Shown here in pieces: positions 1 through 64,000 of a stretch of 64,000 nt of DNA. This DNA is from Actinomyces slackii. GTDB lineage: Bacteria; Actinomycetota; Actinomycetes; Actinomycetales; Actinomycetaceae. The stretch covers positions 1,240,001-1,304,000 of the forward strand of contig NZ_LR134363.1 of the NCBI RefSeq assembly GCF_900637295.1. The letters run 5' to 3'. A program made the position numbers and the translations under genes. A model generated the notes under the pieces. The model saw only the letters and a list, made by a program, of their open reading frames with translations, made no database searches and was not told where the DNA came from. Numbering within the stretch: position 1 is the first letter of the stretch; every line of letters begins with the position of its first letter.

Positions 1-270
1 CCCGTCGGGAGAGGTTGTTAAGCCGTTCTGATTCAGATGAACAATCCCTCTCCGGGCGCTCTCGATCTCGTCTGCCAACTGGGCTAGACGGTCGCAGTTG
101 GCGCTCACGCTCCCATTGAAAGAGCTGATGTCGCTAAGATTGTACTTCCCTGCTGTCGATTCATATTTGCGGTGAATCGCACTTCTGGCAGATCTCGTTT
201 CCTGGATGAATAAAGTGAGGCGTTCGATTTCACTTTTTAGTCTATCGGGATTGAGTTTGAATTTTGCCAT
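1..270 (-). CDS. Small helical protein of unknown function, runs off the left edge
   Basis: The reading frame opens with ATG at 270 behind a good ribosome binding site (CAGGAG, about 6 bases upstream) and stays open to base 1, so at least 90 codons are visible and the C-terminus is missing. The product starts MAKFKLNPDRLKSEIERLTL, is rich in Lys, Glu, Arg and Ser and looks all-helical, with no signal peptide, membrane segment or Cys. It lies 67 bases downstream of a similar small gene on the same strand. The size, helical make-up and pairing recall the small WXG/LXG-associated proteins encoded beside type VII secretion effectors, but I see no diagnostic motif, so this is a guess. The DNA is clearly less GC-rich than the rest of the window, which suggests transfer. 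Confidence 0.6.
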   Translation of the reverse strand, partial: MAKFKLNPDRLKSEIERLTLFIQETRSARSAIHRKYESTAGKYNLSDISSFNGSVSANCDRLAQLADEIESARRGIVHLNQNGLTTSPDG

Positions 271-337
271 GACATGCTCCTGTGGTTCTGGTTTTCTTGG
301 CGATCGAACGTGTAGTTGTTTTGTGACTTCGTGTCTA

Positions 338-592
338 TTAGCGGAACTTCTCTCGCTCCGATTTCAATGTTCTCAAAAATGATGTGAATACGCTGGAGGT
401 GCTCCTTATCCTGGTTCTCGCCGCTGTGGCCATGCTGTCGGCTAGGGGAGCCTTCCATACCATCTCGTGATTGATGTATTTCCAGTAAAAATCCAGTTTG
501 TCAGAACTAGCGTCGGAGAAGCCGATCTCGTCGTTCTTCGCGCTCACGTAGTCGATCAGCTCCGTCAGTGCTTCGTACTCCGGTTTCGACAT
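338..592 (-). CDS. Small helical protein of unknown function
   Basis: An 84-residue protein starting MSKPEYEALTELIDYV. I chose ATG 592 because AGGAGG sits 5 bases upstream on the minus strand; the frame stays open further upstream but that extension lacks a binding site. The protein has an acidic N-terminal half, a Trp-containing middle (FYWKYINHEMVW, roughly residues 35-46) and a basic C-terminal helix. There is no signal peptide or membrane segment. It is followed after 67 bases by another small helical gene on the same strand, so the two probably form an operon continuing past the left edge. Pairs of 80-100 residue helical proteins with a central Trp are typical of type VII secretion partner proteins. 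That assignment is inference only. Base composition is lower in GC than the flanking genes. Confidence 0.55.
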   Translation of the reverse strand: MSKPEYEALTELIDYVSAKNDEIGFSDASSDKLDFYWKYINHEMVWKAPLADSMATAARTRIRSTSSVFTSFLRTLKSEREKFR

Positions 593-1186
593 GGCATCCT
601 CCTGTCTCGTGGTCAGCGTCCATGCCCTCACAACTCAGGCTATTTCTCAGGCTAGATCTATAGACCCGCCTGGTCCACGGGGAGCGTGACCTGGGCCGAA
701 CTCACCGGGGAGTACTGCCCGGCGAACAGCGCAGAGCGGCCAGAGCTCGGCTCGCGCACAGAGCCAGGTCCCGCCCACCTGGGCGCGCAGGACACACATG
801 CCGAACACCCAGAGCAGGCCGAGCATGTCCGGTTACTCAGCCCGTGCCCCCTGCGGCTCCGGGGCACAGGGCGCGCAGAGTGAGAAGGCGTGGGGCACGG
901 AAAACGCGGATTGCGAAGCGCCGGGAGCGCCGACCTTCCTTCATCCACCCCGATCTCCCGTATTGCCCGTGCCCCCACGCTGCGGCGCGGGGGCACAGAG
1001 CGCGGGGTGTGCAAGGCGGCGCGGGGCCCGGCTGCACGGCCGCCGGGCACGGCCCGCCGGGAACAAGCCGCCGGGCACGGCCCGCCGGGAACAAGCCGCC
1101 GGGCACGGCCCGCCGGGAACAAGCCGCCGGGCACGGCCCGCCGGGAACAAGCCGCCGGGCACGGGCCGCCGGGCACGGCCCGCAGC
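593..1186. other. Gene-free gap with a 28-bp minisatellite
   Basis: No reading frame here has a credible start or codon pattern; the long frames on both strands are by-products of GC content. The segment marks a switch from the lower-GC left edge to normal high-GC DNA near 660. Its right part holds the tandem repeat listed separately. No clear terminator for the peptide transporter gene is visible. Confidence 0.6.
1041..1180. repeat. Tandem repeat, 28-bp period, about five units
   Basis: The word GGGAACAAGCCGCCGGGCAC recurs with an exact 28-base spacing: the internal GAACAAG occurs at 1061, 1089, 1117 and 1145, and a degenerate unit follows. Copies are virtually identical, so the array is young. 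It sits immediately downstream of the peptide transporter stop codon and within the region where its transcript would end. Confidence 0.85.
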
Positions 1187-2725
1187 TCAGCCCTCGACGT
1201 CGGCCATGAGGCGCTGGGTCCAGGGGGCGACGGCGTAGAGCGCCACCGCCATGAGCACGGTGATCGCCCCCAGGCCGTAGTAGTAGGCGGAGTCCCCAAT
1301 CCCGCCGGTGCGCTCGATGACCACGGCGGCCACGCCCTGGCCGGTGGAGACCGCCAGGAACCACAGGGCCATCGCCTGGGAGGCGAAGGCCTTGGGGGCC
1401 AGCGCCGTCGTGGTCGCCAGGCCCACAGGGGACAGGAACAGCTCACCCACCGTCTGGAAGGCGAAGACCACCACCAGGAACCACCAGGGCGCCAGCACCG
1501 CCCCGCCCGGCCACGCGGAGAAGCCAAATCCCATCATGAGCGCGGACAGGCCGATGATGAGCACCGCCGTGGCGAACTTGACCACGGTGGAGGGGAAGCG
1601 CCCCGCGCGGCGGGTGAAGAGCCAGCCAATGACAGGGGCCAGGATGACCACCGTGGCCGGGTTGACGGACTGGTAGGACTCGGCGCTGAAGGACCAGCCG
1701 AAGAACGGCGTCGTGCCATCGGTGTGGGACAGGGCGAAGGTCGCCATCTTGCCCGAGGCCTGCTCGAAGATCATCCAGAACAGCACGGCCCCGATCCACA
1801 GCGAGATGTAGGCCCGCACATGGGTGCGCTCAGTGGCGGTGACCTTGGAGGAGCGGAGCATGACCGCGAAATAGGCGATCGAGGCCCCCGTGGAGATGAG
1901 GAAGAGCGCATAGGCGATGGCCGAGGCCATCGTCCCGGTCACGGCGTAGAGCAGGCCCACGAGCACCACCGCCGCCACCACGGCCGCCGCCGACCCCAGC
2001 AGCAGACGACGGCGATCATCGCGCGCCAGCGGGTTGGGGATCTCGAAGGCGAAGGAGGAGAGCTTGCGGCGCCCGTAGACGAAGGCCACCAGCGCCAGCG
2101 CCATGCCCACGGCCGCCGCCGCGAAGCCCGCGTGATAGCCGTAGGCGGCCCGCAGCCACCCGGTGACCAGGGGAGAGAAGAAGGAGCCGATGTTGATCGA
2201 CATGTAGAACAGCTGGAAACCGGCGTCGCGCCGCGGATCACCGGTGTCGTACAGGCCGCCGACGATGGTGGAGAGATTGGGCTTGACGAAGCCTGTCCCC
2301 ACGGCCACCAGGGCGATGCCGATCCACGACAGCAGGCCGGTGGGGCCCGCCAGGCACAGGTGGCCGGCCATGATGACCACGCCGCCGTACAGCGCTGAGG
2401 ACCAGGGGCCGATGATGCGATCGGCGAAGATCCCTCCGGGGATGGCCAGCAGGTAGACGGCGGCCCCATAGGCCGCCAGGATCACCTGCCCGGTGTTCTC
2501 ATCAATCCCCATTCCGCCGCGCGCCACGGTATCGGTGATGAAGTAGAGCAGGATGGCGCGCATCCCGTAGTAGGAGAAGCGCTCCCACATCTCCACATTG
2601 AGCATCCAGGGCAGGCCCCTGGGGTGGCCGAGTATGCCGCGGTCCTCCACCGACGGCGAGGTGCGCAGCCTGTCCGGCCTCCAGCGCGAGAGCGTTGGGG
2701 ATGGTGAGGCTGATTCGGCTGGCAT
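1187..2725 (-). CDS. POT-family proton-dependent oligopeptide transporter
   Basis: A 512-residue inner-membrane protein of the POT/PTR2 branch of the major facilitator superfamily, which imports di- and tripeptides with protons. The family signature ExxER is present as E45-MW-E48-R49 followed by FSYYGMRAIL in the first membrane helix. The remainder is alternating hydrophobic segments consistent with 12-14 helices, and length matches the family. Start ATG 2725 follows GGAAAGGA on the minus strand with normal spacing. An N-terminal extension of about 40 hydrophilic residues precedes helix 1. It is separated from lldD by a 14-bp minisatellite, so it probably has its own promoter. The exact peptide range cannot be read from sequence. 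Confidence 0.9.
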   Translation of the reverse strand: MPAESASPSPTLSRWRPDRLRTSPSVEDRGILGHPRGLPWMLNVEMWERFSYYGMRAILLYFITDTVARGGMGIDENTGQVILAAYGAAVYLLAIPGGIFADRIIGPWSSALYGGVVIMAGHLCLAGPTGLLSWIGIALVAVGTGFVKPNLSTIVGGLYDTGDPRRDAGFQLFYMSINIGSFFSPLVTGWLRAAYGYHAGFAAAAVGMALALVAFVYGRRKLSSFAFEIPNPLARDDRRRLLLGSAAAVVAAVVLVGLLYAVTGTMASAIAYALFLISTGASIAYFAVMLRSSKVTATERTHVRAYISLWIGAVLFWMIFEQASGKMATFALSHTDGTTPFFGWSFSAESYQSVNPATVVILAPVIGWLFTRRAGRFPSTVVKFATAVLIIGLSALMMGFGFSAWPGGAVLAPWWFLVVVFAFQTVGELFLSPVGLATTTALAPKAFASQAMALWFLAVSTGQGVAAVVIERTGGIGDSAYYYGLGAITVLMAVALYAVAPWTQRLMADVEG

Positions 2726-3038
2726 ATGGCGTCCTTTCCGGGGAGGGTGGACCGCGCGCAGGCAGCCCGCGACGACGGAGTTGAGCCTAGCGCTCCGGCA
2801 TCCGGCGTCGCGTGGGAATGGGTCGCCGTCCCCGTCCCCGTATCCCCGAGCCGGGCGCGATGCCGCGATCAGGCGCCGCCGCCCGACGGCGCTCCAGGGC
2901 GCCCGCCCCAGGGCGCCGGCCCCAGGGCGCCCGCTCCAGGGCGCCGGCCCCAGGGCGCCCGCTCCAGGGCGCCGGCCCCAGGGCGCCGGCCCCAGGGCGC
3001 CGGCCCCAGGGCGCTCGCCCCGGAGCCGGCGGTGCGCC
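2726..3038. other. Intergenic gap between lldD and the peptide transporter gene
   Basis: Both neighbours are on the minus strand. The lldD-proximal part is filled by the 14-bp tandem array at 2894-3019, and only about 170 bases next to the transporter start are ordinary sequence that could hold its promoter. I see no convincing -10/-35 pair and no gene. Confidence 0.6.
2894..3019. repeat. Tandem repeat, 14-bp period, nine units
   Basis: Nine consecutive 14-base units of the form CCAGGGCGCCGGCC, varying mainly at the last four bases (CGCC, GGCC or CGCT). The array starts 20 bases past the lldD stop codon. Each unit carries a GGCGCC palindrome, so the transcript could fold into many alternative hairpins. 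It may act as a transcript end for lldD, but no experimental sign is available in the sequence. Confidence 0.9.
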
Positions 3039-4304
3039 TCAGCGCTCCAGATCGGCTGCCGCGCGCACTTCGGGGCGAACCGGTACCAGCCGGGTCAGTT
3101 GGGTGACATGACGGGGCTCGAGCTCGTCGAGGCTGGCCACCCCCAGCAGCTTCATGGTGCGCACCACCTGATCGGAGAGGATCTCGATGGCGCGGTCCAC
3201 CCCGGCGCGGCCCCCGGCCATGAGGCCGTACAGGTAGGCGCGGCCCACCAGGGAGAATTTCGCTCCCAGCGCGGCGGCGGCGATGATGTCCTGGCCGTGC
3301 ATGATCCCGGTGTCGATCATGACGGTGGTGTCCCGGCCGACCTCCCGCAGGACCTCCGGCAGGAGGCGGAAGGGGATGGGGGCCCGGTCCATCTGGCGCC
3401 CGCCGTGGTTGGACAGCAGGATCCCGTCCACCCCCAGGTCCACCAGGCGCTTGGAGTCCGCCACGTTCTGGACCCCCTTGATGATGATCCTGCCCTTCCA
3501 CAGGGAGCGGATCACCGCCAGGTCCTCGTCGGAGATCGTGGGATCCATGGCGCTGTCCAGCAGCTCTCCCACAGTCCCTCCCGTGGAGGACAGGGAGGCG
3601 AACTCCAGCTTGGGCGTGGTCAGGAAGTCGAACCACCATCGCGGGTACATAGCGGTGTTGAGCACCGTGGAGGCGGTGATCTGCGGCGGGATGGAGAAGC
3701 CATTGCGCTTATCGCGCAGGCGCGCCCCGGCCGTGGGCACATCCACGGTGAACATGAGGGTGTCGAAGCCCGCGGCAGCGGCCCGCTCCACCAGACCGTA
3801 GGAGATCTCGCGCTCGCGCATGACATAGAGCTGGAACCAGTTGCGCCCGCGCGGGTTGGCGGCGGCCACATCCTCCATGGATGTGGTGCCCAGGGTGGAC
3901 AGGGTGAAGGGGATGCCCGCCGCCCCGGCCGCCCCGGCCCCGGCCGTCTCGCCCTCGGTGCGCATGAGGCGGGTGAAGCCGGTCGGGGCGATGCCGAAGG
4001 GCATGGCCGAGGGGCCGCCCAGGATCTGGCAGGAGGTGTTCACATCGGGGGCCGGGCGAAGGATGTCGGGGTGCCACTCGATGTCGCGGAAGGCCTGCCT
4101 GGCCCGGCGCAGGGAGATCTCCTCATCGGCGGAGCCATCGGTGTAGTCGAAGGCGGCTGCCGGGGTGTTGCGCTTGGCCAGCGCGCGCAGGTCCCAGATC
4201 GTCTGGGCGGCGGCCAGACGTCGTCGGCGGCCGTTGAGATCAGGGGCCTTGAATTGGAGAAGCTCGAAGATCTCGCTGGGCTTGGGGATCTGACGCGTGA
4301 CCAT
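3039..4304 (-). CDS. lldD: FMN-dependent L-lactate dehydrogenase
   Basis: A 421-residue alpha-hydroxy acid dehydrogenase that oxidises L-lactate to pyruvate and passes electrons to the membrane quinone pool. The active-site signature SNHGGRQMD contains the catalytic His at 300. FMN-binding segments are visible near residues 104-110 (GIAPTGF), 157-160 (FQLY) and 348-356. In the phosphate-binding loop DTGIMHGQD (331-339) Met replaces the more usual Arg, a variant I recall from actinobacterial LldD proteins. I chose ATG 4304, preceded by GAGG, over an upstream in-frame ATG at 4427 because homologues start here and a promoter lies at 4403-4431. It lies downstream of the lutABC genes on the same strand, giving a second route for lactate oxidation. 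Confidence 0.93.
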
Positions 4305-4402
4305 GGATACCTCGACTGTGAGATGAGCGGGCCCCACGGGGCCCGTGCCGGACGCCGGTGCCGGATGAAGCGGGTCAGCCGCCGCCCGATCAGGACAGCA
4401 GA

Positions 4403-4431
4403 ATCCTATGGGACGTAAGTCATGCAAGCAA
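4403..4431 (-). promoter_or_regulatory. Predicted lldD promoter
   Basis: On the minus strand there is a -35 box TTGCTT (4426-4431), a 17-base spacer and a -10 box TAGGAT (4403-4408), about 100 bases upstream of the lldD start. The upstream flank reads TTAGGTTTACC, which overlaps the -35 and resembles the left half of a DtxR/IdeR iron box. The right half does not match well, so iron control is only a possibility. Confidence 0.55.
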
Positions 4432-4505
4432 GGTAAACCTAAGCATACTGCGCCGCATCGGCAGCTCGGTCCGGTCGGTGTTGGTGGTGAGTGGGGGTGG
4501 GGCGA

Positions 4506-5078
4506 TCAGAGCGTTCGGCGCATGACGCAGCGGGGGTGGCCGGCGCCGGTCGCCTCTGTCATGCCGATCTTGGTGAAGCCGGCCTTCTCAAAGAGGGCTC
4601 GTGTGCCCAGGAAGGCCATGGTCGTGTCGATGCGCTTATCTGTGTCCGGCGGGTAGGTCTCCACTGCCGGGGCGCCCTGCTGGGCGGCATAGGCCACCGC
4701 CCCGTTGATCACCTGCAGCGCATAGCCCTTCCGGCGGAACCCGCGGCTGCGGACCACCACGCAGATGATCGCCCATACGCCTACGTCATCGATGCGCCGA
4801 ATAAGCCTGGATGCCTCGAGCCTGGGGATCGCGGAGCGAGGCCCGATGGCGCACCAGGCAACGGGAACGCCGTCGTCATAGCCGATGACGCCAGGGCCGG
4901 GATCTCGATGGCACAGTGCGAGCAGGGCGTCCTCGCGCGTGTCACCGAGCTCGCGCATCTGGGCGGCCGTGAGCCGATGGGACAAGCACCAGCAGTGGGT
5001 GGCCCTCCGGTTGGGATTCGCGACGGTGGCGAAGTCGTCGAAGTTCTCAGGCGAGAGGGGGCGAATCTCGAAGGGCAT
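4506..5078 (-). CDS. GNAT-family N-acetyltransferase
   Basis: A 190-residue protein with the GNAT fold. The acetyl-CoA pyrophosphate loop is seen as RGFRRKGYA (about residues 111-119), preceded by the beta strand VWAIICVVV and followed by a helix and a C-terminal ALFEKAGFTKIG strand typical of the family. The substrate is not predictable. The N-terminal part contains a conserved-looking NRRATHCWCLSHR segment found in some uncharacterised GNAT proteins. It starts only 15 bases after the lutC stop codon, so it is probably the last gene of the lut operon, with lldD then expressed from its own promoter. Its role in lactate metabolism, if any, is unknown. Confidence 0.85.
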   Translation of the reverse strand: MPFEIRPLSPENFDDFATVANPNRRATHCWCLSHRLTAAQMRELGDTREDALLALCHRDPGPGVIGYDDGVPVAWCAIGPRSAIPRLEASRLIRRIDDVGVWAIICVVVRSRGFRRKGYALQVINGAVAYAAQQGAPAVETYPPDTDKRIDTTMAFLGTRALFEKAGFTKIGMTEATGAGHPRCVMRRTL

Positions 5079-5093
5079 GGAATCACCCGATGC

Positions 5094-5744
5094 TCAGTGG
5101 GCGATGACGACGCCCAGATTGCGCGGCCCGTGCACGCCGTTGACGCGCACCAGCTCGATGTCGCTCGTGGCCGAGGGCCCCGAGATCCACGTCATCGGCC
5201 GAGTGGGGTGGAGCCCCATGACATCGACGGCCTGGGGGACCGTCGGCACCACGGACTCGCGCTCCAGGACCACCACGTGGCGGTCGGGGATCAGGGAGAT
5301 CGCCCGGCGCCCCTGATCGGGCTCGCCGTCCAGGACGATCGTGCCCGAGATCGAGATGCCCAGGCGCGAGCAGGTCAGCACGGCGTCGGCCTCATCGAGG
5401 CGCAGCGTGGCGATGGGGGCCTCGCGCGAGTCCTCCCACAGCTCGCGCCCACCGCGCCCGGCGGCCTCCTTGTACTCCTGGGGCAGTCCGTCGGGCACGA
5501 CGACGATGCGCGCCGGCCCCAGCAGCGCGTCGATCGCGTCGAGCACCTCGGCCTGCGTGGGCGCCAGGGACACCGCGGCCGAGTAGTCCTCGAGCTTGTC
5601 GACCATCTCCTCGATCACCGGCGCTGAGCCCGGCGCCTCGGTGCCCGAGCGGATGTAGTCCCGCGGGATCTCCCGCACCGGGCCACTCTGGGAGCGCGAG
5701 ATCGCATCGCGGGCCCGGGCCAGGATCGCAGTCTTGGCATCCAT
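5094..5744 (-). CDS. lutC: Lactate utilisation protein C (LUD domain)
   Basis: A 216-residue LUD-domain protein, the third part of the LutABC iron-sulfur complex that oxidises L-lactate to pyruvate. The LUD core is visible from about residue 50 to the end, with the typical DAVLTCSRLGISISGTIVLD strand-loop-strand (near 125-144) and a C-terminal SDIELVRVNGVHGP motif. No Cys ligands for clusters are expected in this subunit. ATG 5744 overlaps the lutB stop codon (TGATG), which indicates translational coupling and fixes the start against a longer upstream frame. Length and order lutA-lutB-lutC match the classical operon. Confidence 0.92.
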   Translation of the reverse strand: MDAKTAILARARDAISRSQSGPVREIPRDYIRSGTEAPGSAPVIEEMVDKLEDYSAAVSLAPTQAEVLDAIDALLGPARIVVVPDGLPQEYKEAAGRGGRELWEDSREAPIATLRLDEADAVLTCSRLGISISGTIVLDGEPDQGRRAISLIPDRHVVVLERESVVPTVPQAVDVMGLHPTRPMTWISGPSATSDIELVRVNGVHGPRNLGVVIAH

Positions 5745-7297
5745 CAGTTCTCCTCCGTCGTCGTCGAGGCGGTGGACTGGGCCGCCGAGCCGCCGCCCGG
5801 GGCCTCCGGGTGGGTGCGCCGCCACCACTGGCGGAAGGTCTCGGCCGGCGCCACCGGCAGGTCCCTGGCCCCGGTCCACAGCGAGGCCGGGAAGGGCAGG
5901 GCCCCGATCGTCCCATCCTGGCCGCCCACCAGCGCCGAGGCCTTGACCGCCTGGGAGGCGGCCGCCCACAGCTTCTCATTGGACATCACCGGCGCCGAGG
6001 CGCCCAGGGCCACATCCCAGATATCGGGCACCAGGCGGCGCTTGACATCCACTGAGCGGGCGCGCAGGTGGACCAGGATGGTGGGGATGTCGATCTTGAC
6101 CGGGCACACCTCGCCGCAGGCCCCGCACAGGGAGGAGGCGAAGGGCAGGGTGTGGACGGGATCGTCGTCGGCCAGCCCCTGGGTGAGCTGCGGGGTGAGG
6201 ATCGAGCCGATCGGCCCGGGATAGACCGAGCCGTAGGCGTGCCCACCGGTGTGCTGGTAGACGGGGCAGATGTTCATGCACGAGCCGCAGCGGATGCAGG
6301 CCAGCGCCGCCCGGCCCACCGGGTCCGCCAGGGTCTTGGTGCGCCCGTTGTCCATGAGGATGACGTGGAACTCCTGGGGCCCATCGCCCGGGGTCACGCC
6401 CGTCCACATCGAGGTGTAGGGGTTCATGCGCTCCCCGGTGGCCGAGCGCGGCAGCAGCTGGGTGAAGATCTCAACATCCTGGAAGCGCGGCACCAGCTTC
6501 TCGATGCCCATGAGGGTGATGAGGGTGTCGGGCAGGGTCAGGCACATGCGGCCATTGCCCTCGGACTCCACGATCGAGACCGTCCCGGTCTCGGCCACCC
6601 CCATATTCGTCCCCGAGACCGCCACCGAGGCGCGCAGGAACTTGTGCCGCAGGTGGGCGCGGGCCGCCGCCGTCAGCTCCTGGGGGTCATCGGTCAGGTC
6701 CGCCGGGGCGTCCTCCATCCTGTCCAGGAAGATGCCGCGCACCTCCGAGCGGTTGCGGTGGATGGCGGGCACGACGATATGGGAGGGCATGTCGTCGGCG
6801 AGCTGGACGATCATCTCGGCCAGGTCCGTCTCATGGGCGGTGATGCCCCGGTCGGCCAGGTACTCGTTGAGATTGGTCTCCTGGGTGGCCATGGACTTGA
6901 CCTTGACGACGTCGTCGACGCCCTTGGAGGCGATGATGCCGGCCACGATCCGATTGGCCTCGGCGGCGTCGCGCGCCCAGTGGACGATCCCGCCGCGGGC
7001 GGTCACATTGGCCTCGAACTGCTCCAGCAGCTCGGGCAGGCGGGAGGCCACCTCGAACTTCACGGCCTCCCCGGCGTTGCGCAGCTCCTCCCAGTCGGGC
7101 ATCTCCGCCACGCGCATGGCCCGCTTGGAGCGGATGGTGCGGGTGGCGTGGCCCAGATTGCGGCGCATCTGGGTGTTGGCCAGGGTCTTGTGGGCGCCCT
7201 GGGGGAAGGTGTGTCCCCAGCGCAGGGTGTCGGCGGGCTGCTCGACGTCGGTGCGCCAGCCGCCGGTGTGGGGCATGCCCAGGAATACCTGTGTCAT
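5744..7297 (-). CDS. lutB: Lactate utilisation iron-sulfur protein B
   Basis: A 517-residue protein with an N-terminal LUD domain (about residues 60-300) and a C-terminal ferredoxin-like domain with two cluster motifs, CIRCGSCMNICP and CGACGEVCP, each a CxxCxxCxxxCP set for a 4Fe-4S centre. It is the electron-transfer subunit of the LutABC lactate oxidase. I start at the ATG that overlaps the lutA stop codon (ATGA) and gives MTQVFLGMP; the longer open frame upstream lies inside lutA and is not used. Both Cys motifs are complete, so the protein should be functional. A low-complexity tail rich in Ser, Thr and Ala ends the protein. Confidence 0.94.
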   Translation of the reverse strand: MTQVFLGMPHTGGWRTDVEQPADTLRWGHTFPQGAHKTLANTQMRRNLGHATRTIRSKRAMRVAEMPDWEELRNAGEAVKFEVASRLPELLEQFEANVTARGGIVHWARDAAEANRIVAGIIASKGVDDVVKVKSMATQETNLNEYLADRGITAHETDLAEMIVQLADDMPSHIVVPAIHRNRSEVRGIFLDRMEDAPADLTDDPQELTAAARAHLRHKFLRASVAVSGTNMGVAETGTVSIVESEGNGRMCLTLPDTLITLMGIEKLVPRFQDVEIFTQLLPRSATGERMNPYTSMWTGVTPGDGPQEFHVILMDNGRTKTLADPVGRAALACIRCGSCMNICPVYQHTGGHAYGSVYPGPIGSILTPQLTQGLADDDPVHTLPFASSLCGACGEVCPVKIDIPTILVHLRARSVDVKRRLVPDIWDVALGASAPVMSNEKLWAAASQAVKASALVGGQDGTIGALPFPASLWTGARDLPVAPAETFRQWWRRTHPEAPGGGSAAQSTASTTTEEN

Positions 7298-8127
7298 CGT
7301 GTCACCGCCTTGCTCGTGGGCTGGGTGGGCTGGGTGGGCTGGGTCTGGCGGGGGGCGAAGGAGATATTGCCCTCGAAGGGCGCCTCCTTGGTCGAGGCCA
7401 GGATCTCCGCCAGGTGCATGATCCTCACCCCGGAGTGCACGCGGGACAGGCCCCCGCCGATATGCATGAGGCAGGAGTAGTCCCCGGCGCACAGGATCTC
7501 GGCGCGGGTGGACATGACCGCGCTCATCTTGTCCGCCAGCATCGCCGTGGAGGTCTCGGAGTTCTTCACCGAGAAGGTCCCCCCGAACCCGCAGCAGACC
7601 TCGGCGTCGGGGAGGTCGATGAGGGTCAGGCCCTCCACCGCCCGCAGCAGCCGGTAGGGGCGGTCGCCCACCCCGGCCACGCGCATGGAGTGGCAGGTGG
7701 GGTGGTAGGTGACCGTGTGGGGGAAGTAGGCGCCCACATCCTCCAGGCCCAGGACGTCGGTCAGCAGCTCGGAGAGGTCATAGGTGTGGGCGGCGATCTG
7801 CTCGACCCGCGCCGCCAGGGCGGCGTCCCCCACATGCTCGGCCACCAGCTTCTGCTCGTGGCGGGCCGCCCCCGTGCACGAGCCCGAGGGGATGACGATG
7901 GCGTCCCACTGCCCGTCGAGCACCGGGGAGAAGGTCTCGACATGGTTGCGGGTGATGCGGGCCGCATGCGCGAAGTAGCCGGTGTTGGCGTGCATCTGCC
8001 CGCAGCAGACCTGGCCCGGTGGGAAGAAGACCTCATGGCCCAGCCGCTCCAGGATGGAGACGGTGGCCTGCGCCGCCTGCGGGAACATGGTGTCCGCCAG
8101 GCAGGTCGCGAATAGTGCGATGCGCAC
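7294..8127 (-). CDS. lutA: Lactate utilisation protein A, two CCG domains
   Basis: A 277-residue protein of the LutA/YkgE family with two copies of the Cys-rich CCG domain, seen as CCGQMHANTG in the first half and CCGFGGTFSV in the second, with the matching upstream Cys residues. It is the heterodisulfide-reductase-like subunit of the lactate-oxidising complex. The start codon is GTG at 8127 behind a strong GGAGG. The last 25 residues (RQTQPTQPTQPT...) are a simple repeat caused by a 9-base GGGCTGGGT tandem in the DNA; homologues usually end before this, so the tail is probably a dispensable slippage product. It is the first gene of lutABC-GNAT. Confidence 0.93.
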   Translation of the reverse strand: MRIALFATCLADTMFPQAAQATVSILERLGHEVFFPPGQVCCGQMHANTGYFAHAARITRNHVETFSPVLDGQWDAIVIPSGSCTGAARHEQKLVAEHVGDAALAARVEQIAAHTYDLSELLTDVLGLEDVGAYFPHTVTYHPTCHSMRVAGVGDRPYRLLRAVEGLTLIDLPDAEVCCGFGGTFSVKNSETSTAMLADKMSAVMSTRAEILCAGDYSCLMHIGGGLSRVHSGVRIMHLAEILASTKEAPFEGNISFAPRQTQPTQPTQPTSKAVTR

Positions 8128-8641
8128 AATGCACCTCCGTGATGGGCGCTGAGGCGCCCTGACAGCGTCGTTGATGATGCGTTGAGGTTAAGCCCTCATT
8201 GGCACGGTGATCGAAGCGCCGGGGTGGAGATCTGATGAAGGGAGGCGTCTTCGGCGCCATCAGGCCGGATCGGGGTCGACCCGCTCCCATGGCGGGGATT
8301 GGGCCCGGCCCGAACCGACGCCGTCTTTTTCGTCAAGCGGGAATGCGGTTATCGGCGTCGGCCCGCGAGGACGCCCGCCCGAGGGCCGACGACGGCGCAC
8401 CGGGCGGCCGCCCAGCGGTGCCCCTCGGCGCCGGTTGGGCCGGGCTGGCCCGGCTGGCAGGGTTGGCAGGGTTGGCTGGGTTGGCTGGGTTGGGCCGGCC
8501 AACCCGTCCTGCCCGGCGCGCCGGGGCGGGAGAGAGCTGCTGGGGCAGAGCGTGGGCGCCCGGCCCGGCCCGTCGGGGCGCCCGGTCCGTCGGGGCGCAG
8601 GCCCCGTCCGCGCCCTGCCGGGGCGCCGGGCTCAGGCGGGC
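8128..8641. other. Gap between lctP and lutA, likely holding the lut promoter
   Basis: About 510 bases without a credible gene. The lutA-proximal 200 bases are less GC-rich and carry a possible minus-strand -10 (TAACCT near 8185-8190) but no good -35. The lctP-proximal part is GC-rich and contains a 10-bp tandem repeat and several GGGGCGCC-type short repeats. No binding site for a GntR-type lactate regulator can be asserted from sequence alone. Confidence 0.5.
8453..8497. repeat. 10-bp tandem repeat (GGGTTGGCNG type)
   Basis: Four to five consecutive decamers alternating CAGGGTTGGC and TGGGTTGGC-type units. The composition is close to the GGGCTGGGT repeat that encodes the lutA tail about 1.1 kb away. 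Confidence 0.75.
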
Positions 8642-10324
8642 TCAGGCGGGAAGGTAGGCGTCCAGCCAGCCCTGGGAGGCGATGAACACCAGGGTGCACA
8701 GCGCCAGGAGCAGGCCAAGGGAGTAGGGGGCGACCTTCCGCAGGATCTCCGCATCCGAGCCCGGGGCCTCCACCGCCGTCGAGGCGATGGCCAGGTTCTG
8801 CGGGGAGACGATCTTGCCCAGCCCGCCGCCGATCGTGTTGGCCGCCAGCAGGATGCGCGGATCCAGGCCGGCCCCCTGGGCGGCCGTGGCCTGCAGGTTG
8901 GCGAACAGGGCGCCGGCGCTCGTGGCCGAGCCCGCCACCGCCGTGCCCACCCATCCCAGCACGGGGGACAGGAAGGCGTAGGCCGCCCCCGTGGCCGCCA
9001 GAGCCGCGCCGATCGCCGTGGTCTGGCCCGAGAAGTTCATGACATAGGCCAGGGCCATGACGCTGGCGATGGTGAGGATCGCCAGGCGCAGCGTGTGGCA
9101 GGTGGTGGCCAGGGTCGTGAAGCCCTGGCGCACCGTCATCTCGAATGCCCCCGGCACCGAGCGCGCCGAGTAGACGAGGGTGACGATCACGGCGGTCACC
9201 AGGATCCAGGTGCCCGGGTTGGACAGGATCTGCAGGGTGTAGATGGCGCTGGCCGAGGCCTCGCCGTCGGGCCCCAGGAGGGAGCCGTGCACGCCGGGCC
9301 ACGGCACCGAGATATCCGTCGCCCGCAGCGCCTGGCTGAGATCCACCCCGATCTTCCACAGCTTGGTGATCGCGATGATGACCACCACCAGGACGTAGGG
9401 CAGCAGGGCCAGGATGACGCGCTCGCGGTCGGGCGCATCGGCCTTGTCCACGTGGGAGCGGTGCTCCTGGGGGGTTGTGGGCGTCCACACCAGGAGGAAG
9501 GCGTAGGAGGCCGCCAGGCCCAGCAGAGAGGCCAGGACCGCGGTGAGCTCATAGGACAGCGTCGGCGTCAGGAAGTGCCCGGCGCCCGTGGCCAGGCCCG
9601 CCACCACCGCCAGGGGCCACAGCTGGCGCACGCCCCGCAGCCCATCAAGGATGAACAGGAGGACCAGCGGGATGACGGCGCACAGCACCCAGGTCAGGTG
9701 GCCCATGAAGGAGGCCACGGTCACCGGCTCCTGGCCGCCCAGCTTGCCCGCCGTCGTCACCGGGATGGCCATGGCCCCGAAGCCCACGTTGATGGCATTG
9801 CCCACCATGACCACGGCGGCCGCCCGCAGCTTGGCCACGCCCAGCGTGGCGACCATGGCCGCGGCAATGGCCACGGGCGCGCCGAAGCCGGCCAGGCCCT
9901 CCATGAGGCCGCAGAAGGAGAAGGCGACGATCAGCGCCTGGGCGCGCATATCGCCCTTGCCGATCGCGTTGAACACCGCCCGCAGATCCGCCGAGCGCCC
10001 CGAGACCTCCGTGAGGTTGTAGAGCCACACGGCCGCGATGATGATGTAGATGATCGGCACGAATCCCATGGCCGCCCCCTGAGTGGCGCTCATGACGGTC
10101 ATCCCCACCGGCATGCCGAAGGCCACCACGGCCAGGACGGCCGCCAGCCCCAGGGAGATGAGGGAGCACCAGTGCGTGGCCACCTTGAAGACCCCCATGA
10201 GGAGGAAGAAGGTCACCAGCGGCAGCAGGCCCACGGCCGCTGTCAGGTACACACTGCCTCCCACCGCAGTGGTCGACGGCGTGAAAGAGGCAGCGTGCAG
10301 GCCACCAAGGAGGACAGGCGTCAT
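8642..10324 (-). CDS. lctP: L-lactate permease, LctP/LldP family
   Basis: A 560-residue integral membrane proton-lactate symporter. Family landmarks are clear: the GFGAPVAIAAAMVATLG segment (about 147-163), the AGSATSAGALFANLQ motif (about 470-485) and the ANTIGGGLGKIVSPQNLAIA loop near 500, spaced by about a dozen hydrophobic helices. Start ATG 10324 follows GGGAGC at 6-7 bases. It lies upstream of, and on the same strand as, lutABC and lldD, so uptake and oxidation genes form one block, although a 514-base gap suggests separate promoters. It is divergent from rplJ. Substrate is inferred to be L-lactate (D-lactate or glycolate may also be carried). Confidence 0.94.
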   Translation of the reverse strand: MTPVLLGGLHAASFTPSTTAVGGSVYLTAAVGLLPLVTFFLLMGVFKVATHWCSLISLGLAAVLAVVAFGMPVGMTVMSATQGAAMGFVPIIYIIIAAVWLYNLTEVSGRSADLRAVFNAIGKGDMRAQALIVAFSFCGLMEGLAGFGAPVAIAAAMVATLGVAKLRAAAVVMVGNAINVGFGAMAIPVTTAGKLGGQEPVTVASFMGHLTWVLCAVIPLVLLFILDGLRGVRQLWPLAVVAGLATGAGHFLTPTLSYELTAVLASLLGLAASYAFLLVWTPTTPQEHRSHVDKADAPDRERVILALLPYVLVVVIIAITKLWKIGVDLSQALRATDISVPWPGVHGSLLGPDGEASASAIYTLQILSNPGTWILVTAVIVTLVYSARSVPGAFEMTVRQGFTTLATTCHTLRLAILTIASVMALAYVMNFSGQTTAIGAALAATGAAYAFLSPVLGWVGTAVAGSATSAGALFANLQATAAQGAGLDPRILLAANTIGGGLGKIVSPQNLAIASTAVEAPGSDAEILRKVAPYSLGLLLALCTLVFIASQGWLDAYLPA

Positions 10325-10633
10325 TGATTGCTCCCCGAGTTGATCTGTTGTAGGCAGGGCGATCCCTGGATGAATTTCTCATCGATACTGCCACGGATGG
10401 CGCTCCAGTGCACAAAGCGGCGGCGTGGTCCCAGGTCAGGGAGGAGGCGGAGGGCGGTCGAGCGCGCGCCGAGCGTGACGGAGGCGGCGGTGGTGGGCGG
10501 AGTTGTTCCGCCGGCGCCTGCGCCGGCCGGGGTGGGGTGGCTGGGGCGTGTGTCGGCCGGGGCTGGGGTGCGCCGGGGGCGCCGGGGGGCGGGCGCGCCG
10601 GGGGCGCCGGGGGGCGGGCGCGCCGGGGGCTGG

Positions 10634-10672
10634 GCGCGCAGGGTGTCGGGCGGCCACGGTGCCCTTGGCCGC
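10634..10672. repeat. 39-bp direct repeat, copy 1
   Basis: Matches 10740-10778 at 38 of 39 bases (CAGG versus AAGG near the start). The unit contains the imperfect inverted repeat GGCGGCCACGG/CCCTTGGCCGC, so each copy could form a hairpin. It lies in the divergent lctP/rplJ gap. Confidence 0.8.
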
Positions 10673-10739
10673 AGGGGGCTGGGGATGCCCGGGCAAGGTG
10701 GCCAGCGCAGGGCGCCAGACGGCCGGGGCGGCGCGCCGG

Positions 10740-10778
10740 GCGCGCAAGGTGTCGGGCGGCCACGGTGCCCTTGGCCGC
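10740..10778. repeat. 39-bp direct repeat, copy 2
   Basis: Second copy of the unit at 10634-10672, 106 bases downstream in the same orientation. Confidence 0.8.
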
Positions 10779-10881
10779 CGGGGGCGGGGGCGCCAGGGGG
10801 GCGGGTGGTCGGCGCAGGGTGGCCGGGCAACGGGTGCGCCGGGCGGGGCCGGCCCCGTGACCACTCCCACGCCCGCTGGTC

Positions 10882-10912
10882 TTGCGGGGGCGTCGTCGTC
10901 GGTGTGTATGGT
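10882..10912 (+). promoter_or_regulatory. Candidate rplJL promoter
   Basis: TTGCGG (10882-10887) and TATGGT (10907-10912) separated by 19 bases, about 180 bases upstream of rplJ and just before the leader. The spacer is one or two bases longer than ideal, so this is a moderate call. Confidence 0.4.
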
Positions 10913-10974
10913 TGCCCCTGCCAAAGACCGCAGGTCTCCCGCCCAGGCGGGACCAAGTCCGCTGACAGGTGGAG

Positions 10975-11091
10975 CCGGCGCAGGTGAGACGAGACCCGCT
11001 GGGGGAGACCCCGCACTGCGAGCCCCGTGCCCACCGGCGCGGGGCTTTTCCCATGAAGCGGGCCCTGCGGCAGACCACGGAAGGAGGGCCC
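10975..11091 (+). promoter_or_regulatory. L10-type leader with attenuator-like hairpin
   Basis: Between the candidate promoter and rplJ lies a structured leader. A stem GCCCCG (11022-11027) pairs with CGGGGC (11040-11045) and is followed by TTTT, which looks like an intrinsic terminator just before the ribosome binding site. Upstream, CTGGGGGAGACC elements resemble the purine-rich bulge seen in L10 leaders, which bind the L10-L12 complex to repress rplJL. The identification rests on position and this hairpin; a covariance-model search is needed to confirm. Confidence 0.6.
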
Positions 11092-11613
11092 ATGGCACGG
11101 CCTGACAAGGAGGCAACTGTTGCCGAGCTGGCGGACAAGTTCCGCGAGTCGGATGCGGTCCTGCTGACTGAGTACCGGGGACTGAGCGTCGCCCAGCTCA
11201 AGGAGCTGCGCCGTTCCCTGGGTGACAACGCCGAGTACGCCGTGGTGAAGAACACGCTGGCCGCCATCGCGGCCCGCCAGGTCGGTCTCGAGGCCTTCGC
11301 CGAGGACCTCAAGGGCCCTTCAGCCCTGACCTTCGTCACCGGTGAGCCGGTCGAGGCGGCCAAGGCTCTGCGTGACTTCGCCAAGGACAACAAGCAGCTC
11401 GTCATCAAGGGCGGCGTCATGGACGGCACCGTGCTGTCCGCCGACGGCGTCGACAAGCTCGCCTCTCTCGAATCCCGCGAGGTGCTGCTGGCCAAGGCCG
11501 CGGGCGCTATGAAGGCGTCCATGTCCAAGGCTGTGTACCTCTTCGCCGCACCGGCCTCCCAGGCCGTGCGCACCGTCGACGCCCTGCGCGCCAAGCAGGA
11601 GACCGCGGCCTGA
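11092..11613 (+). CDS. rplJ: 50S ribosomal protein L10 (uL10)
   Basis: A 173-residue protein that anchors L7/L12 dimers on the 50S stalk base. The N-terminal rRNA-binding domain is recognisable from [15 protein letters not shown] through [19 protein letters not shown] to [10 protein letters not shown]. The C-terminal helix that binds L12 follows. ATG 11092 is preceded by GGAAGGAGGG; the open frame reaches back to 10969 but that part is leader. Cotranscribed with rplL 62 bases downstream. The usual upstream partners rplK and rplA are not in this window. Confidence 0.97.
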
Positions 11614-11675
11614 GCCGCACGCGTCATCCACCACCCCTGCACGCGCAGGAACCACACCAGGAAGGAACGCCCATC

Positions 11676-12068
11676 ATGGCGAAGCTGACCACCGAAGAGC
11701 TCATCGAGCAGTTCAAGGAGCTCACCCTCATCGAGCTCTCCGAGTTCGTCAAGGCCTTCGAGGAGACCTTCGACGTCACCGCTGCCGCCCCGGCCGCCGT
11801 GGCCGTGGCCGCCGCTCCCGGCGCTGCCGGTGGCGAGGCCGCCGCTGAGGAGGAGAAGGACGAGTTCGACGTCATCCTCGAGTCCGCCGGCGACAAGAAG
11901 ATCCAGGTCATCAAGGAGGTGCGCGCCCTGACCTCCCTCGGCCTGAAGGAGGCCAAGGAGCTCGTCGACGGTGCCCCCAAGGCCGTTCTCGAGGGCGCCA
12001 ACAAGGAGACCGCCGAGAAGGCCAAGGAGCAGCTCGAGGGCGCTGGCGCCACCGTCACCCTCAAGTGA
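11676..12068 (+). CDS. rplL: 50S ribosomal protein L7/L12 (bL12)
   Basis: A 130-residue acidic stalk protein that recruits and activates translational GTPases. The N-terminal dimerisation helices ([23 protein letters not shown]), an Ala/Gly-rich hinge (about 35-58) and the C-terminal factor-binding domain ([21 protein letters not shown]) are all intact. Preceded by AGGAAGGAACGCC. Followed 59 bases later by a strong hairpin terminator. Confidence 0.98.
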
Positions 12069-12126
12069 GCCCGTCCCCGTAGGTGCTCGGGCGCGCGTCG
12101 CCTGAGGCCTGGGGGTGCAAGCACCG

Positions 12127-12164
12127 GCCGGGCCCCTCCCGCGATCATGCGGGAGGGGCCCGGC
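12127..12164 (+). terminator. Terminator of rplJL
   Basis: A perfect 16-bp stem, GCCGGGCCCCTCCCGC (12127-12142) with its complement at 12149-12164 and a 6-base loop. No T-tract follows, as is common for actinobacterial terminators. It separates the rplJL operon from the repeat island. Confidence 0.8.
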
Positions 12165-12214
12165 TGTGCGTGCGGGGCGGCGTCGCTCGTCGGCGCCGCC
12201 TGCCGCGCCGGCTC

Positions 12215-12320
12215 GATGACGAGCCTTTGCGTCGGGGACGAGCCTTTGCGTCATTTGCCTATGTGCGGACCCTCGTTGGATGACGCATTCCCTCGTCCGG
12301 TACGCAGACGCACGTCCGAC
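12215..12320 (+). repeat. 106-bp island repeat, copy 1
   Basis: First of seven same-orientation copies of an exactly 106-base unit. Layout of the unit: two direct copies of GACGAGNNTTTGCGTC, then TTTGCCTATGTGCGG, then ACCCTCGTTGGATGACGCAT, CCTCGTCCGGTACGCAGA and CGCACGTCCGAC. The second GACGAG...TGCGTCA can pair with TGACGC...CTCGTC further on, giving a hairpin with a 4x4 internal loop. No gene is encoded. Confidence 0.9.
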
Positions 12321-12418
12321 GCCGCCGGCCCGCCGCAGTCCGCGCGCCCGTCCGGCCCGCTGCCCGCAGACCCGCCCGACGCCGTCCGCCAGCTGCCACC
12401 CGCCGGCCGCGCTCGCTC

Positions 12419-12488
12419 GATGACGAGCCTTTGCGTCGCGGACGAGCGTTTGCGTCATTTGCCCATGTGCGGACCCTCGTTGGATGAC
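12419..12488 (+). repeat. 106-bp island repeat, copy 2, left part
   Basis: This copy is interrupted by the IS481-type element after base 70; its right part resumes after the element and ends at 13981. The CCCTCGTTGGATGAC at its break (12474-12488) is repeated after the element as the target-site duplication. Confidence 0.9.
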
Positions 12489-12515
12489 TGTGATGTCTCA
12501 GGACATCGGTGACAG
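12489..12515 (+). repeat. IS left terminal inverted repeat
   Basis: Twenty-seven bases beginning TGTGATGTCTCAGGACATCG. It matches the complement of 13904-13930 except at the fourth base. Confidence 0.9.
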
Positions 12516-12548
12516 TTCTGTCTCAGGACATCGGTGACAGTTGGTGTG

Positions 12549-13842
12549 TCAGGACATCGGTGACGGTTGTGTCTTCTTGCGGCCTCGTCCGCCTCGGGAG
12601 TTGGTGGGGTCAGGGGCGTGGGTGGAGACGTAGGTCACGCCAGGGGCGGGCCAGGTGTGCTGGGCCAGGATCTGGCCGTCGGGGGTGGCAAAGACGATGG
12701 TCGCGGGGTCCCAGGTGATCTCGACATCGCATCGGGCGTGCGCCTTGGAGGCCAGGAAGACGATGGCCCCCAGGCTGACGGTGCCGTTGGCCTGGATCCG
12801 GCTTCGTCGCTGACCGCGCTGCGGGGTCCTGGAGCGGGTCCGTGGCTTGTGGCTGGTGGGCGCCCCGCCGGGGATGATGGGCTCGTCGTTGGCTGTGTGG
12901 GGGCGTGGGGGCTCGGCGATGGGGGTGGCGTGGTCGGGCCTGGGCCGGGGTGATGTGTCCGGGCAGGCCCTGGTGGGGGCGCTGGGTGTTGTAGATCTGG
13001 TCGAAGGCGTCGATCTGGGCTTGCAGCTCGTCCAGGTCCTTGGCCAGGGGCTGGGCATCGAGGTAGCGCAGCAAGGTGTGGCCGAAGCGCTCGGTCTTGC
13101 CCTGGGTGGTGGGCTTGTAGGGCTTGCCGGTGATGGGCTCGACCCCCAGGGCCCGCACGTGCTCCACGAGCGCGCCCTGCCTGCCCCGCCTGGTGGGGTT
13201 CAAAGCGCTGCCGTTGTCGGTCAGCAGTCTTTGGGGCACCCCGTGGCGCGCCACGGCCGTGACAGGACGGTGATCGCCGCGGTGCTGGTCTCGCCCCGGG
13301 CCGCCAGCCAGGCCAGGGCCAGGCGGGAGTGGTCATCGATGAGCCGGGCGGATCCACGCACTTGCGGCCGCCGCCTGGCACGTAGGTGGTGGCGCCCGAT
13401 CTGCCAGCAGGCGTTGGGCGCGGGGTAGAGCCGCCTCCAGGCCGCTCGGGGCCTTTTGGACGGCTCGGCCCGGGCCAGGCCCCGAGCCCGGAACAGGCGG
13501 GCCAGCGCTGCCGGGGACGCGGTTGTCCAGGCCCATCTGCCTCATCTTGTCATGAACGCTGACCGGGCCATGGTCCAGGCCCGAGGCCGCCAGTGCCGCG
13601 CGCACCGACACGGCCTGATCCTTGACCTCCTGGCCCAGGGCGGTCGGGCTCGTCTGGGGCCTGCGCGACAGGGGCTCCAGGACAGCGGCCTGGCCCATCT
13701 GCTCGGCCCGGCGGCGCAGCTTGTAGAAGGTATTGCGGGAGATGGCATGCTCGGCGCCCAACGAGGCCACCGCCCCACGCGGGGCGTCGGCGGGCCAGTT
13801 GGCGATCGCCAGGCGGATACGAGGATCAACAGGTTTGCTCAC
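12549..13842 (-). pseudogene. Frameshifted IS481-family transposase
   Basis: Transposase pieces appear in order but in different minus-strand frames. The N-terminal helix-turn-helix part (starting MSKPVDPRIRLAIANWPADA, from 13842) is in one frame to about 13525. The region with GGRKCV (near 13375) lies in a second frame. The DDE core piece, MARHGVPQRLLTDNGSALNP through PITGKPYKPTTQGKTERFG and IYNTQRPHQGLPGH, returns to the first frame (13254 to about 12930). The C-terminal beta domain (VSLGAIVFLASKAHARC...) is in a third frame ending at 12549. At least three frame breaks separate them, so no full enzyme can be made without repeated frameshifting. Confidence 0.88.
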
Positions 13843-13903
13843 CAGCCCATCGAAGTGTCACCACCAGACCCCCTCAAACCGTCACCGATGTCCTGAGGCA
13901 GAA

Positions 13904-13930
13904 CTGTCACCGATGTCCTGAGACATAACA
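13904..13930 (-). repeat. IS right terminal inverted repeat
   Basis: Twenty-seven bases ending in ACA, complementary to the left terminal repeat at 26 positions. Directly followed by the second copy of the 15-base target duplication. Confidence 0.9.
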
Positions 13931-13981
13931 CCCTCGTTGGATGACGCATACCCTCGTCCGGTACGCAGACGCACGTCCGAC
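13931..13981 (+). repeat. 106-bp island repeat, copy 2, right part
   Basis: Begins with the target duplication CCCTCGTTGGATGAC and completes the repeat copy started at 12419. Without the element and one duplication the copy would be 106 bases, like the others. Confidence 0.9.
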
Positions 13982-14251
13982 GGCACCCGCCCGACGTCGT
14001 CGCCGACCGTCGCCGACCGACGCCGCCCGCCACCGGGGCCGGCGGTTCGGAGGCCCCGTGATGACAGGAGGGCTGGTCGACGTCGGGCAGGTAAGGAGCA
14101 TGCAGGGCCTGTGCGGGTTGGGAGGGCGATCCGCAGAATTCCGCGGGGCATCGGATCACCGGCCTGTGGACAGGAGCCGGCTGCCGCGGAGTTCTCCACA
14201 GGCTCCCCGTTGGGGCGTGCTTGACGAGGCGCCGCCGCACACACTCGCCAC
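13982..14251 (+). promoter_or_regulatory. Upstream region of the nuclease gene
   Basis: About 270 bases without a gene. It contains the inverted repeat CCTGTGGA (14163-14170) and TCCACAGG (14195-14202), which could be an operator or part of the promoter. TTGACG at 14221 could be a -35 but no matching -10 follows. Confidence 0.35.
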
Positions 14252-15307
14252 ATGGACACAACGAGCCCAAACAGCATCCCCAACTACCTGCGCCCCCGTC
14301 TCTACTACGCCGACAGCTGCGGCAGCCGCAACCTGTGGCGAACTCCCGGACTGCAGCGGGTCATGCGGGGCGTCTACATCAAGCTCGAGCTCGATCGGCA
14401 GCGCTGGGAGCAGCGCTTCACGGTCTCCCTGGGCCGAGCCATGGCCGCCCTGCGGACGACGCCCTCTGCTCGCTGCCTGACCCACACCTCCGCCGCGCTT
14501 GTCCACGGCCTGTCCATGTGGACCCAGGAGCCCGACGTCTACCTCGCCCTGCCCTCGCGCCCGCAGCGCTGCACAGTGCTGCTGCCGACCTTCCACTTCC
14601 CCGCCACGGGGGAGCCCGTCGTCGTTCAGCGCGCCGGTGTCTATGACGCGCGGGTGCGAATCCACCGACGCTGCCTCGAGGTCGCCGATGAGGAGATCGA
14701 GGTCGTGTCCGGGGTGGCTGTGACCACAATTCTGCGCACTGCCTTCGACGCCGCCTGCGACGAGCCGCCGGCCAACGCCCTGTCGATCGCCGATGCGGCG
14801 CTGCGCCGATACTGCCAGCCCGATCTTTGGCACCCGGAGGCCTGTCAAGACCGCCTGGCGCAGGCCCGTGCCTACTGGGATGCGCTCCTGGAGCGTCATC
14901 GTGGGCGCCGAGGCCTCCCGCGGGCGCGGGCGGTCCTGGCGGTAGCCAGTCCCTGGGCGATGCTGCCCGGTGAGAGCGTGCTGCGCTGGCTGGTGCTGTC
15001 GTTGGGCCTGCCGGCCCCATCGCTCCAGCGCCTGGTGGTCACGAGGCGCGGCGAGTACTTCATCGACCTGTGCTGGCCGGAGTTCGGCATCGCCCTGGAG
15101 TTCGATGGGCGGTTGAAGTACCGCACCGAGGATGACGTCTTCGCCGAGAAGCTCCGGCAGGACGCCATCCACGACCTGGGGTGGGACTTCCTGCGCGTGA
15201 CCTGGCAGGACCTTCAGGACATGGCGGCCCTGGCCGACCGCCTGCTGAGGCTCTTCCCCGCCTCGGTCGTCGCCGGTCTTCGGCCGCCGCGCGACCTGGC
15301 GTGGTGA
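14252..15307 (+). CDS. AbiEi-like / PD-(D/E)XK nuclease fusion protein
   Basis: A 351-residue orphan protein. The N-terminal part (to about 60) has the GLQRVMRGVYI pattern of AbiEi-type winged-helix antitoxins, and the middle (about 75-165) has the HTSAALVHGLSMW and VSGVAVTTILRTAFD blocks seen in that family. The C-terminal part (about 236-350) carries a Vsr/DUF559-like nuclease core with E241, D272 (FIDLCW), E283, D285 (EFDGRLKY) and K289. No partner toxin or antitoxin gene is adjacent. It stands alone inside the 106-bp repeat island between rplL and rpoB. ATG 14252 is the only good early start, with no clear Shine-Dalgarno; an 8-bp inverted repeat CCTGTGGA/TCCACAGG lies at 14163-14202. A related protein is encoded at 40181. 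Function as a defence or toxin gene is inference. Confidence 0.75.
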   Translation: MDTTSPNSIPNYLRPRLYYADSCGSRNLWRTPGLQRVMRGVYIKLELDRQRWEQRFTVSLGRAMAALRTTPSARCLTHTSAALVHGLSMWTQEPDVYLALPSRPQRCTVLLPTFHFPATGEPVVVQRAGVYDARVRIHRRCLEVADEEIEVVSGVAVTTILRTAFDAACDEPPANALSIADAALRRYCQPDLWHPEACQDRLAQARAYWDALLERHRGRRGLPRARAVLAVASPWAMLPGESVLRWLVLSLGLPAPSLQRLVVTRRGEYFIDLCWPEFGIALEFDGRLKYRTEDDVFAEKLRQDAIHDLGWDFLRVTWQDLQDMAALADRLLRLFPASVVAGLRPPRDLAW

Positions 15308-15414
15308 GGTGAGCGGCGGGAGCGGCGGCACGGCGCTGGCCGACGGCGCCGGTGCCGCCGCAGTCCACGCGCCCGCCCGGCCCGCTGCCCTCCACCCGCC
15401 CGGCCCGCCGGCTG

Positions 15415-15520
15415 GATGACGAGTGTTTGCGTCGGGGACGAGCGTTTGCGTCATTTGCCTATGTGCGGGCCCTCGTTGGATGACGCATATCCTCGTCCGG
15501 TACGCAGATGCACGTCCGAC
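15415..15520 (+). repeat. 106-bp island repeat, copy 3
   Basis: Same unit as copy 1 with GTG in the first arm and GGGCCC in place of GGACCC in the loop. It begins the downstream array and is 253 bases from copy 4. Confidence 0.9.
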
Positions 15521-15667
15521 GCCGCCGGCCCGATGTCGTCACCGACCGACGCCGCCCGCCACCTCACCCGCGGGCGCCTGCCGCCCCGCCGGCCGTGCTC
15601 GCCGTTGCCGCCCGCATGCCCGTCGCTGCCTGCTGCCCTGCCTGGCGCCCGCCCGCCGCGCCGGCTG

Positions 15668-15773
15668 GATGGCGAGTGTTTGCGTCGGGGACGAGCGTTT
15701 GCGTCAGTTGCCTATGTGCGGACCCTCGTTGGATGACGCATTCCCTCGTCCGGTACGCAGATGCACGTCCGAC
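15668..15773 (+). repeat. 106-bp island repeat, copy 4
   Basis: Begins GATGGCGAG rather than GATGACGAG; otherwise the standard unit, with CAGTTGCC in the loop. Confidence 0.9.
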
Positions 15774-15920
15774 GCCGCCGGCCCGATGTCGTCACCGACC
15801 GACGCCTCCCGCCACCTCACCCGCGGGCGCCTGCCGCCCCGCCGGCCGTGCTCGCCGTTGCCGCCCGCATGCCCGTCGCTGCCTGCTGCCCTGCCTGGCG
15901 CCCGCCCGCCGCGCCGGCTC

Positions 15921-16026
15921 GATGACGAGCCTTTGCGTCGGGGACGAGCTTTTGCGTCAGTTGCCTATGTGCGGACCCTCGTTGGATGACGCATACCCTC
16001 GTCCGGTACGCAGACGCACGTCCGAC
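15921..16026 (+). repeat. 106-bp island repeat, copy 5
   Basis: Standard unit with GCATACC and AGACGCACG variants, the same variants as copies 2 and 7, which suggests shuffling between copies. Confidence 0.9.
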
Positions 16027-16101
16027 GGCACCCGCCCGACGTCGTCGCTGTCCGCGGCCGCCCGTCCGGCCCGCTGCCCGTCGCCTGCCACCCGCCCGCT
16101 C

Positions 16102-16207
16102 GGTGACGAGTGTTTGCGTCGGGGACGAGCTTTTGCGTCAGTTGCCTATGTGCGGACCCTCGTTGGATGACGCATTCCCTCGTCCGGTACGCAGATGCAC
16201 GTCCGAC
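16102..16207 (+). repeat. 106-bp island repeat, copy 6
   Basis: Standard unit beginning GGTGACGAG; its preceding spacer is the short 75-base type. Confidence 0.9.
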
Positions 16208-16354
16208 GCCGCCGGCCCGATGTCGTCACCGACCGACGCCTCCCGCCACCTCGCCCGCGGGCGCCTGCCGCCCCGCCGGCCGTGCTCGCCGTTGCCGCCC
16301 GCATGCCCGTCGCTGCCTGCTGCCCTGCCTGGCGCCCGCCCGCCGCGCCGGCTC

Positions 16355-16460
16355 GATGACGAGCCTTTGCGTCGGGGACGAGCTTTTGCGTCAGTTGCCT
16401 ATGTGCGGACCCTCGTTGGATGACGCATACCCTCGTCCGGTACGCAGACGCACGTCCGAC
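16355..16460 (+). repeat. 106-bp island repeat, copy 7
   Basis: Last copy, 430 bases upstream of the rpoB start, followed by a polypyrimidine tract. Confidence 0.9.
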
Positions 16461-16889
16461 GGCACCCGCCGCGGCCCACCCACCGCCGCCCGCCGCGGCC
16501 CACCCACCGCCACCCGCGCGCCCACCACCCCACCCACCCGCCGACCGGCCTCCGCCACCCCACCCACCCGCCAACCGGCCTCCGCCACCCCGCCGGCTCC
16601 GCCGCCTCCACCCCGCCCACCACCGCCCACCGCCGCGGTGTGAGTATTGCGGGCCCAGGGAGTGGGGCAGTATGCGCGACTGTGGCGGGAATCGCAAGCA
16701 CCCCGCGCTGCTCGCCGTAGATACGGCTGACCCGGGCGTGTACGCTAGCGCTTTGCGTCCATTGTGTGCATTCGTCTCAGCGCTCTCTTCAGACCCGTGG
16801 GTCCCACAGGCCCACGCGGCCGGTGAGCCCCGAGCGCGCATGCGCCCAGTGCTCGCCGAGTGGTCCCCGATCTGAGGGAAGGATCCCCT
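16461..16889 (+). promoter_or_regulatory. rpoB upstream region with polypyrimidine tract
   Basis: From 16465 to about 16635 the plus strand is almost only C with A and few G, including two 30-base units at 16526-16555 and 16556-16585; the complement is a run of GGTGGG-type blocks able to form G-quadruplexes. The last 250 bases are ordinary and must hold the rpoBC promoter. A possible -10 TACGCT is at 16741-16746, without a clear -35. Confidence 0.5.
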
Positions 16890-20411
<3,522 letters not shown>

Positions 20412-20538
20412 TCCGGACAACTCCACTGGGCGGGGCCCCGCGCTCGCCGCCCATCGGGCGCCGTCGTCGTCCTGGAAGCACGACGACGGCCGCCCCGACG
20501 ACATCACCTGGTGAATTGAACCATCGGAAGTAGGAACT

Positions 20539-24495
<3,957 letters not shown>

Positions 24496-24511
24496 GCCCC
24501 GCCGTCGGGCA

Positions 24512-24556
24512 GCCCCGGGGCCCGGACCGCTGGATCAGCGGTCCGGGCCCCGGGGC
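24512..24556 (+). terminator. Terminator of rpoBC
   Basis: A perfect 19-bp stem (GCCCCGGGGCCCGGACCGC and its complement) around a 7-base loop TGGATCA, without a T-tract. Placed directly after rpoC. Confidence 0.85.
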
Positions 24557-24835
24557 GTCTGACCGGCCCCCTGGCAGTCACTGCCCGCCCGGTCGGTGCG
24601 TCGAGCGAGGCATCTCACCCTGAGGCTCGCGCCCCGCGCCCGGCCCGGCCGTGGGGGAGTGGGTGCGCGGAAAACGCGGCATGGCACGCCCGGGCCAGGA
24701 CCAGTGACGCGGCTCGCCGAGCCTTGCGCCGGCTCGCGCGTGCCGTACCGTGAGGGGTGTCCGCATATGCGGGACCGGCGTCGGCGCACCTGCTGGCCCG
24801 GTAGAGGCAGGCCATTGCACGAGGAGTCCGTCATC
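24557..24835 (+). other. Gap between rpoC terminator and membrane protein gene
   Basis: About 280 bases with no supported gene. It should hold the promoter of the downstream gene; GTACCGTGAGGGG and CATATGCGGG near 24745-24775 are visible but I cannot define -10/-35 boxes with confidence. Confidence 0.4.
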
Positions 24836-25825
24836 GTGTCCATTCCACCCGTGCCCGGGCAGTCCCCGGACCACCATCGCGAGCCCCAGGCCACCGAGCG
24901 CATCAGCCTGAGGGACCGGGCGCTGCGGGTCTCCGCCACCCCGGACCTGGCCGCCCACGAGGATGAGGCCACCTCCGCCATGCCCCTGCCCGGTGGTGAC
25001 GGTCAGGCCACTGACGCCTTCGCCATCCCCCAGGACCCGACCTCCGCCCTGCCCGCCGGCGGCGAGCACACCTCGGTCTTCGCCTCCGAGGGGGAGCCGA
25101 CCTCCGCCCTGTCCACCGCCTGGCCCACCCAGGGCGAGCAGACATCCATGATGCCGGCCACGGTGGAGCCGACCTCAGCCATGCCTGCCATGCCGGCCTC
25201 CGTCGCCCCCGCTCCGGCGCACCAGCCGGTGGCGCCCACCACCGCCATGCCGGTCCAGCGCACGCCCCAGCCCGCTCAGCCCGCCCAGCCCGCCCAGCCC
25301 GCGCCGGCGGTCCCCCAGGAGCCGGCCGAGGTCCTGCCGCCCGCGATGCGCCGGGTCCGCCAGCGCACCGCGGCACTTCCCATGGGCGTCTTCCTGCTGC
25401 TGGTCACCCTGGGGCTGCTGGGATGGGGGTGCTACACGCTGCTGACCACCCTCCGCGTGTTCGACCTCATCCAGGGCACCGTCGAGCTCAACTGGACGGC
25501 GGTGGGGGCGATCGTCGCCGGCGCCATCCTGGCCTTCATCACCGTCATCACGAGCTTCGTCGCCGTGGGGCGCTCGCGCCCCAAGACCGCTGCCATGGCC
25601 CTCATGCTCGGCGCCTTCTTCCTGCCGATCGGCGCCTGCGCCGCCGGCATCTACCTGGGGGCCGAGCCCTTCAAGCAGCAGACCCTGGCCGACGCCCAGG
25701 AGGTCACCGGGCAGGTCGATCCCGCCAAGGTCGAGGGCATCGTCGAGCAGGCCGAGTCCCTGGGAGTGGACATCCCCTGGAGCCAGGAGGTCATTGACAT
25801 CCTGCGCGCCGGCCAGCCCGAGTAG
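24836..25825 (+). CDS. Membrane protein with repeated TSAMP-type motifs, function unknown
   Basis: A 329-residue protein I do not recognise. The first 180 residues are hydrophilic and low in complexity, with about seven spaced copies of a Thr-Ser motif (ATSAMP, PTSALP, HTSVFA, PTSALS, QTSMMP, PTSAMP, TTAMP), followed by a Pro-Gln-Ala run. Three membrane segments follow (about 187-207, 221-246 and 256-276), then a short acidic C-terminal domain. There is no signal peptide, so the Thr-rich part is probably cytoplasmic and could be a serine/threonine kinase target. I chose GTG 24836 behind GAGGAG because the longer frame lacks a binding site and has no codon bias. It stands alone between rpoC and rpsL. 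Confidence 0.75.
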   Translation: MSIPPVPGQSPDHHREPQATERISLRDRALRVSATPDLAAHEDEATSAMPLPGGDGQATDAFAIPQDPTSALPAGGEHTSVFASEGEPTSALSTAWPTQGEQTSMMPATVEPTSAMPAMPASVAPAPAHQPVAPTTAMPVQRTPQPAQPAQPAQPAPAVPQEPAEVLPPAMRRVRQRTAALPMGVFLLLVTLGLLGWGCYTLLTTLRVFDLIQGTVELNWTAVGAIVAGAILAFITVITSFVAVGRSRPKTAAMALMLGAFFLPIGACAAGIYLGAEPFKQQTLADAQEVTGQVDPAKVEGIVEQAESLGVDIPWSQEVIDILRAGQPE

Positions 25826-26203
25826 GGGCGCGCACCGGCCCGCCGCCCCCGCATCAGGGCGCGGCCCGACGGCGTGGCCGACAGCACTCCGCTCCCGGCC
25901 CTGCGGGCCTGGCGGCCGGGGGCTGATCGGCGGTAGCCTGGCCCGCGGTGCCCGCACGCCGGTCACCGCTCTCCATTCCGTTCCCAGCCGCGCTGCTCTG
26001 CGCAGTACCGCAGTATCGCAGCGCTGGCCATGCGGGTCTGCCGCAGCGGGAACCGACGGGCCCCTTGCGCGGGGCTCCGGACGTCGGCCCTCGGGCGCAG
26101 GCGGGCCGGCCCTCCCCGCGGCAGCGCGCGCCGTGAAGCCGGAGGGCGGCCCGATGAGCAGGCAGCGCATCACGTCCATGCACGTCAAGATGGAGAATCC
26201 GTA
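25826..26203 (+). promoter_or_regulatory. Upstream region of the str operon
   Basis: A 378-base gap without a gene, expected to carry the promoter and leader of rpsL-rpsG-fusA. TAGCCT near 25934 is a possible -10, but the -35 region is unconvincing. GGGCCCCTTGCGCGGGGCTCC near 26058-26078 can form a hairpin in the leader. Confidence 0.4.
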
Positions 26204-26578
26204 GTGCCCACGATTCAGCAGCTGGTCCGCAAGGGCCGCTCGACCAAGCGCACGGCGTCCAAGACGCCCGCGCTGAAGTCCAGCCCGCAGCGTCGTGGTG
26301 TGTGCACCCGCGTGTACACCACCACCCCCAAGAAGCCCAACTCCGCCCTCCGCAAGGTCGCCCGTGTGCGCCTGTCCACCGGCATCGAGGTCACGGCCTA
26401 CATCCCCGGTGAGGGGCACAACCTCCAGGAGCACTCGATCGTGCTCGTGCGCGGCGGTCGTGTCAAGGACCTTCCCGGCGTCCGCTACCACATTGTGCGC
26501 GGCTCCCTGGACACCCAGGGAGTCAAGGGCCGCCAGCAGGCGCGCTCCAAGTACGGCGCCAAGAAGGAGAAGAAGTAA
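26204..26578 (+). CDS. rpsL: 30S ribosomal protein S12 (uS12)
   Basis: A 124-residue decoding-centre protein. The segment [19 protein letters not shown] keeps the Lys equal to K43 and [13 protein letters not shown] keeps K88, so no classical streptomycin-resistance change is present. Start GTG 26204, preceded by GGAG; the upstream open frame is leader. The stop codon overlaps the rpsG start (TAATG), indicating coupled translation. Confidence 0.97.
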
Positions 26579-27048
26579 TGCCTCGTAAGGGCCCCGCACC
26601 CAAGCGCCCGCTCGTCGTCGACCCCGTCTACGGATCGCCGGTGGTCACTCAGCTGGTCAACCGCGTCCTGCTGGACGGCAAGAAGTCCACCGCCGAGCGC
26701 ATCGTCTACGGCGCCCTGGAGGGCGTGCGCACCAAGACGGACCAGGACCCGGTCTCCGTGCTCAAGCGCGCCCTGGACAACATCCGCCCGGCCCTGGAGG
26801 TCCGCTCCCGCCGCGTGGGCGGCGCCACCTACCAGGTCCCCGTTGAGGTCCGCCCCGGCCGCGCCACCACCCTGGCCCTGCGCTGGCTCGTGGACTTCTC
26901 CCGCCAGCGCCGCGAGAACACCATGACCGAGCGCCTCATGAACGAGATCCTCGACGCCTCCAACGGCCTGGGCGCCGCTGTCAAGCGCCGCGAGGACATG
27001 CACCGAATGGCCGAGTCCAACAAGGCCTTCGCCCACTACCGCTGGTGA
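26578..27048 (+). CDS. rpsG: 30S ribosomal protein S7 (uS7)
   Basis: A 156-residue 16S-head assembly protein, standard length. Recognised from [20 protein letters not shown] and the conserved [18 protein letters not shown] and [12 protein letters not shown] segments. Its ATG overlaps the rpsL stop codon by one base. fusA follows after 79 bases, completing the str operon order. Confidence 0.98.
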
Positions 27049-27127
27049 ACCCAGCATGCCGGGCCTCCCGCCCCATGGCGGGACCCGGCGCCTCCCGGCC
27101 AAGACTTACGAACGAAGGACACCACTA

Positions 27128-29260
<2,133 letters not shown>

Positions 29261-29455
29261 CGCCCTGCATGCTGGGGGCCGCCCCCGCACCGCGGTGCGG
29301 TCCCCAGCGCCCCTGAGGGCGCGGCCGCGCTCTCAGGCATCCTGTTCAGTAAGATTTCCAACATCCACCAGTAGAGACTCTCGCCGTCACTTGCGGCTAG
29401 CATGTGCTAGTCGAATCCCGACGAAGAGACCTACCCGAGTCCCAGGAGGACACCA
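29261..29455 (+). other. fusA-tuf spacer
   Basis: A 195-base gap. The last 110 bases are less GC-rich (ATCCTGTTCAGTAAGATTTCC...) than the surrounding genes and contain the inverted repeat CTAGCATGTGCTAG (29397-29410), so tuf may have its own promoter here, as is common. I cannot fix the boxes. Confidence 0.4.
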
Positions 29456-30646
<1,191 letters not shown>

Positions 30647-30690
30647 GGATCTGAGCCCGTCGTCGATGAAGACGGGTGAGAACCAGCCAC

Positions 30691-30730
30691 CGGCCGTCCC
30701 CCGGACCTCGTGAGGTCCGGGGGACGGCCG
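30691..30730 (+). terminator. Terminator of tuf
   Basis: A perfect 19-bp stem (CGGCCGTCCCCCGGACCTC with its complement) around a 2-base centre GT, 44 bases after the tuf stop codon. Confidence 0.8.
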
Positions 30731-30919
30731 TCTGAGGAAGCGGCCGCCGGGCGAAGGGCGACCGGGCCTGAGGGGTGCTCCGGTAGCGCGGGCGGCCTCG
30801 CTCGCCGGTCTACGACTCTGGGAAGAGAGGGTTCTCCTCCTGTGGAACGACCAGGGTGATTCCGATGATCGTCCGACGGATGGATGGGTGCTGCCTGTCA
30901 TCGACCTAGGATCGCCTCC

Positions 30920-32548
30920 GTGAGAATAAAGACGGATCGTAGGCGGTGTGCCTCTTTGCTCATGGTGGTCGCAGCCTGCCTGGCCCTGCCGGCGTGCGCA
31001 CTAGGCGGTGCCGTGCCGCCGTCGGTCGTACCCGTGGACGCCCGGAGCGCCGCGCCGGTCCCCGCCGGGATGGAGAGCTTCTACCAGCAGAAGGTTGACT
31101 GGCGTCCCTGCGAGGACGACTCCTCCTTGCAGTGCGCCTCCGTCGAGGTCCCGCTCAGCTACGACGACCCGTCCGGGCGGCGTATCGACCTCGCGCTCAA
31201 GAAGCTGCCCTCCACCTCCGGCAGGCCGATCGGCACCCTCCTGACCAATCCGGGTGGTCCTGGCGCGAGCGGCCTGGACTACGTCGGTGAGGAGGGGGCG
31301 TTCTCCGACGCCCTGCGCTCGGCCTACGACATCGTCGGCTTCGACCCGCGCGGCGTGGGGCAGTCGGCGCCCTTGACCTGCCTGAGCCCGCAGGAGATCG
31401 ACGACACCGTAGCCGCCGAGCTGGAGTCGAGGGGGTCCGGGAGCACCGCCAGGGAGGAGAACGGCACTGAGACGGAGACGGCTGACTCCGCCGAGCAGGC
31501 CGCTGCGGACCTGGCCGCCAAGTGTCAGCAGCACTCGCCTGTGCCGGAGATCATCGACCACATGGACACCGCCTCGGTGGTTCGGGACATGGATGTCCTG
31601 CGCGCCCTGACCGGTGACTCCCGTCTGCACTATCTGGGGTTCTCCTACGGCACCTACCTGGGGAGCCGATATGCCGAGATGTTCCCCGCCAACGTCGGGC
31701 GCATGGTTCTCGACAGCGCGCAGGACCCGTCCCAGGACCACGCCGAGAACGTCGTGGAGCAGGCGGAGGCCCTTGAGAAGAGCCTGCACGCCTACGTCCG
31801 GCACTGTCAGGCGGGTGAGGACTGCCCGCTCACGGGGGACGAGCAGGCCGGTGTGACGCAGATCGGGGACCTCATCCGCAAGGCGGCCGATAACCCCCTG
31901 CCCGTCACCAAGGGGCAGCCGGTCGATGGGACGACGCTGACCAGCACGCTCATCGACCTGATGTACGACAACAGCACCTGGGACCTGCTCACCGCGGCGC
32001 TGCGCCGAGCCGTCAGGGACAATGACGGCACCTCCCTGGCGGTGCTGGGCAACCCCTCCCTGACGGACGAGGAGACCGACCCCCGGGAGCTGGCGGAGAA
32101 GGAGGCGCGCAGGGCCGCCAACGAGAACGCCATCAGTGCCGTCGACTGCCTGGACTACCCGGTTCGTGGCGATCGCGCCCAGTGGGACGCCCAGGCCCAG
32201 AGGATCAAGGAGGTCGCGCCCACTCTCGGGTCGGGGCTGGCCTATCCCGACGCCTTCTGCCAGGGTTGGGGTCACCACAGCGACCATCAGCCCGGCCGGA
32301 TCCGGGCCGCGGGAGCGGCGCCGATCCTCGTGGTCGGTATCACCGGGGACCCGGCGACTCCGTACCAGTGGGCCAAGGACCTGGCGGCTCAGCTGGACTC
32401 GGCCCGCCTGCTCACGGTCGAGGGGAACGGCCACGGTGCCTACAACCGCAAGGGCGCGTGCGTCACCGACGCGGTCGACGCCTATCTCCTGCGCGGCGAG
32501 CTGCCCGAGAAGGGGCTCACGTGCGCGGAGGAGGTCGAGCAGGCCTAG
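30920..32548 (+). CDS. Secreted lipoprotein, TAP-like alpha/beta-hydrolase (peptidase S33 family)
   Basis: A 542-residue exported hydrolase resembling the tripeptidyl aminopeptidases of Streptomyces. A basic N-terminus (RIKTDRRR) leads into a hydrophobic stretch and the lipobox LPAC, so it should be lipid-anchored outside the membrane. The catalytic Ser lies in GFSYGTYLG, the Asp in GDPATPY and the His in GNGHGAY near the C-terminus; the oxyanion region is NPGGPGASG. GTG 30920 is preferred since it gives a compact signal peptide; ATG 30884 in frame is the alternative. Likely role: trimming peptides from host or environmental protein, which would suit the peptide transporter in this window. 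Confidence 0.85.
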   Translation: MRIKTDRRRCASLLMVVAACLALPACALGGAVPPSVVPVDARSAAPVPAGMESFYQQKVDWRPCEDDSSLQCASVEVPLSYDDPSGRRIDLALKKLPSTSGRPIGTLLTNPGGPGASGLDYVGEEGAFSDALRSAYDIVGFDPRGVGQSAPLTCLSPQEIDDTVAAELESRGSGSTAREENGTETETADSAEQAAADLAAKCQQHSPVPEIIDHMDTASVVRDMDVLRALTGDSRLHYLGFSYGTYLGSRYAEMFPANVGRMVLDSAQDPSQDHAENVVEQAEALEKSLHAYVRHCQAGEDCPLTGDEQAGVTQIGDLIRKAADNPLPVTKGQPVDGTTLTSTLIDLMYDNSTWDLLTAALRRAVRDNDGTSLAVLGNPSLTDEETDPRELAEKEARRAANENAISAVDCLDYPVRGDRAQWDAQAQRIKEVAPTLGSGLAYPDAFCQGWGHHSDHQPGRIRAAGAAPILVVGITGDPATPYQWAKDLAAQLDSARLLTVEGNGHGAYNRKGACVTDAVDAYLLRGELPEKGLTCAEEVEQA

Positions 32549-32633
32549 CGCGCCCACTATCGACGCACCGCGCGGCCCGGCGGGTCAGCGGATAATGTCT
32601 TGAAACCCGAGTCCTTTGATGAAGGAGAATTCC

Positions 32634-34160
32634 GTGACGAGTAACAGCCTCATGTCGGCCCCCACGATGAGCCGACGCACAGTGATGACGACGGCCGCAA
32701 TGGCGCTCATATTTCCGCTGGTCGCCTGCGGAAGGCGGGGCGAGGCCGGTGGCTCCAGCAGTGCGTCCGCGTCTGCCGCTCCTGGCCCCGATAACCCGTT
32801 GAGTGGGATGGCGGGAACGACGCCGCTGTCCGACGAGCAGTACCAGACCATGGTCGAGGGAGTGGCCGCATGGGTGTCCCGCTCCTGGCCGCTCATGGGC
32901 TCGGTGTGGCCTGGAGCCGACTATACCCAGCACCGGATCGTGGCCATGCAGGTCGATGAGGAGCTCAAGGCCGCACGCGCATGGGTCATCTCGACCGACG
33001 GGCATCGTGAGCTCAAGGGCGATGAGTACGCGGACATCAAGGCGCCCACCTCTTACGACAAGATCACTTTCGAGGGGAAGCCGTCCATCTCCCTCAACCT
33101 CGGCCAGGCTGCCTCGGTCAGTGGTGGGAACGACCAGGAGGGGTCCGCAGAGCCTTCGGGTTCTACCCCCGCTATCAGCGCGACCGGCGCCTCGGAGCCC
33201 GTGCCCAACCTGAAGGATCCTTCCACTTACGCCTTCGCCCTCGTGACGCACGAGCTAGTTCACTTCTACTACCAGGGTGAGATCAACGTGTCAGCCTCGA
33301 GCAGTCGCGACACCCCTTACCCGTTCGAGGCCCGTCCTCGCATCCTGCGGCGCATGCTGCTGCACCGCCTACGCATGGCCGCCACCGAGGCCGACAGGAG
33401 GTCGGAGCACCTGGGGCGTGCCCGCTACTGGCTCGACACCTGGAAGTCCGAGTTCCCCAGCGAGGCGGAGGACATCCACCACTACGACATCGCGGAGGGA
33501 GTCGCCCGCTACGTGGAGTATACGGCGCTGTCGATCGAGGATGGGCAGTCCGATGAGCAGCTGCAGGCTCGACGGGAACTGTTGCTGAAAGATGAGTACC
33601 TGGGCGTGTCGATCGATACCGAGTCCTATGCTCTGGGTTTCATCACCGGGCTTCTCCTCGACTCCCTCGAGCCGGAGTGGAAGAACGGATTCTACGCCAG
33701 TGGCAAGACATTGACCGATCTCCTTCTTGAGAACGTCTCCCCTGTTCCTGAGGATGTTGATACTGAACTGAGCGGGAAGGTCGAGGAGCTGATCAGGAAG
33801 TCTGAGGATGAGGTTGCTCCGGATATCAAGAAGATTGACGACGCCGAGGCCGATACCAGTATCGCCTATCTGCGCTGCTCCGACTACGGCGAGATCGGGT
33901 TCGGTGGTTCCTACGCCTATCGGGACAAAGTGGTGCTCACCATGACCATCCTCGTGCTCAACGGTTCTGGGCAGAGTCTGCAGGTGCTGGGAGCCCCTAG
34001 CTTTACCAGTGGTGATGGGGGAGCATTGACCATCCCGTTGATCGGGGTCACGCACAGCTACGCCGACGGCGTGCTCACAGTCGAGAGCGACACCATCAAC
34101 GGGAGCATCGGCGCCGAGCGGACCACCGAGGGCGGGCGTGAGGTGTTCGTCGCGAGCTAA
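32634..34160 (+). CDS. Lipoprotein with HExxH motif, probable zinc metalloprotease
   Basis: A 508-residue exported protein I cannot assign to a named family. The N-terminus has SRRTVM followed by a hydrophobic stretch and lipobox LVAC (Cys 32), then a Ser/Ala-rich linker. HELVH (206-210) is a zincin motif, and EGVARYVEY (288-296) provides a Glu (288 or 295) at a distance and in a setting that fits the third zinc ligand of gluzincins. The C-terminal 130 residues look like a separate beta domain. GTG 32634 follows AAGGAG at 6-7 bases. It lies 85 bases after the TAP-like lipoprotein gene on the same strand; both are surface proteins that may act on peptides. The enzyme activity is inferred from motifs only. 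Confidence 0.7.
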   Translation: MTSNSLMSAPTMSRRTVMTTAAMALIFPLVACGRRGEAGGSSSASASAAPGPDNPLSGMAGTTPLSDEQYQTMVEGVAAWVSRSWPLMGSVWPGADYTQHRIVAMQVDEELKAARAWVISTDGHRELKGDEYADIKAPTSYDKITFEGKPSISLNLGQAASVSGGNDQEGSAEPSGSTPAISATGASEPVPNLKDPSTYAFALVTHELVHFYYQGEINVSASSSRDTPYPFEARPRILRRMLLHRLRMAATEADRRSEHLGRARYWLDTWKSEFPSEAEDIHHYDIAEGVARYVEYTALSIEDGQSDEQLQARRELLLKDEYLGVSIDTESYALGFITGLLLDSLEPEWKNGFYASGKTLTDLLLENVSPVPEDVDTELSGKVEELIRKSEDEVAPDIKKIDDAEADTSIAYLRCSDYGEIGFGGSYAYRDKVVLTMTILVLNGSGQSLQVLGAPSFTSGDGGALTIPLIGVTHSYADGVLTVESDTINGSIGAERTTEGGREVFVAS

Positions 34161-34460
34161 TCGCCGCGCGTGATGCGTGGCGCCGCGACGTCGCTCGGGG
34201 CGCCTGGGGCCGGGAGCCGCCGGGGTGCCGCGTCCGGGCGAGGCCGACGGAACGTCTCAGACCGATCGTCGGCACCGTCGGAGCACGGCCCCCGGCGGCC
34301 GCTCGCGTGAGCCCGTGCCCGGCCAGCACCGGAACCCCGGTCCTCGCGCGCGAGGAGGAGGGGCGGGTACCGGCAGGAGCCCTGGGCGCGACTCGGATGA
34401 GACACGCCCGGGCGCGTGGACCGGGTGGGCGGTCTCACAGGTGCGAGCCCCGCCGTCGAC

Positions 34461-34490
34461 TTCCGCGGTTCGCGCCGTCGCTGATAGCGT
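34461..34490 (+). promoter_or_regulatory. Candidate S10 operon promoter
   Basis: TTCCGC (34461-34466), an 18-base spacer and TGA-TAGCGT with the -10 at 34485-34490. The -35 is weak, but the extended -10 and position about 210 bases upstream of rpsJ are plausible. Confidence 0.35.
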
Positions 34491-34602
34491 TGCCCAGCCG
34501 GTACGGAGCGGGCTCTCACGCCGCCTCGGCACCGGTCACCTCCCGGGGTCGACCCGGGAACCAGTCTGACGGACCCGAGCCCATCGGGTTTCCGTGTGTC
34601 CA

Positions 34603-34674
34603 GACCGGTTCACCTTCTTCACAGGGTGAAGCCGAGTGTGTCGCGAGCGACACGCCCGAGCGCGTGGACCGGTC
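34603..34674 (+). ncRNA. Structured S10 leader candidate
   Basis: An outer stem GACCGGT (34603-34609) pairs with ACCGGTC (34668-34674) and encloses two hairpins: TTCACC/GGTGAA (34609-34630) and GTGTCGC/GCGACAC (34638-34653). This three-way-junction layout sits just before the rpsJ ribosome binding site, where it could regulate S10 operon expression. It does not obviously match the L4-responsive leader known from gamma-proteobacteria. Confidence 0.45.
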
Positions 34675-34700
34675 CCCGAAAGCAAGAGAGGTTAGGCGCC

Positions 34701-35009
34701 ATGGCGGGACAGAAGATCCGCATCCGGCTCAAGTCCTACGACCACGAGGTCATCGACTCCTCGGCGCGCAAGATCGTCGACGTCGTGACCCGCGCAGGTG
34801 CGACGGTCGTGGGCCCGGTGCCGCTGCCGACCGAGAAGAACGTGTTCTGCGTCATCCGGTCGCCCCACAAGTACAAGGACAGCCGTGAGCACTTCGAGAT
34901 GCGCACCCACAAGCGGCTGATCGACATCGTCGACCCGACGCCCAAGGCCGTCGACTCGCTCATGCGGCTCGACCTGCCCGCCGACGTCAACATCGAGATC
35001 AAGCTCTGA
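34701..35009 (+). CDS. rpsJ: 30S ribosomal protein S10 (uS10)
   Basis: A 102-residue protein of the 30S head that also acts as NusE in antitermination. Recognised from [20 protein letters not shown] and the RTHKRLIDI segment. ATG 34701 follows GAGAGG; the longer frame upstream is leader. First gene of the S10 operon. Confidence 0.98.
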
Positions 35010-35017
35010 GGACTGCC

Positions 35018-35686
35018 ATGACAACGCTTAACACGCCGGCTGGAGCCGCGCCTGCCAAGGCGCTGCTCGGCACCAAGCTCGGCATGACGCAGATCTGGGA
35101 CGAGGACGGGATCCTGCGCCCGGTGACGGTTGTGCGAGTCGACACCAATGTCGTGACCCAGGTCCGCACCATCGAGACCGATGGCTACGAGGCCGTCCAG
35201 CTCGCCTTCGGCGAGATCGACGAGCGCAAGGTGACCAAGCCCCTGGCCGGCCACTTCGCCAAGGCCGGGGTCGCCCCCCGCCGCCACGTCGCCGAGATCC
35301 GCACCTCCCTGGCCGGCGACTTCGCCCCGGGCCAGGAGCTGGGCGCGGACACCTTCGAGGTCGGCCAGCTGGTCGACGTCACCGGCACCTCCAAGGGCAA
35401 GGGCTTCGCCGGTGTCATGAAGCGCCACGGCTTCGCCGGTGTGGGGGCCTCCCACGGCGCCCACCGCAACCACCGCAAGCCCGGCTCCATCGGCGCCTGC
35501 GCCACCCCGGGCCGCATCTTCAAGGGCCTGCGCATGGCCGGTCGCATGGGCAACGCCAAGCGCACCGTCCAGAACCTGAAGATCCGCGGCGTCGACGCCG
35601 ACAAGGGCGTCCTGCTCGTCAACGGCGCCATCCCCGGCCCCAAGGGCTCGGTCGTCGTCGTCCGCACCGCCGTGAAGGGAGCCTGA
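35018..35686 (+). CDS. rplC: 50S ribosomal protein L3 (uL3)
   Basis: A 222-residue assembly-initiating protein. The loop reaching toward the peptidyl transferase centre, [13 protein letters not shown]...[15 protein letters not shown], is intact, as is [14 protein letters not shown] at the N-terminus. Starts 8 bases after rpsJ. Confidence 0.98.
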
Positions 35687-35690
35687 GACC

Positions 35691-36335
35691 ATGTCTGAGA
35701 ACCTGACCGTCGACATCGTCGACTCCACGGGCGCCACCACCGGCTCGGCCGAGCTGCCCGCGGAGATCTTCGATGCGCCCCTGAACATCCCGCTCATGCA
35801 CCAGGTGGTCGTCGCCCAGCTCGCCGCCGCCCGCCAGGGCACGCACGCCACCAAGACCCGCGGCCAGGTGCGCGGCGGTGGCCGCAAGCCCTACCGCCAG
35901 AAGGGCACCGGCCGCGCCCGTCAGGGCTCGACCCGCGCCCCCCAGTTCGTCGGCGGAGGCACCGTCCACGGCCCTCAGCCGCGCGACTACAGCCAGCGGA
36001 CCCCCAAGAAGATGAAGGCCGCCGCCCTGCGCTCGGCCCTGTCGGACCGCGCCCGCAACGCGCGCATCCACGTCATCACCGAGTTCGTCACCTCCCAGGT
36101 GCCCTCGACCAAGTCCGCCCTGTCCGCTCTGCGCAACCTGACCGACCGCAAGGCCCTGGTCGTGGTGACCCGCGAGGACGACCTGTCCCTGCTCTCCCTG
36201 CGCAACGCCCCCGAGGCGCATGTGCTGTGGGCCGACCAGCTCAACACCTACGACGTCCTCAACTCCGACGACGTCGTCTTCACTGCCGAGGCCCTGGAGA
36301 GCTTCCTGGGCGCGGGCGAGGAGGAGTCCAAGTGA
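35691..36335 (+). CDS. rplD: 50S ribosomal protein L4 (uL4)
   Basis: A 214-residue protein whose extended loop lines the exit tunnel; the loop is visible as [20 protein letters not shown] (about 60-79). Macrolide-contact residues in [16 protein letters not shown] look wild type. Stop codon overlaps the rplW GTG start. Confidence 0.97.
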
Positions 36336-36637
36336 GCCTCGAGAAGTCCAAGAACCCCCGCGACATCATCATCGCGCCGGTGGTCTCCGAGAAGTCCTAC
36401 GCCTGCATGGACCGTGGCCAGTACACGTTCCTCGTGGCGCCGGGCTCCAACAAGACCGAGATCAAGCAGGCCATCGAGGCCATCTTCTCGGTCAAGGTCG
36501 ACTCGGTGAACACCAGTAACCGCAAGGGCAAGACGCGTCGCACCCGGACCGGCATCGGCAAGTCGAAGGACACCAAGCGCGCGATCGTCACGCTGCGCGA
36601 GGGATCCATCGACATCTTCGGCGACGTCACCGAGTGA
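36332..36637 (+). CDS. rplW: 50S ribosomal protein L23 (uL23)
   Basis: A 101-residue protein at the tunnel exit that docks trigger factor and SRP. Recognised from [15 protein letters not shown] and [15 protein letters not shown] 36332 overlaps the rplD stop codon (GTGA), so translation is coupled; a longer frame lies inside rplD and is ignored. Confidence 0.96.
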
Positions 36638-36658
36638 CACGGAAGGTAGAGGATCGAT

Positions 36659-37495
36659 ATGGGAATCCGTAAGTACAAGCCCACGACCCCGGGTCGTCGC
36701 GGCGCCTCCGTGGCCGACTTCGTGGAGATCACCCGCAGCACGCCCGAGAAGTCCCTCGTGCGCCCGCTGCACAAGACCGGTGGCCGCAACTCCTCGGGCC
36801 GCATCACCACCCGCCACAAGGGCGGTGGCCACAAGCGCGCCTACCGCGTCATCGACTTCCGTCGTCATGACAAGGACGGCGTGCCCGCCAAGGTCGCGCA
36901 CATCGAGTACGACCCCAACCGCACCGCGCGCATCGCCCTGCTGCACTACGCCGACGGCGAGAAGCGCTACATCATCGCCCCCAACAAGCTGCGCCAGGGC
37001 GACGTCGTCGAGTCCGGCCCCGGTGCGGACATCAAGCCCGGCAACAGCCTGCAGCTGCGCCACATCCCCACGGGAACCGTGGTGCACGCCGTCGAGCTGC
37101 GCCCCGGCGGCGGCGCCAAGATCGCCCGCAGCGCCGGCGTCTCCGTCCAGCTGGTCGCCAAGGAGGGCAAGTACGCGCAGCTGCGCATGCCCTCCGGGGA
37201 GATCCGCAACGTGGAGGCCGCCTGCCGCGCCACCATCGGCGAGGTCGGCAACGCCGAGCAGTCCAACATCAACTGGGGCAAGGCCGGCCGCATGCGCTGG
37301 AAGGGCGTTCGCCCGACCGTGCGCGGTGTGGTCATGAACCCCGTCGACCACCCTCACGGTGGTGGTGAGGGCAAGACCTCCGGTGGGCGTCACCCCGTCT
37401 CCCCGTGGGGCAAGCCCGAGGGCCGTACCCGTCGTCCGAACAAGTCCAGCGACCGCCTCATCGTGCGTCGTCGTCGGACCGGCAAGAAGCGCTGA
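36659..37495 (+). CDS. rplB: 50S ribosomal protein L2 (uL2)
   Basis: A 278-residue protein near the peptidyl transferase centre. The conserved [18 protein letters not shown] with the functionally important His is intact, along with the N-terminal OB domain ([16 protein letters not shown]). Preceded by GGAAGGTAGAGG. Confidence 0.99.
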
Positions 37496-37507
37496 TAGGA
37501 GCCTGAG

Positions 37508-37786
37508 ATGCCGCGCAGCCTGAAGAAGGGTCCCTTCGTCGACGACCACCTCCAGAAGAAGGTGGACGCCCAGAACGAGAAGGGCACCAAGAACGTCATC
37601 AAGACCTGGTCCCGCCGGTCCGTCATCACGCCGGACTTCCTCGGACACACCTTCGCCGTCCACGACGGCCGCAAGCACGTCCCGGTCTTCGTCACCGAGT
37701 CCATGGTGGGCCACAAGCTCGGCGAGTTCGCTCCGACCCGCACTTTCCGCGGGCACGTCAAGGACGATCGCAAGTCGCGTCGCTGA
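37508..37786 (+). CDS. rpsS: 30S ribosomal protein S19 (uS19)
   Basis: A 92-residue head protein at the subunit interface. Recognised by [15 protein letters not shown] and [20 protein letters not shown]. Begins 12 bases after rplB with GATAGGAG as binding site. Confidence 0.98.
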
Positions 37787-37817
37787 CGCCGTGGGAAGTC
37801 AAGAGAGGCAGAGAACT

Positions 37818-38195
37818 ATGGAAGCCAAGGCGCAGGCCAAGTACGTGCGCTGCACGCCGATGAAGGCCCGCCGCGTCGTGGACGTCGTCCGCGGCAAGCG
37901 CGCCGTCGAGGCGGTCAACGTGCTCCGATTCGCCCCGCAGGCCGCTGCGGTGCCGGTGCGCAAGGTCATCGAGTCCGCTATCGCCAACGCTCGCTTCAAG
38001 GCCGAGCGCGACGGCGAGCGCTTCAACGAGGACGACCTGTTCATCGTTGAGGCATTCGCCGATGAGGGCCCGACCCTCAAGCGGTTCCGTCCCCGCGCCC
38101 AGGGGCGCGCCGGCCGGATCCTCAAGCGGACCAGCCACATCACCATCATCGTCGGCGAGAGGGCCGACTCCGCGAAGAAGGAAGGAGCCCGGTAA
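37818..38195 (+). CDS. rplV: 50S ribosomal protein L22 (uL22)
   Basis: A 125-residue exit-tunnel protein. The core [19 protein letters not shown] and the beta-hairpin tip [18 protein letters not shown] are intact. ATG 37818 behind AGAGGCAGAG is preferred over an in-frame upstream GTG at 37791. Stop overlaps the rpsC start (TAATG). Confidence 0.97.
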
Positions 38196-39004
38196 TGGGG
38201 CAGAAGGTCAACCCGACCGGGTTCCGCCTGGGCATCACCACGGACCACCGCTCGCGCTGGTTCGCCGACTCCACCAAGGCCGGTCAGCGCTACCGGGACT
38301 TCGTGGAGGAGGATGTCAAGATCCGCCGCCTCATGGAGGACGGCATGGAGCGCGCAGGCATCTCCAAGGTCGACATCGAGCGCACCCGTGACCGCGTGCG
38401 CGTCGACCTGCACACCGCCCGTCCCGGCATCGTCATCGGTCGCCGCGGCGCCGAGGCCGAGCGCCTGCGCGGTCAGCTCGAGAAGCTGACCGGCAAGCAG
38501 GTCCAGCTCAACATCCTGGAGGTCAAGAGCCCCGACCTGGACGCCCAGCTCGTGGCTCAGGGCATCGCCGAGCAGCTGGCCTCGCGCGTCTCCTTCCGCC
38601 GCGCCATGCGCAAGGGCATGCAGTCCGCCATGCGCGGCGGCGCCAAGGGCATCCGGGTCCAGTGCTCGGGCCGCCTGGGCGGCGCGGAGATGAGCCGCTC
38701 GGAGTTCTACCGTGAGGGCCGCGTGCCGCTGCACACCCTGCGGGCGAATATCGACTACGGCTTCTACGAGGCCAAGACCACCTTCGGCCGTCTCGGCGTC
38801 AAGGTGTGGATCTACAAGGGCGACATCACCGAGCGCGAGTTCGCCCGCCAGCAGGCCGAGGCCGGCGGCCGCGGCCGTGGTGGCCGGGGCGAGCGCCGCG
38901 GCGGCCGCCGCGGTGAGCGCGGCGCGCGTCACAACAGCGAGCAGCAGGCCGAGCAGGCGCCGGCCGCCGAGAACGCTGCCGCCGAGCAGGGAACGGAGGC
39001 CTGA
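38195..39004 (+). CDS. rpsC: 30S ribosomal protein S3 (uS3)
   Basis: A 269-residue mRNA-entry protein. The KH motif [19 protein letters not shown] and the C-terminal domain are standard. The last 55 residues form an Arg/Gly-rich then acidic tail ([17 protein letters not shown]...), longer than in E. coli but usual in actinobacteria. Confidence 0.98.
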
Positions 39005-39007
39005 GCC

Positions 39008-39427
39008 GTGCTCATCCCCCGCCGGACCAAGTTCCGCAAGCAGCACCGCCCGCATCGCACGGGCCTGTCCAAGGGCGGCAACCAGATCGCCTTCGGTGAC
39101 TTCGGCATCCAGGCCCTGGAGCCCGCCTACATCACCAACCGTCAGATCGAGGCGGCCCGTATCGCCATGACCCGTCACATCAAGCGTGGCGGAAAGGTCT
39201 GGATCAACATCTTCCCGGACCGTCCTCTGACCAAGAAGCCCGCCGAGACCCGCATGGGCTCGGGTAAGGGCGCGCCCGAGTGGTGGATCGCCAATGTCAA
39301 GCCCGGACGCATCATGTTCGAGCTCGGCGGCGTTCCCGAGGAGCTCGCACGCGAGGCCATGCGCCGCGCACAGCACAAGCTGCCGATGAAGACCCGTTTC
39401 GTGACTCGTGAGGGTGGTGACGTCTGA
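39008..39427 (+). CDS. rplP: 50S ribosomal protein L16 (uL16)
   Basis: A 139-residue protein contacting A-site tRNA. Recognised from [19 protein letters not shown] and [23 protein letters not shown] start; stop overlaps rpmC ATG (TGATG). Confidence 0.98.
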
Positions 39428-39675
39428 TGGCTATCGGTTCCAAGGGGCTGACCCCGTCCGACCTCGACGCCATGGACAACGAGCGCCTCGCCGAGGAGCT
39501 CTCCAAGGCCAAGGCCGAGCTGTTCAACCTCCGGTTCGCCTCGGCGACCGGCCAGCTCGAGGACCACGGCCGGCTCAAGGCCGTGCGTCGCGACATCGCC
39601 CGCATCTACACCATCGTGCGCGAGCGCGAGCTCGGCATCCGTACCGCTCCCAGCAGCCAGGAGTCCAAGAAGTGA
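39427..39675 (+). CDS. rpmC: 50S ribosomal protein L29 (uL29)
   Basis: An 82-residue protein at the tunnel exit, recognised from [20 protein letters not shown]. Slightly extended at both ends relative to E. coli. Its stop codon overlaps the rpsQ GTG. Confidence 0.97.
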
Positions 39676-39977
39676 GCGAGCAGACCAGCACTGAAGCAGT
39701 GGAGACCGGCACGCCCCAGGCCACCGAGCGCAACCAGCGCAAGGTCCGCCGCGGCTACGTGGTCTCCGACAAGATGGACAAGACCGTCGTCGTCCTGGTC
39801 GAGGAGCGCTACAAGCACTCCCTGTACGGGAAGGTCCTTCGCCGTTCCAAGAAGGTGAAGGTCCACGACGAGCACAACGAGGCCGGCGTGGGCGACCTCG
39901 TCTCCATCATGGAGACCCGCCCGCTGAGTGCCACCAAGCACTTCCGTCTTCTGGAGATCATTGAGAAGGCCAAGTGA
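39672..39977 (+). CDS. rpsQ: 30S ribosomal protein S17 (uS17)
   Basis: A 101-residue early assembly protein with the OB-fold core [20 protein letters not shown] and [18 protein letters not shown] 39672 overlaps the rpmC stop codon. It is the last gene of the S10 block; the hairpin repeat begins 13 bases after its stop codon, so ordinary read-through into rplN is interrupted by the islet. Confidence 0.97.
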
Positions 39978-39990
39978 TCTGAGGCCCCCT

Positions 39991-40075
39991 CCCGCCTCCT
40001 TCGCGAGGTAGACATTTTCCGCCGAGGTAGACGCATTCGCCGTCGACCTCGGCGGAAAACGTCTACCTCGGCGCA
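39991..40075 (+). repeat. 85-bp hairpin repeat, left copy
   Basis: Matches 41181-41265 at 83 of 85 bases in the same orientation. It contains a 25-bp inverted repeat with arms at 40004-40028 (starting CGAGGTAGACATTTTCCGCC) and 40046-40070, separated by a 17-base loop; 24 of 25 pairs match. It lies between rpsQ and the nuclease gene. Confidence 0.93.
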
Positions 40076-40180
40076 ATGGTGGGGCGTCCCGGGATCCACC
40101 TCGAGCGGCTGTGCAGGCGCTGTCCCCAGGGCTGCGCATCGGCCTGGCACCGCGGCTCCGGCCGGTCGCACTCTGGGGCC

Positions 40181-41167
40181 ATGAGCAGCAACTGTCAGAT
40201 CCGCAGCGTCCCACCAGGTGAAGGCGAGCAGGCATTCCGGGCAGGGCCACCGTCTCAGGGGCAGGCCCTGCCACTGCTGCTGAGCTCTGATTCTCAGACC
40301 AATGCCTCCCAGCATCTGTCCCGCGCGCCCGGGCTGACCCGCATCAGCAGCGGTGTCTACGTGCCCACTGAGAGATGGGCGCAGGCCACACACCAGGACC
40401 GCCACCTCGCCAGGATCCGGGCCGCGCAGGAGGTCTGTGGCGGGGACCTCGTGCTCATGGGCGCATCGGCCGCGCTCTGGCAGGGGATCGGCGTCGTCGG
40501 TCCCATCCCTGATCAGGTCCAGTGCGTGGGGGAGCGGGGCGATCGACGAGGCACCTCCGGACTTCGCCGCCACGAGCGCGCCGGACTGGGTGACCTCATC
40601 GAGGTCGGCGGCATCCTCACCACGAGCGCGGCTGACACCGCCGTCGACTTGGCTCGCTGCGGTGGACTCGTCCAGGGCGTGTGCGCCATGGACTCCGCAT
40701 TGGCGCAGGGGCGGGTGACCGGTGAGGCGATCGAGGATGCCGTGGAGAGGCTGGGCCGTGGAGCGCGCGGGGTGCGCTGCGCCCGCACGGCTGCCCATCT
40801 GGCGGACGGCCGCTCCGAATCACCGGGGGAGTCCCTGTCACGGGTGCGGATGTGGCAGGCCGGCCTGCCCCGGCCAGAGCTGCAGTACGAGGTGTGTATC
40901 GACGGCCGGATCTACCGCTTCGACTTCTTCTGGGCCCGGCCAAGGGTCGACGGCGAGTTCGACGGCCGCAAGAAGTACCGGCGCGAGAGCTTCGGCAAGA
41001 ATGCCGAGCAGACGGTGTGGGAGGAGCGCCAGCGCGAGCGCGCCATCATCCGGGCCGGCATCGAGGTGTCTCGATGGACCTGGGATCAGGCCTGGCGGCA
41101 CGAGGGCGCCGCCATGATTGAGGAGCTCGCCCGCTGCGGTGTGCACCCCACCGGCCAGCGCTGGTGA
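40181..41167 (+). CDS. AbiEi-like / PD-(D/E)XK nuclease fusion protein
   Basis: A 328-residue orphan protein related in layout to the one at 14252. The AbiEi-like pattern GLTRISSGVYVPTERW (51-66) is followed by the GASAALWQGIGV block (94-105) and VGGILTTSAADTAVDLAR (142-159). The C-terminal nuclease-like core has E217, D248 (YRFDFFW), E259, D261 and K264/K265 (GEFDGRKKY). Start ATG 40181 is a choice; the frame is also open to an ATG at 40076, exactly where the left repeat ends, and neither has a strong binding site. It sits alone between the S10 and spc blocks, flanked on both sides by the 85-bp hairpin repeat. A role in phage defence, restriction or toxicity is inference; no partner gene is present. 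Confidence 0.72.
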   Translation: MSSNCQIRSVPPGEGEQAFRAGPPSQGQALPLLLSSDSQTNASQHLSRAPGLTRISSGVYVPTERWAQATHQDRHLARIRAAQEVCGGDLVLMGASAALWQGIGVVGPIPDQVQCVGERGDRRGTSGLRRHERAGLGDLIEVGGILTTSAADTAVDLARCGGLVQGVCAMDSALAQGRVTGEAIEDAVERLGRGARGVRCARTAAHLADGRSESPGESLSRVRMWQAGLPRPELQYEVCIDGRIYRFDFFWARPRVDGEFDGRKKYRRESFGKNAEQTVWEERQRERAIIRAGIEVSRWTWDQAWRHEGAAMIEELARCGVHPTGQRW

Positions 41168-41180
41168 AGGTGGTTCCCCA

Positions 41181-41265
41181 CCCGACTCCTTCGCGAGGTA
41201 GACATTTTCCGCCGAGGTAGACGCATTCGCCGTCGACCTCGGCGGAAAATGTCTACCTCGGCGCA
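41181..41265 (+). repeat. 85-bp hairpin repeat, right copy
   Basis: Second copy, 1190 bases from the first, beginning 13 bases after the nuclease stop codon. The 25-bp arms (41194-41218 and 41236-41260) are perfectly complementary here. Differences from the left copy are at 41185 and 41250. Confidence 0.93.
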
Positions 41266-41557
41266 CGAGAGAAGAGGGGCGTGAGAGGAAAGGCACAGGC
41301 GTGCGGCAGACTCCCAGGTTCCGCGTCATGGGGCGGCTGGACTAAGCTTATGGGGTTGCGCGCGCCCTCGGTGCGCCCAGCAGAGACCTCGTGCCGCGTG
41401 CGCCTGTGTCTGCTGGGAGTCCCGCGCCGCGGACCTCCTCACCTACCGGTCAGCCCCGTGCCTCCGGGCGGCGGGGCGGCGGCGCGCAAGTCCAGAAGAA
41501 CGTTCGGCTAGGCTCGAGTGCTGCTCGAGAACCGGCTCGACGACAGGAGAACACTCA
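41266..41557 (+). promoter_or_regulatory. spc operon upstream region
   Basis: About 290 bases without a gene between the right hairpin repeat and rplN. It must supply a promoter for rplN onward since the islet separates the blocks. TAAGCTTATGG (41344-41354) and TAGGCT (41511-41516) are possible -10 elements; neither has a good -35. Confidence 0.4.
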
Positions 41558-41926
41558 ATGATCCAGCAGGAGTCGCGACTGAAGGTCGCCGACAACACCG
41601 GTGCCAAGGAGATCCTTTGCATCCGTGTTCTCGGCGGCTCGGGTCGGCGCTATGCGGGTGTCGGCGACACCATCGTCGCCACCGTGAAGGACGCCATTCC
41701 CGGTGGCAACGTGAAGAAGGGCGAGGTCGTCAAGGCCGTCGTGGTGCGCACCCGCAAGGAGCGCCGCCGCCCGGACGGCTCATACATCCGCTTCGATGAG
41801 AATGCGGCTGTCATCCTCAAGAACGACGGCGACCCGCGCGGCACGCGCATCTTCGGCCCCGTCGGCCGTGAGCTTCGGGACAAGAAGTTCATGCGCATCG
41901 TCTCGCTCGCCCCGGAGGTGATCTGA
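41558..41926 (+). CDS. rplN: 50S ribosomal protein L14 (uL14)
   Basis: A 122-residue subunit-interface protein, standard length, with [20 protein letters not shown] and [13 protein letters not shown] intact. First gene of the spc block here, 290 bases after the hairpin-flanked nuclease islet; preceded by GACAGGAGAA. Confidence 0.98.
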
Positions 41927-41927
41927 A

Positions 41928-42272
41928 ATGGCACGTATCAAGAAGGGCGACCAGGTCATCGTCATCTCCGGCAAGGACAAGGGCAAGACCGGCCGGGTCC
42001 TCCAGGTCCTCAAGGACAGTGACCGCGTCATCGTCGAGGGTGTCCAGCGCGTCACCAAGCACACCAAGGTGGGGCAGTCCGCCCAGGGTGCCCGCACCGG
42101 CGGGATCGAGACCGTCGAGGCCCCGATCCACGCCTCCAATGTCATGCTCGTTGACCCCAAGACCAAGCAGCGCACCCGCGTTGGCTTTCGCGTCGAGGAG
42201 GGCGAGCGTCCCAACGGCCGCAAGCGCCTGGTGCGCGTGCGCTACGCCAAGAAGAGCGGGGAGGACCTGTGA
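41928..42272 (+). CDS. rplX: 50S ribosomal protein L24 (uL24)
   Basis: A 114-residue assembly initiator with a KOW motif ([22 protein letters not shown]). Starts one base after rplN. Confidence 0.98.
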
Positions 42273-42841
42273 CCATGGCTGACAAGGCTGACAAGATCGT
42301 CCCCCGCCTCAAGACCAAGTACGCCCAGGAGGTGCGCCCGGCCCTGCTCAAGGAGTTCAACCACTCCAATGTCATGGAGGTCCCGGGCGTGACCAAGGTC
42401 GTGGTCAACATGGGCGTGGGCGAGGCCGCTCACGACTCCAAGATGATCGAGGGCGCCGTGCGCGACCTCGCCGCCATCACCGGGCAGAAGCCGCAGATCA
42501 CCAAGGCCCGCCGCTCCATCGCGCAGTTCAAGCTGCGCGAGGGCATGCCGATCGGCGCGCACGCCACGCTGCGCGGGGACCGCATGTGGGAGTTCCTCGA
42601 CCGACTCGTGTCGATCTCCCTGCCGCGCATCCGCGACTTCCGCGGACTGTCCCCCAAGCAGTTCGACGGCAATGGCAACTACACCTTCGGTCTGACTGAG
42701 CAGGCCGTGTTCCACGAGATCGACCAGGACAAGATCGATCGCGTGCGCGGTATGGACATCACCGTGGTGACCACGGCCACAACGGACGAGGAGGCCCGCT
42801 CTCTGCTCAAGCAGCTCGGCTTCCCCTTCAAGGAGAAGTGA
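42269..42841 (+). CDS. rplE: 50S ribosomal protein L5 (uL5)
   Basis: A 190-residue 5S rRNA-binding protein. [16 protein letters not shown] and the P-site loop region [14 protein letters not shown]-like [14 protein letters not shown] are intact. GTG 42269 overlaps the rplX stop codon; ATG 42275 is an equally possible start with GGGAGG upstream. Confidence 0.97.
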
Positions 42842-42842
42842 C

Positions 42843-43028
42843 ATGGCGAAGACCGCTCTCATCAACAAGGCGAACCGCAAGCCGAAGTTCGGCGTGAGGG
42901 CCTACACGCGCTGCCAGCGCTGCGGCCGTCCCCACTCGGTGTACCGCAAGTTCGGCCTGTGCCGTATCTGCCTTCGGGAGATGGCCCTGCGCGGCGAGCT
43001 CCCCGGCGTGAGCAAGTCCAGCTGGTAA
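42843..43028 (+). CDS. rpsN: 30S ribosomal protein S14, zinc-binding type (uS14)
   Basis: A 61-residue short-form S14 (type Z). Cys 24, 27, 40 and 43 form the zinc ribbon. A zinc-independent paralogue may exist elsewhere in the genome. One base separates it from rplE. Confidence 0.98.
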
Positions 43029-43086
43029 GAACTTACGTCGCAGGTCCGATGAGGAAACCACGACGAGGAAGGGCCAAGGCCCACTC

Positions 43087-43485
43087 ATGACAATGACAGA
43101 CCCGATCGCAGACATGCTGACCCGTCTGCGCAATGCCAATTCCGCCTACCACGACTCCGTCTCGATGCCGTCGAGCAAGCTCAAGGTCAACATCGCAGAG
43201 ATGCTCAAGGCCGAGGGCTACATCGCCGGCTACGAGGTCGCGGACGCCGAGGTCGGCAAGACGCTCACCCTGACCCTGAAGTACGGCGCCAACCGTCAGC
43301 GCGCCATCCAGGGCCTGCGCCGGATCTCCAAGCCCGGCCTGCGCGTCTACGCGAAGTCCACCAACCTGCCCAAGGTTCTCGGCGGCCTGGGAGTGGCCAT
43401 CCTGTCCACCTCCTCCGGCCTCCTGACCGACCGGCAGGCCGAGTCCAAGGGCGTGGGCGGCGAAGTCCTCGCCTACGTCTGGTGA
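43087..43485 (+). CDS. rpsH: 30S ribosomal protein S8 (uS8)
   Basis: A 132-residue 16S platform organiser. [15 protein letters not shown] and the C-terminal [20 protein letters not shown] are conserved. ATG 43087 or 43093 both possible. Confidence 0.98.
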
Positions 43486-43506
43486 GAGAGGGAACGGAGG
43501 AAAACC

Positions 43507-44046
43507 ATGTCTCGTATTGGACGTCTCCCCGTTCCGGTTCCCGCCGGAGTGGACGTGACCATTGATGGCCAGGAGGTGACCGTCAAGGGCCCCAAGGGCA
43601 CCCTGTCGCGCACCATCTGCGAGCCCCTGAGCGTGACCCGCCAGGAGGACGGTTCCATCCTGGTGACCCGGCCCGACGACGAGCGCCGCTCGCGCTCGCT
43701 CCACGGGCTGTCGCGCACCCTCATCCACAACATGATGGTGGGCGTGACCCAGGGCCACGAGAAGAACCTTGAGATCGTCGGCACCGGTTACCGCGTGGCC
43801 GCCAAGGGCCAGGGCATCGAGCTGTCCCTGGGCTTCTCGCACACCGTGACCGTCGAGCCCCCCGAGGGCATCACCCTGACGGTGGACGGCAACCTCAAGA
43901 TCAAGGTCTCCGGCATCTCCAAGGAGCAGGTCGGAGAGGTCGCCGCGAACATCCGCAAGATCCGCCCGCCGGAGCCCTACAAGGGCAAGGGCGTGCGCTA
44001 CGCCGGCGAGAACGTGCGCCGCAAGGTCGGAAAGGCTGGTAAGTGA
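43507..44046 (+). CDS. rplF: 50S ribosomal protein L6 (uL6)
   Basis: A 179-residue protein near the sarcin-ricin loop. [19 protein letters not shown] and the C-terminal [16 protein letters not shown]-type motif are intact. Overlaps the start region of rplR. Confidence 0.98.
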
Positions 44047-44429
44047 CCATGGCTTACTCGATCAAGAGGGGCAAGGGCAACGCCAAGAGGATCGCCCGCA
44101 AGATCCGTCACCAGCGCGTGCGCAAGCACATCTCCGGAACCCCCGAGCGCCCGCGCCTGGTCGTCACCCGCTCCAACCGCCACATGGTGGCCCAGGTCGT
44201 CGACGACACCATCGGCCACACCCTGTGCTCCGCCTCCACCCTGGAGGAGGCCGCCAAGGGCGTGGAGGGCCACAAGGTCGGCGCCGCCCGCAAGGTCGGC
44301 GAGCTGGTGGCCGAGCGCGCCAAGGCGCTGGGCATCGAGGCGGTCGTCTTCGACCGCGGTGGCAACAAGTACCACGGCCGTGTGGCCGCCGTTGCGGAGG
44401 GCGCCCGTGAGGGCGGCCTGACGCTGTGA
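44043..44429 (+). CDS. rplR: 50S ribosomal protein L18 (uL18)
   Basis: A 128-residue 5S rRNA-binding protein, recognised from [21 protein letters not shown] and [20 protein letters not shown] 44043 overlaps the rplF stop; ATG 44049 is the alternative start. Confidence 0.97.
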
Positions 44430-44463
44430 GACCGACGACGACGAGAAAGCAGAGGAACATCTG

Positions 44464-45171
44464 ATGGCTGCACCGCAGCGAGACAGGTCCGCGTCGTCCG
44501 ACGGCTCGGCCCAGCGCGAGAACGACGAGCGCCGGGGCGAGGGCCGCGGCCGCCGCGACCGCAACAACGACCGCCGCGACCGTGGTCGCGGCAATGACGA
44601 CAAGTACATCGAGCGCGTCGTCACCATCAACCGCGTGTCCAAGGTCGTCAAGGGCGGCCGCCGCTTCACCTTCACGGCCCTGGTGGTCGTGGGCGACGGC
44701 GAGGGCACGGTCGGCGTGGGCTACGGCAAGGCGAAGGAAGTCCCCTCCGCCATCGCCAAGGCCGTCGAGATCGCGAAGAAGAACTTCTTCCACGTCCCGA
44801 TGATCCGCCGCACGATCCCGCACCTGGTCCAGGGGGAGGACTCCGCCGGAGTCGTCCTGCTGCGCCCGGCCTCCCCGGGAACCGGGGTCATCGCCGGCGG
44901 CCCGGTGCGCGCCGTGCTGGACTGCGCCGGCGTCCACGACATCCTGTCGAAGTCGCTGGGCTCCTCCAACGCGATCAACATCGTGCACGCCACGGTGGAC
45001 GCCCTGAAGAACCTGGAGCAGCCCGAGGCCGTCGCGGCCCGCCGTGGCCTGCCCCTGGAGGACGTCGCCCCGCAGTCCATGCTGCGGGCCCGTGCCGAGG
45101 GCGAGGCCGACAAGCGCGCCGAGGCCGAGAAGAAGGAGGCCGAGAAGGCCGCTGAAGGAGTGGGTGCGTGA
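44464..45171 (+). CDS. rpsE: 30S ribosomal protein S5 (uS5)
   Basis: A 235-residue decoding-fidelity protein. The double-stranded RNA-binding and S5 C-terminal domains are standard ([40 protein letters not shown]). The N-terminal 45 residues are an Arg/Asp-rich extension and the C-terminal 35 are charged repeats, both usual in actinobacteria. Confidence 0.97.
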
Positions 45172-45407
45172 TGGCTGAGGCCAAGACGACCAAGCAGAAG
45201 GCCGCGCCGGCCGCGCCGGCCGGCTCGACCAAGCAGCTCAAGGTCACCCAGGTCCGCTCTGGCATCGGGGGCACCCACCGCCAGCGCGAGTCCCTCAAGA
45301 CCCTTGGCCTGCGCAAGATCCGCCAGTCCGTGGTGCGCGAGGACTCCCCGAGCGTGCGCGGCCTGATTGCCACGGTGCACCACCTGGTCACCGTTGAGGA
45401 GGTCTGA
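45168..45407 (+). CDS. rpmD: 50S ribosomal protein L30 (uL30)
   Basis: A 79-residue protein with the L30 core from [20 protein letters not shown] to the end. The first 20 residues ([15 protein letters not shown]) are an Ala/Lys extension beyond the usual 60 residues. Overlaps the rpsE stop codon. Confidence 0.96.
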
Positions 45408-45408
45408 G

Positions 45409-45909
45409 ATGGCTGACACCAAGAAGACTGCTGAGACCGTCGCCGAGGAGGCGGGCCAGGAGAAGGTGCGGGTTGTCAAGCTCCACCACCTTCGCCCGGC
45501 CCCGGGCGCCAAGAAGGCCAAGACCCGCGTGGGTCGCGGTGAGGCGTCCAAGGGCAAGACCGCCGGTCGCGGAACCAAGGGCACCAAGGCCCGCTACCAG
45601 GTCCGCCCCGGCTTCGAGGGCGGCCAGATGCCGCTGCACATGCGCCTGCCCAAGCTCCGCGGCTTCCGCAACCCCAACCGGGTGGAGTTCCAGCCGGTCA
45701 ACGTCGGCCGCATCGCCGAGCTCTTCCCCGCCGGTGGCGAGGTCACCGTCGAGGACCTCGTGGCCGCCGGGGCCGTGCGCAAGAACCAGCTGGTCAAGGT
45801 CCTGGGCGGCGGGGACGTCACCGTGGCCCTGACCATCACCGCCGACGCCTGGTCCGGCTCCGCCAAGGAGAAGATCGAGGCCGCCGGCGGCACCATCACC
45901 GCCCGCTGA
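45409..45909 (+). CDS. rplO: 50S ribosomal protein L15 (uL15)
   Basis: A 166-residue late-assembly protein. [40 protein letters not shown] and [12 protein letters not shown] are standard. ATG 45409 starts just after the rpmD stop codon. A strong terminator follows, so the spc block ends here and secY has its own promoter. Confidence 0.97.
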
Positions 45910-45931
45910 GCACCCTCAGCCAGTGCCGCAC

Positions 45932-45975
45932 CGGACCCCGGGCGGCCAGGACACATCCTGGCCGCCCGGGGTCCG
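45932..45975 (+). terminator. Terminator after rplO
   Basis: A perfect 20-bp stem starting CGGACCCCGGGCGGCCAGGA with a 4-base loop, 23 bases after the rplO stop codon. Confidence 0.85.
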
Positions 45976-46305
45976 TCGTCGTGCACGGCGAGGCGGCCCG
46001 CGCCACCGCGGCCGGCGCTTGGGCGGGAGGCCGGCAGCCTCAGGGGCGCCGGCCGGCAGATCCGCGCGCCCACCGGCGCGAGGCGGTCCCTGAAGCGCCC
46101 CGATGCGTCCCCGCGGAGGCCCCCACGATGGGACCCGGGTCACAGCGGAGCGGCGGTCAGGGCCGTTGCGTGACAAAGCCCGCATTGCGAGGCGATCTCA
46201 AGGCCAGGTCCGTGGGCAGGAAACGGTAGTCTGTCCGGGGCGCCGCACGCGCCGTGTCGCGTGCCCGCGCGATGGCCACACACCCCCGAGTCCACAGGAG
46301 ATCGA
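45976..46305 (+). promoter_or_regulatory. secY operon upstream region
   Basis: A 330-base gap without a gene. A likely -10 TAGTCT is at 46227-46232, about 75 bases before the secY start; the -35 is not clear. A repeated GGCC-rich stretch precedes it. Confidence 0.4.
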
Positions 46306-47598
46306 GTGCTCAGCGCATTCATGCAGGCGTTCCGCACGCCAGACCTCAGGGCCAAGCTCCTCTTCACCCTGGGCATCATGGCCCTCTTCCGGCTGGGATC
46401 CATCGTTCCCACTCCTGGCGTCGATGTGGCCGCTGCCGAGTTCTGCGTGGGCCAGGCCGAGGACCAGGGGCTGTTCGGCCTGATCAACATCTTCTCCGGA
46501 GGCGCGCTGCTCCAGCTCAGCGTCTTCGCGCTGGGCATCATGCCCTACATCACGGCCTCCATCATCATCCAGCTCCTGCGCGTGGTCATCCCCAAGTTCG
46601 AGGAGCTGCACAAGGAGGGCCAGTCGGGCACGGCCAAGCTCACCGAGTACACCCGCTACCTGACCATCGGCCTGGCCCTGCTGCAGTCCTCCACCTTCGT
46701 GGCCACCGCCGCCTCCGGCCAGCTCTTCCCGGGCTGCCCCCAGCCGGTCATCGCCGAGGCCACCCCCGTCACCCTGGCGCTCATGGTGGTGACCATGACC
46801 GCCGGCACCGGCCTCATCATGTGGCTGGGCGAGCTCGTCACCGAGCGGGGCATCGGCAACGGCATGTCCCTGCTCATCTTCACCTCCATCGTGGCCCAGT
46901 TCCCCTCCAACATGCTCTCCATCGTGCGCGGCTCGGGCGGCGCGGGGAAGTTCCTGGCCGTCATCGCCATCGTCCTGGTGGCCACGGCCGCGGTGATCTT
47001 CGTCGAGCAGGCGCAGCGGCGCATCCCCGTCCAGTACGCCAAGCGCATGGTGGGCCGGCGCCAGTACGGCGGCTCGACCACCTACATCCCGGTCAAGATC
47101 AACACCGCGGGAGTCATCCCGGTCATCTTCGCCTCCTCCCTGCTGGCCATGCCCATGCTGGTGGCCCAGTTCGGCAACCAGTCCTCCGGCTGGGTGAACT
47201 GGATCATGACCAACCTGCAGCAGACCCACCCGGTGTACCTGACGGCCTATGGCGTGCTCATCCTCTTCTTCGCCTTCTTCTACACCGCCATCACCTTCAA
47301 CCCTGAGGAGATCGCGGACAACATGAAGCGCTACGGCGGCTTCATCCCCGGCATCCGCGCCGGGGAGCCCACCGTCCGCTACCTGACCTACGTCATCAAC
47401 CGGGTCACCACCGCGGGCTCGATCTACCTGGTGGTCCTGGCGCTGGCACCCACGGCGGCGGTCATCGCCATGGGCCTGACCCAGGCCCTGCCCTTCGGAG
47501 GCACGACGATCCTCATCATGGTGGGTGTGGGCCTCCAGACCGTCAAGGAGATCAACTCCCAGCTCCAGCAGCGCCACTACGAAGGGTTCCTCTCATGA
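46306..47598 (+). CDS. secY: Preprotein translocase subunit SecY
   Basis: A 430-residue membrane channel with ten predicted helices. Landmarks are TPGVDV after helix 1, SGGALLQLSVFALGIMPYIT (plug and helix 2 region) and the cytoplasmic loop RRIPVQYAKRMVG. GTG 46306 follows ACAGGAG at 5 bases and gives the usual VLSAFMQAFRTPDLR start; the longer frame from 46261 is not used. Stop overlaps the adk start (ATGA), so secY, adk and map form one operon. Confidence 0.97.
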   Translation: MLSAFMQAFRTPDLRAKLLFTLGIMALFRLGSIVPTPGVDVAAAEFCVGQAEDQGLFGLINIFSGGALLQLSVFALGIMPYITASIIIQLLRVVIPKFEELHKEGQSGTAKLTEYTRYLTIGLALLQSSTFVATAASGQLFPGCPQPVIAEATPVTLALMVVTMTAGTGLIMWLGELVTERGIGNGMSLLIFTSIVAQFPSNMLSIVRGSGGAGKFLAVIAIVLVATAAVIFVEQAQRRIPVQYAKRMVGRRQYGGSTTYIPVKINTAGVIPVIFASSLLAMPMLVAQFGNQSSGWVNWIMTNLQQTHPVYLTAYGVLILFFAFFYTAITFNPEEIADNMKRYGGFIPGIRAGEPTVRYLTYVINRVTTAGSIYLVVLALAPTAAVIAMGLTQALPFGGTTILIMVGVGLQTVKEINSQLQQRHYEGFLS

Positions 47599-48179
47599 GC
47601 GCACGCATGGTCCTCCTCGGTCCGCCCGGGGCCGGCAAGGGCACGCAGGCCGCCCGCATCGCCGAGCGCCTGTCCATCCCGGCCATCTCCACCGGGGACA
47701 TCTTCCGCGCCAATGTGGCCGGTGCCACCGAGCTCGGCCTCAAGGCCAAGGAGTACATGGACAAGGGCGAGTACGTGCCCGACTCCGTGACCAATGCGAT
47801 GGTCGCCGACCGCCTGTCCGCCCCCGACGCCGCCACCGGCTTCCTCCTGGACGGCTACCCCCGCACCGAGGCGCAGGTCGGCGAGCTCGAGGCCATGCTG
47901 GCCGCCTCCGGGCTGGCCCTGGACGTCGTCGTCGAGATCACCGCCGAGACCGAGGCCGTGGTCGAGCGCCTGCTCAAGCGCGCCGACGAGCAGGGCCGCG
48001 CCGACGACACCGAGCCGGTCATCCGCCACCGCCTGGAGGTCTACGCCGAGCAGACCGCGCCGCTGGCCGCCCTCTATGAGGGCAAGGGCTTGCTGGTGCG
48101 CGTCGACGGCATGGGCGGGATCGACGAGGTCACCGAGCGGATCGCCCAGGCCCTGGCCGCCCGCGGCATCGCCGCCTGA
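47595..48179 (+). CDS. adk: Adenylate kinase
   Basis: A 194-residue enzyme that converts ATP and AMP to two ADP. The P-loop GPPGAGKGT and the AMP-site DGYPRTEAQ are intact. It is the short type without the zinc-binding LID insert (only GRADDTEPVIRHRLEVY links the halves), as usual in actinobacteria. Overlaps secY. Confidence 0.97.
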   Translation: MSARMVLLGPPGAGKGTQAARIAERLSIPAISTGDIFRANVAGATELGLKAKEYMDKGEYVPDSVTNAMVADRLSAPDAATGFLLDGYPRTEAQVGELEAMLAASGLALDVVVEITAETEAVVERLLKRADEQGRADDTEPVIRHRLEVYAEQTAPLAALYEGKGLLVRVDGMGGIDEVTERIAQALAARGIAA

Positions 48180-48200
48180 CCCGGCAAGGACGACGGCGCC

Positions 48201-49076
48201 GTGCTGGGCCGCGAGAGCATCGAGATCAAGACCCCCGAGCAGGTCCGCCTCATGCGGCGGGCGGGGCTCGTCGTCGCCGACATCCATGCCGCCCTGCGCC
48301 GCGCCGTGCGGCCCGGCATCACCACCGGCGAGCTCGACGCCGTCAGCGCCGGGGTGATCGAGGCGGCCGGGGCGGGCTCGAACTTCCTGGGCTACCACGG
48401 CTACCCCGCCACCGCGTGCATCTCCGTCAATGACGAGGTGGTTCACGGCATCCCGGGCCCGCGCGTCCTGGAGGAGGGGGACCTGGTCACTTTCGACTGC
48501 GGGGCCTTCATCACCGAGGCCGGTGTCCAATGGCACGGGGACGCGGCCTTCACCACCGTGGTGGGCTCCTACCGCGACGACGCGGACGAGCTCCTCGATA
48601 CCACCGGCCAGCGCGCCCTGTGGGAGGCCATCGCCGCCGTGGCCAGGGCCGCCGCCGGCCAGGGCCGTGGGCGCGAGCAGTGCCTCAATGTCATCGGCGA
48701 CGCCATCGAGGAGACCGTCGCCCGCACCGCCGCCCAGGAGGGCCGGGAGTTCGGCATCCTCCAGGAGTACGTGGGGCACGGCATCGGCACCGCCATGCAC
48801 ATGCCCCCCGATGTCCTCAACTACTCGGTGCGCCGCCGCGGCCCGCGCCTGCGGCCGGGCATGGTCCTGGCCATCGAGCCCATGCTCACCGCGGGCGCGC
48901 CCCGTGTCCGTGAGCTCGACGACGGCTGGACCGTGGTGACCCAGGACGGCTCGCGCTCGGTGCAGTGGGAGCACACCGTGGCCGTCATGCCCGGCGGGGT
49001 GTGGGTGCTCACCGCCCCCGACGGCGGAGCGCAGGGCCTGGAGCCCTTCGGCCTGGCCCCGGTGACCCTGGACTGA
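48201..49076 (+). CDS. map: Methionine aminopeptidase, type I
   Basis: A 291-residue dimetal enzyme that removes N-terminal Met. Metal ligands are visible: the first Asp in TFDCGAF, the second in HGDAAFT, His in VGHGIGTAMH, Glu in AIEPML and Glu in WEHTVAV. No N-terminal zinc finger or SH3-binding extension, so it is the short MetAP class. Start GTG 48201, 21 bases after adk. Confidence 0.95.
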   Translation: MLGRESIEIKTPEQVRLMRRAGLVVADIHAALRRAVRPGITTGELDAVSAGVIEAAGAGSNFLGYHGYPATACISVNDEVVHGIPGPRVLEEGDLVTFDCGAFITEAGVQWHGDAAFTTVVGSYRDDADELLDTTGQRALWEAIAAVARAAAGQGRGREQCLNVIGDAIEETVARTAAQEGREFGILQEYVGHGIGTAMHMPPDVLNYSVRRRGPRLRPGMVLAIEPMLTAGAPRVRELDDGWTVVTQDGSRSVQWEHTVAVMPGGVWVLTAPDGGAQGLEPFGLAPVTLD

Positions 49077-49191
49077 CCTCGGCAACCCCGGCCGGAGGCA
49101 GCCGGAGGCGCTGGCCGCCCCGTGATGTGGCCGGAAACACCGGATTCGGAGGCGGTAGCGCATGGTGGAGTCCCGGAGCTCTGCCGTAGAG

Positions 49192-49221
49192 TTGGCCGTC
49201 GGACAATCCCGTGACGATACT
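49192..49221 (+). promoter_or_regulatory. Predicted infA promoter
   Basis: TTGGCC (49192-49197), an 18-base spacer and GATACT (49216-49221), about 130 bases before the infA start. This would drive infA-rpmJ-rpsM-rpsK-rpoA-rplQ. Confidence 0.55.
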
Positions 49222-49349
49222 GCGCGCCCTGGAGCCCCCTGGAGTCCCATGCTGGAGCCCCATGGCCCCGGGCCGTCGTCCCGGTGGCGTCCGCCCGGGC
49301 GGCGTCGTCGGCCGGGTGAACTCGAGCGAGAAAGCACCGATGGAGGAAC

Positions 49350-49571
49350 ATGGCTAAGAAGGACGGCGTCATCGAGGTCGAGGGATCGGTCGTCGAGGCC
49401 CTTCCGAACGCGATGTTCCGGGTGGAGCTGAGCAACGGGCACGTCGTGCTCGCGCACATCTCCGGCAAGATGCGGCAGCACTACATCCGCATCCTCCCCG
49501 AGGACCGCGTGGTCGTGGAGCTGAGCCCCTACGACCTGTCCCGCGGCCGCATCGTCTACCGGTACAAGTGA
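49350..49571 (+). CDS. infA: Translation initiation factor IF-1
   Basis: A 73-residue OB-fold factor that blocks the A site during initiation. Sequence [20 protein letters not shown] and [12 protein letters not shown] are near-universal. Preceded by GGAGGAAC. Confidence 0.99.
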
Positions 49572-49606
49572 CATGCCGGCCCACCGGGCCGGCGGAGGAA
49601 CACAGC

Positions 49607-49720
49607 ATGAAGGTCAAGCCGAGCGTCAAGAAGATCTGTGACAACTGCAAGGTGATCCGTCGCCACGGCCGTGTCATGGTCATCTGCGAGAACCCGCGGC
49701 ACAAGCAGCGCCAGGGCTGA
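49607..49720 (+). CDS. rpmJ: 50S ribosomal protein L36 (bL36), zinc-binding form
   Basis: A 37-residue protein, [20 protein letters not shown] and onward, with Cys 11, Cys 14, Cys 27 and His 32 as zinc ligands. Start ATG 49607 behind GGAGGAACA. Placed between infA and rpsM as in most bacteria. Confidence 0.98.
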
Positions 49721-49876
49721 GCCCGGCGCAGGCCGCCCAGCCAGCGGCCCCAACCAGCACCCATCCCAGCGGATGCGCCCCGGCGCACCGCAACCCCCGG
49801 TTCTCGGAGGCCGGGGCCGCCCGCAGGGCGGGGGAGGTGGGTGACGACCTCTGAGAGCACCTAGGAGAACCACACC

Positions 49877-50251
49877 GTGGCACGCATTTCCGGTGTCGAC
49901 CTGCCTCGCGACAAGCGCGTGGCGATCGCACTGACCTACATCTTCGGGATCGGGCGCACCCGCGCGGACGAGACCCTCACGGCGACGGGCGTCAACCCCG
50001 ACACCCGCGTCAAGGACCTCAGCGAGGAAGAGCTGGTGGCCCTGCGCACTCACATCGACGCCAACTACCAGGTCGAGGGCGATCTGCGCCGCGAGGTCCA
50101 GGCGGACATCCGCCGCAAGATCGAGATCGGCTGCTACCAGGGCCTGCGCCACCGCCGCCACCTGCCGGTGCACGGCCAGCGCACCAAGACCAACGCGCGC
50201 ACCCGCAAGGGCCCCAAGCGCACCGTGGCCGGTAAGAAGAAGGCCAAGTAA
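49877..50251 (+). CDS. rpsM: 30S ribosomal protein S13 (uS13)
   Basis: A 124-residue head protein contacting P-site t[23 protein letters not shown] and [21 protein letters not shown] are standard. GTG start at 49877 preceded by TAGGAGAA. A 156-base gap separates it from rpmJ with no clear promoter. Confidence 0.98.
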
Positions 50252-50304
50252 GCAGCAGCCGGTGCCCAGGGCGCCGGCGACGACCTCATCACGAAGAAGG
50301 AAGA

Positions 50305-50706
50305 ATGCCTCCCAAGACCCGCGCCGCCGCGCGCAAGACGCGCCGCAAGGACCGCAAGAACGTCACCCACGGCCACGCCTACATCAAGTCGACCTTCAAC
50401 AACACCATCGTGTCCCTCACGGACCCGACCGGCGCTGTCATCGCCTGGTGCTCCTCGGGCCAGGTCGGCTTCAAGGGCTCGCGCAAGTCCACGCCCTACG
50501 CCGCCCAGCTCGCCGCCGAGGCCGCCGCCCGCCGCGCCCAGGAGCACGGCATGAAGAAGGTCGACGTCTTCGTCAAGGGCCCCGGTCCGGGCCGCGAGAC
50601 CGCGATCCGCTCCCTGCAGGCCGCCGGCCTGGAGATCGGCCCGATCACGGACGTCACCCCCCAGGCCCACAACGGCTGCCGGCCCCCCAAGCGCCGGCGC
50701 GTCTGA
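50305..50706 (+). CDS. rpsK: 30S ribosomal protein S11 (uS11)
   Basis: A 133-residue platform protein. The conserved [21 protein letters not shown]-type segment, [19 protein letters not shown] and the C-terminal [11 protein letters not shown] are intact. Preceded by GAAGGAAGA. Confidence 0.98.
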
Positions 50707-50857
50707 GACAACCGGGGACGACGGCGCAGCCCGCCGGCGCGTCGTCGTCCCCACCCACGCCCCGCCCGGCGGGGCGGTGGCGCACCGGCACCGGACCGGT
50801 GCGCCGCGCTCCCGGTAACGGCGTCATATAGCGGGCGCCGCGACGAAAGGAAACCAC

Positions 50858-51859
50858 GTGCTCATTGCACAGCGACCCACGCTCACCGAGGAGGTCGTCG
50901 AGGAGGGCCGCCGCGCGCGGTTCGTGCTCGAGCCCCTCGAGCCCGGATTCGGCTACACCCTCGGCAACTCCCTGCGGCGCACGCTGCTGTCCTCCATCCC
51001 GGGGGCGGCGGTGACCTCCGTGAGGATCGACGGCGTCCCCCACGAGTTCCGCACCATCGCGGGAGTCAAGGAGGATGTCGCCCAGATCATCCTCAACATC
51101 AAGGAGATCGTCCTGTCCTCGGAGAACGACGAGCCGGTCGTCATGTACCTGCGCAAGTCCGGCCCCGGGGCCGTCACCGCCGGTGACATCACCCCGCCGG
51201 CCGGCGTCGAGATCCACAACCCCGAGCTGGTCATCGCCACTCTCAACGAGAAGGGCAAGCTGGAGATCGAGCTGACGGTCGAGCGCGGCCGCGGCTACGT
51301 CTCGGCCAACCAGAACAAGGACCCCAACGCGGAGATCTCCCGGATCCCCGTGGACTCGATCTACTCGCCGGTGAAGAAGGTCTCCTACGCCGTCGAGGCC
51401 ACCCGTGTCGAGCAGCGCACGGACTTCGACCGTCTCATCGTCGACGTTGAGACCAAGGCCTGCATCACCCCGCGCGACGCCCTGGCCTCGGCCGGCAAGA
51501 CCCTGGTCGAGCTCTTCGGCCTGGCGCGCGAGCTCAATGTCGAGGCCGAGGGCATCGAGGTCGGCCCCTCGCCGGTCGATGAGGCCTTCCAGCAGGACCT
51601 GGCGCTCATGATCGATGAGCTCGACCTGCAGGCGCGCTCCTCCAATGCGCTCAAGCGCGAGGGCATCCACACGGTCGGCGAGCTGGTCGGCCGCAGTGAG
51701 GCGGACCTGCTCGACATCCGCAACTTCGGCGCCAAGTCGATCTCCGAGATCAAGGAGAAGCTGGCCGAGCTGGGCCTGTCCCTCAAGGGCTCGCCGGTCG
51801 ACTACGTCCCGGACGACGACTACGCCAACCCCACGTTCAGCGACGAGCCCCAGGCCTGA
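50858..51859 (+). CDS. rpoA: RNA polymerase alpha subunit
   Basis: A 333-residue subunit. The N-terminal dimerisation domain has [20 protein letters not shown] and the C-terminal domain has the helix-hairpin-helix [20 protein letters not shown] that contacts UP elements. GTG start at 50858 behind GAAAGGAAA. Followed by rplQ after 30 bases. Confidence 0.98.
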
Positions 51860-51889
51860 GCCGGCCCGTCATTCATCTAGGAGACAACC

Positions 51890-52654
51890 ATGCCTCGCCC
51901 CACCAAGGGTCCCCGCCTGGGCGGCAGCGCCCAGCACGAGCGCCACATGCTGGCCAACCTGGCCACGCAGCTCATCGTCCACGAGTCCATCACGACCACG
52001 GAGGCCCGCGCCCGCCGCCTGCGCCCCTACGTCGAGAAGCTCATCACCAAGGGCAAGCGCGGCGATCTGCACGCCCGTCGCACCGTGCTGAAGAAGGTGA
52101 CGGACAAGTTCGCCGTCTACCGCCTCTTCGAGGTGCTGGCCCCGCAGTTCGAGGGCCGCGAGGGCGGCTACACCCGCATCATCAAGACCGCGCCGCGCAA
52201 GGGCGACAACGCCCCCATGGCCGTGATCTCCCTGGTGCTCGAGCCCGTCGCCTCCAAGGAGGTCGTGGCCGACGCCGTGGCCACCGCCAAGAAGGCCGCC
52301 GCCAAGGCTGCCGAGAAGGCCAAGGACGACGCCGCTGAGGCCGCGGAGGAGAAGGCCCCGGCAGCTGAGGAGACCGAGGCTGAGACCTCCGCCGAGGCCG
52401 ACGCCGCTGACAGCGCCGACTCCGCCGAGAAGGTCGAGTACGCCGGCTCGGTGCGCGTGGAGGAGGGCTCCACCGAGGCCCCCGACGCCGACCACCAGGT
52501 CAAGGGCAACGAGGACTCCATGAAGTACCACGTGCCCGGCTCGCGCTGGTACGACGCCACGGTGGCCGAGGTCTGGTTCGCCAGCGCCGAGGACGCCGAG
52601 GCCGCGGGCTTCGCCCCCGCCGGCGGCGCCGCCGCGCAGAAGGTCGAGAAGTGA
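51890..52654 (+). CDS. rplQ: 50S ribosomal protein L17 (uL17) with extra C-terminal domain
   Basis: A 254-residue L17, about twice the usual length. The L17 core ([20 protein letters not shown] to about residue 125) is standard. It is followed by an Ala/Glu-rich acidic linker (about 125-200) and a compact C-terminal domain (about 203-245) with the pattern [20 protein letters not shown], then [16 protein letters not shown]. This last pattern resembles a small domain I have seen at the end of some actinobacterial exported or nuclease proteins; its function on the ribosome is unknown. No frameshift is visible. Last gene of the alpha block. Confidence 0.96.
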
Positions 52655-52673
52655 GGCCCTGAGCCGCAGCGAT

Positions 52674-52717
52674 GATGCGGGGGCCCGGCCACCTCCTGGT
52701 GGCCGGGCCCCCGCATC
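52674..52717. terminator. Bidirectional terminator between rplQ and pntB
   Basis: A perfect 20-bp stem starting GATGCGGGGGCCCGGCCACC with a TCCT loop. It lies between convergent rplQ (plus) and pntB (minus), so it can serve both. Confidence 0.85.
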
Positions 52718-52744
52718 GTTGTGCCTGCGATTCGTGCATGCGCC

Positions 52745-54229
52745 CTACTCCAGGGCGCGGATGATGTCCTCGACCGTGTCCTTGGCATCCCCGAAGAGCA
52801 TGGAGGTGTTCTCCCTGAAGAAGAGGGGGTTGGCCACGCCCGCATAGCCGGCCGCCATGGAGCGCTTGAAGACGATGACCCGCTTGGCCTCCCACACGCG
52901 CAGCACCGGCATGCCGGCGATGGGGGAGCCGGGCTCCTCGGCCGCCGGGTTGACGGTGTCATTGGCCCCGATGATCAGGACGGCGTCGGCCGAGTCGAAG
53001 TCATCGTTGACCTCGTCCATCTCCAGGACGATGTCGTAGGGGACCTTGGCCTCGGCCAGCAGGACGTTCATGTGTCCCGGAAGGCGCCCGGCCACCGGGT
53101 GGATGGCGAAGACGACCTCCACGCCCTCGGCGCGCAGCATCTCGGTCAGCGTGGCCACCGGGTACTGGGCCTGCGCCACGGCCATGCCGTAGCCCGGGGT
53201 GATGACCACGCGCCGGGCCCCCTGCAGGAGGTGGGCGACGCTGGCGGCGTCGGTCTGGTCGATGGGCCCGTCCTGGCCCTGGGCGGGCGCGGAGGAGGAG
53301 TCCGTGCCAAAACCGCCCAGCAGCACCGAGGCGAAGGAGCGGTTCATGGCCTGGCACATGAGGTAGGACAGGTAGGCGCCCGAGGAGCCCACCAGGGCGC
53401 CGGTGATGATGAGCAGGTCGGAGTTGACGATGAACCCGGTCAGCGCTGAGGCCCAGCCCGAGTAGGAGTTCATGATCGAGACGACCACCGGCATGTCCCC
53501 GCCCCCGATGGCCACCACCAGGTGGATGCCGAGGAGCAGGGCGATCACCGTCATGGCCACCAGGGCGGCCCAGGCCGCCGGGGAGCCCTCGGGCAGCACG
53601 AGGAAGGCCACCATGAGCACCAGGGAGACGATCAGCGCCGCCAGATTGAGCAGGTGGCGCCCCGGGAGGGTCAGGGGGCGGCCGGGGATGCGGCCGGAGA
53701 GCTTGAGGGCGGCCATCACCGAGCCGGTGAAGGTCACCGCCCCCACGAACATGCCCAGGAAGACCTCGCCGAGGTGGAAGGCGCCCAGGCTGGCGGAGGC
53801 GGCATCGGGGGAGGCGTAGGAGACCGCTCCGACGATGACGGCCGCCAGTCCCACCAGGCCGTTGAGCACGGCGATGAGCTGGGGCATGCCGGTCATGGCC
53901 ACCCGACCGGCCAGGACCATGCCGATCACGGCTCCCAGGCCCAGGCCCACGGCGATGAGGATCGCCGTGGTCACCACGCCCTGGCCCGGATCGGAGGTCA
54001 GGGCCAGGCCGATGGCGGCGGCCACGGCGACCGCCATGCCGACGGCGCCGGCCACATTGCCCGCCACCGCCGTCTCATGGCGGGACAGGCCGGCGGCGGC
54101 GAGGATGAACAGGATGGCTGCGGCGATGTAGGCCAGGGTGACGGCCGAGGGCAGGGCCTGGGCGGCGTCGGTGGCCTGCGCGGGCAGGAGCGCCGGGGCG
54201 CCGAGGGCGAGCTGGGTCATCGGAGGCAC
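52745..54229 (-). CDS. pntB: NAD(P) transhydrogenase beta subunit
   Basis: A 494-residue membrane subunit of the proton-translocating transhydrogenase that makes NADPH from NADH. The N-terminal half has about nine hydrophobic helices; the C-terminal NADP domain (from about 310) has [18 protein letters not shown] and the [18 protein letters not shown] motif, plus [23 protein letters not shown] 54229 is chosen because AGGAAGGA at the end of pntA lies 9 bases upstream; ATG 54220 is an alternative. Confidence 0.96.
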
Positions 54230-54233
54230 CGTC

Positions 54234-55775
54234 TCAGTCCTTCCTGAACATGGCGAGCATGCGGTGGGTCACCGCGAAGCCGCCGAAGACATTGATACTG
54301 GCCAGCACGATCGCCACCAGGGAGATCCCGCTGATGAGCGGGTCGGCGTTGCCCACCTGGGAGATGGCACCGACCAGGATGATGCCCGAGATCGCATTGG
54401 TCACCGACATCAGGGGCGTGTGCAGCGCGGGGGTCACATTGGAGATGACGTGGAAGCCCAGGATGATCGCCAGGGTCAGCACGATGTAGTGGGTGGCCGC
54501 CGCGGCGGGGGTCACCAGGACCAGGGCCGCCGCCAGGGCGGTGGCCGCCGCCAGGCCCGTCAGCTGGCGCCGCCGGGTGCGCGCCTGGGCGGCGGCCTCG
54601 GCCTGCGGGTCGGGCTCTGCGGGCTCGGGCGCCTGCTGCGGGGCGGGGGCGGCCGAGACGGTGATCGGCGGGGGCGGCCACATGAGCTCGCCCTGGCGGG
54701 TCACGGTGATGGCGCGCAGGATCGGGTCCTCCATGTCCAGCACCAGGTCGCCGTCCTTGCCGGGGGTGGCCAGGGTGAGCAGGTTGACGATGTTCTGGCC
54801 GTAGAGCTGGGAGGCCTGGGCGGGCAGGCGGCGGGCCAGGTCCGTGTGGCCCACGATGGTCACGCCCCCGGGGGTGGTGATGACCTTCCCGGGCTCGGTC
54901 AGCTCGGCATTGCCGCCATTGGCGGCCGCCAGGTCGACGATGACCGAGCCGGGCCGCATGGCCTCGATGGCCTGGCGGTCCAGCAGCAGGGGCGCGCGCC
55001 GCCCGGGGATGGAGGCGGTGGTGATGACGATGTCGCTGGCCGCGGCCTGCTCGGCGTACAGGGCGCGGGCGGCCGCCTCCTGATCGGTGCTCATCTCCTT
55101 GGCGTAGCCGTCGGAGGACTCCTCCTGGGCGCTGGGCAGGGCGACGAACTGGGCCCCCATGGAGCGCACCTGGTCGGCGACCTCGGGGCGCACATCGGTG
55201 CCGCGCACCACGGCGCCCAGGGAGGAGGCGGTTCCGATGGCCGAGAGCCCCGCGACCCCGGCTCCGATGACGTAGACCGCCGCGGGCGGGAACTTCCCGG
55301 CGGCGGTGACCTGCCCGGAGAAGAGCCGCCCGAAGTGCGAGGCGGCCTCCACCACGGCCCGGTAGCCGGCCAGGTTCGCCTGGGAGGACAGGACGTCCAT
55401 GGCCTGGGCGCGGGAGATGCGGGGCACGGCGTCCATGGCCAGTCCGGTCAGGCCCCGGCTGGTCAGGGCCTCGAGGAGCTCGGGGCTGCGGGCCGGGTCG
55501 AGGCGGCCGACGACGATCGCCCCTGAGTGCATGAGGTCCAGCTGGTCGGTGGTGGGGGCGCCGGTGCCCAGCACCATGTCGCAGTCCCAGATCTGGGCGG
55601 CGGGGGCCAGCGTGGCGCCGGCCGCCTCGTAGTCGGCGTCGGGGTAGGAGGACTGGGACCCCGCCCCCGGCTCGATGAGGACCTCATGGCCCAGGCGGGC
55701 CAAGCGCTCCACTGTGTGCGGTGTGGCCGCGACCAGGGGCTGCCCGGGCGGCTCGCAGGGGACTCCGATGCGCAC
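54234..55775 (-). CDS. pntA: NAD(P) transhydrogenase alpha subunit
   Basis: A 513-residue subunit with the NAD-binding domain ([21 protein letters not shown] near 170-190) and the catalytic RQD-loop region, followed by a Pro-rich linker (about 385-405) and three or four C-terminal membrane helices. Both parts are fused in one chain as in enterobacteria, rather than split into PntAA and PntAB. It overlaps no gene and precedes pntB by 4 bases. Confidence 0.96.
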
Positions 55776-55981
55776 AAGCGCCTCCCTTCTCCTGGCCCCG
55801 TGGGAGGGGCTCGGTCGATTGTGGGGAAAGTGGGGAAACAGTACGGGTGGTTTGGACCTGCGACAACTTCACACGCATAAGAGAGATAAGAGCGGGGAAG
55901 AGGGCAAGGCGCGCCCAGGGCGCGGGGCCGTGCTGCCGGGAGCGGCCGGGAGCGGCCGGGAGCGGCCGGAGCCCGATGGGC

Positions 55982-56740
55982 TCAGGGGCGGACCATCGCC
56001 CAGCAGCGGGCGCCGCCGGTCATGCCGGCCTCATTGGGGACGATGACGACGTCCTCGCCGATCTTGCCCAACTGGGCGGCCGTGATCCGCCGGGAGTTGC
56101 CTCCGCCCAGGTAGAGGCGGTCCCACAGGTACATGGGGCGCAGGGCGTCGACGACGCGGCGCACCCTGCGGGACCAGTGCGCATCGCCCAGGCGCAGGCG
56201 CTCGTGCTCGCCGATGTAGTCGTCGTAGGTCAGGCCCCAGCGCACGGGGCCCTGGGAGACCTCCACATGGGGCGCCAGCAGCCCGTTGTCGAAGACGGCG
56301 TTGCCCAGGCCCGTGCCCAGGGTGACGATCATCTCCAGGCCGTGCCCGGTGACGACTCCGGCCCCGGCCACCTCGGCGTCATTGAGCACCAGGGTGGGGG
56401 CGCCCAGGGTCTGGCTGACGGCCCCGCCCATGTCGAAGCGCGCCCACGCCTCCACCAGCTCCGGCAGCACGCGCGAGCGCGGACCGTCCCGGGTGATGTA
56501 GTGGGGCGTGGCCACCACGACGCCGTGGCGGATCATCCCCGGCATGCCCACGGTCACCCGGTCGGCCGTGGGGAGCTGGTCGGCCAGGGAGGCGATGGTC
56601 TCCACGAGCTTGGCCGGCGGGAGCGGGTAGGGGGTGGGGGTGCGCACGGCGCGCGAGACGATGGTGCCCTCGGCGTCGAGCACCGAGGCCTTGATGCCGC
56701 CGCCGCCGCAGTCCACTGAGAGCGTTGTCGTTGAGGTCAT
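55982..56740 (-). CDS. ROK-family sugar kinase, polyphosphate-glucokinase-like
   Basis: A 252-residue cytoplasmic kinase. The phosphate loop LSVDCGGGGIKASVLD is the ROK DxGGxxxKxxxxD pattern, LNDAEVAGAG is the catalytic Asp region and VTLGTGLGNAVF is the ROK signature loop. The length and the absence of a ROK zinc-binding CxCGxxGC motif point to the polyphosphate/ATP glucokinase branch common in actinobacteria, but the phosphoryl donor cannot be fixed from sequence. It starts 68 bases from truA on the opposite strand and ends 206 bases before the pntA start. Confidence 0.8.
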   Translation of the reverse strand: MTSTTTLSVDCGGGGIKASVLDAEGTIVSRAVRTPTPYPLPPAKLVETIASLADQLPTADRVTVGMPGMIRHGVVVATPHYITRDGPRSRVLPELVEAWARFDMGGAVSQTLGAPTLVLNDAEVAGAGVVTGHGLEMIVTLGTGLGNAVFDNGLLAPHVEVSQGPVRWGLTYDDYIGEHERLRLGDAHWSRRVRRVVDALRPMYLWDRLYLGGGNSRRITAAQLGKIGEDVVIVPNEAGMTGGARCWAMVRP

Positions 56741-56808
56741 GGGTCCATGACATCACGTCGAGGGCACCGCGGTCGGCCTCATGGCCCGCGACGTGATCTC
56801 ATGGGGCC

Positions 56809-57738
56809 ATGACACTGCACGAGGCAAGCGCCGAGAGCATCCGGGTGCGCGAGAGCATCCGGGTGCGCCTGGACCTGGCCTATGACGGCGGGGGCTTCAG
56901 CGGCTGGGCGGCCCAGCCGGGGCTGCGCACCGTCGAGGGCGTGCTGAGCGAGGCGCTGGCCACGGTGCTGCGCGTGCCGGTGCGACTGACCGTGGCCGGG
57001 CGCACCGACGCCGGCGTTCACGCGGCCGCCCAGGTGGCCCATCTCGATGTGCCCGAGGCGGCCTGGAGCGCCCTGCCCGGGCGCTCGGATCGTCCTGCCC
57101 AGGAGGCCCTGGCCGCGCGCCTGGCCGGGGTGCTGGGCCGCCAGGCCGGGCCCGGGTGCCCGCGGGGGTCCAGCGATCTCGTCGTCCTGCGGGTCAGTCG
57201 CGTCAGCGCGGATTTCGACGCCCGGTTCAGCGCCCTGGAGCGCCGCTACACCTACCGGATCGCCGATGCCCGCTCCCCGCGCGACCCGCGCCGCCGCGGT
57301 CATGTGCTCTGGCTGCCCGATGCGCTTGACGTGGAGGCCATGGCGGCCTCGGCGAGCCCCCTGCTGGGCGAGCACGACTTCCTGTCCTTCTGCAAGCCCC
57401 GCCAGGGCGCCACGACCATCCGCACCCTGACCGCCCTGCACTGGCAGCGGGTGGCGCAGGGGCCCGCGGCCGACGCCGGCCTGGTGACCCTGACGGTCAG
57501 GGCCGACGCCTTCTGCCACTCCATGGTCCGCTCCCTGGTGGGGGCGGGGCTGGCCGTGGGGCAGGGGCGCCGTCCGGTGGCCTGGCCCGGCGAGCTGCTG
57601 GCGGCCCGGACGCGCCAGGGCGCAGCCCCCGTCGCCCCTGCGCATGGGCTGAGCCTGGAGGGCGTTGACTACCCTGCCGACGAGGAGCTCGCCGCCCAGG
57701 CCCGACGCGCCCGCGTCACCCGCTGCCTGGGCTGCTGA
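56809..57738 (+). CDS. truA: tRNA pseudouridine(38-40) synthase
   Basis: A 309-residue enzyme isomerising uridines 38-40 of tRNA. The catalytic Asp lies in AGRTDAGVHA (about 64-73), and FSALERRYTYRI and the C-terminal FCHSMVRSLVGAGL-type motif are present. The N-terminus carries a perfect 18-base tandem duplication at 56833-56868 (ESIRVR twice). truA usually follows rplQ directly; here pntAB and the ROK gene lie between them on the other strand. Confidence 0.95.
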   Translation: MTLHEASAESIRVRESIRVRLDLAYDGGGFSGWAAQPGLRTVEGVLSEALATVLRVPVRLTVAGRTDAGVHAAAQVAHLDVPEAAWSALPGRSDRPAQEALAARLAGVLGRQAGPGCPRGSSDLVVLRVSRVSADFDARFSALERRYTYRIADARSPRDPRRRGHVLWLPDALDVEAMAASASPLLGEHDFLSFCKPRQGATTIRTLTALHWQRVAQGPAADAGLVTLTVRADAFCHSMVRSLVGAGLAVGQGRRPVAWPGELLAARTRQGAAPVAPAHGLSLEGVDYPADEELAAQARRARVTRCLGC

Positions 57739-57821
57739 GCGGCTCCGCTCAGCGGCTCTCGGCGGGCGGGGCCCGTGGGGCGCACGTGGTGGGACTCACG
57801 ACGACGGCCGCGCCGCAGCCT

Positions 57822-57851
57822 TTGACCCTGATCGCGTGCGGCCGGTAAGGT
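57822..57851 (+). promoter_or_regulatory. Predicted rplM-rpsI promoter
   Basis: TTGACC (57822-57827), an 18-base spacer and TAAGGT (57846-57851). It lies 165 bases before rplM and is the best vegetative promoter match I see in the window. Confidence 0.7.
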
Positions 57852-58013
57852 TTCACCGTCGTGCAGCACGAATGCGCTTATCCGCGGTGCCGTCCCACTC
57901 GCCCCGGATCGCCTGTGCTCCGACCACTCACCTGACCATGGTGGTCTCGCCGATCCGCGACGCTTCACGCGCTTCGGCGTGCCCACTCGCCAAGAGAAAC
58001 GAAGGCAACGCCC

Positions 58014-58457
58014 GTGCGCACGTATACACCGAAGCCCGGCGACGTCGAGAAGAACTGGTACGTCATTGACGCCACCGACGTCGTCCTCGGCCGACTCGCG
58101 GCCCAGGCCGCCCAGCTGCTCCGTGGGAAGCACAAGCCCCAGTTCGCCCCCAACGAGGACTGCGGCGACTACGTCATCATCATCAACGCCGACAAGGTGG
58201 CCCTGACCAATGGCAAGGCCGACCGCAAGTTCGCCTACCGGCACTCCGGCCACCCCGGTGGCCTGACCGCCGTGCCCTACAGCGAACTGCTGGCCACCCG
58301 CCCCGAGCGCGCCGTGGAGAAGGCCGTCAAGGGCATGGTCCCGCACACCAAGCTCGGCCGCGCCCAGCTCAAGAAGCTGCGGGTCTACAGCGGCGACGAG
58401 CACCCGCACGCCTCCCAGAACCCCCAGGCCTTCGAGATCACCCAGGTCGCCCAGTGA
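58014..58457 (+). CDS. rplM: 50S ribosomal protein L13 (uL13)
   Basis: A 147-residue early 50S assembly protein. [20 protein letters not shown] and [16 protein letters not shown] are conserved. GTG 58014 follows AGAGAAACGAAGG. Cotranscribed with rpsI. Confidence 0.98.
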
Positions 58458-58496
58458 GCGCGCTGCGCTCGGCACCCCGCAAGCAAAGGACACATC

Positions 58497-58991
58497 GTGG
58501 CTGAGACCACTGTCGACATCGACGCGCTGGATGAGGAGAACGCTCCCTCCAGCTACACCACTGAGACCGAGGGCGCCGCGGAGGGCCGCGGCCAGTCCAT
58601 CACCGCCCCTGGCGCCGGCCTTGGCCGCCGCAAGGAGGCCGTCGCCCGCGTCCGCCTGGTGCCGGGCACCGGCCGGTGGACCCTCAACGGGCGCAGCCTG
58701 GAGGACTACTTCCCCAACAAGCTGCACCAGCAGCTCGTGCGCTCGCCCTTCACCATCCTGGGCCTGGAGGGCCGCTTCGACGTCGTCGCCCGCATCCACG
58801 GCGGTGGCATCTCCGGGCAGGCCGGCGCCATGCGCCTGGGCATCGCCCGCGCCCTCAACGAGATCGACCGCGAGGCCAACCGCCCGACCCTCAAGAGGGC
58901 CGGCTTCCTGACCCGCGACTCGCGCATCGTGGAGCGCAAGAAGGCCGGTCTGCACAAGGCCCGCCGCGCCCCGCAGTACTCCAAGCGCTGA
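58497..58991 (+). CDS. rpsI: 30S ribosomal protein S9 (uS9)
   Basis: A 164-residue P-site protein; the core begins around residue 40 ([17 protein letters not shown]) and ends with the conserved YSKR tail that touches tRNA. The first 40 acidic residues are an extension usual in actinobacteria. GTG start behind AAAGGACACATC. Followed by an imperfect hairpin. Confidence 0.97.
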
Positions 58992-59023
58992 TCGCTGCGG
59001 TGCTCCGGCACCGCGGCCCGCCC

Positions 59024-59065
59024 GACGCCCCGCCCCGTCCGTGCCGACGGAGGCGGGGCGCCGTC
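59024..59065 (+). terminator. Imperfect terminator hairpin after rpsI
   Basis: GACGCCCCGCC...GTCCG pairs imperfectly with CGACGGAGGCGGGGCGCCGTC around a 3-base loop. Its right arm runs into the start of the 134-bp repeat at 59058. Confidence 0.55.
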
Positions 59066-59191
59066 GTTGCCGGCGCCCCGCGCAGGGACCGGGCGGGGCG
59101 GGCCTGAGGGCGGCCGGGCGTCACCGGACATGTACGCGTGAACGACATATCGCGCCGACGTGTACGTTTTCGACGCGAAAACGTACACGTC
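59058..59191 (+). repeat. 134-bp repeat with palindrome, left copy
   Basis: Nearly identical to 60317-60451 (one single-base indel in a C run and two substitutions). It ends in a 17-bp perfect inverted repeat CGACGTGTACGTTTTCG (59156-59172), 3-base loop, and its complement to 59192. It overlaps the rpsI terminator at its left end and the fic promoter at its right end. Confidence 0.93.
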
Positions 59192-59219
59192 GTGGTGGCC
59201 TCGGGTAGCCTGCCTCATA
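59183..59219 (+). promoter_or_regulatory. Predicted leaderless fic promoter overlapped by palindrome
   Basis: A -10 box TAGCCT at 59206-59211 places the transcription start at about 59218-59219, the A of the fic ATG, which predicts a leaderless mRNA; there is indeed no Shine-Dalgarno. The -35 region falls inside the right arm of the 17-bp palindrome (59176-59192), so a protein bound there would block the polymerase. Confidence 0.5.
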
Positions 59220-60316
59220 TGTGGGCCGATCCCGAGGTGCCGTACCAGGACCTCCCCCCGCTGCCTCCCAGCAGCGAGGTGGAGACGCCGCGCGTGCTCA
59301 AGGCGGCCATCGCAGCCAGCCGGAGCCTGGCGGCCCTGGACGCCGCATGCCGCAGGCTCCCCGACCCGTCGATGCTCATCAACACGGTCCCGCTGCTCGA
59401 GGCGCAGGCCTCCAGCGAGATCGAGAACATCGTGACCACCAATGACGAGGTCTTCCGGGCGGCTCACGGGGCGCTCTCCCAACCGGAAACGCCTGCCGTC
59501 AAAGAGGCGCTGCGCTATCGCGAGGCGCTGCGACAGGGCTATGACTCCTTGAGTGAGCGGCCCTTGAGCGTGACCACAGCCACCATTGTGTGCACCAGTC
59601 TGCGAGGCGTGGAGGCGCGTGTGCGCGACTACACCGGCACCTACATCGGCGATCCCGCCTCCTCACGCCGGATCTACACCCCGCCGCAGGGGGCCGAGGT
59701 CATCCGGCAGCACCTGAGCGCATGGGAGGCCTTCCTTCACGGCAGTCATGGGATCGACCCGCTGGTGGCCATGGCGCTTCAGCACTACCAGTTCGAGGCG
59801 ATCCACCCCTTCCCGGACGGCAACGGCAGAACGGGGCGCGTCCTCAACCTCCTCTACCTGGTGGACAAGGGACTGCTGGCCACCCCGGTGCTCTACCTCT
59901 CCGGCTACATCCTGCGGCACAAGTCCCGGTACTACCACTGCCTGCAGGGCGTGACCGAGGCGGGGGCCTGGGAGGAGTGGATCGTCTACATGATGGAGGC
60001 GGTGGACGCCACGGCCACATGGGCCCTGAGGCTCATCGAGGCCATCTCCGAGCTCCAGGCCGGCACGGAGGAGCAGGTGCGCCGCCTGGTGCCGCGCGCC
60101 CCGGCCGCCGAGCTCACCCGACTGCTGTTCACCCAGCCCTACATCCGCATCGAGGACGTGGTGAGGGCGGGGTATGCCAAGCGACAGGCGGCCTCCCACT
60201 GGCTGGGGGCCCTGGTCGAAGGCGAGGTCCTGATCAGGGAGCGCATCGGGCGGTCCTCGATCTTCGTCAACGACGGGCTGCTCTCGCTGCTGTTCACCTC
60301 CCCGCCGGTGGCCTGA
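59219..60316 (+). CDS. Fic-family AMP-transferase-like protein, class II with inhibitory helix
   Basis: A 365-residue Fic protein. The catalytic motif is complete: H196-PFPD200-GNGR204-TGR207. An N-terminal inhibitory motif (S/T)xxxE(G/N) is present as S65-SEI-E69-N70, so it is a class II Fic that is autoinhibited without a separate antitoxin. The C-terminal 70 residues (LLFTQPYIRIEDVVRAGYAK...) form a winged helix, so it may bind DNA, perhaps its own palindrome. ATG 59219 is chosen from the leaderless -10 and because upstream codons lie in the repeat; the frame extends to 59138. It is a solitary gene between rpsI and glmM, flanked by two copies of the 134-bp repeat. Target protein unknown. 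Confidence 0.88.
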   Translation: MWADPEVPYQDLPPLPPSSEVETPRVLKAAIAASRSLAALDAACRRLPDPSMLINTVPLLEAQASSEIENIVTTNDEVFRAAHGALSQPETPAVKEALRYREALRQGYDSLSERPLSVTTATIVCTSLRGVEARVRDYTGTYIGDPASSRRIYTPPQGAEVIRQHLSAWEAFLHGSHGIDPLVAMALQHYQFEAIHPFPDGNGRTGRVLNLLYLVDKGLLATPVLYLSGYILRHKSRYYHCLQGVTEAGAWEEWIVYMMEAVDATATWALRLIEAISELQAGTEEQVRRLVPRAPAAELTRLLFTQPYIRIEDVVRAGYAKRQAASHWLGALVEGEVLIRERIGRSSIFVNDGLLSLLFTSPPVA

Positions 60317-60451
60317 GCGCCGTCGTTGCCGGCGCCCCCGCGCAGGTGCCGGGCGGGGCGGGCCTGAGGGCGGCCGGGCGTCACCGGACATGTACGCGTG
60401 AACGACATATCGCGCCGACGTGTACGTTTTCGACGCGAAAACGTACACGTC
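60317..60451 (+). repeat. 134-bp repeat with palindrome, right copy
   Basis: Starts at the base directly after the fic stop codon and repeats 59058-59191 in the same orientation, about 1.26 kb away. The palindrome at 60416-60452 is kept (16 of 17 pairs). No gene follows it before glmM at 60601. Confidence 0.93.
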
Positions 60452-60600
60452 ATAGTGACGACAGTCACGTCCGCCGGCCCTGTGGTCCTTCCCGATGCGT
60501 GACGTCTCGCACGCCCGGCCCACGACGCCCGCCCCACCGCGGCTGCCCCGGCGTGGCAGGATTGGGGAGCGATGTCCACCGACTCAGGAGGTTCCCCTCA

Positions 60601-61956
60601 ATGGCACGTCTTTTCGGCACGGATGGTGTCCGTGGCCTGGCCAACGACCTGCTCACCCCGGCGCTCGCGGTCCAGCTCGGCGAGGCCGCGGCACGCGTCC
60701 TGGTCAAGGACTCCCCATCCGGTGCGGGCTCGGCCCGCCCCCGCGCCATCGTGGGGCGCGACACCCGCGCCAGCGGTGAGTTCCTCGACCACGCCATCAG
60801 TGCCGGCCTGGCCTCATCGGGGGTGGACGTCACCCGCGTGGGGGTCCTGCCCACGCCCGCCATCGCCCACCTGACCGCCACTCAGAACATCGAGCTGGGC
60901 GTCATGATCTCCGCCTCCCACAACCCCTTCCCCGACAACGGCATCAAGTTCATCGCCCGCGGCGGGTACAAGCTGGCCGACGCCGTTGAGGACGAGATCG
61001 AGTCCCTCCTGGGCACGATCGAGGACCGGCCCACCGGCGCCGCGGTGGGGCGGGTCATCAAGGGCGAGACCATCGCCGACCAGAACTACATCAACCACCT
61101 CGTCGACTCCGCGGCCACCGACCTGTCGGGCCTGCGCATCGTCGTCGACGCCTCCAACGGCGCCGCCTCCACCGTCGGCCCCGCCGCCCTGCGCGCCGCC
61201 GGGGCGGAGGTCATCGTCATCAACGCCTCCCCGGACGGCCTGAACATCAACGACAACTGCGGCTCGACCCACCCCGAGCAGCTCCAGAGCTACGTCGTGG
61301 CGGTGGGGGCGGACATGGGCGTGGCCTACGACGGCGACGCCGACCGCTGCCTGGCCGTGGACGCCCAGGGCCAGCTCGTCGACGGCGACCAGATCATGGG
61401 CATGCTCGCCATCGGCATGAAGGCCGACGGCACCCTGGGATCGGACACCCTCGTGGTCACGGTGATGAGCAACCTCGGCCTCATCCTGGCCATGCGCGAG
61501 CACGGCATCCGCACCGTCCAGACCGGCGTGGGGGACCGCTACGTCCTGGAGCGCATGCTCCAGGGCGGCTACACCCTGGGAGGGGAGCAGTCCGGGCACG
61601 TCATCGACACGGTCCACGCCACCACGGGCGACGGCGTGCTCACCTCCCTGCACGTGGCCGCCCGCGTCAAGCGCACTGGCAAGAGCCTGGCCGAGCTGGC
61701 CTCCGTGGTCACCCGCCTGCCCCAGACCCTCATCAACGTCAAGGGCGTGGACAAGGCGGCCGCCGGCACCGACAAGACGGTCCAGGACGCCGTCGCCGCC
61801 GCGGAGAAGGAGCTGGGGGAGACCGGCCGCGTGCTGCTGCGCCCCAGCGGCACCGAGCCGGTCGTGCGCGTCATGGTCGAGGCCGCCACCCAGGCCGAGG
61901 CCGACAAGGTCGCCGGCACCCTGGCCACCGTCGTCAAGGACAACCTGAGCCTGTAG
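60601..61956 (+). CDS. glmM: Phosphoglucosamine mutase
   Basis: A 451-residue enzyme converting glucosamine-6-phosphate to glucosamine-1-phosphate for peptidoglycan precursors. The phosphoserine loop is ISASHNPFPDNG, the metal loop is YDGDADRC, the sugar loop is GGEQSGH and the phosphate loop is RPSGTEPVVRVM. ATG 60601 follows CAGGAGG; the frame is open far upstream into the fic region but in a frame unrelated to fic, and is not coding. It follows rpsI with the fic islet in between, as glmM often does after rplM-rpsI. Confidence 0.97.
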   Translation: MARLFGTDGVRGLANDLLTPALAVQLGEAAARVLVKDSPSGAGSARPRAIVGRDTRASGEFLDHAISAGLASSGVDVTRVGVLPTPAIAHLTATQNIELGVMISASHNPFPDNGIKFIARGGYKLADAVEDEIESLLGTIEDRPTGAAVGRVIKGETIADQNYINHLVDSAATDLSGLRIVVDASNGAASTVGPAALRAAGAEVIVINASPDGLNINDNCGSTHPEQLQSYVVAVGADMGVAYDGDADRCLAVDAQGQLVDGDQIMGMLAIGMKADGTLGSDTLVVTVMSNLGLILAMREHGIRTVQTGVGDRYVLERMLQGGYTLGGEQSGHVIDTVHATTGDGVLTSLHVAARVKRTGKSLAELASVVTRLPQTLINVKGVDKAAAGTDKTVQDAVAAAEKELGETGRVLLRPSGTEPVVRVMVEAATQAEADKVAGTLATVVKDNLSL

Positions 61957-61985
61957 GGCCTGGGACCCATCCCCATGACCAACCG

Positions 61986-62026
61986 CCTGAGGGTGGGCCC
62001 GCGGAACTCGCGGGCCCACCCTCAGG
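61986..62026 (+). terminator. Terminator of glmM
   Basis: A perfect 18-bp stem (CCTGAGGGTGGGCCCGCG and complement) with a 5-base loop, 29 bases after the stop codon. Confidence 0.85.
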
Positions 62027-62104
62027 CCTTGCGCAGCAGGACCTGACTCATGCGGCGCTCGGCCACCCCCGTGGCCCTCCAATGGCTCTGCTGGGCGCGG
62101 CGGC

Positions 62105-62698
62105 CTAAGCCAAGGCGCGGAGAGTGAGGGTGACTTCCTCGCGGAGGAGAGTGGTCTGCTGCTCAGGAGGATAGGAATCCGGATCGAGGGATGAGAGGCC
62201 CGCCAGTCCCTCGGTGAGCGCGATCAGTCGCATCGCGGCGTGACGAGTCGCAGTTGTCGATGCCTGCCCTGCGCACGCCTCGACCAGACTTTCGATCCTG
62301 GCCCGCCAGCGCCGTGTGCTCGCGATATGGGTCTGGCGCATGTCGCCGTCTGGGAGCGCCGCCGCAGCGAATCCAGTCCAGACCCGTGCCTCCTGGCCTC
62401 GCTCGGCGTCGAGGGTGAGTGAGCCCGACAGCACTTCGATGAGGCGCTCCTGCGGGTCACCGATGGCCCGCTCCGCCGCATCAGCGCGGGCGGCGGTGCG
62501 CTCATAGAGCAGTTCGCGAGCATGGATGAGCATCGCGCTGCGGGTGCGGAAGTGATGCATGATGCGCCCCGTCGTGCAGCCGGCACGCTCAGCGACCCGC
62601 CGCACGGTCGTTGCCTCGATCCCGTCCTCGGCGACGGTCCTCCACACCGCCTGCGAGATGTCCGCGGTGGGCTCGTCCGCAGTAGGCCGCTGCACCAT
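62105..62698 (-). CDS. TetR-family transcriptional regulator
   Basis: A 197-residue repressor-type protein. The helix-turn-helix is TVRRVAERAGCTTGRIMHHF (about 31-50), with the usual following helix TRSAMLIHARELLYERT. The ligand domain is variable and gives no substrate hint. ATG 62698 is chosen for its GGAGG and because a divergent MFS gene starts 89 bases away; the frame upstream is open but overlaps that promoter region. Very likely represses the MFS gene and itself. Confidence 0.88.
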   Translation of the reverse strand: MVQRPTADEPTADISQAVWRTVAEDGIEATTVRRVAERAGCTTGRIMHHFRTRSAMLIHARELLYERTAARADAAERAIGDPQERLIEVLSGSLTLDAERGQEARVWTGFAAAALPDGDMRQTHIASTRRWRARIESLVEACAGQASTTATRHAAMRLIALTEGLAGLSSLDPDSYPPEQQTTLLREEVTLTLRALA

Positions 62699-62787
62699 GG
62701 AACCTCCATAACAAGTGTTACGCTCGATGGTAGGAGGCGGGAGGCAGGCCGTCAATGCCGACCCAACCGAGCGGGGAGGACGCGCTA
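62699..62787. promoter_or_regulatory. Divergent TetR/MFS promoter region with palindrome
   Basis: The 89-base gap between the divergent genes contains TAACAAGTGTTA (62709-62720), a palindrome with 5-bp arms close to the tetR start, a plausible operator. Confidence 0.45.
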
Positions 62788-64000
62788 ATGACCATGACCG
62801 CATCTGGTCGCACCCTGGAATGTCGTGAGCAGGGGGCCGCAATGCGCGAGGGGTCGTCGCGAGCGTTCTTCATCCGGTGGGTATGCGCCTACGGGGCGTT
62901 CGGGATCCCGCAGGCAGCCGCACCGATAGCGTTCGCTCTGCTCGCGCTGCCGTTGACCGGCTCGGCTGAGCACGGCGCGGTCATCGTGCTGTCGATGACG
63001 ATTGCGCAGATCATCGGCGCGGTGCCCGTCACCCGATGGGGCCGGGGCAGGGGAGCCGTGGCCTATCTGCGACTGCTCGTCGGCATTCGCACGCTCGCGC
63101 TCATCCTCACCGCCGTGCTCGCCGCACTGCGAGTTCCCCTCACCGGTCTCGCGGCTGCCGCCATGGTCGCCGGGTTCGTCAACGGCGCCGCCTTCGGATA
63201 CCTGCGCGCACTGCTCAACAGTCTCGTCGAACCGCGCCAACTCCCGCGAGCACTCGGGGTCGCGGCGACACTCAACGAGGTCACCTTCGCGGCATTCCCC
63301 GTCGTGGCCTCCGCCCTCGGCGCTCTCTCCCCGGTGCTCGCCATCGCCGTGCTCGCCGTGCTGGGCTCGGCGCCGCTGTTCCTGGTGCCGTCGATCCACA
63401 ACGGACAGGCGCCTGAGGCCACCGGGTCGACGCGCGCTCTCCTGAAGCCCGAGTTCCTCGTGTGGCTGTTCTGCGCCGTCGCAGGCGCGGCATCGGTGTC
63501 CGTCGTGGAGATCGCCGCAGTGTCGCTGGCCGTGAGGTTCGGCCTCGACCCCGCTGCAGGGTTCATCTTCGCGCTGGCGCTGTGTCTGGCGTCGATCACG
63601 GGCGGAGTGTGGGTGAGCATCCACAACCGGCGGGCCCGCAACCGGCAGGTCCTCCTCTTCCTCGCCGCGACCACGCTCGGCATGGTGCTCGTGATGGGCG
63701 GCTGGTCGCTCGCCACGACGCTTGCGGGAGCGGCGCTCGTCGGGTTCTGCCTGCCGTGGCTCGGCACGCATTTCTCGCTTGTGCTCGACCTTCTCGCCCC
63801 ACCGGGCAAGCGCGCCGAGGCCTTCGCGCTGCTGCGCACCGCGACCTCCCTGGGCACCATCATCGCCAGCGGCACGCTCGCCATCGCCGGCATGGCCTCC
63901 GCCTTCGCCACCTGCGCGGTGCTCGTCGGCGCCGCGACGGTCCTCGTCCTTGTTCACTCCCTCAGCGCGCAACGGACCAGACCAGTGCCGCGCACTCTCG
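62788..64000 (+). CDS. MFS transporter, partial at right edge
   Basis: The frame opens with ATG 62788 behind GGGGAGGA (7 bases) and stays open to the window end, at least 404 codons. The product starts MTMTASGRTLECREQGAAMR and then shows about eleven hydrophobic helices with short loops, including RWVCAYGAFGIPQAAAPIAF and GFVNGAAFGYLRALLNSLVE, consistent with an efflux-type MFS permease of 12 helices. Codon use differs from the housekeeping genes (more CTC, GCG and GCA; fewer CTG and GCC), which suggests the tetR-MFS pair was acquired. Substrate unknown. Confidence 0.8.
   Translation, partial: MTMTASGRTLECREQGAAMREGSSRAFFIRWVCAYGAFGIPQAAAPIAFALLALPLTGSAEHGAVIVLSMTIAQIIGAVPVTRWGRGRGAVAYLRLLVGIRTLALILTAVLAALRVPLTGLAAAAMVAGFVNGAAFGYLRALLNSLVEPRQLPRALGVAATLNEVTFAAFPVVASALGALSPVLAIAVLAVLGSAPLFLVPSIHNGQAPEATGSTRALLKPEFLVWLFCAVAGAASVSVVEIAAVSLAVRFGLDPAAGFIFALALCLASITGGVWVSIHNRRARNRQVLLFLAATTLGMVLVMGGWSLATTLAGAALVGFCLPWLGTHFSLVLDLLAPPGKRAEAFALLRTATSLGTIIASGTLAIAGMASAFATCAVLVGAATVLVLVHSLSAQRTRPVPRTL

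Follow-up and report, generated by a model that had tools for sequence, protein, structure and literature searches.

A predicted nuclease gene and the palindrome that brackets it probably constitute a two-part, REPtron-like system built on an unrelated enzyme, an AbiEi-type/Vsr-like nuclease with its cognate palindrome. In our best reading, the first part is a chromosomal gene that would encode an AbiEi-like N-terminal part joined to a Vsr/MTES_1575-like nuclease domain, and the second is a 60- to 75-bp palindrome with four short putative sites (two direct, 19 bp apart, and their mirror image), which brackets the gene and is dispersed in gene-free form at the 3′ ends of other genes. This reading rests on sequence comparisons that bear on the association of gene and palindrome across genera, a fixed palindrome architecture, the matching of palindrome to gene type, dispersal, location at gene 3′ ends, and a missing stem-loop behind rpsQ.

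The locus lies in the window, the 64,000-nucleotide stretch of DNA analyzed here (G000:C1:1240001-1304000), which belongs to a 3.22-Mb single-contig genome (G000, referred to below as the own genome) of an Actinomyces-group bacterium, in the genus of Actinomyces oris and its relatives. The nuclease gene is the sole gene between the stop codon of rpsQ (39699-39977, forward strand), the last gene of the S10 block, and the start of rplN (41558-41926, forward strand, placed by open reading frame), the first gene of the spc block, and around it stand two hairpin copies in direct orientation (39986-40075 and 41176-41265) with a spacing of 1190 bp and 97% identity across 90 bp. A preliminary description of this DNA had reported two direct copies 1190 bases apart, matching at 83 of 85 bases and beginning 13 bases after the rpsQ and nuclease stop codons, and all of these values proved correct on remeasurement (39991-40075 versus 41181-41265, both on the forward strand; stop codons ending at 39977 and 41167). 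The inverted repeat that it saw in each copy is also present, with arms of 30 nt rather than 25 bp and 7 nt between them. The left copy, defined by sequence comparison, folding, and genome search, has a 73-bp core at 40001-40073 (arms 40004-40033 and 40041-40070, 93% complementary), and the right copy, defined by sequence comparison and genome search, has its 73-bp core at 41191-41263 (arms 41194-41223 and 41231-41260, 97% complementary). As RNA, the left copy folds with -54.2 kcal/mol (z -8.8 versus 200 shuffles, none of which equaled it). The nuclease open frame spans 40076-41167; alignments with homologues begin only near residue 20-29 of this reading, and we therefore placed the start at ATG 40181, which defines a gene of ≈328 aa at 40181-41167 on the forward strand (open reading frame, alignments, profile matches, and model). 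The window harbors four further strong palindromes that are unlike the hairpin family (24502-24566, 45923-45984, 52664-52727, and 56736-56813).

A search of the own genome with the left copy returned 63 two-strand matches that correspond to 32 places (73-bp core), and a covariance model built from these 32 copies recovered the same 32 together with weak matches at two more places. With 32 copies genome-wide, chance similarity and a private duplication are ruled out, and a known RNA is ruled out by Rfam, which gave just eight matches (miRNA/sRNA families), all well below the gathering score. The 32 copies stand beside unrelated genes, 31 of them close behind stop codons. Such a common, scattered repeat is what the preliminary description had named as refuting its reading; the scatter is real, but the conclusion does not follow, since homologous genes in other genera are bracketed by palindromes that are unrelated in sequence yet alike in architecture (see below). 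The hairpin core comprises four 13-mers, two direct and two inverted (CGCCGAGGTAGAC, 6 bases, CGCCGAGGTAGAC, 9 bases, and the mirror image), and the exact 11-mer CCGAGGTAGAC occurs 80 times in the own genome versus 4 times for its reversed control, with nearly all occurrences within these hairpins. Pairing holds in 94.2% of cells over the 32 copies, and changes on both sides are found in 8 pairs versus 4.8 on average after shuffling (8 being reached in 1 of 500 shuffles); the window-type palindrome is thus modestly but measurably maintained. Both window copies share a TCGC start that is absent from the other 30, and therefore the pair itself arose by local duplication or conversion. Among the one-sided copies whose orientation can be scored, 14 of 16, counting both bracket copies, point the same way as the preceding gene (p 0.004), a test that applies to the window family only, 5 of 6 one-sided copies in the A. 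oris set and 11 of 11 in the Cellulomonas set being too symmetric to score. One half-size copy at G000:C1:3198890-3198924 retains the inner hairpin only and is possibly a deletion product.

The own genome also contains a second palindrome family and distant paralogues of the nuclease gene. The paralogue at 3,118,985 is flanked by a pair of perfect 72-bp palindromes that are identical to each other and differ from the window type, and this second family numbers 20 copies, nine of which are identical perfect 72-bp palindromes at eight places (the bracket being one place with two). Five of the 11 variants carry the same change in both arms and are still perfect palindromes. The identical copies at scattered places suggest recent spread, and the mirrored arm changes suggest copying or correction through the hairpin. 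No target-site duplication was visible by eye beside the 20 copies, the flanks of which tend to extend the palindrome. A further distant paralogue, identified by protein comparison, lies within the window (14363-15307, forward strand, start codon uncertain) and is also repeat-bracketed, with a part-copy of its repeat upstream (13930-14024, forward strand, by repeat comparison) and a tandem array downstream, whose first two 253-bp units occupy 15334-15839 on the forward strand and which continues to at least 16064. This array contains a weaker palindrome of similar build at 15428-15506 (21/30 pairs); across 13930-16470, its units measure 253 bp and in part 434 bp, and a 19-bp tandem repeat is found at 16100-16139.

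A relative of the protein is present in 52 of the 59 genomes searched, the own genome included. Inspection of 29 relative loci, one of which (L035) ends at a contig end, revealed a palindrome (≥23/32 pairs) on both sides of the gene in 19, on one side or only farther off in seven, and none in three. The bracket sequence varies by lineage, with TTGGACCGC, GGACAAC, CGACACC, and GAGCCGGGC among the types. When named genomes were scanned with an alignment of 30 homologues (A2, which omits L037 and L045), 195 relatives were obtained, and a scan of genome contigs with a single pattern, ESPGES[LVM]SR, kept the best 80 of these 195 for examination; they derive from Actinomyces, Cellulomonas, Flexivirga, Knoellia, Rhodococcus, Frigoribacterium, and other Actinobacteria. 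Considering the 76 of 80 loci with full 350-bp flanks, 31 of 76 family genes have a strong palindrome in both flanks, as against 2 of the 311 neighboring genes, which were scored with identical flank windows (Fisher 1.3e-22), and mutually similar flanks are found for 42 of 76 versus 3 of 311. Palindromes of ≥21/30, where present, begin at a median distance of 172 bp from the gene on the upstream side, for the most part at 137-276 bp (10th to 90th percentile), and of 30 bp from the stop codon on the downstream side. At 22 of the 80 loci, a few of them with cut flanks, neither flank carries a palindrome of ≥22/30.

Homologues' palindromes measure 60-75 bp and differ in sequence per gene lineage, and within each arm direct repeats recur 19 bp apart. 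To quantify this architecture, 87 palindromes from 58 of the 80 loci were reduced to 40 that are mutually dissimilar. Bases that lie 19 positions apart in an arm are identical in 49.9% of cases versus 28.4% in shuffled arms (z 12.1); lag 19 is the sole raised lag, other lags from 6 to 30 reaching at most z 1.7. Four sites at a fixed 19-bp spacing but of free sequence are the trace that would be expected of a DNA-binding protein with lineage-specific recognition. The A. oris group harbors three gene types at different loci, each with its own palindrome, and the local score between palindromes averages 47.8 for the same type across genomes versus 8-12 for different types in one genome (five pairs). 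The lowest within-type score is 10, because in L085 the script took an extra palindrome of another type; at this locus another gene's palindrome type, absent in L083, sits between the nuclease stop codon and the gene's own palindrome. Protein and palindrome similarity are correlated over 58 loci (Mantel r 0.55, 0 of 999 permutations), a correlation that alone cannot separate co-evolution from shared descent, whereas the within-genome comparison does, and judged by these scores the palindrome follows gene type and not genome in the A. oris group.

We classified 102 copies, namely the 32 of the window family and 70 from five other sets (the latter being copies within examined loci and not from whole genomes), using gene calls from a codon-based script, and 94 of 102 lie within 80 bp of a stop codon; by gene context, 49 are convergent, 49 tandem, three divergent, and one unplaced. 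At some gene ends the stop codon falls inside the palindrome. Another stem of ≥8 bp outside the palindrome is found in 0 of the 46 intergenic 3′ regions of the own genome that hold one palindrome versus 20 of 84 control 3′ regions (p 8e-5), a depletion that is partly confounded by the little sequence left beside the palindrome.

The rpsQ-rplN junction was compared among relatives. Fifty loci gave 43 readable junctions from 42 genomes (G013 twice), the remaining seven lacking rpsQ in the stretch, one of these being the own genome's locus. None of the 43 carries a window-type palindrome. The possibility that all relatives carry the gene here is ruled out by the same 43 junctions. Gene and hairpin do belong together, as the preliminary description suspected, and the relatives' site is without both; a simple cassette of gene plus one repeat is not borne out, as the own genome contains no second close copy of the window nuclease gene. 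A stem-loop follows rpsQ within 150 nt at 42 of the 43 junctions when two mismatches are allowed (5% in random windows), a count adopted after perfect stems (≥10 bp) had given 18 of 43 and missed mismatched stems. The own genome's junction has no such stem besides the palindromes, and the left palindrome occupies the position of the relatives' stem-loop. The simplest reading of this comparison is that the palindrome replaced the S10-block stem-loop after rpsQ.

The window-type model matched 9 of 49 genomes of the genus, own genome included, with lineage-specific sequences; two-strand matches number at least 81 in G059, at least 98 in G061, at least 31 in G029, and from at least 2 to at least 8 in the other five. 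G059, an assembly of ≈100 contigs, harbors ≈40 window-type copies without a close homologue of the nuclease gene, which may have been lost or not assembled there; the distant nuclease relative that G059 does have stands between copies of a further, different palindrome. The A. oris-type palindrome matched all 10 of the other genus members selected and gave no match in the own genome, and the Cellulomonas palindrome gave 50 dispersed two-strand matches in C. pakistanensis, 10 matches in C. triticagri, and none in two Flexivirga genomes. Matches of the A. oris type number 17-51 where the gene is ≥75% identical (n = 6) versus 12-24 without it (n = 4; p 0.038), in a small test with one overlap (G065) and a 75% cut-off chosen after the counts were known. 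In groups of related species the nuclease gene keeps one locus, which speaks against the mobile cassette of the preliminary description, in favor of which stands the private TCGC start of the window pair. Palindromes in syntenic 10-kb loci are mostly common to neighbors, with L085 versus L083 as the one clear case of presence and absence, and spread there would therefore be slow.

Neither Pfam nor NCBIfam gave a match to the window protein at E ≤ 1, and PADLOC AbiEi models match it at E 1.3e-4. This agrees with the preliminary description of an AbiEi-like/nuclease gene without a partner: no AbiEii gene lies within the bracket, where a single gene stands between the palindromes, with rpsQ and rplN as neighbors. 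Against Pfam-type models, the 30 homologues gave three matches to AbiEi_4, three to AbiEi_1, and one each to REase_MTES_1575 and DUF559, and a single PADLOC AbiEi model matches up to 17 of the 30. We aligned 68 of the 80 relatives with the window protein (A3, 69 sequences), omitting L087, L133, L137, and L150 for length, L088, L109, and L134 for in-frame stops, L151 for an X, and L089, L093, L096, and L115, which were taken as near-duplicates. D248, E259, D261, K265, E282, and R285 are invariant in all 69, as is E213-S-P-G-E-S, whose invariance is an effect of selection because ESPGES[LVM]SR was the scan pattern. The AlphaFold2 model is confident (pLDDT 89.1, pTM 0.87) and from residue 198 its elements follow the order helix, helix, three strands, helix, strand, helix; D248 and E259 fall on neighboring strands, and this predicted order is that of PD-(D/E)XK enzymes, to whose motif we tentatively assign these residues. 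Searches of the PDB by sequence and of PHROGs gave no relative of the window protein, a phage collection gave no match to the protein or to the window palindrome, viral contigs gave no nuclease relative (32 pattern stretches, 0 confirmed), and plasmids gave four relatives, partial and distant, and no match to the second family's palindrome. A plasmid or phage origin is ruled out on these grounds.

The closest known parallel is the REPtron, in which a RAYT/TnpA-REP gene is associated with REP/REPIN repeats, as excerpts of PMC6006769, PMC3116915, PMC3733652, and PMC2817692 describe it. In both, a short palindromic repeat flanks a chromosomal gene and also occurs scattered through intergenic DNA, and a genome can hold several gene/repeat pairs, each gene with its own repeat and with a pairing that follows gene type. 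The system described here is nonetheless ruled out as a RAYT system or REPtron member: the Y1 HUH transposase (PF01797) gave 0 matches in the own genome, with 5 of 14 control genomes positive, and the GTAG/GTGG foot is missing, the window-type arm having GTAG inside each unit and other lineages' palindromes being without it by reading. The protein differs as well (AbiEi-like plus Vsr/REase-like), as do the repeat (a 60- to 75-bp four-site palindrome with a 19-bp period) and the hosts (here Actinobacteria), and copy numbers of at least ≈5-50 per searched genome compare with usually more than 100 for REPs in the excerpted literature. AbiEi-family proteins bind sets of inverted repeats, four of which are found in the Rv2827c promoter according to the excerpted text of PMC7319586; an AbiEi-like DNA-binding part and several inverted sites near the gene are thus shared with AbiEi antitoxins, whereas AbiE type IV toxin-antitoxin systems, as depicted there, differ from the present genes, which have no adjacent AbiEii toxin gene, carry a nuclease fusion, and have a palindrome that also lies behind the gene and is dispersed. 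The Vsr-like nucleases REase_MTES_1575 (PF18741) and DUF559 are linked to the family by weak sequence matches (1 of 30 homologues each) and by strand/helix order in the model, although the window protein itself matches no Pfam model and the word fragment "palindrom" has 0 occurrences in PMC3710099, the REase_MTES_1575 paper.

In an integron cassette, a gene is likewise followed at once by a structured, lineage-specific four-site palindrome, attC; here, in contrast, there is no cassette array, and solitary copies stand at unrelated genes. MITEs and insertion sequences differ in that no target-site duplication is visible by eye beside the 20 second-family copies, and a homing endonuclease gene differs in that both window palindromes are intact and not split, if the palindrome is the target. 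Among the matches listed in a search of the open-access literature (subscription journals and preprints being outside its scope), no paper deals with palindrome-bracketed AbiEi/REase genes, and the partnership of a nuclease with a spreading DNA repeat looks to be undescribed.

Binding, cutting, and mobilization are the activities that we infer for the protein. It would bind the four sites of its own palindrome and probably cut or nick that palindrome, or other hairpin or cruciform DNA; a break repaired from a palindrome copy would convert native terminator hairpins at gene ends to the family palindrome. The copies may keep a terminator-like role and so be tolerated, and the bracket could let the protein control its own gene by autoregulation. 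Taken further, and at somewhat less than even odds, this may be a REP system of a second kind that evolved independently: a Vsr-like nuclease of the PD-(D/E)XK type, joined to an AbiEi-type DNA-binding part, would cut hairpin or cruciform DNA at gene ends and turn native terminators into copies of its own four-site palindrome, which would thereby spread in actinobacterial genomes, while protein and palindrome diverge together and several distinct pairs coexist in one genome. Sequence observations that weigh against our best reading are the G059 copies without a close gene, the 22 of 80 loci without a strong palindrome, the stability of syntenic palindromes, and junction genes that have no palindrome.

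The protein might instead be a DNA-binding regulator or nucleoid-type protein with the palindrome as its operator, the dispersed copies acting on transcript ends or chromosome structure and the nuclease domain having no part in their spread. We consider such an autoregulator with a regulon rather unlikely, even though binding to inverted repeats is documented for AbiEi-type proteins (Rv2827c binds four, in the excerpt of PMC7319586), the upstream palindrome mostly precedes the gene by 137-276 bp, and 14 of 16 scorable copies share the orientation of the preceding gene. Copies sit behind stop codons and not at promoters, with only 3 of 102 between divergent genes; D248, E259, D261, and K265 are invariant; and an operator set alone leaves the nine identical perfect palindromes unexplained. 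The narrower suggestion of the preliminary description, an operator duplicated around its own regulator gene, accounts for neither the downstream copy nor the dispersed ones. Alternatively, the gene could be a passenger that tends to land between palindromes which are themselves host terminators of an ordinary kind or MITE-like repeats mobilized by another agent. Such a reading would fit the location of the palindromes at gene 3′ ends and the missing rpsQ stem-loop where a palindrome stands. It is improbable in view of the matching of palindrome to gene type and the bracketing of 31 of 76 versus 2 of 311 genes; moreover, positions 39900-41700 of the window show no T-run typical of an intrinsic terminator (0 sites with a GC-rich stem followed by a T-run), and no target-site duplication was seen by eye at the 20 second-family copies. 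Least probable in our estimation is a selfish or defensive restraint, in which the nuclease is a toxin or anti-invader enzyme titrated or marked by the dispersed sites, and a cell would pay for the loss of either gene or sites. Conflict systems do include AbiEi and Vsr-type REase domains (PADLOC AbiEi matches; the Vsr-like REase MTES_1575, in the excerpt of PMC3710099), but the bracket holds no partner gene, and phages, viral contigs, and plasmids gave nothing beyond the four partial, distant plasmid matches.

If the nuclease-palindrome partnership is confirmed, it would be a convergent system with an unrelated, easily assayed nuclease, implying that the logic of a dispersed palindrome plus an enzyme arises repeatedly. 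The spread of such repeats and their retention by hosts could then be tested in a second way, the mechanism of spread of RAYT/REP systems being described as unresolved in the excerpt of PMC3116915. Furthermore, it would assign a role to a group of solitary AbiEi/REase-like proteins and account for the lineage-specific hairpins that follow actinobacterial genes, and its numerous naturally occurring pairs of protein and target could serve to decode DNA recognition.

Finally, the junctions and syntenic loci hold several additional features. A very distant REase-like gene is found at the rpsQ-rplN junction in L198 and L203 (2 of 43) and, by reading, in L195 and L197, with no palindromes; in these four (G067, G035, G004, and G032 for L195, L197, L198, and L203, respectively), the AbiEi/REase-like junction gene lies on the opposite strand. 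The junctions of L205, L206, and L212 contain open frames that by reading resemble secreted repeat proteins. Judged from its contents, the S10-spc junction looks like a place of gene gain and loss. In G014, positions 240-312 of the L209 junction hold a TTGGACCGC-type palindrome, and the nuclease gene of the same genome (L052) is bracketed by that type. The species of L093 and L096 share a dispersed A. oris-type palindrome, at whose left edge L093 carries an insertion of ≈1.7 kb with a low coding score (L093 7689-9395 versus L096 8310-8317).
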